This document shows, piece after piece, positions 1 through 64,000 of a stretch of DNA of 64,000 nucleotides. This DNA comes from Limnephilus marmoratus (Eukaryota > Arthropoda > Insecta > Trichoptera > Limnephilidae). The notes beneath the pieces are model-generated. The model searched no databases and was not told the origin of the DNA. It saw only the letters and a list, made by a program, of their open reading frames with translations. Numbering within the stretch: the stretch's first letter is position 1; each line of letters starts with the position of its first letter. Location: positions 4,898,001-4,962,000 of the forward strand of contig OU862913.1 in assembly GCA_917880885.1 (NCBI GenBank), given 5' to 3'. The position numbers and the translations under genes were made by a program.

Positions 1-2114
1 TTCATCACTGCATGGTGTGGCAAATAAAAACAAATTTTATCTTTTGGCGGTGCTTCGCACAGCGTCATATGCCCCAATTCCTGATACTCTTTCATGAAAT
101 TTTTATAATCTAGCATCAGTTCTTTATTGGCAAGGATTTTTTTTTCCATATTATAGAATCTTTTTTCAGCCACCTTTAGGGTTTCACCCATTTGATTAAT
201 ATTAGGCCGCAGCGGTAATCTTACCGCAAAACGTCCTTTCTCATCTCTTTCATGCGTGCGTAAGAAGCTCTCTTCACATGCTCTTTCTTCGTGGCTTCTA
301 TGTTTTACAGGAGTTAGTTCCTCTATTTTCCAAAAGCTTTCTAATTGCTTATGCAATAAATTTAAGGATAAATTACAGGAATTTACTGGCCTTTTTGGTT
401 TCGGAGTGGAGATAGGTCCAGAGACAAGCCATCCTAGCTCGGTCCTTTGCAGCGTGAGTCCAGCATCTCCAATTCTCATTCGATCGGTATGCAAGACTTC
501 CCAGAATACCTCCGCTCCCAGTAGCAGATCTATCGGGCTGGTAATGTTGAAGTTCGGATCTGCTAATTGGAGACCGCTAGGGATCCCCGCGTCTTTTTTC
601 TGAAAGGAAATTTGTGGCAGGTTACTGGTCACTTCAGGTATTATCAGGCATTCTATATTCCTTTGATATTCAGAATAGCTTGAAGTTATATTGAATTCCA
701 CTTTAGATTTTATATTTAAAATCTTATTGTGGATTCCCGTAACAGGAATGTTGACCCTTTTCTCTTTTGATTTTAATTTCTTTGCAAATTCCTTACTTAT
801 AAAATTAGTTTGTGCCCCAGAATCTAATAGAGCTCTTGCTTGAATTGATTGTCCGGCATCGTCCTTTATGTTGATGATGGCAGTGGACAATAACACGAAA
901 TTTGTTTCCACCTTTGCGGCATGATTCGATAGCAAAGGCGCCTCCTTCGCGGAAGATGTTGATGCCCTTTCGTGTTTTGATTCCTCCTCTTGTTTAAAAT
1001 GAAGTAACGTATTGTGATTTACGCCATCGCATTTACGGCAATTAAATTTTGATTTGCAATCCTTTAATTTATGACCGAGGTTTAAACATTTTAAACAAGC
1101 GCCTAATTTGTGTATTTTATCAATTCGTTTTTTCGGTTTCAATTCCAAAAATTTGCGGCAATAATAAATTTTATGATTATCGTTGCAATGTAAACATTTT
1201 AATTTTTGTGCAGATAATGACACCACAGCTTCTTTTTTATAATTATGCGGATTCGTTTTTCCCGGATTAATTCTTTTTTCGTTATTTGATGAGGCCTCTA
1301 ATACTTGGGCCCTTGTATACAAACATTTAATAAATTCTTCGTAGGTAGGTAGATTATTTTTTGTTGGGTATTGTTCCCAATGAGCCCTTGTATTTGAATC
1401 TAGCTTGTTTGATAACAAATAAATCAATACTACATCCCAATTTTTCGTAGCTATATTTAATTTATTTAGCGATTTTAAATGCAACTGTGCCTCGTCCAAT
1501 AGGCTTCTTATTGCGACGTGATTTTCTGCTTTTAAGTCTGGTAATTTAAACAACGCGTTTACATGATTATTTATAAGTATTTTTGAGTTTTCGTATCTGT
1601 CCGTGAGCATCTCCCAGGCCGTTACATAGTTGTCGATGTGCATTGGTAATGCTGTTATTAGTTTAAATGCTTCCCCTTTTAGACAAGAACGCAAATAATA
1701 AAAATTTTGTACGGCATCTAGGTTAGAATTGCTGTCTACTAAAGATATAAACGCATCTCGGAATTCTATCCATTCGCAGTAATCACCTTTAAATTTTGGT
1801 AATTCTATTATCGGCAGTTTAATGTTGTTATTTGCCTTGCCTGCAGAATGGTCTGAAACTAACCTCTCTTTTGCATTGGATAAAACATCAAAATAATCGT
1901 TTTCAAAACTCGCCCTTTCGTGATCGTCATCATCGGGAGATAAAGCGTCTATTTTATCCTGAATTTCCTCGAACTGATCCAATAAAAGCTCGAAATGTTT
2001 TATACGTAATCCGAGCTCGCTTTGTGTCAGCGAAATTTTGTTTAAAAATTCCCTGAATCTAGTCACTTTTCCTTTACAGATCCCCCTTTTAGCGATTAGC
2101 GTTTTTAAATCCAT
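1..2114 (-). CDS. BEL/Pao retrotransposon gag-protease (3' end outside window)
   Basis: Open minus-strand frame of 704 codons with no stop, from ATG at 2112-2114 to the window edge. The first ~100 residues are charged and helical, followed by a gag region (PKFKGDYCEWIEFRDAF, typical of the DUF1759 gag domain). Cys/His zinc knuckles lie at about 1000-1220 (CLHCNDNHK, CLKCLNLGHKLKDC, CRKCDGVNH). An aspartic protease active site, LLDSGAQTNFIS, lies at about 805-840. This order is diagnostic of BEL/Pao polyproteins; RT, RNase H and integrase should lie left of the window. The frame is intact over its whole visible length, so the copy is probably young. Start choice: first ATG, followed by an MDLKTL-type N-terminus. 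A host-domesticated gag is the alternative, but the LTR-like promoter upstream argues for a transposon. Confidence 0.9.
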   Translation of the reverse strand, partial: MDLKTLIAKRGICKGKVTRFREFLNKISLTQSELGLRIKHFELLLDQFEEIQDKIDALSPDDDDHERASFENDYFDVLSNAKERLVSDHSAGKANNNIKLPIIELPKFKGDYCEWIEFRDAFISLVDSNSNLDAVQNFYYLRSCLKGEAFKLITALPMHIDNYVTAWEMLTDRYENSKILINNHVNALFKLPDLKAENHVAIRSLLDEAQLHLKSLNKLNIATKNWDVVLIYLLSNKLDSNTRAHWEQYPTKNNLPTYEEFIKCLYTRAQVLEASSNNEKRINPGKTNPHNYKKEAVVSLSAQKLKCLHCNDNHKIYYCRKFLELKPKKRIDKIHKLGACLKCLNLGHKLKDCKSKFNCRKCDGVNHNTLLHFKQEEESKHERASTSSAKEAPLLSNHAAKVETNFVLLSTAIINIKDDAGQSIQARALLDSGAQTNFISKEFAKKLKSKEKRVNIPVTGIHNKILNIKSKVEFNITSSYSEYQRNIECLIIPEVTSNLPQISFQKKDAGIPSGLQLADPNFNITSPIDLLLGAEVFWEVLHTDRMRIGDAGLTLQRTELGWLVSGPISTPKPKRPVNSCNLSLNLLHKQLESFWKIEELTPVKHRSHEERACEESFLRTHERDEKGRFAVRLPLRPNINQMGETLKVAEKRFYNMEKKILANKELMLDYKNFMKEYQELGHMTLCEAPPKDKICFYLPHHAVM

Positions 2115-3160
2115 TTTTATTAAATCAGGTACTTACAATTTACAGAGTTATCCAAATATTTTATCACAATAACCGTTTAAACACTATTAATCCTGTAATA
2201 AACACTGACAACTTCTCAATCCGTCACAACACGATCTGCGATAATCGACAAGCCGTTAAATTTCGCCCATAGAGTATTTTTAGCAACAAACTGTTTTATC
2301 GGCTTCGCGGTTAATTTAAATAATTATTTCAGAGAAAGTTTCTTTTAATCCCGGAATTTATAACATTGTGGTAGTTTTTTGCGATAATCTAATTGCCTGC
2401 TGCAATGTCGAGTTATTTTTTGTAGACTTGTTCATACCGGCTTGCAACCATTTTTTTTATGAGAAATGCACAATATTGATGTCATTAAATTTTTTGCTTT
2501 CTTTTTTTTTTAGGATTTTTATGGTAAGGTGGGTAGTATGGAATGGATTGGTCACTTGCCCCTTTTATCGTGATGTCTTCTGGATGCTGGAATCTGCTTG
2601 ATGGATTCTGGCTGCATTTCTGGTTCCTTGTTCAGTGCTGGTTCCTTTTTATTAATTTAATCACTCGCGTTAAACTATCCGACTCGTAGGATCATATGTA
2701 AAGTTTTAAGGTAAGGAACTGGTAATGAAAGACTCATCTTCAGGACAATTTTTAAGGGACTCTTGAGTTTATTGATTCTATTTCCAATTACATTTTAATA
2801 ACCGGAAGATATAAAACTACCCGAGACAGACCAAGGAGTTACTCGTCAATTAAGTGTGGCTTTAGCGAAGCGTTGAGAAGAAAGAGAGTATATCACCTTA
2901 AAAAACAGCTATTTATAGAACAATCTCCTTGTCTGGCCAGAGCTTTGTACCTTCCGGTGACATCTAGTGACAATTTGTCTAACTAGCTATGAGACTTCTC
3001 ACCTGATGTTTTTATGTAGAATCTCGAGGGGTGTGAGTCCTGGCTAAATTAGATTTAGAGGTCTGAAATTCAAACAATTGGGTTTATTCTTTTTTCACTT
3101 CTATTTTTACACGTTTTCATAGCACAAGCCACCATTTTTGCCGCGTTATTTCGTAAAATG
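2115..3160 (-). mobile_element. Probable leader and 5' LTR of the BEL/Pao element
   Basis: No coding potential was seen. The stretch lies directly upstream of the BEL gag and carries a minus-strand TATA box (2909-2916) and, downstream of it, an AATAAA on the minus strand near 2767-2772, as expected of U3 and R in an LTR. The exact LTR borders could not be fixed because the partner LTR is outside the window. A TGTGCTATG start on the minus strand near 3125 is one candidate right edge. No primer-binding site was identified with confidence. Confidence 0.45.
2909..2916 (-). promoter_or_regulatory. TATA box of the BEL 5' LTR
   Basis: The minus strand reads TATAAATAG here, about 0.8 kb upstream of the gag start, with a polyadenylation-type AATAAA further downstream. 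This fits an LTR promoter; it is inferred from sequence only. Confidence 0.4.
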
Positions 3161-3599
3161 TAACGATGAGAGCTCGACGCACCGGTTAGCACAAAAATGA
3201 TGACGTCATATTTTTAAGATTCAGCCGGCTCCAAATGGAACCGGTATGGGGAGGGGGAGATAATACGCATTTATCACTTAGGGCACTGGAGGTTGCCCAA
3301 ACTTTCCCACGGCATTCTAAGGAAACAGATGGTTTCCCCCTTCACCGTACATGTCAGAACTCTAATTTTTATTTATAAAGAAGCTATTTTTTATTAAAAT
3401 GACTCTAGACTTCCAATGTCCGGGTATAAATTGTTAGCAGGCAGTATGCGAGTGCGTACATGTTGTTAGTTATTTATTTCACAGTATCACGTCTCATCTC
3501 CGCCACTGGATATAGCTGACAACAAAGTTTATTAATATAAAAGAAGAAATGTTAATAGAAATAAAAAAAATCATACTTATTATGATGAGATTGTATGAC
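3161..3599. other. Unassigned sequence
   Basis: No supportable gene. It contains a TGACGTCA palindrome near 3200 and short matches in style to LINE/SINE debris (around 3320-3350), but nothing that can be named. Confidence 0.3.
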
Positions 3600-4310
3600 T
3601 TAACCTAAGCAACTGAGTCGCAGTCGTCCGGCAGTCCCGCCGAGGATAAGCGGAGCCATCGGTCCAGTCGCAAGCGGGACTCGGTGTCCGCGCCCCTAAG
3701 CAGGCTTTCCGGTACGCCCCCGAAGAAAGTGTTGGAATTAAAGGGGGAAAGACCTGAAGACCCTAGGGACGAAAGTGAGCATCGGGTCACCGGAGGCAGG
3801 GCGGAAGGGAACCGGTCCGAAGCGGTTGGTCTTCAGGCCTGCTCATGGCTACGGGGGAGGCGCGGGCGGGTTATGCAACCGCTGCCTTGGGAGTCATCTC
3901 CTCAGTTGATGCACGGTCATAGGTCTTGTCCACCCCCTTGATGGGGTGTAAGACAATACCACTTAGGACAGGTCTACGTATGTTCATATGTCTATGAGTA
4001 GATACTATATGTGTTTGTGCGTAGGTTTGTCTGCAGCTACATGGCAGGCCGGATCGGGACAGAGTGGTTGTGGGAGTCCCCTTGACTTCTCCAGCGATAT
4101 TCTCTCGGGACATCACCTTGCACTGCAGTGGGAGGGATGGATTAAAACATCTCTCACTCCTGAACACACTGACCCCAAGATTCCTACCCACCCCTTGATA
4201 CCCCTTCATACCCTTTTTTCAGAACTTCCTCTCATTTCTTTCTTAAAAAGACTAGAATTATTTTTCTCAGGGCCTCCTGTCTGACTGGTTTAAAAAAATA
4301 AAACACGTGT
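3600..4310 (+). mobile_element. CR1-type LINE 3' UTR/tail fragment
   Basis: The 3' half (about 4040-4300) matches, by eye, the stretches at 26930-27255 (+) and 48285-48840 (-). Shared landmarks are a GGAGGGATGGATT block, a CTTCCT...TTTCTTAAAAAGA block and a terminal TTTTTCTCAGGGCCTCCTG motif followed by an A-rich end. The same terminal motif closes LINE copies at 23495, 41560 and 60580. Small open frames in this GC-richer block look spurious. Confidence 0.6.
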
Positions 4311-5506
4311 GGGTATGCATTATGCATGTGTCCATATAAAACTAACCTCGCGGAATAACCTTTGGAAAATGCAATATTTTTCCTGTTTGCATCCGATGAC
4401 GATGTTATCATTAAATGGCCTTCGAATAGTAATGACTAATTATCGAGTATTTCTAATAAATCTAACATCGAACAGCAATGTGTAGGTAATAATAAATACC
4501 AATTATCGATAATTACGAACGGAAAATTTACAAGCGCAATATCAAAACAATTCAATTAATACCACTGCAATTTTTTATTACTTTGAATCTCTGCTGTCAT
4601 TTGTGTATTCCCCGAAGTTGTAAAATATAGTCGTAATAACTACCTATATAATATAAAATTTTAATATTCTAAAAATTTTGAACAAAATGTTTTGTTATCG
4701 TGTGTTACGTTAAATTTAAATTATTTGAGAGAATTTGGCATTGCGCAAAAATATCCAGTTTTAAATCCAACATTTAAATCATGCAGGCTATGAGGAAAAC
4801 CAGGGTTCAGGTTATATTTCCTGCACAGAGTCCCAAACTGCCCATCCCCAAAGGTTATTTACCTGGCTCTTCAGACGTGGTCATTTTTTATAAGTTTGAT
4901 ACACGGATAATACGGAATGTTCTTTTTTTTTAACTTATAGACAATCAAATTAGACATTTGTCGGAAGTACCAATCTTATAAAATAAATTCTCGAAAATAA
5001 ACTCGTATTTCATCATAATTTTAAACATCTCAGGTTTTGAATGGTTTGTTTGACAAAGCAGGGTTTGTCTAGCGGGTTTGTGTAATTATTCTAATACATT
5101 TCTTTCCATGTTCTACTGTTATAAATACAGGTACAAACTTGTCACTAATGCATTCACTTTGTTTTATGCAAAAATATTTTTTCTATGATTGGCAGCATTG
5201 TCTATGAACTTTTTGAATTTGCGATTCAAAACTTTTTGTACATAAAAGTGTAAATTTTAGTTTTTTGGTGGCTATTTTTTAGATTGGCGTTTTTCCTTTT
5301 TAACACCGATTAGAACATATATTTACAACTATGATAGTAAGGGAGTTACAGCGTTTTATATGAGACCTATGTGCGTTGGGACAAATATAGTCTCCTGTGA
5401 TTAAACGGGTTAAAATAAAAATGATGAATCACGATGAATAAACAATGGCGTTTACCACGTGAGTGAATTAATTGTTGTGCCAACTTATGTCTGTCATGCT
5501 CTGTTT
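4311..5506. other. AT-rich intergenic or intronic sequence
   Basis: No open frame, tRNA-like structure or repeat was recognised in this stretch. Confidence 0.4.
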
Positions 5507-6494
5507 ATTATTTATTTTATTTATTTATTTAGCATAAGCTTGTACATTTATATATATAATTTATTAAAATTTTTTGACTGCCCAACTAGGAGTAATCCCG
5601 TTTTAGGACAGTCAAAATATTATGGGTTTGAACATGTGGAACATGATTTGTACAAAAAAAAAAAGAAAATTGATGAAATAAAAAGAAGAGAAAGAATATT
5701 AAATAAATTTAAAAAAAAATGATTAAAACATAGTAACTGTTATTTGTTTGGCATAAAAAATAACATTAATTTTAAAAAGAAAAAGTAGATAGGTACATAT
5801 AGGTAACTTAAGAGGAATTAAGAGAAATTAAGAGAAAATTAAAACATTTAGGTAACTTATGTATGCTTTGCATATTATAGTCCTACATACATGTGATGTA
5901 GAAAATAAAGAAAAAAAAGAGAAGAGAAAGAATAAAATAAAAATGAAATAATCAATTAATACATATAACAGCCATGGTTTGTTTAGCAAAGTAGAAATGA
6001 TAATAATAATAAATTAAAGTTATAAATATATGTGTACTTAGAAGAAAATAATTAAAACATAAGGTAATGGTGTTTGCATTTCATATTATAGTCCTACGTA
6101 CACATCTTGTATAATGAGAACTACGAGTAGAAAGAGAACAGAAACAAGAAATTAAAATAAAATAAAAAAATTAATACCTGAGTATTACTGTTGTTTGCTA
6201 GCATAGTTATTAAAATTAAAATAAAATAATAGGTTGTTTGTAGGCTTATAAATTGCATATTATAAGCCTACATACATATTTTGTATAAATATGAATAGAA
6301 AAGAGAGATATAGAATAAAATAAAATATCCAATTAAAACATAAGATTAACAGCTGCTTGGTTAGCTTTCTAATTTAAAAGTAATAGGTAGGTACATACAT
6401 ACAAATAATAATATAGATTAGAAAATAATGATATCTTTTACATAGTTCATTTTTTGTTGGAATTTTTGTTGTAGTTTTTGGTTTGTGTTTGATT
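5507..6494 (-). mobile_element. LINE 3' UTR with internal tandem repeats and TAAA-type tail
   Basis: This continues the LINE at 6495-8775. Its 3' end (left side) is a TTTA simple repeat on + at 5507-5532, next to a block (5575-5620) of the form CTGCCCAACTAGGAGTAATCCCGTTTTAGGACAG style that recurs at 26070-26110 and 57685-57720. Inside are at least three degenerate copies of a unit marked by CATATTATAGTCCTAC (5871, 6082) and CATATTATAAGCCTAC (6256), spaced about 170-210 bp. Confidence 0.6.
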
Positions 6495-8775
6495 TCATTT
6501 TTTGTGTAGTAAAAGTTCACTCTCCTTTCTCCCTAATTTTTGAAACCAAGTAGTGGTCAGTTTACGAAGAACACCTGTGCTTTCCTTTTTCCAAGCATCA
6601 GGCATGAAGTTGTATAATTTTGGACCTAAGAACATGAAGTGTCTTTGAGCGAGAGATGTTTTGATTGTGAGTGTTACAATTGGATTTCTCCGTGAGTGTC
6701 GGGTGTCGTGAGAGTGGTTAATAGATGGGTATAGGTGGCGTTGTTTATGGGTGTTTAAAATTAATTTTCTCATGCACAGTTGTCTAACATCCAGAACTTG
6801 TAAGTCTTCAAATAGTGCATCACTATGATATCTAAATGGTTTTTTGAGGATTACCCTTAGTAGAGATTTTTGAGCTTTTGCTAATTTGTCCAAAACAGTT
6901 TTTGCACATCCACCCCAACCTAAGGAGGCATAATCTAGAAGTGACCCACACATGGCATCATAGATGAGTTTCAATTCTTTTTTACGTAAGATATTTCTGA
7001 TTGTCGTAAACATGTGTGTGAGCTTTCTAACCTTTGTGGTGACTAGATCCACGTGACCGTCCCATCTAAGGTATTTGTCTAATATAACACCAAGGTATTT
7101 TATACTGTCCACGCATTCTAATTTATAGCAATTACAGGTAGTTGAGTCAGTGCATTTATGTACAAACATATTATATGAGTCCTTGGGTTAGCCTACTTCT
7201 GTCGCACTAAATCGTATAAATTTTGTTTTTTCCGAATTGAGTGTTAACAGATTACAGTCTAACCAAAGTTTAAGCTGTTTTATTCCATCTTCTGCTTTGC
7301 AGTGTACATTGATCCATGTTCTTCCTTCAAATATTAAGACAGTATCATCTGCAAATGTTATAATGTGATTGGAAAAATTGCTGTTACACATATCATTTAT
7401 ATAAATACTGAACAAAATAGGTCCTAAGGTACTCCCTTGGGGTACACCAAATTCTACAAGGGCCGGATCACTAATAGTATCATTAATTTTAACTTTTTGG
7501 TATCTGTTAGCTTAGTAACTACCCATCCATTTGTGTAGTTGTCCCTGAATACCTATAGCCTTTAGTTTTTTTAGAAGTATTTTATGCGAGATGGTATCAA
7601 AAGCTTTGGCAAAATCTAAGAAGAGAGCAATTGATTTATTTCCCCGGTCAATATTATTGGAAATAATGTCCGCCAGCTTAGCAATTGCATTTTCTGTTCC
7701 TAGACCTGGTCGAAAACCGAACTGGTTGTTAGATAAGATTTTATGAGTTTCTAGGTAGAGGGTGAGACGATTTTTTACAATTTTCTCAATAATTTTTGAG
7801 AATGAGTTGAGCAGAGATATTGGCCGATAATTATGTATATCTGATTTGATTCCATTTTTGTGAAACAATATAACAACTGATTGTTTTAGGTGGTTTGGGA
7901 ATGTGCCTGTCTTGAAACTAAGATTACAAATGTATGCAATAGGATTCGCTATGAGTGGTTTCAATATTTTCAGCAGATTTTTTAGGAAATTTGGTCTGGC
8001 CCACAGGCATTAGATGACTTAAGCTCATCTATCATTTTCATGACTTCATTAGTCGTTGTTGGAATCTCGTCTGTTTTAAGATTAAGAACAGTTGAAGGTA
8101 TGTTGGCTATTTCAGATTCAGTTTTCTTATATTTTACAAGGATTTTATTTGCGAGAGAGGCTCCTACTGAAGTAAAATAGTGATTAGCACAATTAGCCAT
8201 CAATTTGGGGTTAGTAGCACTTGTATTTTTAATATCCAATGATTGTATGAAAGACGATTTGCTGTTTTTTGTTTTGGTAATTTTACGAAATATTTCCCAG
8301 AAAAGTTTTGGAGTTATGGTGTTTTCGTATATATATTTTTTGTAGAAATTTTCTTTAGTTGAATTAATTAATTTTTTACATAAGTTTCTATATTTCTTAT
8401 ATTTTTCTTGAACTAGAATATTATCTGGTTGTCTTTTAGCATTTTTGTGAAGTTGATTACGTCTGTGGATGGATTTGACTAAACCAGGGGTGATCCATGG
8501 CATAAGTTTAAATCGTTTGTTCGGTATAACTTTGTTAACAATGTGATTAGATATGTAGTGTTGTAATTTTGTGATAAATTGCTGAATAGCTTGGTCAGTG
8601 TCAGTCTGATCTATTACGTTTTGCCATTTTTCTGTAGAAAGCTCCTCAAACAGTGCGTTATAATTTATTTTTAGAAGGAGATGAAGGCTTATTTCTTAGG
8701 CCGAGCGCTGTGGTATAATGATCTGAAATTGTTGTGTGTATAACAAACGAGTCCGTAAAATCAATGTTATGATTC
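6495..8775 (-). pseudogene. LINE (Jockey/CR1-like) endonuclease end plus reverse transcriptase, broken
   Basis: Minus-strand remains of a non-LTR retrotransposon ORF2. Reading leftwards, the end of an endonuclease domain (ISDHY motif near 8720) leads into a linker frame (8503-7982). The reverse transcriptase pieces (7964-7512 and 7415-7188) carry NYRPISLL, DFAKAFDTISH and the catalytic FADDTVLI. The C-terminal frame (7169-6495) contains YLGVILD. At least three frame breaks separate these pieces, and the 5' part (gag ORF and most of the endonuclease) is absent, so it is a dead, 5'-truncated copy. Confidence 0.85.
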
Positions 8776-8829
8776 TACATACTTGTTATAATGCTCCTGT
8801 ATAATTTACCTTACATGTAAAAGACATCA

Positions 8830-8997
8830 AGGCGTAAACAAATAAACAAATAAACCAATAAACAAATAAATAAATAAACAAATAAACCAATAAACAAATA
8901 AACACATAAACAAATAAAAAAATAAACAAATAAACAAATAAACAAATAAACACATAAACAAATAAACAAATAAACAAAAAAACAAAAAAACAAATAT
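8830..8997. repeat. Simple repeat (AAACAAATAAAC-like)
   Basis: About 165 bp of 4-bp units alternating AAAC and AAAT. Open frames here (Phe-Val-Tyr-Leu repeats on the minus strand) are translation of the repeat and not genes. Confidence 0.9.
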
Positions 8998-9022
8998 GTA
9001 TAGATAAAGTGTTTTACATTTT

Positions 9023-9214
9023 TTTTTTTTTTAAAGAAAGACAAACATTCCCGGGTTACGAATAACCCAAAAATGTTTGAAAATCTCCTACTACCATCAC
9101 AGAAAGCCGAAAATGTTGCTTGTGTTGTGATGGAGGACTTAGCCAGCCGAGGAATCGAACACGCGACGCTCGGGTGAGATCCAAATGCTATGCCCACTCA
9201 ACCACCGACCAGTC
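9023..9214 (-). mobile_element. tRNA-derived SINE, copy 1
   Basis: Minus-strand copy of a ~190-bp SINE also found at 24089-24268 and 43331-43515. The 5' end carries a pol III A box (TGGTTGAGTGG) and a B box (GTTCGATTCCTCGG-like). The body reads ACACAAGCAACATTTTCGGC, and the 3' end has a hairpin built around GGGTTATTCGTAACCC followed by TTTCTTT and an A-rich tail. Confidence 0.75.
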
Positions 9215-9239
9215 GAATACATACATCCTATCCTCCTAT

Positions 9240-9913
9240 TTATATTTATTTATTTATTTATTTATAATATTATAAAAGTGAAAATTTGTATGGATGTATG
9301 TTTGTTACTCTTTCACACAAAAACTACTGAATAGATTTTTAAAATTCTTTCACCAATAGAAAACTACATCATTTGCGAGATCTATAGGCTATATATATAT
9401 ATTGGTAAGCTCTGGCGTTATGAATAATCTCTGGCGTTATGAAATTATTTCTCATACTTTTTCTGTCGCTAACAAAATCGATTTATTGCAAACGTCAGAA
9501 AAAAACATGGAGGTATGTATGGCGGACGGTGAGGGGTGGGGGAGGGGTGGGGGGAAGGGAGTTGATGGGGGGAGTTGTGTGGGGAGTGGGAATATGGAGG
9601 GGAAGGGGTGGGGGGAGGGGTGAGTGGAGTGGAGAGAGTGAAGGTGGAGGTGGTGGAGCGGGGTGGGAGAGGGGGGTGGAAAGGAAGGGGAAGGGGTAGG
9701 GTGAAGGAATGTGAAGGGAGGTGGAGTGGAGAAGGGAATGGGGTGTGGGAGGAGAGGGAGAGGGGTTGATGGTGGAGTGGAGTGGGGGATGGGTGGGTAG
9801 AGGGGGTGGGGGGAGAGGGGTTGATTGGGGAGTGGAGTGGGGAGAGGGAAGATGGAGGAGGCGGAGTGGGAATCCCCTAATACCATGCGAGCGAAGCCGC
9901 GGGAAAAAGCTAG
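9240..9913 (+). mobile_element. Non-autonomous Helitron with G-rich cargo
   Basis: The 5' part (TAATATTATAAAAGTGAAAA and following, about 9264-9395) is repeated almost exactly at 9914-10042. The 3' end is CGAAGCCGCGGG...CTAG at 9910-9913 followed by T, the classic Helitron terminus. The cargo (about 9525-9870) is nearly pure G/A/T on this strand with long GGGGTGGGG runs. The 5' edge merges with a (TTTA)n tract, so the exact TC start is not defined. Confidence 0.7.
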
Positions 9914-10042
9914 TAATATTATAAAGGTGAAAGTTTGTATGGATGTATGTTTGTTACTCTTTCACACAAAAACTACTGAATGAATTTTAAAAATTCTTTC
10001 ACCAATAGAAAACTACATCATTTGCGAGATCTATAGGCTATA
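9914..10042 (+). mobile_element. Helitron copy 2, left part (interrupted)
   Basis: Starts immediately after the CTAG of the preceding Helitron and is nearly identical to its first ~130 bp. It stops at TATA (10039-10042), where the LTR element is inserted. The continuation (TATATATA then TTGGTAAGCTCTGGCGTTATG) resumes at 14897. Confidence 0.7.
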
Positions 10043-10487
10043 TGTAGCAATCAGACGTGCTACGCAAACGCGTAAAGAAAAACACTGGAATTAACTGTTG
10101 ATCGTTTAAGAATTAATAATTCAAATAATACACTGAGCGTGATCGTTGTAAATAACGGTACAAGTTGTTTGGCTTGCTATTCTATCGACTGACTGGGTCA
10201 AACCATTACTCCGGCTTTTATAATGCCGCGGCGGAGGAAACGGTTTAACAATTCGGCTGATAATATCGAGAGAATACGATACGTTTCTCGATGGTTCTGA
10301 CGCCTAATGAACAGGGAATGTTAATGCTCCGGTTCTTTCCATAAAGTGCGACGAGATCCCAGATATCTCAGCGCCGGTAGGTAGGTATTATTCGTGTACC
10401 GTTCCGATTGTACCACGCGGCGACGTCGCCGTGCTGCACAGGTATATACCTTAAGTAGGTACGTACCTGGGTGTTGGCTTCACCACA
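10043..10487 (-). repeat. 3' LTR of the CsRn1-like element
   Basis: Begins TGTAGCAATCAGACG and ends CTTCACCACA on the + strand. Matches 14446-14896 except for scattered substitutions and a missing 6-bp TAATAA-type block near 10110. Confidence 0.9.
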
Positions 10488-10500
10488 CAGACCCCCCCAG
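10488..10500 (-). promoter_or_regulatory. Polypurine tract of the CsRn1-like element
   Basis: The minus strand reads CTGGGGGGGTCTG directly next to the 3' LTR, the expected place for plus-strand priming. Confidence 0.5.
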
Positions 10501-10534
10501 CGGCACAGATAAGGGCTGCGATAAAAAGAGTAGT

Positions 10535-11739
10535 TTAGACCTTAAGGTAGTCGGGAAAACGAACACGCCTTCCTGAACGAGTAGTCGTATGAGTCCGATC
10601 CTGTTTGATGGCTGGTTTTGGAAGGGTTGGTGGTAGCTCTATTGCGGCTTCTTTCGGTTCCTTGGCGATGTAAGCCGGTTTGAGGCGGTCAATGCTCACG
10701 GTTAATTCTTTTCCTCTGCATAGGATGACGTAGGTCCTACCATTCCGGCGGACGACTTGGTGAGGGCCGCTGTATGGTTGCTGAAGCGGGCTCTTAATGG
10801 TGTCGTCCTTCAAGAAAACGTGAGTCGCTGTGGGTAAGTCTTTGAAGATGAAATGACGTCCTTCACTATGGCGGGTACCTTCAACCGGTCGAAGTTCGTT
10901 AAAGTGCTGTCGAAGTTCCTTGAGGAAGTTGCTCGTATTGTCGCAGGTTGCTGGTCGTGCAACGAGGAATTCTCCTGGTAAACGGAGCGGCTCGCCGTAT
11001 ACCAGCTCGGCCGAGGTGGTAGCGAGGTCGTCTCTCCAGGCTGCTCTTATTCCCATTAAAACAGTGGGAATCACTTCGGTCCAACGGTCCTTCTGATGGC
11101 ATTTGATCGCAGCCTTGAGCTGGCGGTGTAGCCTTTCCACCAGCCGTTTGCCGCAGGGTGGTATGCGGTGGTATGAATCTGCGTCGTACCTGCTAAGCAG
11201 TTCAATTGCCTGAACAGCCTAGACTCGAATTGTCTTCCTTGGTCAGTGGTGATTCGAAGCGGGGTTCCTAACCTGGTGATCCAACCCTGGTAGAATGCGC
11301 GCGCCACTGTTTCTGCTTCTTGGTCCTTGATAGGGAACGCTTCTGGCCATCTCGTGAACCGGTCTACGCATGTAAGGCAGTACCGGCATCCTTCTGACAT
11401 GGGCATGATGATGATGTCGATATGGACATGTTCAAATCTGTATGAAGTTCTAGGAAAGGTTCCAAGGGGTGCTGACACGTGTCGTGACACCTTACTTAGT
11501 TGGCACTGGAGGCAGTTGCGTGCGAGTTTCCTTGTGTCAGCTTTGATGGCCGGCCAGACATAACGTTCAGTTATGAGTTTGACCGTTGCCTTGATGCCTG
11601 GGTGAGCCAGCTGATGAACCGCATTGAAAGCTGCAGAACGGAATTTCTTTGTGACGAAAGGTCTGGCTATATTTGTCGATAAATCGCAGTAGAGTTGCGT
11701 GTCGTTCACTTGGTCAGCTGCTAGCGCTACGTAATCCAA
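10535..11739 (-). pseudogene. CsRn1-like integrase and C-terminal tail, one frameshift
   Basis: Frame 11739-11071 holds the integrase zinc finger (HQLAHPGIKATVK ... CLQC) and two catalytic acidic motifs (HIDIIIMP and TTDQGRQF). It then reads into HPAANG, where a missing base shifts the frame. The rest continues in the frame 11140-10535, ending with TTTRSGRRVRFPDYLKV, the usual end of CsRn1-type integrases. The host role is none; it would insert the element cDNA. The frameshift near 11140 disables this copy. Confidence 0.85.
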
Positions 11740-13238
11740 GGAGTGTGAACTGTCTCGACCCTGGAGAGGGCATCTGCGACGATGTTGTCTTTACCTGCCA
11801 CGTGGCGAATGTCGGTGGTGAACTGGCTGATATAGTCTAGGTGACGGAATTGTCTCGGTGAGCACTTGTCAGCCTTTTGCTGAAAGGCGAAGGTGATGGG
11901 CTTATGGTCGGTGAAGATGGTGAACATCCTGCCCTCTACCATATGTCTAAAGTGTTTTACAGCGAGGTAGATGGCCAGGAGCTCCCTGTAATAAGCGCCG
12001 TATTTTCGCTCCGCTGGACTGAATTTCTTAGAGAAGAACCCCAACGGCTCCCAGTGACCTTCGATGAGCTGCTGGAGCGCGGCACCAGCTGCGGTGTCAG
12101 GTGCGTCGCTGACTATGGAGAGTGGAGCTTCGCACTTGGGGTGAGCGAGCAGGGTTGCCTGAGCAAGTGCTTCCTTGCACTTGTCAAAGGCTTCCATGGT
12201 CTCTTTGGTCCAATGTATTGGTTGCTTGCCTTTCTGATTTCCTTGGAGGAAATCATTGAGTGGGGCTTGAGTATCTGCAGCTTTGGGCAGGAATCTCCTA
12301 TGAAAGTTGAGGGCTCTGAGGAACCGGCGGAGATCCTTTACAGTTTCTGGCCGATTGTAACTTCTAATAGCATCGACTTTTTCTGGCAGGGGTGTAATGC
12401 CTGCGCCAGACACCAGGTATCCCAGGAATTTAACCTCAGGCAAACCAAAGTGGCATTTTCCAGGGTTAATGACCACACCATAATCCTGAAGACGCTGGAA
12501 CAAGATTTTGAGGTGGGTCATGTGCTCCTCTTCTGTTGACGAGGCGATGAGTATGTCGTCGATGTAGGCGTAACAAAAATCCAGCCCTCTGGTGATCTCA
12601 TCGATGAAGCGTTGGAAGGTCTGAGCTGCGTTACGGAGGCCGAAAGACATCACTGGAAATTCGAAGAGTCCGAACGGAGTAGATATGGCCGTCTTTGGAA
12701 TGTCGTCAGGAGCCACCGGAATCTGATTATAAGCCCGTACAAGGTCTATGGTTGAGAAAATCTTGGCGCCTCTCAGTGCCTGAGTGAAGTCCTGAATATG
12801 GCGTACAGGATATCGGTCAGGAATGGTTCTGGCGTTCAGCCCGCGATAATCACCGCATGGTCGCCATTGGTCATCCTTTTTGGGGACCATATGTAGTGGC
12901 GATGCCCAGCAGCTCTCGGAAGGCCGGGTGATTCCTAAACGGACCATGGTCTCAAACTCCTTCTTGGCCCGTTTGAGTTTATCAGGAGCGAGGCGGCGGG
13001 GTCGTTCGGCAACTGGAGGGCCTGGAGTAGTTCGGATGTGATGAATGGTAGCATGGCGAACTTCCTTCATAGCGCCATCAGGGCGCGTGATATCAGGATA
13101 CTTTTGTAAAATTTTGTGGAAAGGGGACGTTCCTGTGACAGTCTTGATAGAAGCAATATTATTGCTGCTTCGCTTGCCTGTGGTTGTCAGGTTAGTCACT
13201 TGGTCCAGCAGTCGTCGGTTGCGGATATCTACCAGCAA
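11727..13238 (-). pseudogene. CsRn1-like reverse transcriptase-RNase H
   Basis: About 500 codons. RT motifs in order are [32 protein letters not shown], the catalytic [10 protein letters not shown], and KFLGYLV. RNase H follows, ending in [10 protein letters not shown]. The frame is cut from the protease by one in-frame TAG near 13274 and from the integrase by a frame shift near 11735. Otherwise the domain is full length. Confidence 0.9.
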
Positions 13239-13274
13239 CTCAAATTTCGCCAGGAAGTCCGCTCCAATGATGGG

Positions 13275-13592
13275 CTAGGAGACGTCAGCAATGACGAAGC
13301 TCCAAATGAAGTCGCGTCGTAGACCTAAGTCAAGGTTGAGCGTCAGGCTACCATAAGTTGCGATGGTGCTGCCATTTGCGGCCACCAGTTCGTAAGCTTG
13401 CTTGGCTGGACGACCTTGAACCAAACGCCGTGGAAAAACACAGAGGTCCGCGCCAGTATCCACAAGAAACTGAGTACGTGTTTTCCGGTCAGTGACGAAC
13501 AGGCGACTTATTTGAGTAGGGCTCCCGGTGCTGGTCGCCATCAGTGTGAGCCCGGGGCGTTTCCCTGCACAAAGTTGCAAGGTTGATTGCAT
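13275..13592 (-). CDS. CsRn1-like aspartic protease
   Basis: Retropepsin-type protease with active site FLVDTGADLCVFP. It follows gag with a small overlap in another frame (gag ends at 13541) and runs in frame into RT apart from a TAG at 13275-13277. In an active copy the protease would mature the Gag-Pol polyprotein. Confidence 0.8.
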   Translation of the reverse strand: MQSTLQLCAGKRPGLTLMATSTGSPTQISRLFVTDRKTRTQFLVDTGADLCVFPRRLVQGRPAKQAYELVAANGSTIATYGSLTLNLDLGLRRDFIWSFVIADVS

Positions 13593-14436
13593 GCACGCGC
13601 CCTAGCCCCGAACCTGCTGTGATACCAGCACATGCCTTCGGATTGGCGATCCCTCGAACGGGAGCGGGAGGAATTTCTCCGCCAACGAGGACTGATACTC
13701 CGTGATTGTCGGTCTTTTGAGCGCAGCGTTGCTATCTCTCGTCTTAGGGTGGTCAACTCCTCTTGGAGTGGCAGTATCATTCGTTCGAACCTGCTGATAA
13801 GGCTATTATCAAGAGTCGGCTCTGAAACTGCATTGATTGCTGGCCTGCCGGCGTAGTCATCAATAGCGTCTGCAAGGTTCGCCAACTCATCCAACGAGGT
13901 TTGTTGTTGTGTAGCCAAAACAACCTGCATACTCCGGGGAAGTCTGCCCATCCAGAAAGTTCTTAACACCTCATCAGGCACGGCGCTGCCCGCGAGGGTG
14001 CGCAGATGACGGAGGAACTGGGATGGTTTACGGTCTCCCCGTTCTTCGTGCTCCAAAAGTCTCCTTGTCTTTTGTTCCTGTGTGGAGCTGAGGCGTCTGG
14101 TCAGCTCACTTCTTAAGAGGGCGTAGGCTCCGGTATCAGGGGGCTTGACAATAATGTCCCGGACTTCTTGTGCATAAGTAGGGTCCAAGGCTCCAAGGAC
14201 GAATCCGAATTTGGTGGCGTCAGCTGTGACTCCTGAAGCCTCAAAACTCCTTTCAACCATCGCAAACCATAATTCTGGATCGTTCGGACAAAAGGGCGGT
14301 ATTCTTACCGCTACCCGGTTAACTTCTGGTGACGTATTTGTCGATGTCGATGATTCGATTGGAAGAGATATTGGAAGATAAATTATTATAATTAATTTAA
14401 ATCGTAAAAAAAAACTTAATAAATTCGTGTGTCGGA
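13541..14436 (-). CDS. CsRn1-like gag
   Basis: The gag core is visible from PFCPNDPELWFAMVERSF onward, then a basic Arg/Ser stretch and the zinc motif CWYHSRFGARARACNQPC (CHCC spacing). The frame stays open into the LTR, so the longest start (14488) lies inside the LTR and is not believable. The true start is not resolved because no clear ATG precedes the core. Gag forms the particle that packages the RNA. Confidence 0.8.
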
Positions 14437-14444
14437 GGTCACCA
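14437..14444 (-). promoter_or_regulatory. Primer-binding site (tRNA-Trp type)
   Basis: The minus strand reads TGGTGACCTCCGAC one base after the 5' LTR. Insect tRNA-Trp 3' ends predict TGGTGACCCCGAC, and CsRn1 elements are known to use tRNA-Trp. Confidence 0.65.
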
Positions 14445-14445
14445 C

Positions 14446-14896
14446 TGTAGCAATCAGACGTGCTACGCAAACGCGTAAAGAAAAACACTGTAATTAACTG
14501 TTGATCGTTTATTAATAAGAATTAATAATTCAAATAATACACTGAGCCTGATCGTAGTAAATAACGGTACAAGTTGTTTGGCTTGCTATTCTATCGACTG
14601 ACTGTGTCAAACCAATACTCCGGCTTTTATAATGCCGCGGCGGAGGTAACGGTTTAATAATTCGGCTGATAATATCGAGAGAATACGATACGTTTCTCGA
14701 TGGTTCTGATGCCTAATGAACAGGGAATGTAAATGCTCCGGTTCTTTCCATAAAGTGCGACGAGATCCCAGATATCTCAGCGCCGGTAGGTAGGTATTAT
14801 TCGTGTACCGTTCCGATTGTACCACGCGGCGACGTCGCCGTGCTGCACAGGTATATACCTTAAGTAGGTACGTACCTGAGTGTTGGCTTCACCACA
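14446..14896 (-). repeat. 5' LTR of the CsRn1-like element
   Basis: Direct repeat partner of 10043-10487; TG...CA ends; followed on the right by TATA, matching the left flank. Confidence 0.9.
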
Positions 14897-15070
14897 TATA
14901 TATATATATATATTGGTAAGCTCTGGCGTTATGAAATTATTTATCATACGTGTTCTGTCGCTAACAGAATCGATTTATTGCAAACGTCAGAAAAAAACAA
15001 ACCAATTGTCGCCTTGGAAAGGGGAGGGGGATGATGGGGGAAGTGGAGCGGAGAGAGGGAAGGTGGTTTT
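14897..15070 (+). mobile_element. Helitron copy 2, right part
   Basis: Resumes the Helitron interrupted at 10042: a TA run, then TTGGTAAGCTCTGGCGTTATG and a short G-rich cargo (about 15016-15065). No CTAG terminus was found, so the 3' end is lost. Confidence 0.6.
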
Positions 15071-15300
15071 GCTTAATACCTGTTACCTCATCGAACCTAG
15101 ATTGGTTGCTGGCGGATCGTTAATTTGTTGCCTCCAGGCTAGATATTTAATTAATAAATCGCCATGTTTTTGTTTTGTCGATTGGCGACACTGCAAAAAG
15201 CACTTCCGTTCGTGGGACTTTTTGAATTTTCGCCGTCCCGGGAGCCGAGGTGAATTCGACTAGTAAACTAAGTGATAGTTTTTATTTTAAATTTTAATAT
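15071..15300. other. Unassigned sequence
   Basis: Follows the broken Helitron. No gene or repeat was recognised; a small open frame here has no recognisable motif. Confidence 0.3.
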
Positions 15301-15419
15301 GGGATAATCTCTTTGTTATATTTTATAAATTCAAACCGCGAGCCGGATCATTGAGTGTGATCATTTTATTAATGCGACTCATCGTACCTAATCAACTATC
15401 AACTTTTTCTTCGTGGATT

Positions 15420-16310
15420 ACAATATTAACTTTATGATCAGGTATTTTCTGTAAGGAAAATAAGATATATGTTGTTTTTTTAGCATTAAGTGTAAGTTAT
15501 TATCGAACCATGATTTTGTTAATATCTTCATTTGCCAATATGTTAACTAGTTCCCATGTATGACATTTTATTAACAATGCAGTGTCATTAGCATTAAACA
15601 TTAATTCTCCTTAAATTTTCTGTTGGAAAATGTTATTTACATATATTAGAAATAATAATGGTCCGAGGACGGTACCTTGAGGGATGCCAAATTTACTTTT
15701 GAAAGATGCAATAAATGATTGGTTTAATTTTACTACTTGAGGTCTCTCTGTTAGGTAGCTTACTATCCATTTGAGGGCTATGCGGTCAATGCCGTTTTAT
15801 TTTAATTTTAAAGCAAGTTTTACACGGGAAATGCTGTCAAAGGCTTTCTCTAAGTCGATGAAAATTCCTGTACATTTATTTGATTTGTCCAGGAAACTCT
15901 GAATATAACATGAAATTTTAGCGATGGCATCTTGGGTATTTTTTCCCTCTGTGAATCCAAATTGATTTTTTTGATGGTTGATTTTTTTTTATAAATGCAA
16001 TTAGTCTCTTTTTAGCAATTTTTTCAAAAAATTTCGACATATTAGATAAGAGTGAAATGGGTCTATAATTAAAAACGTCCTCCGGACCACCGGATTTAAA
16101 TAATGGCGTGATTATTGGTTTTTATACGTGTTCGGTAAAACTACTGTCTTAAAGTTATTAATTATTATATGAGAGATTGTTGTAGAAATATAATTTTTAA
16201 TGTTTTTTAATATTTTTACGGAAAGGCCGAATTTATTTTTTTTAGAATTATTTGTTATATTTCTTAGGTGATGAAGCTTGTCAGATATAATTTAATTAGT
16301 CAGAGATGAA
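15420..16310 (-). pseudogene. LINE reverse transcriptase fragment, heavily decayed
   Basis: Minus-strand matches in style to a Jockey-like RT: a GIPQGTVLGPLL-type motif near 15665-15700, a DF-KAFD-type motif near 15850 and an FGF-type motif near 15955. There are many stops and indels and no long frame. 5' and 3' ends are missing. Confidence 0.65.
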
Positions 16311-17100
16311 CACGTGTCAATCAACAATAATATTATGGCGTTGGTTTTCCCAGTTGTAATAAATAAACACTTTGCAAATAAAGAGGTCAAGATGTAGAGG
16401 TCAAATAAGAACTGCTATTGTATATATTATTTTAACGAAGTTTTCCTGTTCAGAAATAAAAGTGGTTTATCTCTATGCCACACGATGAGTGGTAAGCCCC
16501 GTGTAGTACCATGCCAAGAGGTCAGAAAGGTCGCGGAAAATTAAACGTTATTTGTGCAACTACCTTTTTACGCTAACACTAAAATAAATTAATAATATAA
16601 GAGCATCTTGGATATTATTGTATATCTTTTAACGTGCTAGATACTCTCAGTAACGCCCTGGCGAGAAACTACCATTCAAAATTCAGAAGTTGCTTGAAAT
16701 GGTTGTTCATAGTCACCTGATCCCTTCTCTTCAACTTTCTTCTTCTCTTCATGGCAGAATCTACGCGTTTTGGAAACCTTTGTTTTCTAAACTAATTTCC
16801 AGAGTAGATGAAGTGGTAAAAAATATAATATATTATATATTAGGGTGGGTCACGCCTGTATGGAAAAAAATCTTGTTTTGATTTGTCTAATAGTGATAAA
16901 AGGGCGTTAAACAGAGATATTATATCATCTTCTTCCTCCGGATTGACTTTGAAATTTTACATAATAGTGAAAAACCCACCCTTGTTAAATCTTTAAAAAA
17001 TGTTAGATAATCTATTAAAAATGAACAATTTTTAGTATAACACGAAATAGAGGTAATATTTTGATTTATATATTTAAAAAATATATGAATATAATTCAAA
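16311..17100. other. Unassigned AT-rich sequence with one repeated block
   Basis: About 16628-16705 carries GATACTCTCAGTAACGCCCTGG and a GTTGCTTGAAATGG end; a diverged copy is at 17268-17332. No gene was recognised. Confidence 0.35.
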
Positions 17101-17109
17101 TTATCTCAA

Positions 17110-17180
17110 GGCAGTGTATTCAGTGGCAAGCTCTTGACTCGCACACCGAAGGTCGCGGGATCGAATCCCGGCGTGGCAAA
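17110..17180 (+). repeat. tRNA-like fragment (pol III B box)
   Basis: Contains GGGATCGAATCCCGG, a good T-arm/B box, preceded by a weak D-arm-like stretch. The A box is poor and the acceptor arm does not close, so this is more likely a SINE head or tRNA relic than a working tRNA. Confidence 0.35.
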
Positions 17181-17625
17181 TTAATTTTATTTGATTAATT
17201 TGTATTATTTCATAATTTATTCATTTAAAATAATATATGGTACATTTGCGGCACGTTCCAGAGTGGAAGATACTCTCAGTATCGCCCTGGTGTAAGACCA
17301 CCATTCAGAATTGAAACGTTGTTTGAAATGGCATTAGCCGTGTTTGGTGGCCAGATCTGGTCCCCTCCTTCCCCTCCCCACTACCTTCAGCCTCACAACA
17401 TACCCCAATTGGGGATGCCATAGTTTCACTGGCTTCAGACGGGAGCAGTTGGGACTCTTGTGCGGTATTCATATAAAAAAAATTAAAAACAAATACCAGC
17501 AAAATCCTTCATCCTATCAAATTTCGGCATTATTTTGCGAGACTCAATCTTGCGACTTTTTGTAAATGATTTCGTAAATATATAATACGTTTGCTATGGA
17601 AGATTACAAAAAATATGGTTTAAAG

Positions 17626-18455
17626 CAGCGGTCGTCACATTTTCTGGTCAAGGGCCACATGGCAATGTGAGGTATCGCCACGGGCCGCACGCTTATTAAA
17701 TTTCTGGTGGGGGGGGGGGGGGGTGGGGAGTTGAGGGGGAACTGTCACGGAATCAATAATTCGATTAAAAAAGTGTATTAAATTATTTATTTTAAAACAT
17801 TTAAGATGATAGTATTATATAACGCCCTTGAGGTAATTTTCCACGAAAAGAGCGCTATATAAATTTCACATCATCCATTTTAATGAATATAATAGAATCG
17901 TTCAGTTCAATTTTCATCTCAAGTGTATTATTTATTACTTCAATATCCACTTCCCTGAACTACCGAAATATGTGAATTTCCGAACAAGTGATAAAAATGA
18001 TTACTATACATACAATAACAAAAATTAAAATATTAAAGTATCCTTTATTAATACGTGATTAGTGTGTTTTTTTGTCTTTTTTAGAGCATTTTTTTAACCT
18101 ATCCACGCACTCACTGTGCCATCTCAACGCCCCCTAATTTCAATCAATGGGTCTTCTACTGCCTCCCCTGAAAGTCTCAAACGCCCACAAGGGGGCATAA
18201 TGAGCACCTATAACGTACACTATACACGCGTTCAAAATCTCCTTAGGATGTGTTCAAAAACCAACTGGGCGTTTTAAAATCAAATGTAAATCAATTAAAA
18301 CCAACGTTTTAAAATCATATAATAAACACAAAATAATTGAATAAAAAAGAAAAAGCAGGTTAATATTTTACATGAAATTTTTTTTTTTTTTAATTGGCAG
18401 ATATTTGTGCGGGCCGCACAAATATCGGCCGCGGGCCGCAGTTTGACGACCACGG
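17626..18455. mobile_element. Non-autonomous hAT transposon
   Basis: Flanked by an 8-bp direct duplication GTTTAAAG (17618-17625 and 18456-18463). The ends are inverted: CAGCGGTCGTCACA at left, TTTGACGACCACGG at right, with GGGCCGC-rich subterminal sequence typical of hAT elements. It contains a poly-G run (about 17707-17724) and an RTE 3' tail copy at 17820-17875, but no transposase. Confidence 0.8.
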
Positions 18456-18524
18456 GTTTAAAGGATTCATGGTAACTTTTATATACACTTGAATATACAT
18501 TAGTTACCAATCTAAGTAAATTTT

Positions 18525-19248
18525 TCAACCATGCAAAGCATTCTTCAAAACAATTACAACACGAAGATAAATACAGACAAAACAAAGCTGCTGACTATAG
18601 GCCGAATGCAACATCAGATGAGAGTAGAGATGTCAGGAGTTCCACTAAAGAACACAAAGGAGTTTGTCTTCCTCGGGAGCAAAATAACATGGGACGGTCG
18701 GTCTAAGAGCGAGGTCGACAGCCGTATACACCAGGGTAGGCTTGCATTCAATAAAAGGTCGAAAATTATAGAATCGAATAATAGAGACCTAAAACTGAGA
18801 ATACTCCTCATCAAGACCTACGTATGGAGTATCTTGATGTACGGCTGCGAAACATGGTGCCTATCCGTTAGAGATAAACGGAGACTAGAGGCTTTTGAGA
18901 TCTGGTCTTATAGAAGACTGTTAGGAATTTCCTGGAGAGACCACATTACAAATGAGGAGGTTCTCCAAAGAATCGAAGGAGGAAGGCACCTGCTCAGGAC
19001 CTTGTCCGAAAGGCATGCAAGATGGATCGGCCATGTAATACGACAAGAAGGCCTCTTGCACGCCATAATGGAGGGTATGACCGAGGGGACAAACGCTAGG
19101 GGACGTCCACGCCGAGAGTACCTGGAGGACCTGCTGGTGGACGTGCGCTGCTCATCATATGCAGACTTCAAAAGAGCCGCCCAAGACAGGGAAGAGTGGA
19201 AGAGACGAATAGAGGAAATTGCTGCAAACCAATCCCAGGATTGAAACC

Positions 19249-19279
<31 letters not shown>

Positions 19280-19380
19280 ACATGTATAGATTAAATGTGT
19301 AAATGAATTGTAAAGCGCCCTTGAGGTGATTTTCTCACGAAAATGGCGCTATAAAAATCATCCAACAATTATTATTATTA
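18525..19380 (+). mobile_element. RTE-clade LINE, 3' end
   Basis: A 5'-truncated copy with an intact C-terminal frame (18531-19244, about 237 codons): INTDKTKLLTIGR, EFVFLGSKIT, LMYGCETWCLS and YRRLLGISWRDHITNEEVL are typical of the RTE reverse transcriptase C-terminus, ending in a GRPRREYLEDLL block. A (GA)n tract follows, then the 3' tail AAGCGCCCTTGAGGTGA...GGCGCT and a TTATTA repeat. Related tails are at 17820 and 56220. Confidence 0.85.
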
Positions 19381-19760
19381 TAAAACAATTCGTTTTGAAC
19401 CCATATGGCAATCTTATCCGCTCTTAGAATTTTCAATATAATTTTATTAAAAATTACCCACCTTATTTTATATCATTTTAAAAAATAGGTCACGTTTTAA
19501 ATACTACCATTGGCGATCCATTGGTGACTTTTCAGTGAGCTAGAGTGCTAAGACTGAAAAATACGACATTATTGATGTTGTCGCTGAAAATGATTTAATT
19601 TATTTTTTCAAAGTTCCAATTTTTTGTTTAGTGATTTTTACTTAGAACCGAACATCTTCATACCAAAAATTTAAATTAAAAAAGTAATAAAAATCATTCT
19701 CAGGTACAACAACATAAATAATCTCTATCTTCTTTACATTATCTCTACATCTCTTCTCTA
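19381..19760. other. Unassigned sequence with a satellite-like monomer fragment
   Basis: About 19533-19560 reads GTGACTTTTCAGTGAGCTAG, close to the junction of the 53-bp satellite at 48964. The rest holds nothing recognisable. Confidence 0.4.
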
Positions 19761-20187
19761 TCTCTACATATTATAAATTAAAGTCTAAGATAAACTCGAA
19801 AACTACTGAACGGATTTTCATGCGGTTTTCACCAGTAGATAGAGTGTTTCGTGAGGAAGGTTTAAGTAGGTATGTAATTTGTCAAAGATTTGTGTAAATT
19901 GGTTGAAACATAACGATAATTGTTAAAAGTGTCGGAAAAAGTCAAGCCGCCTGGTAGCTTTCATCGAAAACGCTGCCTAATCCTTTTGGGATATAAATAA
20001 CAAATCAATGCATGGTGGAATATTCCTCTTTTATAGATCTACAAAAAAGTCCGCGAAGGCATATATCTCTCTTTTACTGATAGCTTACTATACCCATTCT
20101 ATCTTCTAAAAAAATGGTCACGTACATTGCGGTAATTGAAAAGTTATTTAGATGGATACAGTATTAATTCTTATTAACTTAAATACG
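19761..20187 (+). mobile_element. Helitron 5' fragment
   Basis: Begins A|TCTCTACATATTATAAATTA at 19761, nearly the same start as the small Helitron at 22261. It runs into the flank of the transposon inserted at 20196 and no 3' CTAG terminus is seen. Confidence 0.5.
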
Positions 20188-20195
20188 TTAGTTAC

Positions 20196-22212
20196 TAGAG
20201 TGGGCCGATAAACCTTTTTTTTGGATTCCGAAGTTGTAATAGCGCGGAAAAGTTGCGAATTATATAGATAAAAAATAATAAAAAAAAAAAAAAAAAATCG
20301 GATGACATCTTCCGTTCGCGCATCGGCCCTAAAGTTTGACAAAATATGAAAAAACCAAATTTTTGCGATTATTTTTTAATTTTTTTTATTAAATGTTTTC
20401 GTAATGTAATAGTTTGTAACGTCTTTAAATAAAGTCTATAAACATTTTGCTTGAATTTGGTTTATATCAATTGACATTTTCCGGTTGCGCATAAGCCCCA
20501 AAATTTGCCAAAATATTGAAAATTTCAAATTTTTACTCATTTTTTGGTATTTGATAAGCAAGCCAGACAACGTCACTCGCTTACTTGGGACGGACGACCT
20601 CCCCTCCACTCTTCCCCCTCCGCATTCCTAGGATTATGCCACCTATCTCCGTCCATTATTTTGTCAGTCTGCTTCTGTCAGTTGTGCATTGCGTTTGTGT
20701 TTAGTTCGACCCGTTGTTTTCGTTCTGCAACTCTTGGCGTTTTGTGTTATCATATTGCTGTGTGATATAACAAAACGGTGGCATCATGGCTGTGCCGAAG
20801 AAAGTAATAACAAGACAGGTATTCGACTGCTCCATTTTTGGTACTCGGTACTTGTTTACTTGATTTGAAAATACGGAATTTAAATGTAGAAGATGTTTCA
20901 AAACCCTCATGCTCACATTCTGTTTTAAATTTAGTAGAAAATGAAGATGAAGGACGTTGTCTTCCTAGTACGGACAGTGATATCGACCAAGATTATAAAG
21001 TTCAAACAAAAAAATCTTCTAAACCTATTTGGCAGATGAGAGTTCAGTTAAAATCTACTGCAATATTAAGCAACCATTATGGTGTTTCAGACGGCCCGAA
21101 ACTTGTTTACCAAGCAATACAATCTACCCGGTATTTGCCAAAACCTTTGCTTGATGTTATTGTCCCTGTGATCGAACGGAATGGTTTTTTCGCCCACCCA
21201 GAAAACTTACTGTAATCCATGACTCAAGATGACAAGAAACACATAAGAGAGCTCGGACTTCAAAGAATTTTGAAGGCAAGGCGGATAGATGCAAGAAGAA
21301 AAACAGTAAGAACATTCAAGCCACCAAAAATTAACTTCAATGCGTAAGAATACTTATAGCTGGATGGACTGTGAATTATCTTTTTCCCCATTGTTGGCAG
21401 AAATCAGTGACGACGAGATCAAATCACACATCGTCAGTGAGTCAATCCTTGACTGGAACATTATTTAAAAGGAAATCCCTGTTCACACGCAGGCTGTTGA
21501 ACGCTGTGTAAAACTCGTCACGGAAGCCTCAGGAAAAGCTTGTGGAGCTGAATCCCGAGACGGATTTATAAGAACCACTCAGCTGTCCAGATCATCTATG
21601 CCTAACTTCACCAGCAAATCAGTCTTCAAAGTACCTTCGGCTACAAAATAGAGGACAGGTTTAACTAACACGAACTATTTATTCTGAACTCTGTTTTACT
21701 TTTTAATAGAATTAAGTTTATTGTTGAAAACTAAACTGTAACTTAAACATTTACGATTTTAAAATATATTTAAATGAAAAGTACCATGCCCGTTGTTACT
21801 GTTATCACCCATCATGTCATAAGCCTAACGAGTGACGTTGTATGGCTTGTTTATCAAATACCAAAAATGTGTAAAAATTTGAAATTTTCAAGATTTTGGC
21901 AAATTTTGGGGCTTATGCGCGACCAGAAGATATCAATTGATCTAAATTAAATTAAAACATTATGTTTATAGGCTCTATTTGAATACGTTACAAACTATTA
22001 CATCACGAAAACATTTAATAAAAAAAAATAAAAAATAATTGCAAAAATGAGTTTTTTTTCATATTTTGTCAAACTTTAGGGCCTATGCGCGAACGGAAGA
22101 TGTCATCCGATATTTTTTTATTTTTTTTATTATTTGTTATCTATATAATTCGCAACTTTTCTGAGCTATTACAACTTCGAAATCCAAAAAAAAGTCTTTT
22201 CGGCCCACTCTA
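20196..22212 (+). mobile_element. DNA transposon with ~384-bp terminal inverted repeats
   Basis: Flanked by an exact 8-bp duplication TTAGTTAC (20188-20195 and 22213-22220). The ends start TAGAGTGGGCCGA / TCGGCCCACTCTA, and the inverted repeats (20196-20579 and 21829-22212) are similar along their length. The 8-bp duplication and TAGAG start fit hAT-like elements; the long TIR is unusual for that group. The core carries decayed coding sequence of a protein family that recurs in arthropod genomes (next entry). Confidence 0.8.
20838..21650 (+). pseudogene. Decayed cargo ORF, arthropod repeat-associated protein
   Basis: First frame 20838-21215 contains KPIWQMRVQLKSTAILSNH; after a stop, SMTQDDKKHIRELGLQRILK follows. 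A third stretch near 21480-21650 reads HTQAVERCVKLVTEASGKAC and DGFIRTTQLSRSSMPNF. I recognise these three blocks from memory as an uncharacterised protein family common in insects and crustaceans; function unknown. At least three stops break it. It lies wholly inside the transposon, so it is probably element-borne or captured. Confidence 0.6.
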
Positions 22213-22260
22213 TTAGTTACCTCAAGCATTTCATGCACATTATTATAATCTTTTACACCA

Positions 22261-22412
22261 TCTCTACGTATTATAAATTAAAGTCCTCCGCGGCATCTGT
22301 CTGTCTCTTGGCGATAAACTCAAAGACGGCGATGGTTACAAAGGTTGGATAACCATCCAGTAGATGACGTTGTGTTTTATTAGCCACAGCAACGCGTGGC
22401 CGGGTCAGCTAG
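22261..22412 (+). mobile_element. Small non-autonomous Helitron (152 bp)
   Basis: A|TCTCTACGTATTATAAATTA at the start and GCAACGCGTGGCCGGGTCAG CTAG|T at the end, exact Helitron boundary dinucleotides. The 3' half recurs at 41437-41508. Confidence 0.8.
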
Positions 22413-22852
22413 TGTATAATAATAAATAATGTTAGTACTCTAGTTCACAACAACAATCATTTTCAGATTTTATTCACAAAGCTAAAATATAAAAATACTC
22501 ATTTATTACTTACTTTTACATTACTTATGTCTTATGTTTATATATTACTAAATTTTAATAGTATGCAAAAACAAATGTTTTAAAATGTATTTAGAAACAA
22601 AGGAAAAAAATTACGAATAAAAATAAATTAAAAAACAAACAATAATTACACTCACACTATGCGAAAAACTTTGCAAAAATTTTATTAATTATATATTTTA
22701 TCATTATTCCCACCATGAATATCATATATGTTATTATAACCCACTATTATGTGATGTTAGATGTCAAGAAAGTTTTAATATGAATGCCTAAAACGGGTGT
22801 ATTTATTTTCATGAAATAAAATAACAAAATAATCACAATTCCTTCATTTCAG
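22413..22852. other. AT-rich intron sequence of gene 1
   Basis: No gene. The right end supplies the splice acceptor of the next exon (CCTTCATTTCAG). Confidence 0.4.
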
Positions 22853-22987
22853 ACATCAATGAAGTTAGTTCCCCAGGAAGAGTGTGCGGGAATATTCACC
22901 GTTGACAATCTTCACCCTGATGGTTCACCCACTCTTCACCAAATAGAGATTTGCAGCAGCCGTGTCAGCGCTAGTGGACCATGTGAG
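22853..22987 (+). CDS. Serine protease catalytic-domain exon (gene 1)
   Basis: A 135-nt exon (45 codons, open in one frame) between the acceptor TTCATTTCAG and the donor GTATGT. It encodes KLVPQEECAGIF, a stretch with HPDGSP, then EICSSRVSASGPCE. In S1 proteases of clip type this corresponds to the segment that starts with a V..EC motif and ends with the Cys just before GDSGGP, so the missing next exon should begin GDSGGP. I saw no such exon between here and 44280, and none of the histidine or aspartate exons upstream. It may be part of an intact gene with very long introns, or a relic. Orientation matches gene 2. The active-site serine and specificity pocket cannot be judged. Confidence 0.65.
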
Positions 22988-23042
22988 GTATGTAATGTTG
23001 AGGTGCATTATGAATTAAGCTTATAACTGTATCAGAAACATC

Positions 23043-23495
23043 GACCAGATCATGTTCAGTCATCAAGTACGCACTACTGTTGAATTTGACAGTCACCTCT
23101 GGTTTGGAGCTCCAGAATACTGGAAAATAACCCTTAACTCATTGCAGATACGGGCGGTCCGTTTGATAAATTTCGCTTTTATAATAAATGGATTGTTTTC
23201 TTTAGAGCACAGGTTTGGGATGGGAATGCTGTCCTTGTTCTACCGGTATTTCAATGGAAGATTCTCTGAGGAACTAGCGTCATTGATCCCTTCGGCACCG
23301 GTGCATATACGGGGCACACGCCAAACATGTATCCCAACATTTGTCACTTGAAAACGGGTTGTTTTTGAGTTCAACAGCTCGGCTGTGGAACGGATTTAAG
23401 ACCCATGTTCACTCCTTCCTCTCCTCAAAAAGATCCCTGAGGGAAATTATACTCCTGGTGTCTTCCTCTTTAAAGTTAATGTAAAAAGTAATGGA
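23043..23495 (+). pseudogene. CR1-like LINE C-terminal fragment
   Basis: Encodes VRTTVEFDSHLWFGAPEYW, SLEHRFGMGMLSLFYRY and LASLIPSAPVHIRGTRQT, the same family as 41560-43010. It ends with the shared tail GAGGGAAATTAT...TTAATGTAAAAA. Heavily 5'-truncated; lies in the intron of gene 1. Confidence 0.8.
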
Positions 23496-23519
23496 AGTCA
23501 CATAATATGGTGTACATCT

Positions 23520-23700
23520 TGTTCATACGGTTCAGGTTTGATTGCGGTGAGGTTTATCCAGGTCTTGGCGGCAAATACGTTTGGCAACCATGGCGGTCCC
23601 GATCGAGAGAGATTGGTTGAGGAAGACCTAACCTAGACCTCTCCAGCCGGTCTCTCTCAACCCATTGTTGGATGTTGTGTGTTGTGATTGTCCTATTTTA
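23520..23700 (+). repeat. Repeat fragment shared with 26930-27055
   Basis: Contains GAGAGAGATTGGTTGAGG and TCTCTCAACCCAT, a self-complementary pair also present at 26970-27040. Probably a piece of the CR1-tail-associated repeat. Confidence 0.5.
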
Positions 23701-24088
23701 TATTTAAATTCATGTAGCACTGAACATTTCCTTATCATTCATTTTAATCTCGATGTGTAGAGCCCTTTATATTAAACTTTCGCGTCTATGCCACCTTTTA
23801 CTCACATATCGCCATAAAATGTTTTATCTAAAACTCTTTGTGCCCTCTTTGTGTGGTGTATTTTTTTAGTTTATCAGCCTCCTCTTCGTGCGGGGTCTCG
23901 TAGAATAAAATAATTTTTACACTATGAAACAATATTATAATAAATAGAGCCTACAATTTTCCTACTCCTGATTTGTCTCATTTTGCATTTGTCTCATTCT
24001 CTCGAAGTTTGGTTTAATAAAGGCTTCACTTCTCCCGCGTGTGAACTGCATGCAAGTTTCATATATTTATTTTAAAGATAGAATTATT
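23701..24088. other. Unassigned AT-rich sequence
   Basis: No gene or repeat was recognised. Confidence 0.3.
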
Positions 24089-24268
24089 GACCGGTCAGTG
24101 ATTGAGTGGGCACCGCGTTTAAGTCCCACCCGGGCGTCGCGTGTTTGATTCCTCGGCTCCATCACAACACAAACAACATTTCCGGCTTTCTGTGGTGGTA
24201 GTAGGAGATTTTTAAACATTATTGGGTTATTCATAACCCAATAATGTTTGTCTTTCTTTGAAAAAAAA
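24089..24268 (+). mobile_element. tRNA-derived SINE, copy 2
   Basis: Same family as 9023-9214. Head CCGGTCAGTGATTGAGTGGG, B box GTTTGATTCCTCGG, and a perfect terminal hairpin at about 24216-24250 (AACATTATTGGGTTAT, short TC loop, inverse copy), then TTTCTTTGAAAA. Confidence 0.75.
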
Positions 24269-24275
24269 TATCAGA

Positions 24276-24705
24276 GTGTGCAATTCACACGCGGTAGAAG
24301 TGAAATTTCAGAAAACTAATGTAGTCAAGAGTGGGGAGACTACGAAGCAGTTTTTTTTATCAATTATTTTTTATAATTATATTCAAGAATGGAAATATAT
24401 GGGATTGGGCGAGAAATTGAGTAATCTGAAAGTATGTTGCCTGTTGTATGCTGATATTGCGGTACTGATTTCCGACAGTATCTCCAACTCGTGTCTAGGA
24501 TGAACAAAGTATGTATGAAGAATGAGTTAATGATGAATGTAAGTAAGTCTAAAATCGTGGTGTTTGATACGAAAACAATGTGAAACTTAGTTGTGAATGC
24601 TGAATACTTGGAGCAGGTGGATAAGTTTTTGAAGTATGTATTGTGAAGTATATTTGGGAAGTGTGTTTACGGTAGATGGGAAGGCTGATAGAGATATGTG
24701 AAACA
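24276..24705 (+). pseudogene. LINE reverse transcriptase fragment, part 1 of a split copy
   Basis: Reads VCCLLYADIAVLISDSISN (a decayed YADD box) and then MNKVCMKNELMMNVSKSKIV. The copy is interrupted at about 24709 by another LINE and resumes at 25728 with a compatible continuation. Confidence 0.6.
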
Positions 24706-24708
24706 CGG

Positions 24709-25727
24709 TTTTTTTTTTTTAAGTATGTTTATTCAGTTTTTTTAAATTTTACAATATTTATCTTAAAAATCTTACAAAACTGATCAATCAGTTTGATTGT
24801 AAGAAATCTTTCATTTTTCATATTTAATTAATACTATTATACTTTTATGTTTTACATTGTAATAACTGTGTAAAATTTAAAATACTAATTATTATAAACT
24901 ACTAATTACGAATACAGTGTGTGATAGTAATTTCCAGGTATTTGATCAATATTCGATTTAGGTATTTGTATACAATATTATTTGCTTTCATTTTCTACGG
25001 AGATAGAATGATTTAACTTTTTTTTTGATATTTGAATAAGATGTCTCATTTTTAATATTCTCAGGTAATGAGTTAAATATTTTCGGAATTCTATTTTTAA
25101 TTCTCTTTGTTCTATCACCGTATACATTTTGAGACTTATTAATAATAAACATTTGTACTTCTCTATGCCTAGTAGGGTAGTTGTGGTTTACAGGTTTTTT
25201 GAATTCTGTATTCCAGAATTCATCTAGCGTTAATTGATAATCTACACATCTTACTTTGTATAGAGAGGACATTACACAAGGAGAAATTTTTTTTATAATC
25301 GCCTTCACATAATTGAACTTTTTTTTTTGCCTGATATCAATTTTAGGAAACGGATTTGTAATTGTTCTATTTTATTTAAGTACGTTTTGTACGTTAATCC
25401 GTAACTTTTTATTCCGTATCCTATAATTGATTCTGCTAATGCGTTGTATATACAGTATAATATATTTTTATCGACAAAGTTTTTTAGGTGGTAAAATTTC
25501 CCTAATATGGATCTTAATCTATTACATACATTTTCAATATGATTTGACCAGTTAAAATTGACATCTATTGTAAGACCAAGGTATTATGTATATTGGTACA
25601 CTTTTTCAATATTTGGGCAATTACACTGCAGGGATTGGTTTTTTGTGGGTAAACAATCATATGAATGACTTTTTATATGCAATTCCTTATCCTGACAATT
25701 TGTATATGTATTTGTATATTAAATGTA
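24709..25727 (-). mobile_element. Inserted LINE (Jockey-like), C-terminal fragment
   Basis: Minus-strand frame 25308-24988 (FNSLPENIKNETSYSNIKKK) plus decayed upstream RT tail (IIGYGIKSYG-type motif near 25420). The 3' end at left is a poly-T run. It sits inside the split LINE. Confidence 0.7.
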
Positions 25728-26002
25728 GGTAACTCCATTAACGGAAAATAGAATGCCATTGGCGCTAACAAAAAAACTGTTCAAAGAAGCGAAGCCAGAT
25801 ATCCATAATAGAGTGCTGGAACCGACCCTCGTGTATGGCTGTGAGGCACGGAACTGGTAGAGGAAGGAAGAGGAAGGTAGCAAAGGAAGGAAAGTAGACT
25901 GAATGCTGTAGTATTGCGATTCCTGAGGCGTGAGTGTGGTAAAACCATGTACGATCTTGGGAGAAACGTGGAGATCCGCGAAGAATGCAAGGCCAATGTA
26001 AA
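25728..26002 (+). pseudogene. Split LINE, part 2
   Basis: Encodes KLFKEAKPDIHNRVLEPTLV then YGCEARNW, typical of the region after the RT palm (YGCE.W box), with stops. Continues part 1; cut at 26003 by a second insertion. Confidence 0.6.
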
Positions 26003-26395
26003 CGTTTATTTATTTATTTATTTATTTATACATGCATATATATTACAAAACATTACACAATGAAACTTTGTCTGTCCAACTGGGAAGGATACCCGTTTCA
26101 GGACAGCCAAATCGTATATTTAGTTCATAATATTATTATTATTAACAAAGGAATGGTTTCGTTCTAACTTTTGAGAACATTAAACATTGTATTCTGAACG
26201 AAGGGATGGTTTCTTAATTTCTTTGAAAGAATCGCAAAGATGTGATTTTTTTTTTCTAGGTCATTTTGGAGAACATTAATCATTAATAATTGAATTCAGA
26301 GTGAATGAGTGGTTTCTCTAGTGAGATCACTAGAAGGAGATTCTTTCCAGACCATTTTAGAGAATACTTACAATAGCATAATTGAATTTACAGAT
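26003..26395 (-). mobile_element. LINE 3' tail, TTTA-ended family
   Basis: Starts with (TTTA)n and the block TTTGTCTGTCCAACTGGGAA, shared with 5575-5620 and 57685-57720. Followed by two or three diverged ~100-bp repeats (GGTTTC...GAGAACATT). No coding sequence. Confidence 0.6.
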
Positions 26396-26689
26396 TTATA
26401 AACCAATATTTTACTTTATTTTACGCCCATAGGGCTTTTACATAAATAATAAAGGCAGTACCTCCATCTTTCACATGATAAAAAAATAGTTTAGATAAAG
26501 TTACGGTGGAAATACAAAGTATATAAAATAAAATACAAATATAAGCAACAAAAATTTAGTACAGTGAGATATAATATATATCAATATGTTACGATAAATA
26601 AAAATACGTACGTAATATAAAAAATATAACCAATAAAAATTTAAAAGTAAGTAGGTAAACAAGGTTTGCCAAATGTAATGAGTAAAAAA
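26396..26689 (-). mobile_element. LINE 3' tail, second family
   Basis: Contains TTTTACGCCCATAGGGCTTTTACAT, matching the 3' tail of the LINE at 52405-54165 (near 52430-52450). No coding sequence. Confidence 0.6.
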
Positions 26690-26804
26690 AAACGTAATGA
26701 GTAAAATTACGAAAGGAACGCTCAGATGGATTGTAGAGCGAATGAACGAGAAAAGGAGAAGAAGCAGTCGGGGGCGCCCGAGGAAGACGTGTGACATTTC
26801 AATT
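26690..26804 (+). pseudogene. Split LINE, part 3
   Basis: Encodes LRWIVERMNEKRRRSSRGRP, a GRPRK-type C-terminal motif found near the end of RTE-like LINE proteins. Continues parts 1 and 2. Confidence 0.55.
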
Positions 26805-27255
26805 TAAGAGGCGGGTATGGGTACCGCCGCCCCGGGAACCATTTATTGGATAACCAACACCTCTGCCATAGGTCACCCCCAAGTGGTTCACTACGTTTGG
26901 TGACTTAGCAGGGGTGCCCGAACTCATTGGGTGAGGTTTTGGTAGCGGATGCGCCTGCCCAGCTACTGCGTGGCGGAGAGAGACTGGTTGAGGGAGGCCT
27001 TTCGACCTTTTCAGCAGGACTCTCTCAACCCATCGCTTTGCACAGCTGTTGGAGGGATGGATTCATACGTCCGTCACTCCTGGATACACTAAACCTCTGA
27101 TTCCTACCCATCTCTAATACCTTTTTCCTTCCCAGAACTTCCTATCCTTCTCTTTCTTAAAAAGACCCTCCTCACTGCATCCCCTAAGATGACATAAGGC
27201 CTGAGGGAAATTATTTTTCTCATGGCCTTCTGACTGGAGCTAATATAAAAAAAAT
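26805..27255 (+). mobile_element. CR1-type 3' tail/SINE-like insertion
   Basis: Matches 3600-4310 and 48285-48840: GGAGGGATGGATTCATACG, CTTCCTATCCTTCTCTTTC, then GAGGGAAATTATTTTTCTC and an A-rich end. It inserts into the split LINE. Confidence 0.6.
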
Positions 27256-27440
27256 GACAAGACCAGGTGAATCAGATACTTGATTCGGGCTGCGTCAAGA
27301 GTCAAAGTAATAGAAGAGGATGTGTGAGACGATGTATGAATGTGAATGAGGCAAGGAGTGTGTGCCAAGACCGAGTTGTTTGGTGGTCCGTCCTCTCTGC
27401 CTACCCCTGCGGGAAACGGTGTTATGGTTAGTTAGTTAGT
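27256..27440 (+). pseudogene. Split LINE, part 4 (3' end)
   Basis: Closes the broken LINE and ends with CTCTGCCTACCCCTGCGGGA and a GTTAGTTAG repeat, a type of LINE end I associate with lepidopteran genomes. Confidence 0.5.
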
Positions 27441-27584
27441 GAAGGATGATTTTATACATATTTTTGTAGTCGAATTCTGGTGCACCTTTTGCTATGCATT
27501 GAGTCATCACATTAATAATTATGCATTCTTCTTGGTCCGGTTCATTTTCGTTTTGTGTGGTTTGAAGATTGGATATTAATTTTG

Positions 27585-27700
27585 CAAAAATTAAAACGTT
27601 TTTTTGGATTTTATAAGACTCGAACCCACGCGGTCTGAATTGTTTGGCCACTATGTAAATTCGTGAAACGCTTTACGCCGCTGGACTAGAGTGAGAGCGA
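27585..27700 (-). repeat. tRNA-derived SINE head
   Basis: Minus strand has TAGTCCAGCGGCG (A box) and GTGGGTTCGAGTC (B box) at suitable spacing. The T stem is weak, so it is not a working tRNA. Confidence 0.45.
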
Positions 27701-27837
27701 GGATTTACCGTACCTATTATATTAGAACTAATTAACTATAATATTAAAATAATAATAAATTTTCGTGACGCATTTCTGTTTCATTAGAATTTCAAGTCGC
27801 TATCGGCGCTAAAGAAATTTCACTTAAAAATAAATAT

Positions 27838-27882
27838 CTCGAGTTACGAATAACCTGTCGCTATTTTGAAATCTCCTACTAA
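27838..27882 (-). repeat. Fragment of the 190-bp SINE
   Basis: GAGTTACGAATAACC and GAAATCTCCTACTA match the 3' part of the SINE at 9023-9214. Confidence 0.5.
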
Positions 27883-28734
27883 GCTTTTCGGTCAGTAAAA
27901 CAGATTTTGATTTCGGATAAAGTGCTCTGTCATTACGATAACAGTAGACCGGTAAAGTTAATTTGTGACGCGAGTGATAAGGGAATATCCGCGATCTTAG
28001 TACATTTGTTTGATGAAAATATAGAGAGACCAATCGCTTATGCTAGCAGAACGCTTACACGTGCAGAGGGAAAATATTGCATTCTGGATAAGGAAAGTTT
28101 AGCCATTGTGTTCGGGGTTAAGAATTTTTTTCAATACCTATATGGTAGAAAGTTCACGCTTGAATGCGATAATAAGGCACTTGTGCATATTTTTGCACCG
28201 GATAAAGACATTCCCACGTTAGCTAACAGCAGACTACAGCGGTTTGCATTAATATTATCAACATTTGATTACGAGATTGCATACGTGAAATCAAAGGAAA
28301 ATCGTGCGGACGTATTTTCTAGACTACCAATTGAAGAAAGTACGGAGTTTGGGGAAGAGGAATGTCAGGGATTTGAAAATATTTTTAACATCAACGTGGA
28401 AGAAGAAAATATTAATTTTATAGTGGATCATTGCGAGTTAAGTGTTGATCTGTTAAAAAAATCAGTTAGTGAAGACGCTTGTCTAAAAGTAGTGATGGAT
28501 TACGTACAGGGAAATAAGTGGCCAGATAAAAAACATTTACAAGGTAATTGTTTAAAATGGTTCCATTTAAAAGATAAGTTAAGTGTGTATGACAGCTGCA
28601 TGTTTTATCAAAATAGATTGGTCATTCCTGAAAGTTTGAGAGAGAAAATTTTGTTGTTTTTACACGAGTCTCATTTAGGAATAACAAAATCAAAAACTTT
28701 AGGGAAAAACTATTTTTTTCTGGTTGGGTTTTAA
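27883..28734 (+). pseudogene. Gypsy (mag-like) RNase H and integrase start, 5'-truncated
   Basis: Frame from about 27907. It enters in RNase H (VKLICDASDKGISAIL, ERPIAYASRTLTRAEG, NRADVFSRLPIEE) and runs to the integrase zinc region (LHESHLGITKSKTLG). A one-base change in a run of seven T at 28714-28720 breaks the frame just before the FNSH...CEIC part. Gag, protease and RT are missing. Related to, but clearly different from, the element at 30045-35122. Confidence 0.85.
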
Positions 28735-29626
28735 CAGCCACATTGAAGAGGCAATAAAAAAATGTGAGATTTGCTCAGAAAATGCATCAACGCCTAAGAG
28801 ATTAGAAATTAGCAGCTGGCCGATTGATACGGAGATATGGAAAAGGTTGCATCTAGATTTTTTTGGACCTATTGGTAATAAATATTTTTTAATTGTAATA
28901 GACCCCACTTCGAAATGGTTAGAGTGTTTATGTGTTACGGGATTAGATTCAAATCAAACGATTAGGGAATTGAAAATTTTATTTTCACATTTTGGAATTG
29001 TAGAGGTGTTGGTTTCTGATAATGGACCAGCGTTTAGGTCAAGGGAATTTGAGAAGTTTTGTTCAGAATTAAAAAAAAAACACCTAACTAGTGCAGCCAA
29101 GAAACCAAATAGTAACGGTCAAGCTGAAATTAGTGTCAAATTTGTGAAATTTTTTTTGAAAAAGTTATTACATGAAGGGCGTCTTCCTCAGGATTTTCAA
29201 GATAAATTAAATTTTCTATTAAATTTTCTTGTCGACTACAGGAATGCTCCACACCAGAGTACGGGAATATCTCCAAGCAAAGCTTTGTTAGGCCATCGTA
29301 TCAGGTCTAGGTTTGACACATTGTTTCCGTCTAAAAGGAATGACACCAGAGCATATAAAAATGTGTCATCCGAAGTGGCTGACAATATGAAGAGAGCCCA
29401 GAGCAGGCAGGTTTCATATAGCAAAGGGAGAAAACTTAAGAAGTCATTAGAAATCAGTACTAAAGTTATGGCAAAGGATTTCAGGTCTGATCAAAATAAA
29501 TGGCGTAGGGGAGAAATTATTAAAAAAATAGGAACCAGAGTTTACCTAGTTAAAATGAGAAATTCGGATCAGGTTTGGAAAAGACATGCTGATCAGCTAA
29601 TTGAGAAGTGTCAGGTGGGAAGATGA
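28724..29626 (+). pseudogene. Gypsy (mag-like) integrase
   Basis: 300 codons continuing the previous frame. Zinc finger end CEIC, catalytic region LHLDFFGPIGN, LVSDNGPAFRS, and SNGQAE with the third acidic residue, so the DDE residues are present. A C-terminal domain ends WKRHADQLIEK. It continues to a PPT and LTR. Confidence 0.85.
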
Positions 29627-30044
29627 GGCCACACTTTCTGAAAATCAGGGCCAAGGTGGCGGTCTCTCCGGAATTTCTTGTCAGTCTCTAAGCGACTCTG
29701 TTTCTTTCAGGAACCTGATGAACCCTTGGAGAGGACGATTGAGGGCCCGAATCTAGCCGTGAATCTTTTCTCAGAGCGAGTTAAAGTCTGAAGAATGTAA
29801 AACATTTTAGTTCTAGTTTAATTTAATTTTGTATATTTATTAGTTAGCGGAGCTCCGAACCTAGTCGGAAGCTAAGGTTTTAAGTGTGGGAGGGTGTAAT
29901 ATATTGACATTATGATCTAATAAGAAGTAAGAACTGCTTCATAACTATTTAAATAATTAATGACAGTTGTCACGGGTTCTTTTGTTTTGGGGTTAGCTGG
30001 TAAAATGGAGACTAGGTGATGGTTGTAAATTTGATCATACTAAG
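29627..30044 (+). mobile_element. 3' untranslated part and 3' LTR (left piece) of the gypsy
   Basis: GTGTGGGAGGG at about 29884-29894 looks like a polypurine tract; the LTR would begin TGTAATATATTGAC at 29895. It is interrupted at 30044 by another gypsy and resumes at 35123-35163 (…GTAGTCA). Confidence 0.6.
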
Positions 30045-30269
30045 TGTTAAATACAGACTCGAGTGTAGGCGAGGTTATTTATAAATAATGCGCGTATTGG
30101 CGATATGGATATTTATTATAAGTAATGGCTATAAATACGTCCTAACTAACGTGTTGGCGGTTGGAAAAAGAGAGTGAGGAGAGGCCTGCATCTCCTTTTA
30201 TATGCGGGATCACCTGTCTCGCTCTTGTATGGCCGGAAACAGGTGTGCCACCCTAAAACCTCTCTCACA
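30045..30269 (-). repeat. 3' LTR of the young gypsy
   Basis: Starts TGTTAAATACAGACTCGAG and ends CCTCTCTCACA on the + strand; identical to 34898-35122. The minus strand next to it has a GTAGGGGAGGA polypurine tract. Confidence 0.93.
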
Positions 30270-30463
30270 TCCTCCCCTACTTAAACGGGAGATTCCTGGC
30301 TACATAAGTGATACCTATAGCTACATATTTCATACAATATATTTTATATTTCATATTTCACATTTAAAATTAACACATTACATTTAAAATTAACAAAACA
30401 TTTGTTTTTGTTCTTTCTGTTTCCCTTCTGTCCATTTCTGTCCATTTCGACTGCGAAGTGCTG

Positions 30464-33400
30464 TCACCTGGGCCGAAGCCTTCCTTGCCATGGGTTAGAC
30501 CTGAAACATGGAGAAACAGAATTAGAGACACTTCTATTACGTAACATACCGGAGAGATCTAATTCGTCCGTCGACAATTCCAACGTGTCAGACGCGAATT
30601 CCTGGTTATCTTCCTCCTGCCATGAAACATGTAATTCCTTTAGCTGGTCTAAATGTCTTTTCCACACCATATTAGACTTGTTAATTTTTATGAAATATAT
30701 TTTACTACCTTTTTTATCCACAATAACCCCAGGGACCCATAACCTATTACCCTGAGATCTGAAATCTCTAGTCATTACTTTCTGACCTATATTAAAACCT
30801 GATTTAACTCTACCCTTATATTGTCTTTTCTGATTGTTTTGGCTCTGAGTAACCTTTTTTATTACTTTGTTTCGTCGAGTAGAACCTGAACTACCCGTTC
30901 TATCCTCAATTTTCCTTGGAATCAGAGAGTCAAATACTGTTCTAATTTTTCTACCCATTAATAATACAGATGGCTCACATCCTGTTGTTGCGTGAACTGT
31001 ATTCCTATAGTCTGCTAAAAAGTTACCTAACTTTTCTTTATAATCTGAAGGAAATCCATTATGTTTACAAATTTTTTTAAGGAAATTTTTACAAGTCTTT
31101 ACTGTAGCTTCAGCTTGCCCGTTGCTACTAGGGTGATTGACTGGACTAGTGATATGTTCTATCCCATTTTTCTTACAAAAATTTTCAAAATCCTCAGAAC
31201 AAAAACACGTACCATTATCACTAACTAAAGTTGCTGGAAAACCAAATTGCGAAAATAATCTATGAAGTATTTCGATATTTTCTTTTGAAGACAGACTGTT
31301 TACTTCCAGACACTCAATCCACTTTGAAGAAGAGTCTACCACCACTAAAAAATTTTTGTTATACAAACTACCATGATCAATATGTACCCTGAACCATACT
31401 TCAGGTTCATATGGCCACACTGCTAAAGAACTCTTTTGTGATTCTGGTTTAATTTCTAAACAATCTCTACAATTTTCCGTTATTTTCTCCAAATCTTGAT
31501 TAATTTTTGGCCACCAGACAAAGCTTTTTGCAATACCTTTAGTCTTAAAAACCCCTAAGTGAGATCTATGTAACATCTTTAAAACCTCTTGTCTTAAAGA
31601 CTCAGGTACAACAACCCTATGTTGATATAAAACACACCCATTTATCAAAGACAATTCTAACCTTTTTTCCCAAAAAATTCTAATAAAGTTACCACTTTGT
31701 GCCTTTTTTACTGATGCTGGCCAACCTTCGATAAGAAAATTTTTTACTTGACCTAACACATCATCCTTTTCGGTTTCGCTTTTTATCACGTCTAAAGACA
31801 AATTAAACCCATTATTCTCGAAATAATTAATGTAATCAGACTCTATCTCATCTTCACAGCTAACCTTTTCAATCGGACACCTGCTCAGAAAGTCTGAACA
31901 ATTATTTTTCGATTTTACATATTCAATTTTAAAATTAAACGAACCTAACATAATAGCATATCTCTGTAACCTTGACGCGGCAATCTTAGGTACTTCTTTA
32001 TTTTCACCTAAAATTCTCACTAACGGCTGATTATCCACAGCTAAAATAAATTCTCTGCCGTACAAATATTGATAAAACTTCTTAATTCCAAAAATAATTG
32101 CTGTTGCTTCAATATCTAGAATAGAATAATTCTTTTCCGCTTTAGTTAAAGTTCTGCTTGCGAACCCAATCGGTCTTTCTACGCCATTTTGAAACCTATG
32201 AAGTAATGTTGCTGCTACCCCATTAAAACTACCATCTGTGACAAGTTTCACAGGTATATTTTCGTCAAAATGCGTTAAAATCCTATCCGAAGTTAATATT
32301 CTTTTAATTATCGCAAAACTATTTTCTTGTTCCGTACCCCATTGAAACTTAACATCTTTTTTAAGTAATTCGTATAATGGTGACAATATATTTGCCATAT
32401 TTGGAATAAAATTACGATAATAACTAATCATACCTAATAAACTTCTTAAATTATTTAAATCACTAGGTGCTGGTGCATTTAAAATGGCTTCTTTATTCCG
32501 TTCACACGGTTGAATCCCTTGTTCACTTATTTTATAACCTAAAAACTCAATAACTTTTAAATTGAATTCACACTTGTCACTATTCACTGTTAGATTACAA
32601 TGTTTCAACCTTTCTAACACGACACATACGTTTTTCTCTAAATCGTCTTCGTCTTCCCCTATCACGATAATATCATCCAAATAAAACGTCATGTTCTGTA
32701 ATCCTGACAAACAATTTGCCATTGCCTTTGCAAATATAGCTGGCGCGGGAGATAACCCGTACACTAACCGCTTATACTGAAACAATCCTAAATGGGTATT
32801 GATTGTTGTAAAACGCCTACACTCCTTTTTTAAAACAAATTGACTATACGCCGATTTAAGATCGATTTTTGCAAAAACTTTCCCACCATTTACTTTCGTT
32901 AATAGCTCCTCTATCCTAGGTAATGGATATTTGTCAACTAATAACTGATTATTCACTGTCGATTTATAATCACCACATAATCTAATACTACCGTTTTTCT
33001 TAATTACTGGAACAATTGGACTTGCAAACTCACTAAACTGGACTTGTTCTATAATACCGTCTGACAGTAAACTATCTAACTCCCTTTCGACTTTTTCTTT
33101 CAAAGCGAACGGCATAACTCTGTGATTACGAAATATCGGAATAGCGGTCTCTTTTAAAGTTAAATTCACTTCGTACTTATTAAATTTTCCTAGTTTATCC
33201 GTAAAAACTTCCGGGAATTTTTTTACTAATCGCTGCTTCAAAGTATTCTGTTTTATACTGTTTATGATTCCGTTAATCCCGACGTTAAAAAGATTCATAA
33301 AATCACGCCCCACTATCGATAACGAAGCACTTGTGACAACAACAAATTTCAAATTGTGACACTGACCGTTAAATTCCACTTGTGGCGTAATTGTACCTAC

Positions 33401-34087
33401 CACTTTCACGAGCGTATTGTCAAAACCCCGTAGACTAATGTCTTCGTGCACTAGCTTGATTCTACTGAATTTACTGAAATAACACTCCTTGGAAATTACG
33501 CAACAAGATGCTCCAGAATCTACCATGAATTTACTCTTGATCCCGTCTAGTGAAACTTCAATAAAAAATGGTTCGACACTATTAACTTCACCCAACTTTG
33601 TGTCCGACAACAAAGTATTCACACTCTTACGTGTTGAGGAACGCTTGCACTGTTTTGCGAGATGACCCTTCGTACTGCAAATTTTACATAAATAATTTTT
33701 ATATCTACATTCCGTCGCGATGTGATTATTGTGACCACAAACGGTACAATTTTGTTTCACAGCGTTCGCTGGCGACTGTGACCGTGCCCTGTTGCTATGC
33801 CCGAAACGCTTCACGTCTCTGTCTTTCACACGCGAATTATTAAAAGAGAGTCGACCGGCCTTGAGCTGTACATTAGCGTAAACCGTATTATCAACTCGGG
33901 ACTGCGCTTGAGTTGAAGCTACGAGGTCAATGCACTCGGCGACTTGTAAACATTTTTCGAACGAGTGTAATTCACCCTCGAGAAATAATTTTTCCCTTAC
34001 CTTTCCTGGTTTACAACCCAAAACAAAGAAATCCCTTAAATTTACTGATAAACTATTCCCAAATTTGCAATTAGTAGAAAGAGACTT
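30464..34087 (-). CDS. Gag-Pol polyprotein of the young gypsy (zinc knuckles to integrase)
   Basis: Open frame of about 1,200 codons downstream of the TAA at 34088-34090; the first ATG is at 34021. Domains in order: two CCHC zinc knuckles (CTVCGHNNHIATEC and CKICSTKGHLAKQC); protease FMVDSGASCCVIS; RT with IDLKSAYSQF and the catalytic FYLDDIIVIG; RNase H with the VTDGSFNGVAATLL motif; integrase zinc finger (HRSHLGVFKTKG...CRDC) and catalytic region (LVSDNGTCFCS, SNGQAEATVK); then a C-terminal domain with VWKRHLDQL. Order and motifs fit the mag/K02A2.6-like branch. The polyprotein would replicate and integrate the element. It appears functional apart from the upstream stop. Confidence 0.92.
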   Translation of the reverse strand, partial: KSLSTNCKFGNSLSVNLRDFFVLGCKPGKVREKLFLEGELHSFEKCLQVAECIDLVASTQAQSRVDNTVYANVQLKAGRLSFNNSRVKDRDVKRFGHSNRARSQSPANAVKQNCTVCGHNNHIATECRYKNYLCKICSTKGHLAKQCKRSSTRKSVNTLLSDTKLGEVNSVEPFFIEVSLDGIKSKFMVDSGASCCVISKECYFSKFSRIKLVHEDISLRGFDNTLVKVVGTITPQVEFNGQCHNLKFVVVTSASLSIVGRDFMNLFNVGINGIINSIKQNTLKQRLVKKFPEVFTDKLGKFNKYEVNLTLKETAIPIFRNHRVMPFALKEKVERELDSLLSDGIIEQVQFSEFASPIVPVIKKNGSIRLCGDYKSTVNNQLLVDKYPLPRIEELLTKVNGGKVFAKIDLKSAYSQFVLKKECRRFTTINTHLGLFQYKRLVYGLSPAPAIFAKAMANCLSGLQNMTFYLDDIIVIGEDEDDLEKNVCVVLERLKHCNLTVNSDKCEFNLKVIEFLGYKISEQGIQPCERNKEAILNAPAPSDLNNLRSLLGMISYYRNFIPNMANILSPLYELLKKDVKFQWGTEQENSFAIIKRILTSDRILTHFDENIPVKLVTDGSFNGVAATLLHRFQNGVERPIGFASRTLTKAEKNYSILDIEATAIIFGIKKFYQYLYGREFILAVDNQPLVRILGENKEVPKIAASRLQRYAIMLGSFNFKIEYVKSKNNCSDFLSRCPIEKVSCEDEIESDYINYFENNGFNLSLDVIKSETEKDDVLGQVKNFLIEGWPASVKKAQSGNFIRIFWEKRLELSLINGCVLYQHRVVVPESLRQEVLKMLHRSHLGVFKTKGIAKSFVWWPKINQDLEKITENCRDCLEIKPESQKSSLAVWPYEPEVWFRVHIDHGSLYNKNFLVVVDSSSKWIECLEVNSLSSKENIEILHRLFSQFGFPATLVSDNGTCFCSEDFENFCKKNGIEHITSPVNHPSSNGQAEATVKTCKNFLKKICKHNGFPSDYKEKLGNFLADYRNTVHATTGCEPSVLLMGRKIRTVFDSLIPRKIEDRTGSSGSTRRNKVIKKVTQSQNNQKRQYKGRVKSGFNIGQKVMTRDFRSQGNRLWVPGVIVDKKGSKIYFIKINKSNMVWKRHLDQLKELHVSWQEEDNQEFASDTLELSTDELDLSGMLRNRSVSNSVSPCFRSNPWQGRLRPR

Positions 34088-34423
34088 TTACCGCACTGCA
34101 AACTCACGGATTGATTCGTCATTTCTTTGTTTAGCACTGTAAAACTTAGATCTCTCTTCAAAAAAACATTTCGTTGAACAACAATACTCATCAAGTTTAG
34201 ATATCAAATCTTCTAACTTAATGTCTGTTACCTTTTTAGGAATGCACAAATTAACCAATAAGGAAAAACAATCATCTTTCAATGCATTCAGGAAAATAGC
34301 CCTTTTTTTATCATCCGATGCAAACTTTTCATCATTCACGAGGAGAAATTGTCCGAGGCGGACCTTGAAGTTCTCCCAGTTCCCGTCACGCAAACTGAAG
34401 GACTCCAATCCTCGAGACTCCAT
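34088..34423 (-). CDS. Gag N-terminal part of the young gypsy
   Basis: Starts at ATG 34421-34423 (MESRGLESFSLRDGNWENF), a gag-like beginning; the frame is also open further upstream to 34591 but that part looks like leader. It ends ESIREFAVR followed by TAA. The next frame is in phase with it, so gag and pol form one reading frame broken by a single stop codon. A gag-internal stop before the zinc knuckles is more likely a mutation than programmed readthrough. Confidence 0.8.
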   Translation of the reverse strand: MESRGLESFSLRDGNWENFKVRLGQFLLVNDEKFASDDKKRAIFLNALKDDCFSLLVNLCIPKKVTDIKLEDLISKLDEYCCSTKCFFEERSKFYSAKQRNDESIREFAVR

Positions 34424-34885
34424 GTTCCCAATGCCCAGAAGGTACCCAAATAGAGAGAAAGAAAACAGAAAAAACAAAAACTTCCCAATGAGGCTTCTTC
34501 TTCTGCCGTCTGCTCCCTGGACCCTGCTCCGGAAACTGCTCCTTGACCCTGTGAATTGATGGCTCCTTCCAGACCCGTCACACAGTAACACCGATGGCTA
34601 CCCCAGATCACTCCTGCGACCTGGATCTCCGATCCTTGACCCTCAGAGATGTCGATTGACGCTGGACCTCCCGTGCTTCCCCCTTCCGAAAAGCTGGCTG
34701 GCTCCAGTGTCTTCTTGCACTTCACTCCTTGCAGTGAAGTGTTGGAATAATTTCGGTCCGGCCTTTCTTACCGACCCGAAATAATAATGTTACCGCGTAT
34801 TTTTGCCAAATTTTTGTGCCAAATTTTTTTGCGCGTCGATTCTTTACGCGATATTTCTGCCGTATTGTGCAGAATCGTGTACCGT

Positions 34886-34896
34886 AGGCTGCGCCA
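34886..34896 (-). promoter_or_regulatory. Primer-binding site of the young gypsy
   Basis: The minus strand reads GTGGCGCAGCCTACGG immediately after the 5' LTR; TGG at this place is the usual start complementary to a tRNA 3' CCA. The tRNA was not identified. Confidence 0.55.
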
Positions 34897-34897
34897 C

Positions 34898-35122
34898 TGT
34901 TAAATACAGACTCGAGTGTAGGCGAGGTTATTTATAAATAATGCGCGTATTGGCGATATGGATATTTATTATAAGTAATGGCTATAAATACGTCCTAACT
35001 AACGTGTTGGCGGTTGGAAAAAGAGAGTGAGGAGAGGCCTGCATCTCCTTTTATATGCGGGATCACCTGTCTCGCTCTTGTATGGCCGGAAACAGGTGTG
35101 CCACCCTAAAACCTCTCTCACA
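34898..35122 (-). repeat. 5' LTR of the young gypsy
   Basis: Identical by eye to 30045-30269; followed by target duplication CTAAG. Confidence 0.93.
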
Positions 35123-35163
35123 CTAAGTATTTAATAACAAATAAAAAGTGCTTGTAAGTAGTC

Positions 35164-35601
35164 ATGGTGTATATTATTAAAAACCAAGTGAAGACATTAC
35201 AATTATCAACTTTGGTCTCCGGCCGTCCACGGGGCTTGATCTGCAGGTTGAAATTTCCAGAACGAAAACGTTGGAACCAAAAACGCACTGTGTTTTCTTT
35301 TGCGGTACCATCGCCATACACATCGTTAATCCTTCGAGCCGTTTCTGCAGCACTGGTGCCACGGTGAAACTCGTACTCGTAAATAACGCGATATTTCAAG
35401 TATTCCATTTTGTAAACTAAGTGACGCAAAGAAAAAAAAACAATTAAGGAAAAAACAAATGAATTATCATTTTCGCAACACAAATACATGAGTAAATAGC
35501 TGTATAAATTTGAATTTGGAATTCCTAACCAAAGAGAAGATATTTGAGATCAAAGTTGCCAGTAGTACGGCAAAATGCCAATTTCATATGTAAGGACCTA
35601 A
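35164..35601 (-). pseudogene. mariner transposon, 5' fragment
   Basis: The right end reads TTAGGTCCTTACATATGAAA on the minus strand, followed outside by TA, as in mariner. The transposase N-terminus (about 35408 down to 35190) encodes FHRGTSAAETARRIND, FWFQRFRSGNFNLQ and PRGRPETKVDN, the helix-turn-helix part. The rest (DDD catalytic region and second TIR) is missing; it abuts the old gypsy LTR. Confidence 0.85.
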
Positions 35602-35607
35602 TATTAA

Positions 35608-36362
35608 TCTATAATATAAAAATGAATCGCTAAATTTGTTGGTCAGCGCAAATCTCGAGATCAGCTGAACCGATTTCGCTAATTCTCTTTTTAGAATATT
35701 CCTTGAAGTTCGAGGATGATTCTTACGGAGAGAAAAATTAAGAAAATTGCGCACAAAATTAGATAATAATAGAAAACATCGCACGTTTGATAGTTCGCGT
35801 GTTAGAGAATGACATTTTGCAAAACAATGAATGATTGTTCAATCATGATACTATTTTTGAAAAGTTGAAAAATTTATTTAAAGTAGGTACTCCCCTAATT
35901 GCTTGAATCGAATCAAGAATTTTAGATATTTTAAATAGGTACCTATGTTAGGTACCAAATTTAATATACATGAAAAATGGAAATTTGAATAAAAATTGTA
36001 AAAGGTGGCATGCGGGCTGCTTAAAAACTGAATGTATTGGGATTGAATATATGGAACGTTGGCGGGACGAGTGAGCGGGAAAGGGAAGAGGGAAGGCGGG
36101 GAAGGTGGAAGGGGAACGCGGGAGGGGAAGGGGACGTGTGAGGGGGGAGGGGAACTCGGGAGGGGGGTTCGCGGGACGGGGGGAGGTTGGGGGAATGGAG
36201 TGGGGAGAAAGAAGGTGGAGGAGACGGAGTGGGAACACGAGAGGGGAAGAGGACGCAGGAAAAGAAGGGGAGGCGGAAGGGGAACGGGACGAATGGGAAA
36301 GGACACTCAGGGAGAAACTATTTCTTTATTAAATGGCATAGCAACGCATGCCGGGACCAGCT
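35608..36362 (+). mobile_element. Non-autonomous Helitron, lost CTAG end
   Basis: Starts A|TCTATAATATAAAAATGAAT and is the same family as 49819-50577, with a G/A-rich cargo (about 36060-36290). It ends GCATGCCGGGACCAGC then a T run, so the CTAG is disrupted. Confidence 0.7.
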
Positions 36363-36394
36363 TTTTTTGTGTGTTCGTTATTGTCAGGACAAGG

Positions 36395-36735
36395 TTTGTA
36401 TAAAACTTCAGGTGAGCTCTGGCATTATGAAATTTGTATTAAAAAATTGATATTGGTGACACGCGAGGTTTGAAAACTGAATGTATGGAAAGCGTGAGAG
36501 AGGGAGAGATGGGGGAGGGGAACCAGGGAGGGGGAGGGGAACTTGGGAGGGGGAGGGGGACCTGGGAGGGGGGAGGGGAACTCGGGAGGGGGATTTGCGA
36601 GACGGGGGAAGGGGGGGGGGGGGGGTAGTGAAGTTGGGAGAGGGAAGGTGGAGGTGACGGAGTGGGAAAAGACACGCAGGGAGAATAAGTGGCATAGAAA
36701 CGCATACCGGGAACTCACTATAATAATATAAATTG
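36395..36735 (+). mobile_element. Helitron-like fragment with G-rich cargo
   Basis: Begins GGTGAGCTCTGGCATTATG, close to the body of the Helitrons at 9400 and 14920. It has a G-rich tract at about 36490-36625 with runs of 7-10 G, and ends ACGCATACCGGGAACTC. No exact termini. Confidence 0.5.
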
Positions 36736-36777
36736 AGCGACCGATCGATTTGATTTGTTTGCAAATTAACAGATTCT

Positions 36778-39700
36778 ATTTTTTTTTATTTTTTTTTTAT
36801 ATTTTTTTTATTTAATTTAATATGATGACATATAATACAATATAAGATATGGGTAGTCCCACAAAGCTGTGACAGATCAGCATGTCTGTAGGTTCTACCA
36901 TTAAATATTATTACATAACACACATTAGTCTAGGTAACAATATTAATACCTAATATAAGATTTACTACAGATAAATATGTTGTTCATTTATTAACCACTT
37001 TTTTGTCAGTTTATGGCAGGGTTCCTCATTATTTTTAAAATTAATGTTTTGATGTAATATGTTGTAAATCAAGGGTATCATGTATTCGAGCGTTCTGCTA
37101 CCATACTTATTTGATATTCGTGGTATTTTTAGGCCTTTGTTTTCAGTAAATCTTGTTGTGTGACTATGCACCAATAAATTTTTGTACCTGCTTTCTTCCG
37201 AATTATCCATAATTATAATGTACCAGAGAAGCCCTTTAATTGGAAGTAGGCCCTCAGACCCATACCCCATACAGTAATTTTAAGTTGTTTCTTTGTTTGT
37301 AAATGCTAGGTTTAACAATTTTTTAATTATGGCAGTCTGTAAATTTTGAATGTATTTAATATTAATTTTACTCGAATGTCCCCATGTTCGAATTCCATAT
37401 CTAAGTATGGATTCGACCATAGAATGGTATATAAGTTTGAGAGTGCATCGAGGCAACACAAGTTTTAATTTATAAAAATTACTCGCCAAACATCGGAGCT
37501 GGTTACAGATTTTGATCACTTGTTTATTCCATTTAAAGTTATTATCTACGAGTAAGTGTATTCATTTGTAAAATCAATTTTTTCACAGTAGCAATGTTAT
37601 CAATTTTTTTATGTATACATTCAAAATTATGAGCAGTTATTTTAGGTAAACTCCATATTTTCAAGCTCGGTGATCTTATGTACATACATTTAGTTTTTTG
37701 ACATTAATTATTAGTCCTACATCATGAGACCATTTGAGTAGCTCGTTAAAGTCACTTTGCAATTCTTTCATAGCTATTTCCGGATTTTCATTTGATACAA
37801 CTAGTGCAGTATCATCTGCAAAAATGAATCTACGGGCTATTTTAAAAAGTTTAGACAAGGCAATGACATATATAATGTATAATTTAGGGCCTAAAATTGA
37901 CCCTTGGGGTACTCCTGATTTGATAAATCTAAAATTACTCATTTCATTCAAAATCTTAACATACATTTTTCTATTTGTTAAATAGTTTTTGAAAAATGAT
38001 AGTAGTTTACCACGGATTCCTATGATTTCAAGTACCTTGATTAATTGTGTGTGGCTGAGTGTATCGAAAGCTTTTGAGAAGTCAATAAATAATACCATTA
38101 GGTACATGTTTTCTAGAATTAAGCTGTGAATTTATATAATTAGAAAATTTTTCGAGAAGTTTATCACAGCTTTTTTTTTTGGAAGCCATACTGACATTCA
38201 TCAATAATGCCCAATTTATTTAAATATTTATCCAAATTTATCGATATATATTTTTCTAAGATTTTTTCTAATGCGGGTAACAATGAAATGGGCCTATAAT
38301 TATTTATTACGGTGTGATCTCCATTTTTATAAATGGGCCTTATGATGCTGCATTTTAGTTCAGCTGGAATGATGCTTGTGTCAATAATTCTGTTTATTAG
38401 GTGGGTAATCATAGGACTAAGTAATTTTACATGTTTTTTTAGATCATACATGCGAATTAGATCCACGCCCGGCGTCTTGGAGTTTTTCATTTGTCCGATA
38501 ATGCATTCAGTTTGTTTCGCATTAGCTCTTGGTAGGTACATTGAATGTAGCAAATGTTCTTGATTGCATTCAGACGCTCGAACGTTGCATTCGTGTAATA
38601 ACTGATTTACACCCTCGTCAAAGAAATTTGCAAAATTTTCTACCGTCACATCCGCCGCTTGAGAATGTAAGAAATATTTAGATATGATTTCGTCACAATC
38701 GGATTTTTTTTCCTTCCTAATATTTGATTTACTTCATTCCATGTTTTTTTAATGTCTTTGAAGCAATGATTAAATTTGTTATTATAATATATTTTTTTTG
38801 TGTTTAATATTTTTTTATTGAGTCTATTTCTGTATTTCTTGTATTCGATTTCATATAATTTATTGTTAGGGGCGTTTTTCCATTTTCTCCATAGTGTGTC
38901 TCGTAGTTGTATATTTTCAATGAGGTTATAATTTATCCAGCCTTTTTGGTTATTACGATGTTTATTTGTATTTGATTTCGTTATGGTACTTTTTTCGTAA
39001 ATATATTTAAATTTAGATTTAATTTCTTCATATATTAAGTTAGGTTCCGTTATGTTTAGTATTTCATTCCAATTTGTGATTTCAATCAGTAGATCCACTT
39101 TTTTTTCCGATATTACAGTATATTTCGTAAGGTGCGATTTATTGGAGGTACCTATCTCATTAGTAGAGAAACGAATCGTGGTCGCAATAAGGTAATGGTC
39201 CGCTATAATAGTTTCACATACGCATGAGCTGATTTCATTTGTCTCTCTCTCTCTTACATAGATATGATCTAGACATGTAGCCGTTACGTAGTTTGTCAGT
39301 ACGGCTTCACGCGTCACATCATAAATACATTTTAAAAATCCAAATTTAGCCATCATGTTTTAGTATTGCATTACAATTGATTCCTGAAAATTTAATAAAT
39401 TTATGTTCGTATCCCCGAGAACGATAACAGATTCTTTAATTTCGATATTTCCCAATATAGCTTCCAACTCTTCGAGAAATAATTTTTTATTTGAATTAGG
39501 TGGTCTGTATATTGCCAGTATATGTATACGTTTATGTTTATTTACAGAAATAGTTCCGTAAACACATTCAAAATTTGTTGGCATTATGTTAATTTGTTCA
39601 AACGTAAGGTGATCTTTTACGTATATAATAATCCCGATCTGTTTTTTCGACAAAAGTAATGAGAGCTAAATCCCGATATTGTGTATAGATTTATATCATT

Positions 39701-40100
39701 TTGATTTATCGACGTTTCGCAAATCGTAATTATATCAATATTACTTAGAGAGCTAGAGATAACGAGAAGAAAAGTTTCCCAATATTTTGATAAAGATCTA
39801 ATATTCAAGTGGATTGCAGTTAAATTATTATTTCCTGATACATATTTTTTTATAATCCAGTTATCAAAACTTCGCGTGCGTTCATAATCGATTTCAGAGA
39901 TGTGAAATTCTCCGTTTAAATCGCCATAATATTGAATAATATTTTAAAATGCAGCAGTAATTTATAAACATGTATAAGGATTTAATTAAACATAAAATAT
40001 ATGTAGATATTATTATAGTAGTGAGCCTTTCCAGTACGCATTGTTCAAGATTTATTTCAAAGCTAGGTAAATTTAATAATTGGCACATGTTAAAGGTGAC
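36778..40100 (-). pseudogene. LINE ORF2 (endonuclease and reverse transcriptase), broken
   Basis: Reading leftwards: apurinic-type endonuclease (MNIRSLSKYWE at 39808, IYRPPNSNKK, IADHYLIA at ~39210), linker, then RT (NNYRPISLLPALEKILEKYI, DFSKAFDTLSH, GVPQGSILGP, FADDTALVVS) down to 37676. The C-terminal pieces run 37519-36965. At least five frame breaks. Together with ORF1 at 40472-41414 it is nearly full length, with an A/T-rich 3' end at 36778-36830. Clade: Jockey/CR1-like. Confidence 0.85.
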
Positions 40101-40471
40101 TATAATAATATATCCTCTACATATATGAGTAGATGAGTATATAGTAGCATCAGTATAAAATTCAGTGTGCTGTTGTTAACACTTTGGTAATAGGACAATA
40201 CATTTAAAAATATATTTAGCGGTAATTTTTGCATGGATATGAAATGTTTGTACTTGAGAAGTAAAATATGAATATTGTTATTTTTAATAAAAGGTGATAA
40301 GAAGATAAAGTAATAAAATTTTAGTTATTAACATTATTATAATTAATATGTATATGTTTTTAAGTACTAACATATCTAATCATATTCTATACGACTTTGG
40401 GCAATATGCATCATCTTTTTGAAGTAGGTACATACAGTTTGAATTATTTGCTTTATGGTTAGTATTTAGGT

Positions 40472-41414
40472 TCATCTTGAGGTTTTTATTTTGAAGGATA
40501 CAATTGCTGCACTTTTCTTCTTCATTTTTATTTGGGCATTCCTTCCATTCATGGTCTTTTGCGCAATGTAAGCACGTTGCACTTTTTTCTTTGTTGAATC
40601 ATTTGATTGCCGTATGTCCAAACTTAAGGCAATGGTAACACTGCGTGATTGGAATTGCATCTTCTACACGTACTCTGTTGAATCCTATATTGATTTTTTC
40701 CCTTTCGATGAGGTGCGTCCTTAATTGTCCGCTTGTTTCCAGTATGTAGTTGGTAAGTCCATTTAGGTTTTTTGGTTTGAACATCTTGATTAATTTTATC
40801 GTATTTTTTGGGTCATTTTCCATGATATCCTTTATACCCTCATTTTGAGTTTTTAGGACCTCAATTATTTCTTATTCTGTCAGATCTGCCTGTACATTTC
40901 TTACGAAAATTTTGGGGTTTTTCTTTTTTAATTCTTTGGCAACCATATTTTTTGAGCAGTTTATTTATTTCATCCGTCAATTTTTCTGCGTGGACTTTAG
41001 TAGGGCAAGATATTATCAGTTAATTTTGAGCGGTTTTGCGAACTCCATTTACTGCAATACCTAAATTTGCTATTTTTATTTTTTTGACGATTTGATCTTT
41101 TATCGCGTCTGATGTCATATTCGTGTTTTCACTTTTAATAATGAATGAATATTTCGATTCCGGTATTTCTTTTAGTCGACTTGCATAGGTTTTTTTTCCA
41201 TGTAACTCACATTTTCAATTTTTTTTTCTAATTTTTCTATTAGTTTGTTTTGCAGTGAAGCGATCTCGTTTTGAAATGAAATTTTTTCGAGCATCCATTT
41301 TTCTTCTAGAAGTTTTATGTTTGTTTCTAGATTAGTTTTGGCCTTGGAGTCTTGTTTGGTCGATATATTTGAGATTTCAATTTTTATATTCTCTATTAGT
41401 TGCAGCACGTCCAT
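40472..41414 (-). pseudogene. LINE ORF1 (gag-like), broken
   Basis: A coiled-coil N-terminus (41414-41172, MDVLQLIENIKIEIS...), then decayed sequence, then 40823-40599 with KMFKPKNLNG and a CCHC knuckle CYHCLKFGHTA, and more Cys/His-rich sequence to about 40480. This order (coiled coil, RNA-binding region, knuckles) is typical of Jockey-like ORF1. Several stops. Confidence 0.7.
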
Positions 41415-41436
41415 AATGGGTGGTGGTGTCAGTTAA

Positions 41437-41508
41437 AAGGTTGGATAACTATCCAGTAGATGGCGTTGTGTTTCGTTAGCCGCAGCAACGCGTGGCCGGG
41501 TCAGTTAG
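41437..41508 (+). mobile_element. Helitron 3' end fragment
   Basis: Matches the 3' half of 22261-22412 (AAGGTTGGATAAC...GCAACGCGTGGCCGGGTCAG) but ends TTAG in place of CTAG. It lies directly at the 5' end of the LINE. Confidence 0.65.
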
Positions 41509-41559
41509 TAATCAATAAAATAATTACAAAAATTACATAATTTTAATTTTTTTTTTACA

Positions 41560-43010
41560 TTAACACCACACAGGAGGCCCTGGGGAAAATAATTTCCCTC
41601 AGGGCCTATGTCATCTTTGTAGATGCTGTGTGAAGGGTCTTTTTGAGGAAAGGAAGGAGTGAACATGGGTCTTGAAGAGACCCATGTTGTAGGAGGGAGG
41701 AAACACAGAGGCCGGCAAATCGTTCCACAGCCGAACCGTTGAACTCAAGAACGAGTCATAGAAACGACCCGTTCTCATGTGAGTAATGTCAACCGTGTAC
41801 AAATGTTGGGCGCGTGTTTGGCGTGTTTCCCGACTATGCACCGGTGCCGAGGGGATCAATGATGCTAGTTCCTCGGAGCATCTTCCATTGTAATACCGGT
41901 AGAACAAGGACAGCATTCCCACCTGACGCCTATGCTCTAAAGATTGCAGTCCGTCTGTTAAGATGGGAGAATCTATCAAACGGACCGCCCGTTTCTGCAC
42001 AGAGTCAAGGTTTTTTTTTAGTTATTTTGGAGCTCCAGACCAGAGGTGGCTGCCAAATTCAACCATGGGGCGCACTTGCGATTTGTACAGGGTTAGCAGT
42101 TGGGTACTATTAAAGTATCTGCGGGCCCTGTACAGTACGCCCAGTTTCTGAGAGGCTAACTTAACTCTGGTTTCGATGGAGCCCCCGTACCTGAGCTGGT
42201 CACTTAGAGTTACACCAAGCATATCAATGGAGGTCCTGTTCGGAAGGTTGCTTCCGTTGAAAGAGACTAGATTTTCATTTCGATCCCTTTTAGACGTTAT
42301 CAAACATGATTGGGTCTTTGAAACATTAAATTCGACGAGGTTATTCTTACCCCAAGAGAAAATACTCTCGAGGTAACCGTCCATTCTTTGCTTCAAAGCC
42401 CTCCGAGCTATTGGAGTTTGTGTGCCCTTTGGGGGCTTGTCAAACAAAAAGCTATCATGGACTGTACTGTCATCCGTGTAACAATGAATCGGTGCACATG
42501 ACAAGAGGTCATTGATGTGCAACAGAAACAAAGTCGGTGACAGAACCGATCCCTGTGGGACGCCAGCATTTATCGAATGCGAAGAAGAGGTGAAACCGTC
42601 AGCAATCACCTGAATCGACCTCTCCCTCAAAAAGTCGGCAATCCCCTTACACAAGGATGCGGGAAGTCCGTAAGAAAGCAGTTTGTTGACAAGTCCTCGG
42701 TGCCAAACCCGGTCAAAGGCCTTGGAAATATCCAGTGCAACCGTTTGGGTCTCACCAAAACGTTCCAGGTACCGCCCCCAAACATGCGTCACATACGCGA
42801 GAAGATCACCGTACGAGCGGTTCCGCCGGAATCCGTATTGACGGTCGTTAATAATTTTGTTCTTCTCGAGGTATGTGAGCAGTTTGTCGTTGATCACACG
42901 TTCCATTACCTTAGACAGAACTGATGTGATCGCTATGGTCACCCTTCTTTAGAATAGGGTGAATGATCGCTTTTTTCCAACCACAGGGCACAGAGCCAGG
43001 CTTCAGCGAC
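41560..43010 (-). pseudogene. CR1-like LINE reverse transcriptase, 5'-truncated
   Basis: Frames 42942-42022 and 42000-41611. RT motifs are QYGFRRNRSYGDLLAYV, DISKAFDRVWH, AGVPQGSVLSPTLFLLHIND, then CYTDDSTVHDS (YTDD where YADD is usual), and ETRVKLASQKLG. The C-terminus has HRRQVGMLSLFYRYYNGRCS and ends PFTQHLQR. One frame break near 42010. The 3' UTR at left carries the family's terminal motif (GGCCCTGAGGGAAATTATTT on minus). Copies of its C-terminus are at 23043, 44000, 57100 and 60340. Confidence 0.88.
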
Positions 43011-43039
43011 ATTTTGAAAAGCTTCAGGGACATTTTGAA

Positions 43040-43300
43040 ATAGTTTTATCATCACGAGTTTGAGCATTTTTGAATGTAAATATCTACATTAAAAAATGCA
43101 AATCAAGGTAAATTTTGAATGGAATAAAATAAGAATAAAATCGATATTGAGTTATTATATTAAAATGCTGGTATGGAGAACAATTAATCTTTCGCATCGA
43201 AACCGACCTGTACTGTAGTTGCAAGGGTACGATCGCAAGACCATAGTTAGACGAAATTTGTTTTCTCGGCCGCTGGTTAATGGCTCTTAATAATGAAATT
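43040..43300 (+). repeat. Unknown interspersed repeat, copy 1
   Basis: Shares ATAAAATCGATATTGAGTTA, CTGGTA.GGAGAA.AATTAATC and CGGCCGCTGG with 47395-47615, and the first part also (inverted) with 54165-54255. No terminal structure identified. Confidence 0.6.
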
Positions 43301-43330
43301 ATTTTTAGGGAAATTATAATTATTAAACCA

Positions 43331-43515
43331 GACCGGCCAGTGGTTGAGTGGGCATCGCGTTTGGGTCCCACCCGAGCGTCGTGTGTGTTTGATTCCTTGG
43401 CTGGCTAAATCCTCCATCACAACACAAGCAACATTTTCGGCTTTCTGTGGTGGTAGTAAGAGATTTTCAAACATTGTTGGTTTATTCGTAACCCGGGTAT
43501 ATTTGTCATTCTTTG
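43331..43515 (+). mobile_element. tRNA-derived SINE, copy 3
   Basis: Head CCGGCCAGTGGTTGAGTGGG, B box TTTGATTCCTTGGCTGG, body CAACATTTTCGGCTTTCTGT, and a degraded terminal hairpin around GGTTTATTCGTAACCCG. Confidence 0.75.
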
Positions 43516-43559
43516 AAATAAAAATAAAATAAATTAAAGAAATATAAATAAAGTTAAAA

Positions 43560-43780
43560 TGCCGAATACGAGAAAATCAGAATCACAGAAATGGCTATAA
43601 CATACGTTCAGGTTTAGAGGAATGAACATATTATATGAGGAAATGCCAGAAAGTTTGAAGAGTTATGTAATAATGGATGTATTTAAAAAGCGATGTGCAT
43701 ACTCTGAAATCGTATAATCTGAAAAAATGAAGTGTTACCTACACCTATATACAAATGTAGTATAAACTACCCAACTAAAA
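43560..43780 (+). pseudogene. LINE C-terminal scrap
   Basis: Weak reading NILYEEMPESLKSYVIMDVF on the + strand, resembling LINE protein ends (…LP..L...). Low support. Confidence 0.3.
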
Positions 43781-43989
43781 AAAACTGTCAACTTAAATAA
43801 ATACTAAGTTCGCGTATTGTGCAATTTAATTCAGGTTAGAATAGCTTATGAGAATTCGTTTTCTAGAAGTGTGGAATTATACTGGTTCACTTAACTAAGA
43901 GGCCTCTCTTTAGCATTAGCAGTTTGAATGAAGTAGATAAAGTATACATATTTATATTAAGTGTACATTTTTGACACATTAGAATGGGT

Positions 43990-44165
43990 CGCTTTGTCAA
44001 CTAGTCCTTGTATTTACCAACTCAACTTTGGAATGATTTACCTGCATCTGTGTTTTCCCCCTCCTACAATGTAGATATATTCAACGCCTTGGTCAACTCA
44101 TTTCTTTTCTCAAAACGATCTCCCACACAGTATCTCCAAATAACGTATGAGCCAGTGCCACAGAA
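43990..44165 (+). pseudogene. CR1-like LINE C-terminal fragment next to gene 2 promoter
   Basis: Encodes QLWNDLPASVFSPSYNVDIF and NSFLFSKRSPTQYLQ, matching residues near the end of the CR1-like LINE (LWNDLPASVFPPSYN). It ends about 30 bp before a candidate promoter of gene 2. Confidence 0.75.
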
Positions 44166-44197
44166 CTCAAAGGTTGCGCACCGCTTCTTCTTTCCAG

Positions 44198-44236
44198 TAT
44201 TTAAGCGCTGGCGGATCCTTGAATTGGTTATTCAGT
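44198..44236 (+). promoter_or_regulatory. Candidate core promoter of gene 2
   Basis: TATTTAAG at 44198-44205 and an arthropod initiator TCAGT at 44232-44236, with about 34 bp from TATA-like motif to the initiator A, 46 bp before the ATG. Spacing is reasonable; transcription start is not proven. Confidence 0.4.
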
Positions 44237-44279
44237 AAAGTCAACTTGTAGACGAGTGTCATAGAACAACTTTGCTAAA

Positions 44280-44349
44280 ATGTTGCATTATAAGCTATTA
44301 TTTTTAGTTTGTGCGTTGCTCTATTGCGAGGGAGATCAATTTCAAGATG
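44280..44349 (+). CDS. Gene 2 exon 1: signal peptide of clip-domain protease
   Basis: ATG at 44280 starts MLHYKLLFLVCALLYCEG, a basic start plus a 13-residue hydrophobic core, then DQFQD; cleavage likely after the CEG. It ends in phase 1 at the donor GTGAGT (44350). Joined to the exon at 56924 it gives DQFQDGDACTIK with the frame kept, and the next exon also begins in phase 1. Secretion into haemolymph is the expected role. The 12.6-kb intron that follows is filled with mobile elements. Confidence is limited by the lack of transcript data. Confidence 0.65.
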
Positions 44350-44747
44350 GTGAGTACTGACTTATGTATTATCAAATTGTGCCTTTATTCGATTTATTAT
44401 ATTGCTACTGTCAGAAGGTACTGCAATATATTTTGGATAAATAAGAATGTTTTATTTAAATGCAAAAGACTCTCTTTGTGCCTTTGATTCATAGTTTGGG
44501 TGAAATATGTTGTAAAAACTGCTTTCAGAATTAAAGTCCTTTAATTACTCGCTTCAAAAGTCATACGTATGTATGTCTGGTTATGTTACATTGTCGTGTA
44601 AACAACCTAAGTTATATAGGTCACGAAGGTTAAGAAAATGCATTTAAAAAAAAATTATATTCATAATAAATAAATGACATAATTTGAAATTTTAAGCATG
44701 TACAAGTGCAACATTTAAATAATATTTTGAGTTGAAAAAAACGAAAT

Positions 44748-45095
44748 TGAAAAAAATCAGCGTTTTTGGAGACTCCTTAAAAAAGACCTTACGGTGAACA
44801 AGATAACTCATGATAGCTTTATCTGAAATTAAAAATATATATCTGTCAGTAGATTACTTTAGATGGTGCTTGAAAGAAGAATTTAAAAAAATTGTTTTGG
44901 TACTACTTTCAGCACGTTTTGTAAAATTGGTAAAATTTAAAGTTCCAATATTTTATTAATCTTTCGTTCGAGCATGAGCTATACTAACAGAAAAGTTATT
45001 GTTTTTCAATTTTAAAAGAAGCTATCGTTAGTTTTTCTGTTCACCGCTTTTTATAAGGGTCTCCGGAAACCGGGTGAATTTTTTTCAAATATTTG
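44748..45095. mobile_element. Candidate MITE
   Basis: Imperfect inverted repeats of about 75 bp: left TGAAAAAAATCAGCGTTTTT ... CGGTGAACAAGATAACTCA, right the inverse of TGAAAAAAATTCACCCGGTT ... CGGTGAACAGAAAAACTAAC. No coding sequence. Target duplication was not clear. Confidence 0.45.
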
Positions 45096-46560
45096 GATTA
45101 ATAGGTATTTAAAAAGAAAAATTGTTACATAAATGAAATAAAAAAGTTGCTTTGTTTAAAATCACGATATTAATTTAGTTTATTACGACCGACCGGTTTC
45201 GATTTACACAAGCATCGACAATGAGAACATTCCAAAAGTTTTATACGTTTTTCTGACTGATTTTCTAGTTTTTGTTTTAATTTCCTAATTTTCCCTGAAG
45301 AATTTTTTTTCCGGGATCATAAATTTTCGAACATAAAAAAATTCCAAAAGTTCACAAAACAAAAGCAAAAAGACAGATGTTTTAAAAAACTTTTTCCTGG
45401 CTCAATCAATTTTTTTTTCCGTTTTATCATTTTTCCAGAATTTTTTGTTCAGAAAAATAAAAATTACCCAAAATGGAAAATTTCCAAACTTCACATAATA
45501 AAGAAAAAATTCTCTAAGAATTTTCGGTTTTTCCCAGAAGAAATTAATTCCTAATAAAATTATATTATTAAGTTTCCAATCTTCAAAATACAAAATCAAT
45601 AAGGGAAGTGTCGTACCATCAAAACGTTTTCCAAAGACAAATATTGAAAAAAACAAAATCTTTCGAAACAGTTACGACGCGACGTTTATGTCCAACAAAG
45701 TACTGCGAAATATATATGGAAAAATAATAAATAAAAAAAACTTCGAATAAACGAATTTTCATAACACTTTAAAATATTTAACCCTTCGCTCCCCGACGAG
45801 ACAAACTTTTACTCGTCTATAAAACTCCATATTATATCTTCTATGTCTAAAACATTTTTTACGTATTATTCCTGTCAGTTTATTATTGGATACTATTTCA
45901 TAGGTCGGAAATTTTTTGAGGCTTAGTTACGAAAACGGAAATCAGGAGAAATTGCTTTACGTTGAGTGGTCACGTGGTGAATCGAGTTATTTTTCATTGA
46001 ACGAGGAATTTTTTTTTTTCATATTGTAAACCAATAATTTCATTATCTATCAACATTGTTAACTTTAAAAGTACTAGACATAGACATTCGCCAACTGTCA
46101 TTAAAATAGCTCTCATTCATATACGAAAAAATAGTCTGATAAATTCCACACAATTTATACGCGTCACTAAAATAAAAACCACCTTTTCACAGAGACAATA
46201 CTCATACTTCGCACCTAAAATGTTTAACGCACTAAATAAAGACATCGAAAGATTTAGTACAATTACTCACTTTGCATTCGGTGTCCAAAATTGAATATCC
46301 GAAAAGGGGCGAAATGTCTTTAAAGAATCTTCAAAAACGTGTACATAACATTTTAATAGCTGAAATATTTAGCTTTAGTATTTCAATGGAATTTTAGGGC
46401 TCGTGCAACCTTGTATTTTATATAGGACGCTTGAAGGTTACATTATATAAACATCAGATTGTTGGAAATTTTCCGATACAAATAAGATGAGGAAAATGTA
46501 ATATAATATTGACGTCAGAACGGTCGACGGTCAAAAGGACGCCAATTAATATATGCACAT
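45096..46560. other. AT-rich intron sequence
   Basis: No gene recognised. A GACCGACCGGTTTCGATTTAC block near 45187 looks like repeat debris. Small open frames are Phe/Lys-rich and without motifs. Confidence 0.3.
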
Positions 46561-46900
46561 AATTTATTAACAAGCGTGTTTACTTCGCACAACGGACTGC
46601 ATAATGCGCTACAATGTCATATAAACAAACAGCGTAGTCATTATCCTACAAGCACTATCCTACAAATTACTCAACAATCAACTCACACTAACATCACGCC
46701 ACTTTACAATCAAGACATCCACACTCACAATACTCGAAATAGCAATAAAATCCGCATACCTCAAACACACACTACAAAATATGGGATAAAATCTCTGAAC
46801 CATGTTGTCTATACACTATATAATTCGCTACCAAATATGTATAAGGGAGTCCAACAAAATAAAAAAAATTCAGAGTAATGCTTTAAAAGAATATTTTTTG
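46560..46900 (+). pseudogene. LINE C-terminal fragment
   Basis: Encodes DIHTHNTRNSNKIRIPQTHT and YGIKSLNHVVYTLYNSLP, a pattern (HNTRN...LP...YG..S......YN.LP) common at the C-terminus of Jockey/CR1-type LINE proteins. Confidence 0.7.
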
Positions 46901-47394
46901 AGTATGTTTAAGAGGGTATTATTACCAGAGAAAACCAGAAATATGTCATTTATAAATCAGGTTTAGACGCATTGACTCTTTTCCACATAAAATTATAATT
47001 TCTTTCTTTCGATTTTAGCATTCGCATGTTTTAAATTTTGAGAAAAAATGTTTATTTTTAGTATAATAAGGTTTATACATTAGGTCGTTGGCAGATTTAT
47101 TAAAATTTGTGTTATACCATACCCATTTCAAATCATATAATCATGCAGTAAAATAAATCAATACATTATCTGGGTATCACACGTTTTAGAATTTTAATTT
47201 TAGTTTAAATAAAATCATAAAAAAATATATACGTACATGTGTGTCTTGAAGAAAATTGGTCCGTTTGTGTATTTATTTGTGCAAACTAATATATTTCAGA
47301 TTTTTTTAACAATCTTATTTAACTTAGACATTATTGAAAAATGATAAATACTCATAATCAAAAAATAATTACAAAAAGTACATTATTTTAATAG
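46901..47394. other. Unassigned AT-rich sequence
   Basis: No gene or repeat recognised. Confidence 0.3.
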
Positions 47395-47615
47395 TTTTAT
47401 CATCAGGTCTTTCAGCATTTTTGGAGGTAGGTATAAATTAAAGCAAATTTGGAATGAAATAAAATCGATATTGAGTTATAATTTTAAAAAGCTGGTACGG
47501 AGAATAATTAATCTTTCTCATTGTAACCGCCCTGCATGATCGTAAGAACAACTTTCGACGAAATGTGGATTTTCGGCCGCTGGCTGGTTAAACGCTCTTT
47601 TAAGGATACTTTGTA
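47395..47615 (+). repeat. Unknown interspersed repeat, copy 2
   Basis: Same orientation as 43040-43300 and alignable by eye over about 200 bp. Confidence 0.6.
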
Positions 47616-48284
47616 ATTTTCTTGTCATGTTCAATTGTCGTGTTTCTTTTCTCTTCTTTTCTTTTCCATTTAGTTGTAATCATCCATATCTGTATAACCT
47701 TGTTCCTTTTTTCTTTAATTTTTTTCTATGGTTGTTTCTTTTACTCAACCTGTCTTTTATTTTTTCGTCTATATTGTATGTGAAACTTATATTTTTAATA
47801 TCTAAATTCATATGTAAAATTTTAACTATTTCCTCCCACCCATGATTTGTTTTTCCTCCTGTTCTAAAATGAGTTCTTTAACTCATCGGGATTGCTCTAG
47901 CAAGAAATAAAAACAAAAAAAAAAATATAAAAATAATTATCCATTTTATTTATGTGAATACGACGGTCCCAATAATTGCACTGAACAGAGAGTGAGACTA
48001 TGAGGTCCCAAAGCGAGGAATATTGTAAGGCTGGGAAGAGATCAATATGGGGAAGAGGAGGATTGGGAGGTAGGTACCTGGCCATTCTAATCTGGCTAAA
48101 CGCAACCGAAGCTAGTTCAAGCAAAGTTTCGATTCTGAAAGATAGTCTTTCACTGGGGCGATACTGAAAGTATCCACCACTGACTCTGGAGCAGGCCGCA
48201 AATACAGGCGCTGAACACAACGTCCGGAAACTCGTTAAACAATCTGAAAAGGTGAGAATCGGAATCACATCTTTGTTTTTTACT
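47616..48284. other. Unassigned sequence
   Basis: Holds an A-rich run at about 47905-47940 and a minus-strand open frame (48337-47897, 146 codons) with no motif I recognise; the frame overlaps the repeat to its right and is probably not a gene. Confidence 0.3.
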
Positions 48285-48840
48285 TTGGCTCCACACAGGA
48301 GGCTCTGAGGAAAATAATTACCCTCGTGGCCTTGCATCTTGGGGATGCTGTGCGAAGGGTATTTTGAGGAAAAGAATGAGATGAAGTTCTGGAGGGGGAA
48401 AAGGTTGAGCGGTGGGTAGGAATCTGGGGGTCAGTCAGGTCAGTGTATCCAGGTGTGACGGGCGTATGAATCCATTCCGCTCACTGCGGCGCAAGGCGAT
48501 ATTTCGAGATAGTCCTACTGGAGAGGTCAAAATGTCTCCCTCAATCAGTCTCTCCCGATCCGGTCTGCCACGCAGTTGGTGGGCAGATTCATCCACCCCC
48601 AAGACAAGGTCAAACCTCACCCCGTGAACCCGAGCACTCCTGCTAAGCCACCAAACATAGCAAACCACTGGGGGTGAACTATGGCAGAGGTGTCGGTTAT
48701 ACAATAAACGATTCTCGGCGCGGCGGTACCCAGATTCTGAATTCTCTCCCGCAATACCACGCGATTTCAAAAAGGTGTGGAATGCAAGCCTTATGGCCGT
48801 TATACACGACATCTTTTTGAGCCCGATTCCAATTAGATAC
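48285..48840 (-). mobile_element. CR1-type 3' tail fragment
   Basis: Minus-strand relative of 3600-4310 and 26805-27255: the tail CCTCAGAGCCTCCTGTGTGG sits at the left, with the GGATTCATACG and TCGGGAGAGACTGATTGAGG blocks inside. Confidence 0.6.
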
Positions 48841-48963
48841 AAAAGTAAAGATTTTTCACTCTACGCGATAGCTATTTTCATCTCTATTTTCATATCTACG
48901 ATTTCAATTTTCATCACTGCAAACAACACATGAACCATGCTATTTGCTGTGATGCATATTTGC

Positions 48964-49264
48964 AGTGAGCTAGAGTGCTGTGTGGCATGGACACCAGGGG
49001 CGGTCCGTGACTATTCAGTGAGCTAGAGTGCTGTGTGGCATGGACACCAGGGGCGGTCCGTGACTATTCAGTGAGCTAGAGTGCTGTGTGGCATGGACAC
49101 CAGGGGCGGTCCGTGACTATTCAGTGAGCTAGAGTGCTGTGTGGCATGGACACCAGGGGCGGTCCGTGACTATTCAGTGAGCTAGAGTGCTGTGTGGCAT
49201 GGACAACAGGGGCGGTCCGTGACTGTTCAGTGAGCTAGAGTGCTGTGTGGCATGGACAACAGGT
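48964..49264. repeat. 53-bp tandem satellite, about 5.7 copies
   Basis: Unit starts AGTGAGCTAGAGTGCTGTGT and ends CGGTCCGTGACTATTC; starts at 48964, 49017, 49070, 49123, 49176 and 49229, exactly 53 bp apart. The first four units are almost identical; the last two carry ACAACAGG for ACACCAGG. Not a CRISPR array because there are no unique spacers. Confidence 0.95.
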
Positions 49265-49818
49265 CACTGAAGTCAGAGACCGCCACTATTGGACAAGGAC
49301 ACATGTCATTGAAACAGCCGAATATTCGCTAAATAAAACAACAATCCGGTTTGTTCACAAGGGCCATTAAACAGCAGCCGAGAATTCAAATTGCGTCGAA
49401 CGATGCGATTATAGTTAAACAGAAACTAAATGAACCCTCAAACGTCCATAGTCAGTAATAGAACTAATTACGCAGTAATATAATTTTATTACACAAACTG
49501 TTTTTATTATCTTCGGAATTGAATTCAAATGACTTCCAAGTATGAATTTAAGGATTGACTACAAATGCGTAGGTGTTTAAAAATACCTACAAGGTGTCCG
49601 GTAACTCATATTACATACATAATATTTCAGAATCAACAAAATTCTTAGACAGGTATTATCTGATGCTAATTAGTAAAGCGGTAACCAATTTATGAGTCAT
49701 ATAAATATAAATAGTATATATCTAAAATATATAGTTTATATTTTTACCCCCGGTTGGGATTTTACACATTTAATTTTTTAAAGACAAAAAACACCTAAAT
49801 GTAAATTTTTATTTGTAA
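49265..49818. other. Unassigned AT-rich sequence
   Basis: No gene or repeat recognised. Confidence 0.3.
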
Positions 49819-50577
49819 CTAGCTGGTCCCGGCATGCGTTGCTATGCCATTTAATAAAGAAATTGTTTCTCCCTGAGTGTCCTTTTCCATGAGATATATT
49901 CCTATTCCCCTTCCGCCTCCCCTTCTTCTCCTGCGTCCTCTTTCCCTCTCGCGTTCCCACTCCGTCACCTCCACCTTCCCTCTCCCCTCTCCCCACTCCA
50001 CCCCCCTCCCTTCCCCTGTCCCGAACCCCCCTCCCCCTCCCCCCTCACACGTCCCTTTCCCCTCCAACTTCCCTGCCTTCCCTCTTCCCTTTCCCGTTCC
50101 CCCGACCCGCCAACCCTCCTCCCGCGTTCCATATATTCAATCCCATTACATTCAGTTTTCAAACAGTCCGCGTGCCAACTTTTACAATTTTTATTCAAAT
50201 TTCCATTATTCATGTATATTAAATTTGGTACCTAACATAGGTATCTATTTAAAATATCTAAAATTCTCGATTCGATTCAAACTATTAGGGGGTACCTAAT
50301 TTAAATATATTTATTAACTTAAAGATTTTCAAAAATAGAATCCTGATTGAACAATCATTGTTTTGCAAAATGTTATCCTCAAACACGCGAACTGTCAAAA
50401 GTGCGATGTTGTCTGAAATTATCCAATTTTCTGCGCAATTTTCTTAATTTCTCTCTCCGTAAGAACCATCCTCGTACTTCAAGGAATATTCTAAAAAAAA
50501 TTTTTGCGAAATCGGTTCGGCTGATCTCGAGATTTGCGCTTAGCAACACATTTAGCGATTCATTTTTATATATAAGA
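49819..50577 (-). mobile_element. Non-autonomous Helitron with intact ends
   Basis: On the minus strand it starts A|TCTTATATATAAAAATGAAT (50577) and ends GCATGCCGGGACCAG CTAG|T (49819-49822). The cargo is C-rich on + (about 49905-50125). Same family as 35608-36362. Confidence 0.85.
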
Positions 50578-50889
50578 TTAAAAATATTTTACAGTTCACG
50601 GAAAACATAAAGATACGGATATTTATTTAATAAACGAAATTTATTCCATGTTATATCGTAGAAGTAGTTCAAGTGCTTTATAACATATTTGACACTAAAT
50701 AAGATAACAAATAAATTAACAGAATAACAAACACAATATTGATGCAAAAAAACAAATAATTGATCAATTAATTGTAAACACCTATAACTAAATATTTCAA
50801 CACATAGGTAAAACACGCAAAGTTGATTGCTTCTAGGTTAAACACACAAAATATTATATCAAACATTAGACAATGGCGTACATAATAAT

Positions 50890-51960
50890 ATTACCCAAAT
50901 AATTGAAATTTCACACATCATCCTCGTCACTGACCGCATCACTATCCTCAAAATCAATTACTTATAAAATAATCTGGGTAATTGTCACATATGCCTTCTT
51001 TGATGAAATCCTCATTTTGGAGTCGTTCTCCACGAATTACACAATTTTTTCAACCCTCAAGAAGCACCATATCTATAGCAGCATGCACAAGGCTTTCGAC
51101 ATCCGAGATTTTGAAAGAATTGTTATTTTTTGCAATTTCTCATTTGACATGAGCCAACACTAACTCTATAGGATTATACTGAGTACTGACCATCTACTGA
51201 CAGTAGTATGGGGGCGGGGGTAGACGCAATGGTAGACGTACAACAAACTTCATCACCACATTGTTGAGCCAGGTTATCGATTTCATATATTTTTTCACCT
51301 AACTTAAATTTCTTTACTAAATTCAATAAATGAGTGTTAAAACTGATATTCTTCCTTTTGGGCCCACTCCACATTTTCGCGTTTTTGGATGCGGTAGTTG
51401 GTGCTGTATATAATTGTATGTTGCGTTATCCATTACAATTACAGAGGGTTCTTCGAGGAATGTCACAAACTGATTTTCAAACCAATTTTTGAAGACTTTG
51501 AAATTTTTCTCAAAAAGTCTATACGAGCTGTAGCAATGAAAAATATTCCCACTAAATACTTTCTTCCGTCTTTGCGTATTTTGATTTGGAAACCAATATC
51601 GTGCAGAATACATCGCAATGACTCATGAGATCCAGAAAAAATATTTTATCCACCAGAACCTTGTTAAGATTTGCAAGAGTGGGATATTGGCCATTGTCAT
51701 AAAAATCCATCACAGTACGACGCAAAACTTCCTTTTCAAAATCATCCAATCGCTTCACCGTTTTAGGTGTTTTGCAGTTTTTACGAGGCTGGTGGAACAT
51801 TTTTACTTCTTCTGCATACGGAAAATGAGAAGTTTCCGCCGACACTCTTCGAATGTTCGACAGGTTGAGGCCGCAAGCCTCTACTGCCAATAAATGTACT
51901 TGCTTGAAGTTCAATGTTTTGATGTATTCTGGGTTGTCAGGGAGTTTTTGGAAAAATTTG
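50890..51960 (-). pseudogene. Tc1/IS630-type transposase, decayed
   Basis: Minus-strand pieces 51914-51552, 51613-51323 and 51374-51174. A DDFEKEVLRRTVMDFYDNGQYPT-type block is followed by a region reading HDIGFQIKIRKDGRKYL. The catalytic block VIVMDNATYNYIQH and a later NPIELVLAHVKCEIAKNN stretch (near 51130-51180) match the DDE_3 type. Frames shift at least twice and no TIRs were found. Confidence 0.7.
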
Positions 51961-52404
51961 ATATGACATTATCGTTTTTTCACCTGCCTGCAATTCGTAT
52001 CGATGATTTACTACTATTATCTACTAAAAGCACTGATTTTAGATCACACAATATGTAATTACAATCACACCGATTAAATAAACGGAGTCAAATTGACATT
52101 AATAATGTAGAATATCGAAAATAAAGTATTTGACTGGTTTTTGATCTTATGAAGTCAATACACTACTTATAACTAAATGTAGAATCATTAAGTGTTTGCT
52201 TTTATAGCAACAAGATATAAATAACAATGGAATTTCCACAGGATTTAGTCGCCTAATTCACGGGAAAAACCGCCATTGAAATTTAAAAATTTTGTTTCGC
52301 AGCGTATAATTATTAAGTATCGTCTGAAATATTGTTTTTAGAATCCAGTTTAATTATTTCCGAAAATCGGAGTTTTCGAGGGTCGAATAAATAATAAGAA
52401 ATGA
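51961..52404. other. Unassigned AT-rich sequence
   Basis: No gene or repeat recognised. Confidence 0.3.
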
Positions 52405-54165
52405 AAAATAATATTTATTTATTTACTTAAACGCCCATAGGGCTTTTAACATAGAATGCAGTACAATTTTTTTTATTACAGTGGAAAGATTATAAGTAAC
52501 ATAACATATGTTAAAAACAAACTAGGTATAGATTATATAAAATATAAGCGTTAACAAAATACAGGTAAAAAATAGGAGTATGATATAGACGCCGTGCAGA
52601 CGAACACTATATACCTAACATTAATTATTGTCATTGAGGTATGATATTATAGCCTTCTTATAACTATATTCGGTGCAGTTGAACACATCTACTACTTCTG
52701 AGAAAGCATTTCCAATTGCATGCAATCTAGGTATAAGCGAGTATCTAAATGACTCAGTCCTGATATTTTTGTTGCAATTAAAAAGAATTTTGGATCGAGT
52801 AGTTCTAGTAGGTATGTGGAAGGTAATAAGGTTTAATAAATCAGGACTGTCTATAATACCATTAACAATTTTAAAAATAAAAGTCAAGTCGGAAATAAGT
52901 CTTCTATCTGAAAGTTTGAGTAAGTTTAATTCTTTCATCAAGTGGTTGTAATTTATTGATTCTATTGGTAGACCAAGTTTATAGTTAATGAATCTTAAGA
53001 ATTTATGCTGAATTTTTTCTATGGAATCGGAGTGGATTTTGAAGTGAGGGGACCAAATAGAAGAATTATATTCGAATTGACTTCGAACTAGAGAGGAATA
53101 TAGGATTTTTAATGTTGAAATATTTTTAAAATCTCTGCCATTTCGAAGAATGAAACCTAGCATTTTTAATCATTTATTGGTTACTGTAGTTATATGTGGA
53201 AGAAAGTTAAATTTGGAATCGAAAATAATGCCAAGATGATTAATCTCACTGACAGAGGTGAGGGAAACATTATTAATTTTATATTGATAGTTAATGGGTT
53301 GATTTGTTCTGAAAAACCTAATTATCTGGCATTTACTTATATTCAGATAAAGTTTATTAGTTTTACACCAGTCTTGTAGTTTATTTAAATTTGATTGAAT
53401 GTGAATACAGTCATTTATTGTTTTTATCAGTTTAAATAGTTTTAAGTCATCGGCGAAAAACAACACTTCAACATTATTATCAAAAACAGTGATGATATCA
53501 TTTATAAAAAGTAGGAACAGTATTGGGCCTAAATGTGACCCTTGAGGTACACCGCTAGTAGCCATGAATTTGTGTGATAGGTAAGAGTTATTTTTTACTT
53601 GGAGAATTCTATTAGTTAAGTAACTCTTGATCCATTCCAATAGTTTACCCTCTATTCCCATTTTACTAAGTTTGTTGAGAAGAATTTCATGGTTAACTTT
53701 GTCAAACGCTTTGACAAAGTCTGTATATATTGAATCTACTTGGGTTTTATTTTCAAGTGAGCATGCAATAAACTGTTCGTACAAGGAAAGATTTGTTAGG
53801 GTGGATCTGCCCGGCATAAAGCCATGTTGGTTAGGTACAATGATGTTATTAATATGTATGGAGATTCTGTCAAGGATAAGTTCTTCAAACAGTTTGGGGA
53901 TAGTTGAGAGCATACAAATGGGTCGGTAATTAGTGACATCATGAATATCACCCTTTTTAAATACGGGTGTGAGATAACAGTTTTTCCATAAATCGGGGAA
54001 ACAGCCAGAATTAAGTGATTGGTTAAATATTTGACATAGTTATATTAATAATATAATGGTGGAGGGTCTTTCGAGTTTGGGTTTTTCGGAATTTTTACTG
54101 TACGTTCGAAATTTTGAGAGTGCACTTGGTATCTGTTCGACTATAGAACTTGCGATAGTATCCTT
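52405..54165 (-). pseudogene. LINE reverse transcriptase, 5'-truncated, lightly damaged
   Basis: Frames 53913-53170 and 53163-52621, with weaker coding to about 54165 (FKKGDIHDVTNYRPICMLST). RT motifs: QHGFMPGRSTLTNLSLYEQF, DFVKAFDKVNHEILL, SGVPQGSHLGPILFLLFIND, VLFFADDLKLF. The C-terminus has SQFEYNSSIWSPHFK. The 3' UTR at left has ACGCCCATAGGGCTTTTAAC and a (TTTA)n end. Same family, opposite strand, as 62351-63850. Confidence 0.88.
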
Positions 54166-54255
54166 GCTATAACTCAATATCGATTTTATTTCATTCAAAA
54201 TTTGCTTTGATAAATACCTTCATTCAAAAATGCTTAAACTCGTGATAATGAAACT
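54165..54255 (-). repeat. Unknown interspersed repeat, copy 3 (inverted)
   Basis: Reads CTATAACTCAATATCGATTT on +; the inverse matches the beginning of 43040-43300. Confidence 0.5.
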
Positions 54256-54815
54256 ATTAACCTGTTGTTTGCCAGGGTAGGCCAGCAAAAAGCACCACCA
54301 ATTAGCGTTCGCAAAAAGCGGCATCCATGAAACCCAATGACATTTCGTGTCCAGCGATTCTTGACACTGTCCTTCACAAATTTTGTACATAGAAGGGTCA
54401 AAATCGTAGATGAAGGAATTTTTCCCGCGCATGCGCAAGAACTGCGCACATTCCCGCGCTCCGGTAAATTATTAATATAAATTATTTGGAGTGACCAGGC
54501 GCATTGCGGTTTTCTCTATGGTAAAGGGCGATAATAGAGCAAGCGATTCTGACCGTGTTCTTCATACACTTTCTTTATACATAAGGGTCAAAATCGCGTG
54601 TAAAATCTCAAACACACCGGTGCACGAATGGCAAACTACGGGTTAAATTTTTCTACTTTTTAAAATTATTTTTTGATCTAAAGTATAATTTTTCAATAAC
54701 GCCTAAGCAAAATAATCAATAAATTTTATAAAAGAAAGTCCCAAAAAAACGTGCGGAACGCAAAAACTCAGAAACGAGTCCCTCTACGATCAAGGGAGTT
54801 AAATGATGTGGTAGA
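54256..54815. other. Unassigned sequence
   Basis: No gene recognised; short open frames without motifs. Confidence 0.3.
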
Positions 54816-54939
54816 TCTCTATCCCCACCAGGGAATAAGGGTACCCCTTTTTACCTAAAAAGCGTACTTTTGAAGATATAAGGGCTGAAAGTTCTAAGAA
54901 GACTTTAAAAATTTACGGAAACTACTAGAAAATTCGATA

Positions 54940-55585
54940 AAACTCTGGAAAGTTCTGGAAGGAGTGGAGGACTATGTCAGCGAGTCTAGAAGGTTCTGGA
55001 AGGAATGGCGGAATAGGTCTAAAAGGTTCCGGAAAGTTCTAGAAGATTCGATAAAGCTGTTGAATATACTGGAAGGAATGGCGGATTATATAGGTGAGTC
55101 TAGAAGGTTCCGGAAAGTTCTATAAGGTTCGATAAAGGTGTAGAAAGTTCTGGAAGGAGTGGCGGAGTATGTCGGTGAGTTAAGAAGGTTCAGGAAAGTT
55201 TCATAAGGTTTGATAAAGTTATAAAAAGTTCTGGAAGGAGTGGCGGAATATATCGGTGGGTCCAGAAGGTTCCGAAAATTTCTATAACGTTCGACAAAGT
55301 TGTAGAAAGTTCTGGAAGGAGCGGCAGAGAACGTCGATGAGTCTAGAAGGTTCCAAAAGTTCCATAAGGTTCGATAAAGCTGTAGTTCTAGAAGGTTTGA
55401 TAAAGCTGTACAAAATTCTGGAAGGAGTGATGGAGTGTGTCGGTGAGTCTAGAAAGTTCTAGATAGTTCTGGAAGGTTCCCTTATGCTTTAGGATGTTAT
55501 GGAAAGAGAAAGTTCTAGAAGCTTTCAGAAATGAGTGGCGGAGTGTCGGTGAGTCTTGACGGTTCTGGAAAGTTCTAGAAGTTTG
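54940..55585. repeat. Diverged ~85-110-bp tandem repeat of GAA/TTC units
   Basis: Repeated phrase GAGTCTAGAAGGTTC ... GGAAAGTTCTAGAAGATTCG ... TCTGGAAGGAGTGGCGGA in about six diverged copies. The 5-bp alternation of GAA and TTC matches the heat shock element consensus; strict runs include 54948-54960, 54989-55001, 55027-55049 (five units), 55103-55120 and 55143-55155. Confidence 0.8.
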
Positions 55586-55683
55586 GATAATCTTAATCTA
55601 TCCCCCATCCATGAAGAAAGTTCCCATTTTTACCTGAAGGGCGTGCTTTTAAAGATATAAGGGCTGGAAGTTTTGCCCCCTTG

Positions 55684-56045
55684 AAATTTCTAGAACAGCT
55701 CAAAACATTCCAGAGTATTCTTGAGCATTCCACCACATTCCAGAAAATGCCGGAACATTCTGGAATATTGTGGAATGTTCGGGAACAGGATGGAACGTTT
55801 AGGAACATACCGGAACATCCCGGATCATTGTGGAACATTGCAGAACACTCCTGAATGTTGTGGAATGATGTGGAACATTATTCTGGTATATAAGGCAAGA
55901 TCTGTCGTGGATTCGAACCTCAATTCAATCTCACATCAATTCCCTGAGCGAAGCCGGACACCCCAGTCAGATATTTGAGAGCATTCCACAACGTTCCAGA
56001 ACATCCCGGAACGTTTTGGAAAATCGTGGAATGTTCGGGACTCAC
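55684..56045. repeat. GGAACATTC-type repeat, also heat-shock-element-like
   Basis: Runs such as GGAACATTCTGGAATATT and GGAATGTTCGGGAAC keep the 5-bp GAA/TTC alternation. Part of the second Helitron copy. Confidence 0.7.
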
Positions 56046-56214
56046 GAATGTATCCTGAGCGAAGCCGGGTAACCCAGCTAGTATATATATATATAGTATA
56101 TGTGTGTGTGTATGTACTAGATATATTAGCTATTTGATAAAAAAGTGATTATTCAGTTTTGTGGCCTCACATCCAAATTTAAGTTTTGAATGAAATAATT
56201 AGCACCGCCAGTAA

Positions 56215-56290
56215 TAATAATTATACTTGGATGATTTATATAGCGCCGTTTTTGTGAAAAATCACCTCAAGGGCGCTGTACAAACTTATA
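56215..56290 (-). mobile_element. RTE 3' tail fragment
   Basis: GGATGATTTATATAGCGCCG...TCACCTCAAGGGCGCT is the inverse of the tail at 19310-19375. Confidence 0.7.
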
Positions 56291-56329
56291 CAATTCTAAA
56301 ATCTAAGCTTACTTGCGCATATTGTGTAG

Positions 56330-56805
56330 CCATTTTGCTGATACCCGTCATTTTGACTGATACCTGACATTTGTCTGATTCCCGTCATTTTGACTAATAC
56401 CGGTGATTTTGACTGATTACCCGCCATTTCGGCTGATTCCCGTCAATTTGATTAATACCGGTCATTTTGACTGATTACCCGCCATTTTTGCTGATTCCCG
56501 TCAATTGTAATTGTTACTGTTTCCCATCATTTTGACTGATATTCGCCATTCCGACTAATACCCGTCATTTTTACTGGTTCTCGTCATTTTGACTGATACA
56601 TTTAATTTTTACAGATTTCCGGCATTTTACTGATATCCGTCATTTTGACTGATTCCCATCATTTGACTGTTACCCGTCATTTGACTGATACCCGTCATTT
56701 TGACTGATTCTCGTCATTTTACTGATACCCGTCATTTTGACTGATTCCCGTAATTTGACTGATACCCGTCATTTTGGCCGATACTTATCATTTTAAGTGA
56801 AACAT
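56330..56805. repeat. 18-20-bp minisatellite
   Basis: About 25 diverged copies of CGTCATTTTGACTGATACC / TTCC variants. It ends about 120 bp before the first clip-domain exon of gene 2. Confidence 0.9.
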
Positions 56806-56923
56806 TAATAATTAATTTAAAATCAGCAGAATTTATTTAAACAACAGATTTACTTTATTTTTCGCCCACATTGTTGATCGATTTCTGGTCACGTAATTAC
56901 GTTTCTGTTGTGTTATGTTACAG

Positions 56924-57027
56924 GTGATGCATGCACCATAAAGACCACAGGGCAGAGGGGCAGGTGCCAGCACATAAGCCGGTGTGCAGTAGTTCTTGCT
57001 GAGGCCTTTGAGGGAATACCTCCTCAG
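56924..57027 (+). CDS. Gene 2 exon 2: first half of clip domain 1
   Basis: A 104-nt exon, phase 1 in and phase 0 out, between the acceptor GTTATGTTACAG and the donor GTGAAG. It encodes GDACTIKTTGQRGRCQHISR, then CAVVLAEAFEGIPPQ: clip cysteines 1-3 with spacing C-x10-C-x5-C. The exon at 60889 supplies cysteines 4-6. Clip domains regulate activation and interactions of haemolymph proteases; the PPQ.C.F pattern recalls group C (snake-like) clip domains. Same length and cysteine spacing as the exon at 61042. Confidence 0.8.
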
Positions 57028-57079
57028 GTGAAGTCGCAACTCACTTACATCAGCCAGTAACCAGTAGCCAGTAGTCATA

Positions 57080-57250
57080 TTGCCTGCTTTTATACATCCA
57101 GAATACCTGGAAAAAAGCCTCGACTCTGTGTGGAAACGAGCGGTCCGTTTGATAGATTCTCCTATCTCAGGGTTTCCCAACCAGTGGTCCGCAAGAGGCT
57201 AGAAGCTGGTCCGCGATGGTCCGCCGCGCCGGTCAATAAGCGAGCAAGCG
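57080..57250. pseudogene. CR1-like LINE scrap and a hAT-like end
   Basis: 57095-57165 (TCCAGAATACCTGGAAAAAA, CGAGCGGTCCGTTTGATAGA) matches the CR1-like LINE. At 57166 it is cut by CAGGGTTTCCCAACCAGTGG, a sequence like hAT ends; the other end was not found. Confidence 0.5.
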
Positions 57251-57339
57251 CGCGGGCGGTCCCTGGTCGAGAAGTCTGAATAAAATAATATTCCATGTAT
57301 CATTATTGTACCTTGTGTTCAGTGGCCATTAGGCCATCC

Positions 57340-57575
57340 CATACTACCCCGTTCTACCCCCTCCGTTGTGGTAAATATTCTACTAGAACCCGTCTCACCT
57401 ATCCCATTCCGCCCCCTCCGTTTTGGTAAGTATTCTGTTAGAACCCGTCCCACCCTATCCCATTCCACCCCCTCCGTTTTGGTAAGTATTCTGTTAGAAC
57501 CCGTCCCACCCTATCCCATTCCACCCCCTCCGTTTTGGTAAGTATTCTGTTAAAACCCGTCCCACCCTATCCTAT
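57340..57575. repeat. 56-bp minisatellite, about four copies
   Basis: Unit CCGTTTTGGTAAGTATTCTG ... CCCATTCCACCCCCT; starts at 57363, 57418, 57474 and 57530. It lies in intron 2 of gene 2. Confidence 0.9.
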
Positions 57576-57604
57576 ACAGTTGACATTTGCCACACGAGAA
57601 CGGA

Positions 57605-58310
57605 TCATTTTATTTATTTTATTTTATTTATTATAGATAGATACGAAAGAAAGTACGAATTACATAGAAGGAAGCTTTGCCTGTCCAACTAGGAAAGTTT
57701 CCCGTTCCAGAACAGACAAATTGACAGGTTTATGTAGTTCAGATTATTCATTACATAATTACAAAGCCAAAAAAATAGGAAAAATAACCTGGTAGCATAT
57801 ATTATATTATATTCGGATTTACCGAAGTTGGAGGAATTACAATAAGATTTACAACATAAAGAGATGAAGTTTTGTGTTAGGTTATGTGTTTAGAAGTGTG
57901 AACTTATAATACATGGTACCTACACTTATAAGAGAATCAACATTAAAATTTACAATAGTAGATATATAATTTATGAATGTAATAATATAAATGTTTTTTT
58001 AATTATTTATGCGCTGTTACTACAACGAGTAATAAACTATGTGCAAACATGATTATTTACACTGATTTGAAACATGTTTTCGGTACATATTAAATTATAC
58101 GACAATACGAATATACACTGCGCTCATGTCATGAACTACTCCTTCTAAAATATGAGAACAATAATTATAGATATATTATGTAGAAATATGAATGTGAATA
58201 GAAACTATGAATATAAATAAATAGTAAGTGCTACTTTGGTATCAGTGTAGTGAAGTTGGTACATTACTTCGTACGTCATACAAGTTGTGTTATGTATTGT
58301 TTATTTATTA
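57605..58310 (-). mobile_element. LINE 3' tail fragment
   Basis: Starts with a TTTA run and GCCTGTCCAACTAGGAAAGT, the block shared with 5575 and 26070. The remainder is AT-rich without coding sequence. Confidence 0.55.
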
Positions 58311-60256
58311 CTAGCTGACCCGGCGAACTTCGTCCCGCCTCAGAATCAATAACTGTTGTGTTAACTTATTAGCGGAATTAATTTAATTTTTTAAAATTAA
58401 AATGAATTAAGAAATGTAATTCACGTGGCAGCAAGGCATTTGCTTTATTAAAGCGAATGGAAATGATTCACGTGGAATTATTGTACTACTTTTTGTTAAA
58501 CTATTTACTGGAGGGGTTGCACTTGGGTCGATTCCCTTCATTGAAGCACCTCGTGATATTAAGACATTTTTCGTTTTGTCACTACTCATTACCGATAATC
58601 AGCAATTGCTTGGAGAAATCTTCGACAGATGGATTGGGTTGTTTAGCAATGCAACTCGCATATGTATCGTCAGTTGAAGTTTCTTCACAGAGTCGATGAT
58701 TTGAGGAAATTTATTTCATCGGCAGCGGTCGATCTTGGAATGACTGGTAGTGTTTGGTGGAAATCGCCAGAAAGTAGAATCATTGCACCTCCAAAACATT
58801 TTAAGTCATTACGCAGATCTTTCATAGTTCGATTGAGTGCTTCCAATGCGCTTTTGTGCGTCATTATGCATTCATACCAGATGATGATTTTACTTGCTAC
58901 CAAAACTTTGGCCATTGTTGAGTGTTTCGTAATGTTTCATATTCGTATTTCGGTCGTTTGAAGGTTTAACAGCAATTTCAATGCTGAATGAGCTGTTCGA
59001 TATCCTTCTAGCAACGTGGCCGCTATTCCTGAAGAAGCGAGTGCTACAGCAATTTCGGTTCTCGCACGAACGGTGACCAAAATCAATGACATGAGGAATG
59101 TCTTTCCAGTTCCTCCGGGCGCACCGAGAAAAAATAAGCCACCATTTCCATCATAAATTGCCTGATTAACATATCGTGCATTTCGAACTGATTGGTTCAA
59201 TGCATCTTGATTATATTCACGCTCAAGTTCCAATTCTTGATTGAAAGCATCGTTCATTCCATGATCTGGCGTTGGTATTCAAAACTTGACTAAGAAACTG
59301 CCGCACATGAGGTAACACATGTCTTCGATCAAAAACAAAGTCTGGTTATGTATATCCTCATTTACCTCGAGATCAGGATTCCCTGAAATGAAACGAATTC
59401 GATATAAAATATCATCCTTGTCATCTTTGTACTTGTTCCATAATTCACGTAGATTCGATGGGAAACATGTCGAAATAATGATAGCAAATAATGATATCAA
59501 ATAATGTGCGTATCAGACTTGGAGATGCAGAAACAATGCTTCAGTGATTGTCATGTCCCAATGAATATCTTTTTCAAGCAAATTGACCTGCTGACATGCA
59601 ACACGAAATGTTGGGCACACAACACCATTGACTTGTGATTTAAACAATGTCGGCCCACGAACATTCAACAGCAACAACCCAAAGTAGAAGCATTCGTCAC
59701 TTTTTAGATGAACTGTGTAGTTTGAACGCCAAAAACTGCCATATCGCTGAATTTTGTGACAAATTTGCAGATGTATTTGATTGACTTAATCGAATTGCAA
59801 TACTCCACGTTACAATGCGCCTTGAATGTTTTGGTGGCTGTTTTCCTGGAGTTGTGCAGACATACGTTCACAATTTGTCTCATTTTCGACTGTTGACATT
59901 TAGTGTGTAAGAAAGAGAGGCAGCATTATGTATTTAAGAACAAAAGCAAAACAGTCAGCACACTGACATTTGACGTTTTTGAATTTTTGGAATTCATTCA
60001 ATACTCAATATTATACCTACCTACCACAATATTCCTGCAGCTCTTTCAAAATGTGTAAATTCGTTCCATACTAAATGTATGAGGAAAGGAATTTTCTTCA
60101 TAACTTTCGTTTTCGTGAATTTTTGCGATGTTTTAATAGTTATTATGTTATCCGGGGCGGAGACAAATCCAACAAATCAAAGATCATCAAAATCGGTCCA
60201 GCCGTTCTCGAGTTATAAATAGTGTAACTAACCCGACTTTGTTTTATATATTAAGA
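58311..60256 (-). mobile_element. Helitron with helicase remnants, intact ends
   Basis: On the minus strand it starts A|TCTTAATATATAAAACAAAG (60256) and ends GTTCGCCGGGTCAG CTAG|T (58311-58314). 1,946 bp; derived from an autonomous element by internal loss, since only the helicase part of RepHel is recognisable. Confidence 0.85.
58407..59890 (-). pseudogene. Helitron RepHel, PIF1-like helicase part
   Basis: Minus-strand pieces: around 59700-59540 (CPTFRVACQQVNLLEKDIHW, a Helitron-type linker), 59500-59279 (FPSNLRELWNKYKDD), 59257-58937 with the Walker A FLGAPGGTGKTFL and ASSGIAATLL, and 58915-58685 with LLSGDFHQTLPVIPR. A last piece, 58589-58407, is of the helicase C-terminal type. Stops separate the pieces, and the Rep (HUH) domain is missing, so the copy cannot move by itself. 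Confidence 0.85.
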
Positions 60257-60279
60257 TAAATCATCACCGCTATAAGGTA

Positions 60280-60585
60280 CCAAGATCCACACAGCGAATC
60301 TTAATGTTAGTTAATGTTAGCGACGTGCGTGTGTGGCGCCTTATAGTAGTGATGTACTCGGAAATTGAACACGAACTTGTTTTTGAGTTCAACATGCTCG
60401 GCTGCGGATCGATTTGCCGACCTCTGTGTTTCATCCCTCCTACATTATGGGTCTCTTCAAGATCCAGGTTCACTTCTTCATTTCCAGAAAATGCCCTTCA
60501 CACAGCATCCCCAAATATGACATAGGCTCTGGGGGAAATTATTTTCCTCAGACCTCCTTTGTGGAATTAATGTAAAAATCTCAAA
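60280..60585 (+). pseudogene. CR1-like LINE 3' end
   Basis: Reads (in shifted frames) SVFHPSYIMGLFKIQVH and ends with GGGGGAAATTATTTTCCTCA and TTAATGTAAAAA, the shared tail of this LINE family. It abuts the Helitron. Confidence 0.7.
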
Positions 60586-60888
60586 ATACATTTTTTTTTT
60601 AAATTATGATTCCCATAAATCACAAACTTATAAACAATTAATACATATAAGAAAATACTTATAATATTTATAAAAATGTAAGAATTAATTAATTAATGAA
60701 TAGAAGGTAGGTGCGCTGCGCAGAACAGCGGTGAAGATCGCGTCAATGAGGAGAGACTCTTTCAAGAATCAATAGGATTTTCCCCGGATATATGAGAGCT
60801 CCCTAATCTGTTTATATTCCTTTTCGTATTATTTAAAATTGTATATTTAGTTAATACCAAAATGATCATTTATATGAATTGTTTTCAG
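60586..60888. other. Intron 2 end of gene 2
   Basis: AT-rich; supplies the acceptor TGAATTGTTTTCAG. Nothing else recognised. Confidence 0.4.
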
Positions 60889-60949
60889 GTATGCACTTTT
60901 GAGGGCACCGTGGCGATTGTCTGCTGTCCGCTTATCAAGATAGCTGAAG
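60889..60949 (+). CDS. Gene 2 exon 3: second half of clip domain 1
   Basis: A 61-nt exon, phase 0 in, phase 1 out. It encodes VCTFEGTVAIVCCPLIKIAE and closes the clip domain with cysteines 4-6 (C-x9-CC). The donor used here is GTACAG (60950). A stronger GTAAGT lies at 60978, but splicing from it into the next exon would create a stop at once, so 60949 is preferred. Confidence 0.78.
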
Positions 60950-61041
60950 GTACAGTACTCGATATAATTAGGCGATGGTAAGTTTGATAGGCTCCCCCAT
61001 GTGACCGTGACCGTGAGCCTGATGTGTCTGTGTGCTTGTAG

Positions 61042-61145
61042 GTGACAGCTGCATCATGGAGGGATCACACAATTCTGGGGCGTGCACGCGACTTGCAGAC
61101 TGCCGGGTTGCAATCCTTGCTGCCAATAAGGGCATCGTACCACAG
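61042..61145 (+). CDS. Gene 2 exon 4: first half of clip domain 2
   Basis: A 104-nt exon after the acceptor GTGTGCTTGTAG, ending at the donor GTAAAC. It encodes GDSCIMEGSHNSGACTRLAD, then CRVAILAANKGIVPQ. Same length, same phases and same C-x10-C-x5-C spacing as exon 2, so it is a duplicated clip-domain half; its partner with cysteines 4-6 must lie beyond 61146, and I did not find it before 64000. Intron 3 is only 92 bp. Double clip domains are known in some lepidopteran prophenoloxidase-activating proteases, but the subgroup cannot be named from this part. Confidence 0.8.
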
Positions 61146-61162
61146 GTAAACAACAGAATTAC

Positions 61163-61382
61163 TTATTATTTTTAATTGTAAAACTAACGTTTTTAAGACA
61201 AGATTTTTTATGCATAGCACAAAGGGTAACAATTATTATAAGCAATAATTATCATATAATAAGCAGTAATTGTTGAATGAAACACTAGCATGATAATTAT
61301 TGCTTATAATAATTGTTACCCTTTGTGCTATGCATAAAAAATCTTGTCTTAAAAACGTTAGTTTTACAATTAAAAATAATAA
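61163..61382. repeat. Perfect 93-bp inverted repeat with 34-bp spacer
   Basis: Left arm ends AAGCAATAATTATCAT, right arm begins ATGATAATTATTGCTT; no mismatch was seen over the arms. Confidence 0.9.
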
Positions 61383-61734
61383 TTAATATTTGACAAGTTT
61401 AAGTATTTCCCCAATAAAATGAAGACATAATTTGTCTCGACGCCACCTAGCGAGGGAGTTAACACTTACAATGTTTCTCTCGCAAAAATAAAGTTGGTTG
61501 TTTTCAGGTGGAAAAAAAATATAATAAGCAGTAATTGTTGAATGAAACACTAGCATATATTGAATCATTTGGCGGGTATGAGATAAGCCGCCATAGCTCA
61601 GTGGTCAAGAGCAATCGACCGGCAATCGAGAGGACACGGGTTCAAGTCCCGTTGGCGTCATGTATCTTTTCTCGGAAGAATTTTCAATGTGGATGAGTGT
61701 TTCAGGCTGATAATTATTGCTTATAATAATTGTT
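61164..61734. mobile_element. Inserted element with palindrome and tRNA-like core
   Basis: Bracketed by a 12-bp direct repeat AACAGAATTACT (61152-61163 and 61735-61746), as expected for a target duplication. The left part is a perfect inverted repeat (arms 61163-61255 and 61290-61382). The middle part shows CTCGACGCCACCTAGCGAGG; the right part repeats the palindrome's spacer (61521-61557) and, at the end, a piece of its arm (61708-61734). It starts 18 nt after the exon 4 donor. Class unknown. Confidence 0.65.
61587..61660 (+). tRNA. tRNA-like cloverleaf (74 nt), possibly SINE head or relic
   Basis: Acceptor GCCGCCA / TGGCGTC (6 of 7 pairs), D arm GCTC...GAGC, anticodon stem TCGA/TCGA with 7-nt loop CCGGCAA, 5-nt variable region, T arm ACGGG-TTCAAGT-CCCGT. 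A box TAGCTCAGTGG and B box GGTTCAAGTCC are good. The anticodon would be GGC, but position 33 is C where U is near-universal, so function is doubtful. Confidence 0.5.
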
Positions 61735-61746
61735 AACAGAATTACT

Positions 61747-62165
61747 GCCTAACACCTTCCAGTCAATTATTTCTAATACTTTTGTTGCATTCTAAGAAGA
61801 TACGGCAGGGTTATTTCATTTTTTCCCCTTTTCTAGACAGAATTTTGTTAAATTTACTGGCATTGATTATTTATGTGTCATTTTGACGGGTAATTAAAAT
61901 GTAGTTTGTTAAATGAAACGGATCCCCTTGTATTCCAAATCGATGGATTTTCATTAAGATTTAGTTATTAGATCTACAAATCCGGTTTGGCGGGACTTTT
62001 CATATATTGTAAGACAGCAGACTAGAACTAGTTTTGGGATTATCTCTATGGTAACTTCCTAGTCGAACAGCCAATCAGTGTTTCTTTCAGTGGTCTCTTT
62101 GTACAAAATCCATGCATTCATTGAAATTAGAAGGTCGACGCAGAAAGTAGATTAAGTTATACATA
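61747..62165. other. Intron sequence of gene 2
   Basis: No exon with the CC-P end of a clip domain was seen. Otherwise unremarkable. Confidence 0.35.
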
Positions 62166-62167
62166 CT

Positions 62168-62350
62168 CGCAGGGCCGTAGCCAGGGTTGAATATAAGATA
62201 GGGCAACGGTAATTATAAGTAGGGCGCAAGTAAAAATGTAACTTGAGTTGATCTTGGGGGGGGGGGGGGGAGGGGGTAGCCCGCCCCGGGCGGCACTTTT
62301 AAGAGGCGGCAAAATTTCCCAATAAATATTATTAATATCTTGTAAATTTT
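62168..62350. repeat. Transposon-end-like debris with poly-G
   Basis: CAGGGCCGTAGCCAGGG resembles DNA transposon ends; followed by a run of about 15 G (62255-62270) and CCGCCCCGGGCGGCAC. It borders the LINE. Confidence 0.4.
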
Positions 62351-63850
62351 TTAACAATTTCGTTTCATATGATTCCCTCAATATTACTTAAAAACTGTGT
62401 TCATGTTCTAGCTCTTCCTATTACTATAATTTTCAATTTATCTTTATCTACAGGTTGTTTTCCTGAAATTTGGAAAAGTAGCTTTATAACACCTATTTTT
62501 AAAAAAGGAGATAAAAGTCAAATTGAAAATTATAGACCCATATGTATTATGTCTACCTAAACTTTTTGAAAAGATTATATTAAGTAAAATCATGCATCAA
62601 ATTAAACCACTTATATCAATATTTCAACATGGTTTCATGCCAGGTAGATCTACGTCATCTAATTTATTGCTTTATGAAAATTTTATTTCTAATGCACTTT
62701 CCAAGGGTCTTCAAGTTGACACTATTTATACTGATTTTAGCAAAGCCTTTGATACTGTTTCTCATCGCATTTTAATGGAAAAATTAAAACACTTGGGAAT
62801 AAGCGGCAACTTTCTCGAATGGCTTAGAAGCTACTTATCAAATAGAAAACTATCTGTAAAAATTAACTCCACAACTTCATACACTTTTACTGTCTTTAGT
62901 GGGGTCCCCCAAGGTTCCCACCTAGGACCAATTCTTTTCCTACTATTTATTAACGACATTTCATTAATTTTCGATAATATTCACTTTCTTCTATTTGCCG
63001 ACGATCTAAAGATGTTTAAATCGATTGAAAATTCTTCTGATTGTTTAATTCTACAAATGAACTTAAATAAACTTTATGAATGGTGCATCGCAAACAAATT
63101 ATATCTTAATATCAACAAATGCCAAACGATTATTTGACTATACAATTTATTAGAAACCCCTTTATTATTTGACTATACAATTAACAATGCCACTCTAAAA
63201 AGAGTCTTTGAATTCAACGACCTTGGCGTTATCTTTGACTCCAAATTACGCTTCTTTAATCACATTACTAGCATTACCAGTAAGGGATTACAAATGCTTG
63301 GATTTATTCTCAGAATCGCTAAAGACTTTAATAACATAAAAACCATAAAACTACTATAAACGTCTTTGGTTAGAAGTCAGGTTGAATACAATTCAAGCAT
63401 TTGGAGTCCTCATTTCAACTCTCATTGTTCACAAATTGAAAAAATTCAAAATAAAATTTTACGTTTTATTAATTTCAAAATAGGTTTTCCTATTATTGAA
63501 ATCAATTATGTCAATTTACGCAGTAAACTTAACTTACCGAAATTATCTGAAAGGCGAAAAATATTTGATCTCCTTTTATTACATAAATTTGTTCATTCAA
63601 GGTTGGACTGCCCTGACGCTATAAACTTGTTATCCTTACATATACCTCCAAAATATACTAGACGAAATATTTTATTTTACAACAATAACTTCGCCACGAA
63701 TTCTGTGATGGAAAGAATACACAGGTTGGGCAATGAACTAACTGATGTCGCTGACATTTTTAATTTAAATTTCGATACATTTAAAGCCACCACTTTTTAG
63801 ATGTAAATAATGAATGAGAAATCATTTTATTTTATTTCGATTTTCTTTTG
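62351..63850 (+). pseudogene. LINE reverse transcriptase, 5'-truncated
   Basis: Frames 62369-62560, 62523-63137 and 63366-63800. Motifs: FKKGDKSQIENYRPICIMST, QHGFMPGRSTSSNLLLYENF, DFSKAFDTVSHRILM, SGVPQGSHLGPILFLLFIND, LLFADDLKMFKS, SQVEYNSSIWSPHFNSHC. Same family as 52405-54165. Frame breaks near 62555, 63135 and 63358. Confidence 0.88.
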
Positions 63851-64000
63851 TTTGTTGTTTTTTTTTTATTGGTCTTATTCCAAAAGCATACTAATGTGTA
63901 ATGTGTTTTGTGTAATGTGTTTTGATTATTTTTAATGTTTTTGTTGCTCGTAGGTATATGAATTGTTATAACTACGAGTTCTCTAAAGTCATCCATGTGG

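Follow-up and report, generated by a model that had tools for sequence, protein, structure and literature searches.

A DNA window of 64,000 nucleotides, the whole stretch analyzed here, holds a Helitron-type element (54816-56081) with a heat-shock-element (HSE) pattern that is real, strong and, within the window, specific to this element. The element may be a non-autonomous Helitron in which an HSF-driven promoter survived the loss of the transposase gene, a reading to which we give an even chance. It is favored by an HSE density above that of shuffled sequences, by the core common to the two arrays of the element, by a bias in the spacers of the sites, by the spacing of a TATA box and a start-like motif and by a precedent in Caenorhabditis. 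Against it stand the lack of core conservation, the column composition of the second array (array B), the degenerate TTC halves close to the TATA box, the lack of a transposase remnant and the finding of a single copy.

The ends of the element are of Helitron type, as the first-pass annotation had reported. The A at 54815 is followed by TCTCTATCCCC on the left side and CAGCTAG, whose last letter is at 56081, is followed by T on the right side. The 5' TC and 3' CTRR termini of canonical Helitrons are thus both present. Canonical Helitrons insert between A and T; the left flank of the element ends with A and its right flank begins with T. No target-site duplication or terminal inverted repeats were detected by eye in the ends and flanks. 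The canonical Helitron features are the termini, a palindrome or hairpin of 16-20 nt close to the 3' end and, in autonomous members, RepHel (feature list in PMC6544945). The GGGTAACCC stem near the 3' end is weak (-2.8 kcal/mol) and no better than in shuffles (z -0.35), the corresponding z values being +0.51 at the inner degenerate 3' end and -0.89 at the end of the neighboring Helitron. Pfam searches of the six frames of 46001-61000 (E up to 0.01) revealed no transposase domain in the element, the matches in this region being only to the reverse transcriptase of a LINE and to PIF1 of the neighboring Helitron. Because RepHel was not found there, the element is non-autonomous at best; such an element is still compatible with Helitron membership, and the Helitron identity is well supported by the ends.

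The element is a composite, because a second 5' terminal region and a second, degenerate 3' end lie inside it (Table 1). Its parts are a 5' end with array A, a 5' end with array B and the degenerate 3' end, and the intact 3' end preceded by a partial copy of array B. The two 5' regions have 85% identity over the 53 nt of repeat D9 and share 59 of 83 aligned positions over a longer stretch. The degenerate and intact 3' ends are alike at 28 of 40 positions (compared over 55931-55970).

Table 1. Coordinates, in the window, of the Helitron-type element, its parts and neighboring features.
Feature	Position	Strand	Characteristics
Helitron-type element, composite inside	54816-56081	+	TC start after A, CTAG end before T; 1,266 bp
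First 5' terminal region (TCTCTATCCCC...ATATAAGGGCTGAAAGTT)	54816-54893	+	terminal motif and repeat D9
Array A, HSE-type GAA/TTC units	54898-55590	+	contains tandem 81-bp repeat 55017-55385 (4.6 copies, 82% matches)
Second 5' terminal region	55597-55680	+	resembles first 5' terminal region
Array B, 19 units in 10-bp register	55703-55892	+	consensus GAACATTCYG; last unit overlaps TATA box
Candidate core promoter: TATATAAGG, then CAATTCAAT at 55921	55887-55929	+	TATA/start spacing
Degenerate internal 3' end (CCTGAGCGAAGCCGGACACCCCAGTCAG)	55943-55970	+	repeat D12
Partial array B copy, 6 units in 10-bp register	55979-56038	+	repeat D1, 84% over 69 nt
Intact 3' end CCTGAGCGAAGCCGGGTAACCCAGCTAG, weak GGGTAACCC stem, then T	56054-56081	+	terminal motif
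Second Helitron	58311-60256	-	A, then TCTTAATATATAAAAC...GCCGGGTCAGCTAG, then T; decayed fragment of a PIF1-type helicase at about 58.7-59.2 kb
Exon-like pieces with CLIP-like cysteine patterns	about 56924-57027, 60889-60949, 61042-61145	+	agreeing splice phases; downstream of the element

The alternating GAA and TTC units 5 bp apart that had been claimed for the element are present, including the run of five units at 55027-55049. Perfect runs of at least three HSE units number 14 in the window, 13 of them within the element and one outside it; after dinucleotide shuffling (1000 rounds) the element holds 0.034 such runs on average and 1 at most. When HSEs are counted as overlapping 13-mers, 17 of the 18 found in the window belong to the element (13.4 per kb versus 0.02 per kb elsewhere) and all 17 perfect 13-mers fit one 1-kb interval from 54941. 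Sites with at least 8 of the 9 letters are found 67 times in the element and 36 times outside (111 versus 331 for at least 7 of the 9), and those with at least 8 span 565 of the 1266 element bases versus 0.7% of the rest of the window. The three array spans total 943 of these 1266 bases. Distances between units peak at 10 bp for GAA-GAA and at 5, 15, 25 and 35 bp for GAA/TTC. A loose score (three consecutive units, each with 4 of 6 letters) yields equal numbers of chains, 11 within the element and 11 in the remaining 62.7 kb, with up to nine units per chain in the element and never over three outside. The hallmark of functional HSEs, at least three alternating GAA/TTC units at 5-bp spacing, is found in the element as a sequence pattern. 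Helitrons of the window do not all share this pattern, since the neighboring one (1,946 bp) has 0 perfect sites and 2 near-perfect ones.

A dense HSE pattern may also be the by-product of a palindromic repeat that was expanded in the Helitron by slippage or rolling-circle copying, its HSF function never having been selected. Note that GAAnnTTCnn is a 10-bp self-complementary pattern. We hold such an origin to be a substantial possibility, though somewhat short of even. The comparison between the two arrays speaks against it, because arrays of unlike period have the core in common more than the spacers. The array A unit has 81 bp, about 60 bp of which are in the 10-bp HSE register, while array B, in 10-bp register, has a consensus unlike that of array A. 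When units of the two arrays were compared in 20 phases, leaving out the nineteenth array B unit that overlaps the TATA box, the best values were those of the HSE phase and of its reverse-complement equivalent (0.49, 0.50), the next one being 0.34. In the HSE phase the core columns have a mean identity of 0.67 and the spacers of 0.29, which ranks 2 of 210 column splits, with units placed in register on GAA, a choice that favors the core.

The spacers of the sites bear on the same question. HSF prefers pyrimidine-purine spacers in TTC-nn-GAA (TTCTAGAA). They account for 18 of 20 such spacers in the element, compared to 8 of 28 in the rest of the window (Fisher 2.7e-5, calculated on repeated units that are not independent). 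Self-complementary spacers (TA or CG) are also frequent in TTC-nn-GAA, at 7 of 20, in line with a palindromic by-product, whereas only 1 of 22 GAA-nn-TTC spacers is self-complementary, which argues against it.

The first-pass annotation had proposed that the HSE density be weighed against shuffled controls of the same repeat units. The 81-bp array stands out in such a control. When four of its 4.6 copies (55017-55340) were submitted to identical column permutations over 5000 rounds, none (0/5000) reached the 8 perfect or the 21 near-perfect sites observed. Column permutations of array B (19 units) reach its 2 perfect sites in 26 of 5000 rounds and its 15 near-perfect sites in 4 of 5000. Shuffles within its columns give a mean of 3.14 perfect sites, which is more than the 2 observed, and of 12.41 near-perfect sites, with 851 of 5000 rounds reaching the observed 15. 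Array B thus has no clear HSE excess beyond its column composition, a result that is in favor of the by-product origin. The variation among the 81-bp copies is in its favor as well. In the four copies, 13 of the 144 core cells depart from the consensus, as do 8 of the 96 spacer cells in register (Fisher p = 1.0) and 13 of the 84 cells in the 21 bp outside the register (p = 0.19 versus core). The HSE cores are no better conserved than the spacers and, since both vary equally often, nothing suggests that the sites were recently under selection. The by-product origin has in addition known counterparts in Helitron-type elements with internal tandem repeats such as the oyster Cg_HINE (PMC7492417). 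A TATA box and an hsp70-like start directly after array B weigh against it.

This TATA/start arrangement is an addition to the observations of the first-pass annotation. Array B runs straight into TATATAAGG (55887), which is followed by TCAATTCAAT (55920), and the candidate promoter points out of the 3' end of the element. The distance of CAATTCAAT (55921) is 32 nt from TATAAG and 34 nt from TATATA. The sequence therefore has the hsp70-type arrangement of HSEs, TATA box and start at about 31-34 nt, with the HSEs closest to the TATA box degenerate: the perfect HSE trimers are found more than 100 bp upstream of it and the nearer units have degenerate TTC halves. A post hoc search for TATA and a start-like hexamer at promoter spacing, with a pattern (TCA[AGT]T[TC]) wide enough to admit the 55921 site, gives 4 pairs on both strands of the window, compared to a mean of 1.29 in 100 shuffled windows, 7 of which hold 4 or more. 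A pair on the + strand occurs in 9 of 2000 element shuffles. The 150 bp before the pair of the element hold 13 near-consensus HSEs, those before the other three pairs 1 each. CAATTCAAT itself occurs twice in the window over both strands, 55921 included, and its rate times seven spacings is about 1e-4, a comparison equally made post hoc. Two of the other three pairs, near-identical TATA-start sequences at 10222 and 14631 (minus strand), flank a retroelement frame (about 10.5-14.5 kb) and are probably its LTR promoters.

The RepHel of Helitrons is read from the TC end towards the CTRR end, and the helicase fragment and ends of the neighboring Helitron agree with this direction. Because of it, the order of 5' end, HSEs, TATA box, start and 3' end is the one expected of a Helitron transposase promoter. 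The 3' module of the element, which has these parts in this order, appears to be the remnant of an HSF-driven promoter that probably belonged to the transposase gene of the parent element and was left when the coding part went. Heat-activated HSF trimers would bind the arrays and bring polymerase to the start near 55921, the transcript leaving through the 3' end. The arrays may alternatively serve as an enhancer on the flanking DNA. In the parent element the promoter would have tied transposition to stress, and copies like 54816-56081 would lend heat-responsiveness to nearby genes, so that the present element might make DNA in its vicinity heat-responsive.

The HSEs, TATA box and start may instead have been captured together from a host hsp promoter and amplified later, the sites being then cargo and not a transposase promoter. 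Capture of gene fragments by Helitrons is known (PMC6544945) and the TATA-to-CAATTCAAT spacing is close to that of Drosophila Hsp70. The likeness to Hsp70 is nevertheless confined to the TATA box and the 9-mer, the sequences beyond being unlike by eye, and module 1 also has HSE-type units directly after its own 5' end. We regard the capture of a host promoter as unlikely.

No second copy of the element is present elsewhere in the 64-kb window. Its 3'-end patterns have 0 matches in the viral_contigs and genome_contigs collections, and pieces of the 81-bp unit have 0 matches in viral_contigs. Two single 20-mer matches of the 81-bp unit in bacterial MAG contigs of genome_contigs were taken as chance, and a self-complementary six-unit HSE pattern found in 6 viral contigs, at one site each, was taken as background. 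The element and the neighboring Helitron are alike at 16 of 40 positions of the 3' end, mainly in the last seven letters, and at 25 of 55 positions of the 5' end. An open frame of 120 codons runs antisense through array A (55086-55448, minus strand). No credible relative of its product was found, the search yielding one protein with an E of 1.5 among 14 candidates, and the frame was taken as a by-product of the 81-bp (27-codon) repeat.

The element had also been placed inside an intron of a protease gene. Exon-like pieces with repeated CLIP-like patterns do lie downstream on the + strand, while the CLIP assignment is below cut-off and neither an upstream exon nor a convincing catalytic motif or domain was found in the window; the placement in a protease intron is plausible. 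The Pfam CLIP match has an E of 0.011 and 16.4 bits, under the cut-off of 20, and a PDB sequence search gave nothing relevant. The GDSGG and TAAHC protease motifs are absent from the window, which has only short, chance-like matches (SAHC, DSGG, HExxH). An upstream exon is expected, because the first piece (56924-57027) starts in mid-codon, and none was found by motif scans or by Pfam on 46001-61000. A minisatellite (56331-56784) with about 24 copies of the 19-bp unit CATTTTGACTGATACCCGT lies close beside the Helitron 54816-56081, a tandem repeat of a 56-bp unit (4.2 copies, 91% matches) spans 57337-57572, and a tRNA-Ala (GGC) gene-like sequence (61587-61660, + strand, Rfam 60.7 bits) is found beside short repeated stretches.

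The relatives of the retroelements in the window make an arthropod genome likely and an insect plausible. The closest relatives of the LTR element are at 90% and 76%. Lepidoptera, at no more than about 50%, predominate among the named relatives in the best 120 of its 1663 matches, alongside some beetle, pseudoscorpion, flatworm, fish and bacterial-MAG labels. For the LINE, the best 120 of 1425 matches include named relatives with up to 55% over the greater part of the query (58% over a portion of it); these are mostly insects, with one isopod and one record labeled Streptococcus.

Helitron-borne HSE clusters are already known in Caenorhabditis, the new part being an arthropod-like case with an hsp70-like core promoter. 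Dense HSEs together with such a promoter would suggest that one class of transposons recruited HSF repeatedly and independently. They would open to testing whether Helitrons in general rely on stress-coupled promoters and whether they rewire heat-response networks outside worms. A broader proposal would be that an arthropod Helitron lineage, independently of Caenorhabditis, built its mobility on an hsp70-type heat-inducible promoter and spread heat-shock promoters and enhancers across the genome, such rewiring of the heat shock response being recurrent and not a peculiarity of worms. We advance it tentatively and consider it rather improbable as it stands.

The parallel with Caenorhabditis drawn in the first-pass annotation is borne out by the literature. 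In C. elegans, HSF-1 binds HSE-rich Helitrons, and these are enriched in the vicinity of genes induced by heat (Garrigues et al. 2019, PMC6927752). The HSE-bearing families are Helitron1_CE, HelitronY1_CE and HelitronY4_CE, and among the UCSC metazoan genomes with annotated Helitrons the enrichment was reported only in Caenorhabditis, to which the authors consider that the association may be restricted (PMC6927752). Helitron1_CE RNA rises upon heat shock and is sensitive to the HSF-1 level (Schreiner et al. 2019, PMC6765114), and both studies provide the precedent for HSF-1 binding at Helitron1_CE (PMC6765114, PMC6927752). The present element resembles these Helitrons in its dense HSE cluster, its 17 sites in 1 kb exceeding the 10 per 1 kb above which PMC6927752 counts a cluster, under the motif NGAANNTTCNNGAAN of its Methods. 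The motif in the Results text of that paper, NGAANNTCCNNGGAN, has 0 matches in the element; that such sites had escaped the published comparison across species was considered and then dropped, since the Methods give NGAANNTTCNNGAAN and not NGAANNTCCNNGGAN. The two systems differ in lineage, arthropod-like here, and in that HSF-1 binding and heat induction were shown in the worm while the case made here is one of sequence. No arthropod HSE Helitron was found by title or start of abstract among the papers listed in the literature searched, subscription papers and Repbase being outside this search.

The Drosophila Hsp70 promoter has HSEs upstream. In its core promoter CAATTCAAT lies 31 nt after the TATA start (PMC5972414), compared to 32 or 34 nt in the element. 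The match is limited to the TATA box and the 9-mer, and the HSEs of the element differ in being long degenerate arrays in a transposon. The oyster Cg_HINE, of Helentron type, is likewise a rolling-circle element that is non-autonomous and has tandem repeats in its center, flanked by conserved ends (PMC7492417); its repeats are satellite-like, whereas the element described here has canonical TC and CTAG ends, between A and T, and repeats of HSF sites. HSF1 and satellite RNAs are connected without any Helitron in PMC9032817. The ISY Helitron of Drosophila miranda, which spreads MSL sites (reviewed in PMC7168160), is an insect Helitron that disperses a protein-binding site, but for the dosage-compensation complex and not for HSF. 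The Xuan-Feng Helitrons of wheat carry a heat-responsive promoter, Feng8, assayed with a reporter (PMC13286980). The element shares with them a Helitron promoter tied to heat, predicted here from sequence; Xuan-Feng differs in being a plant system, and the term HSF occurs 0 times in the main text of its description (PMC13286980).
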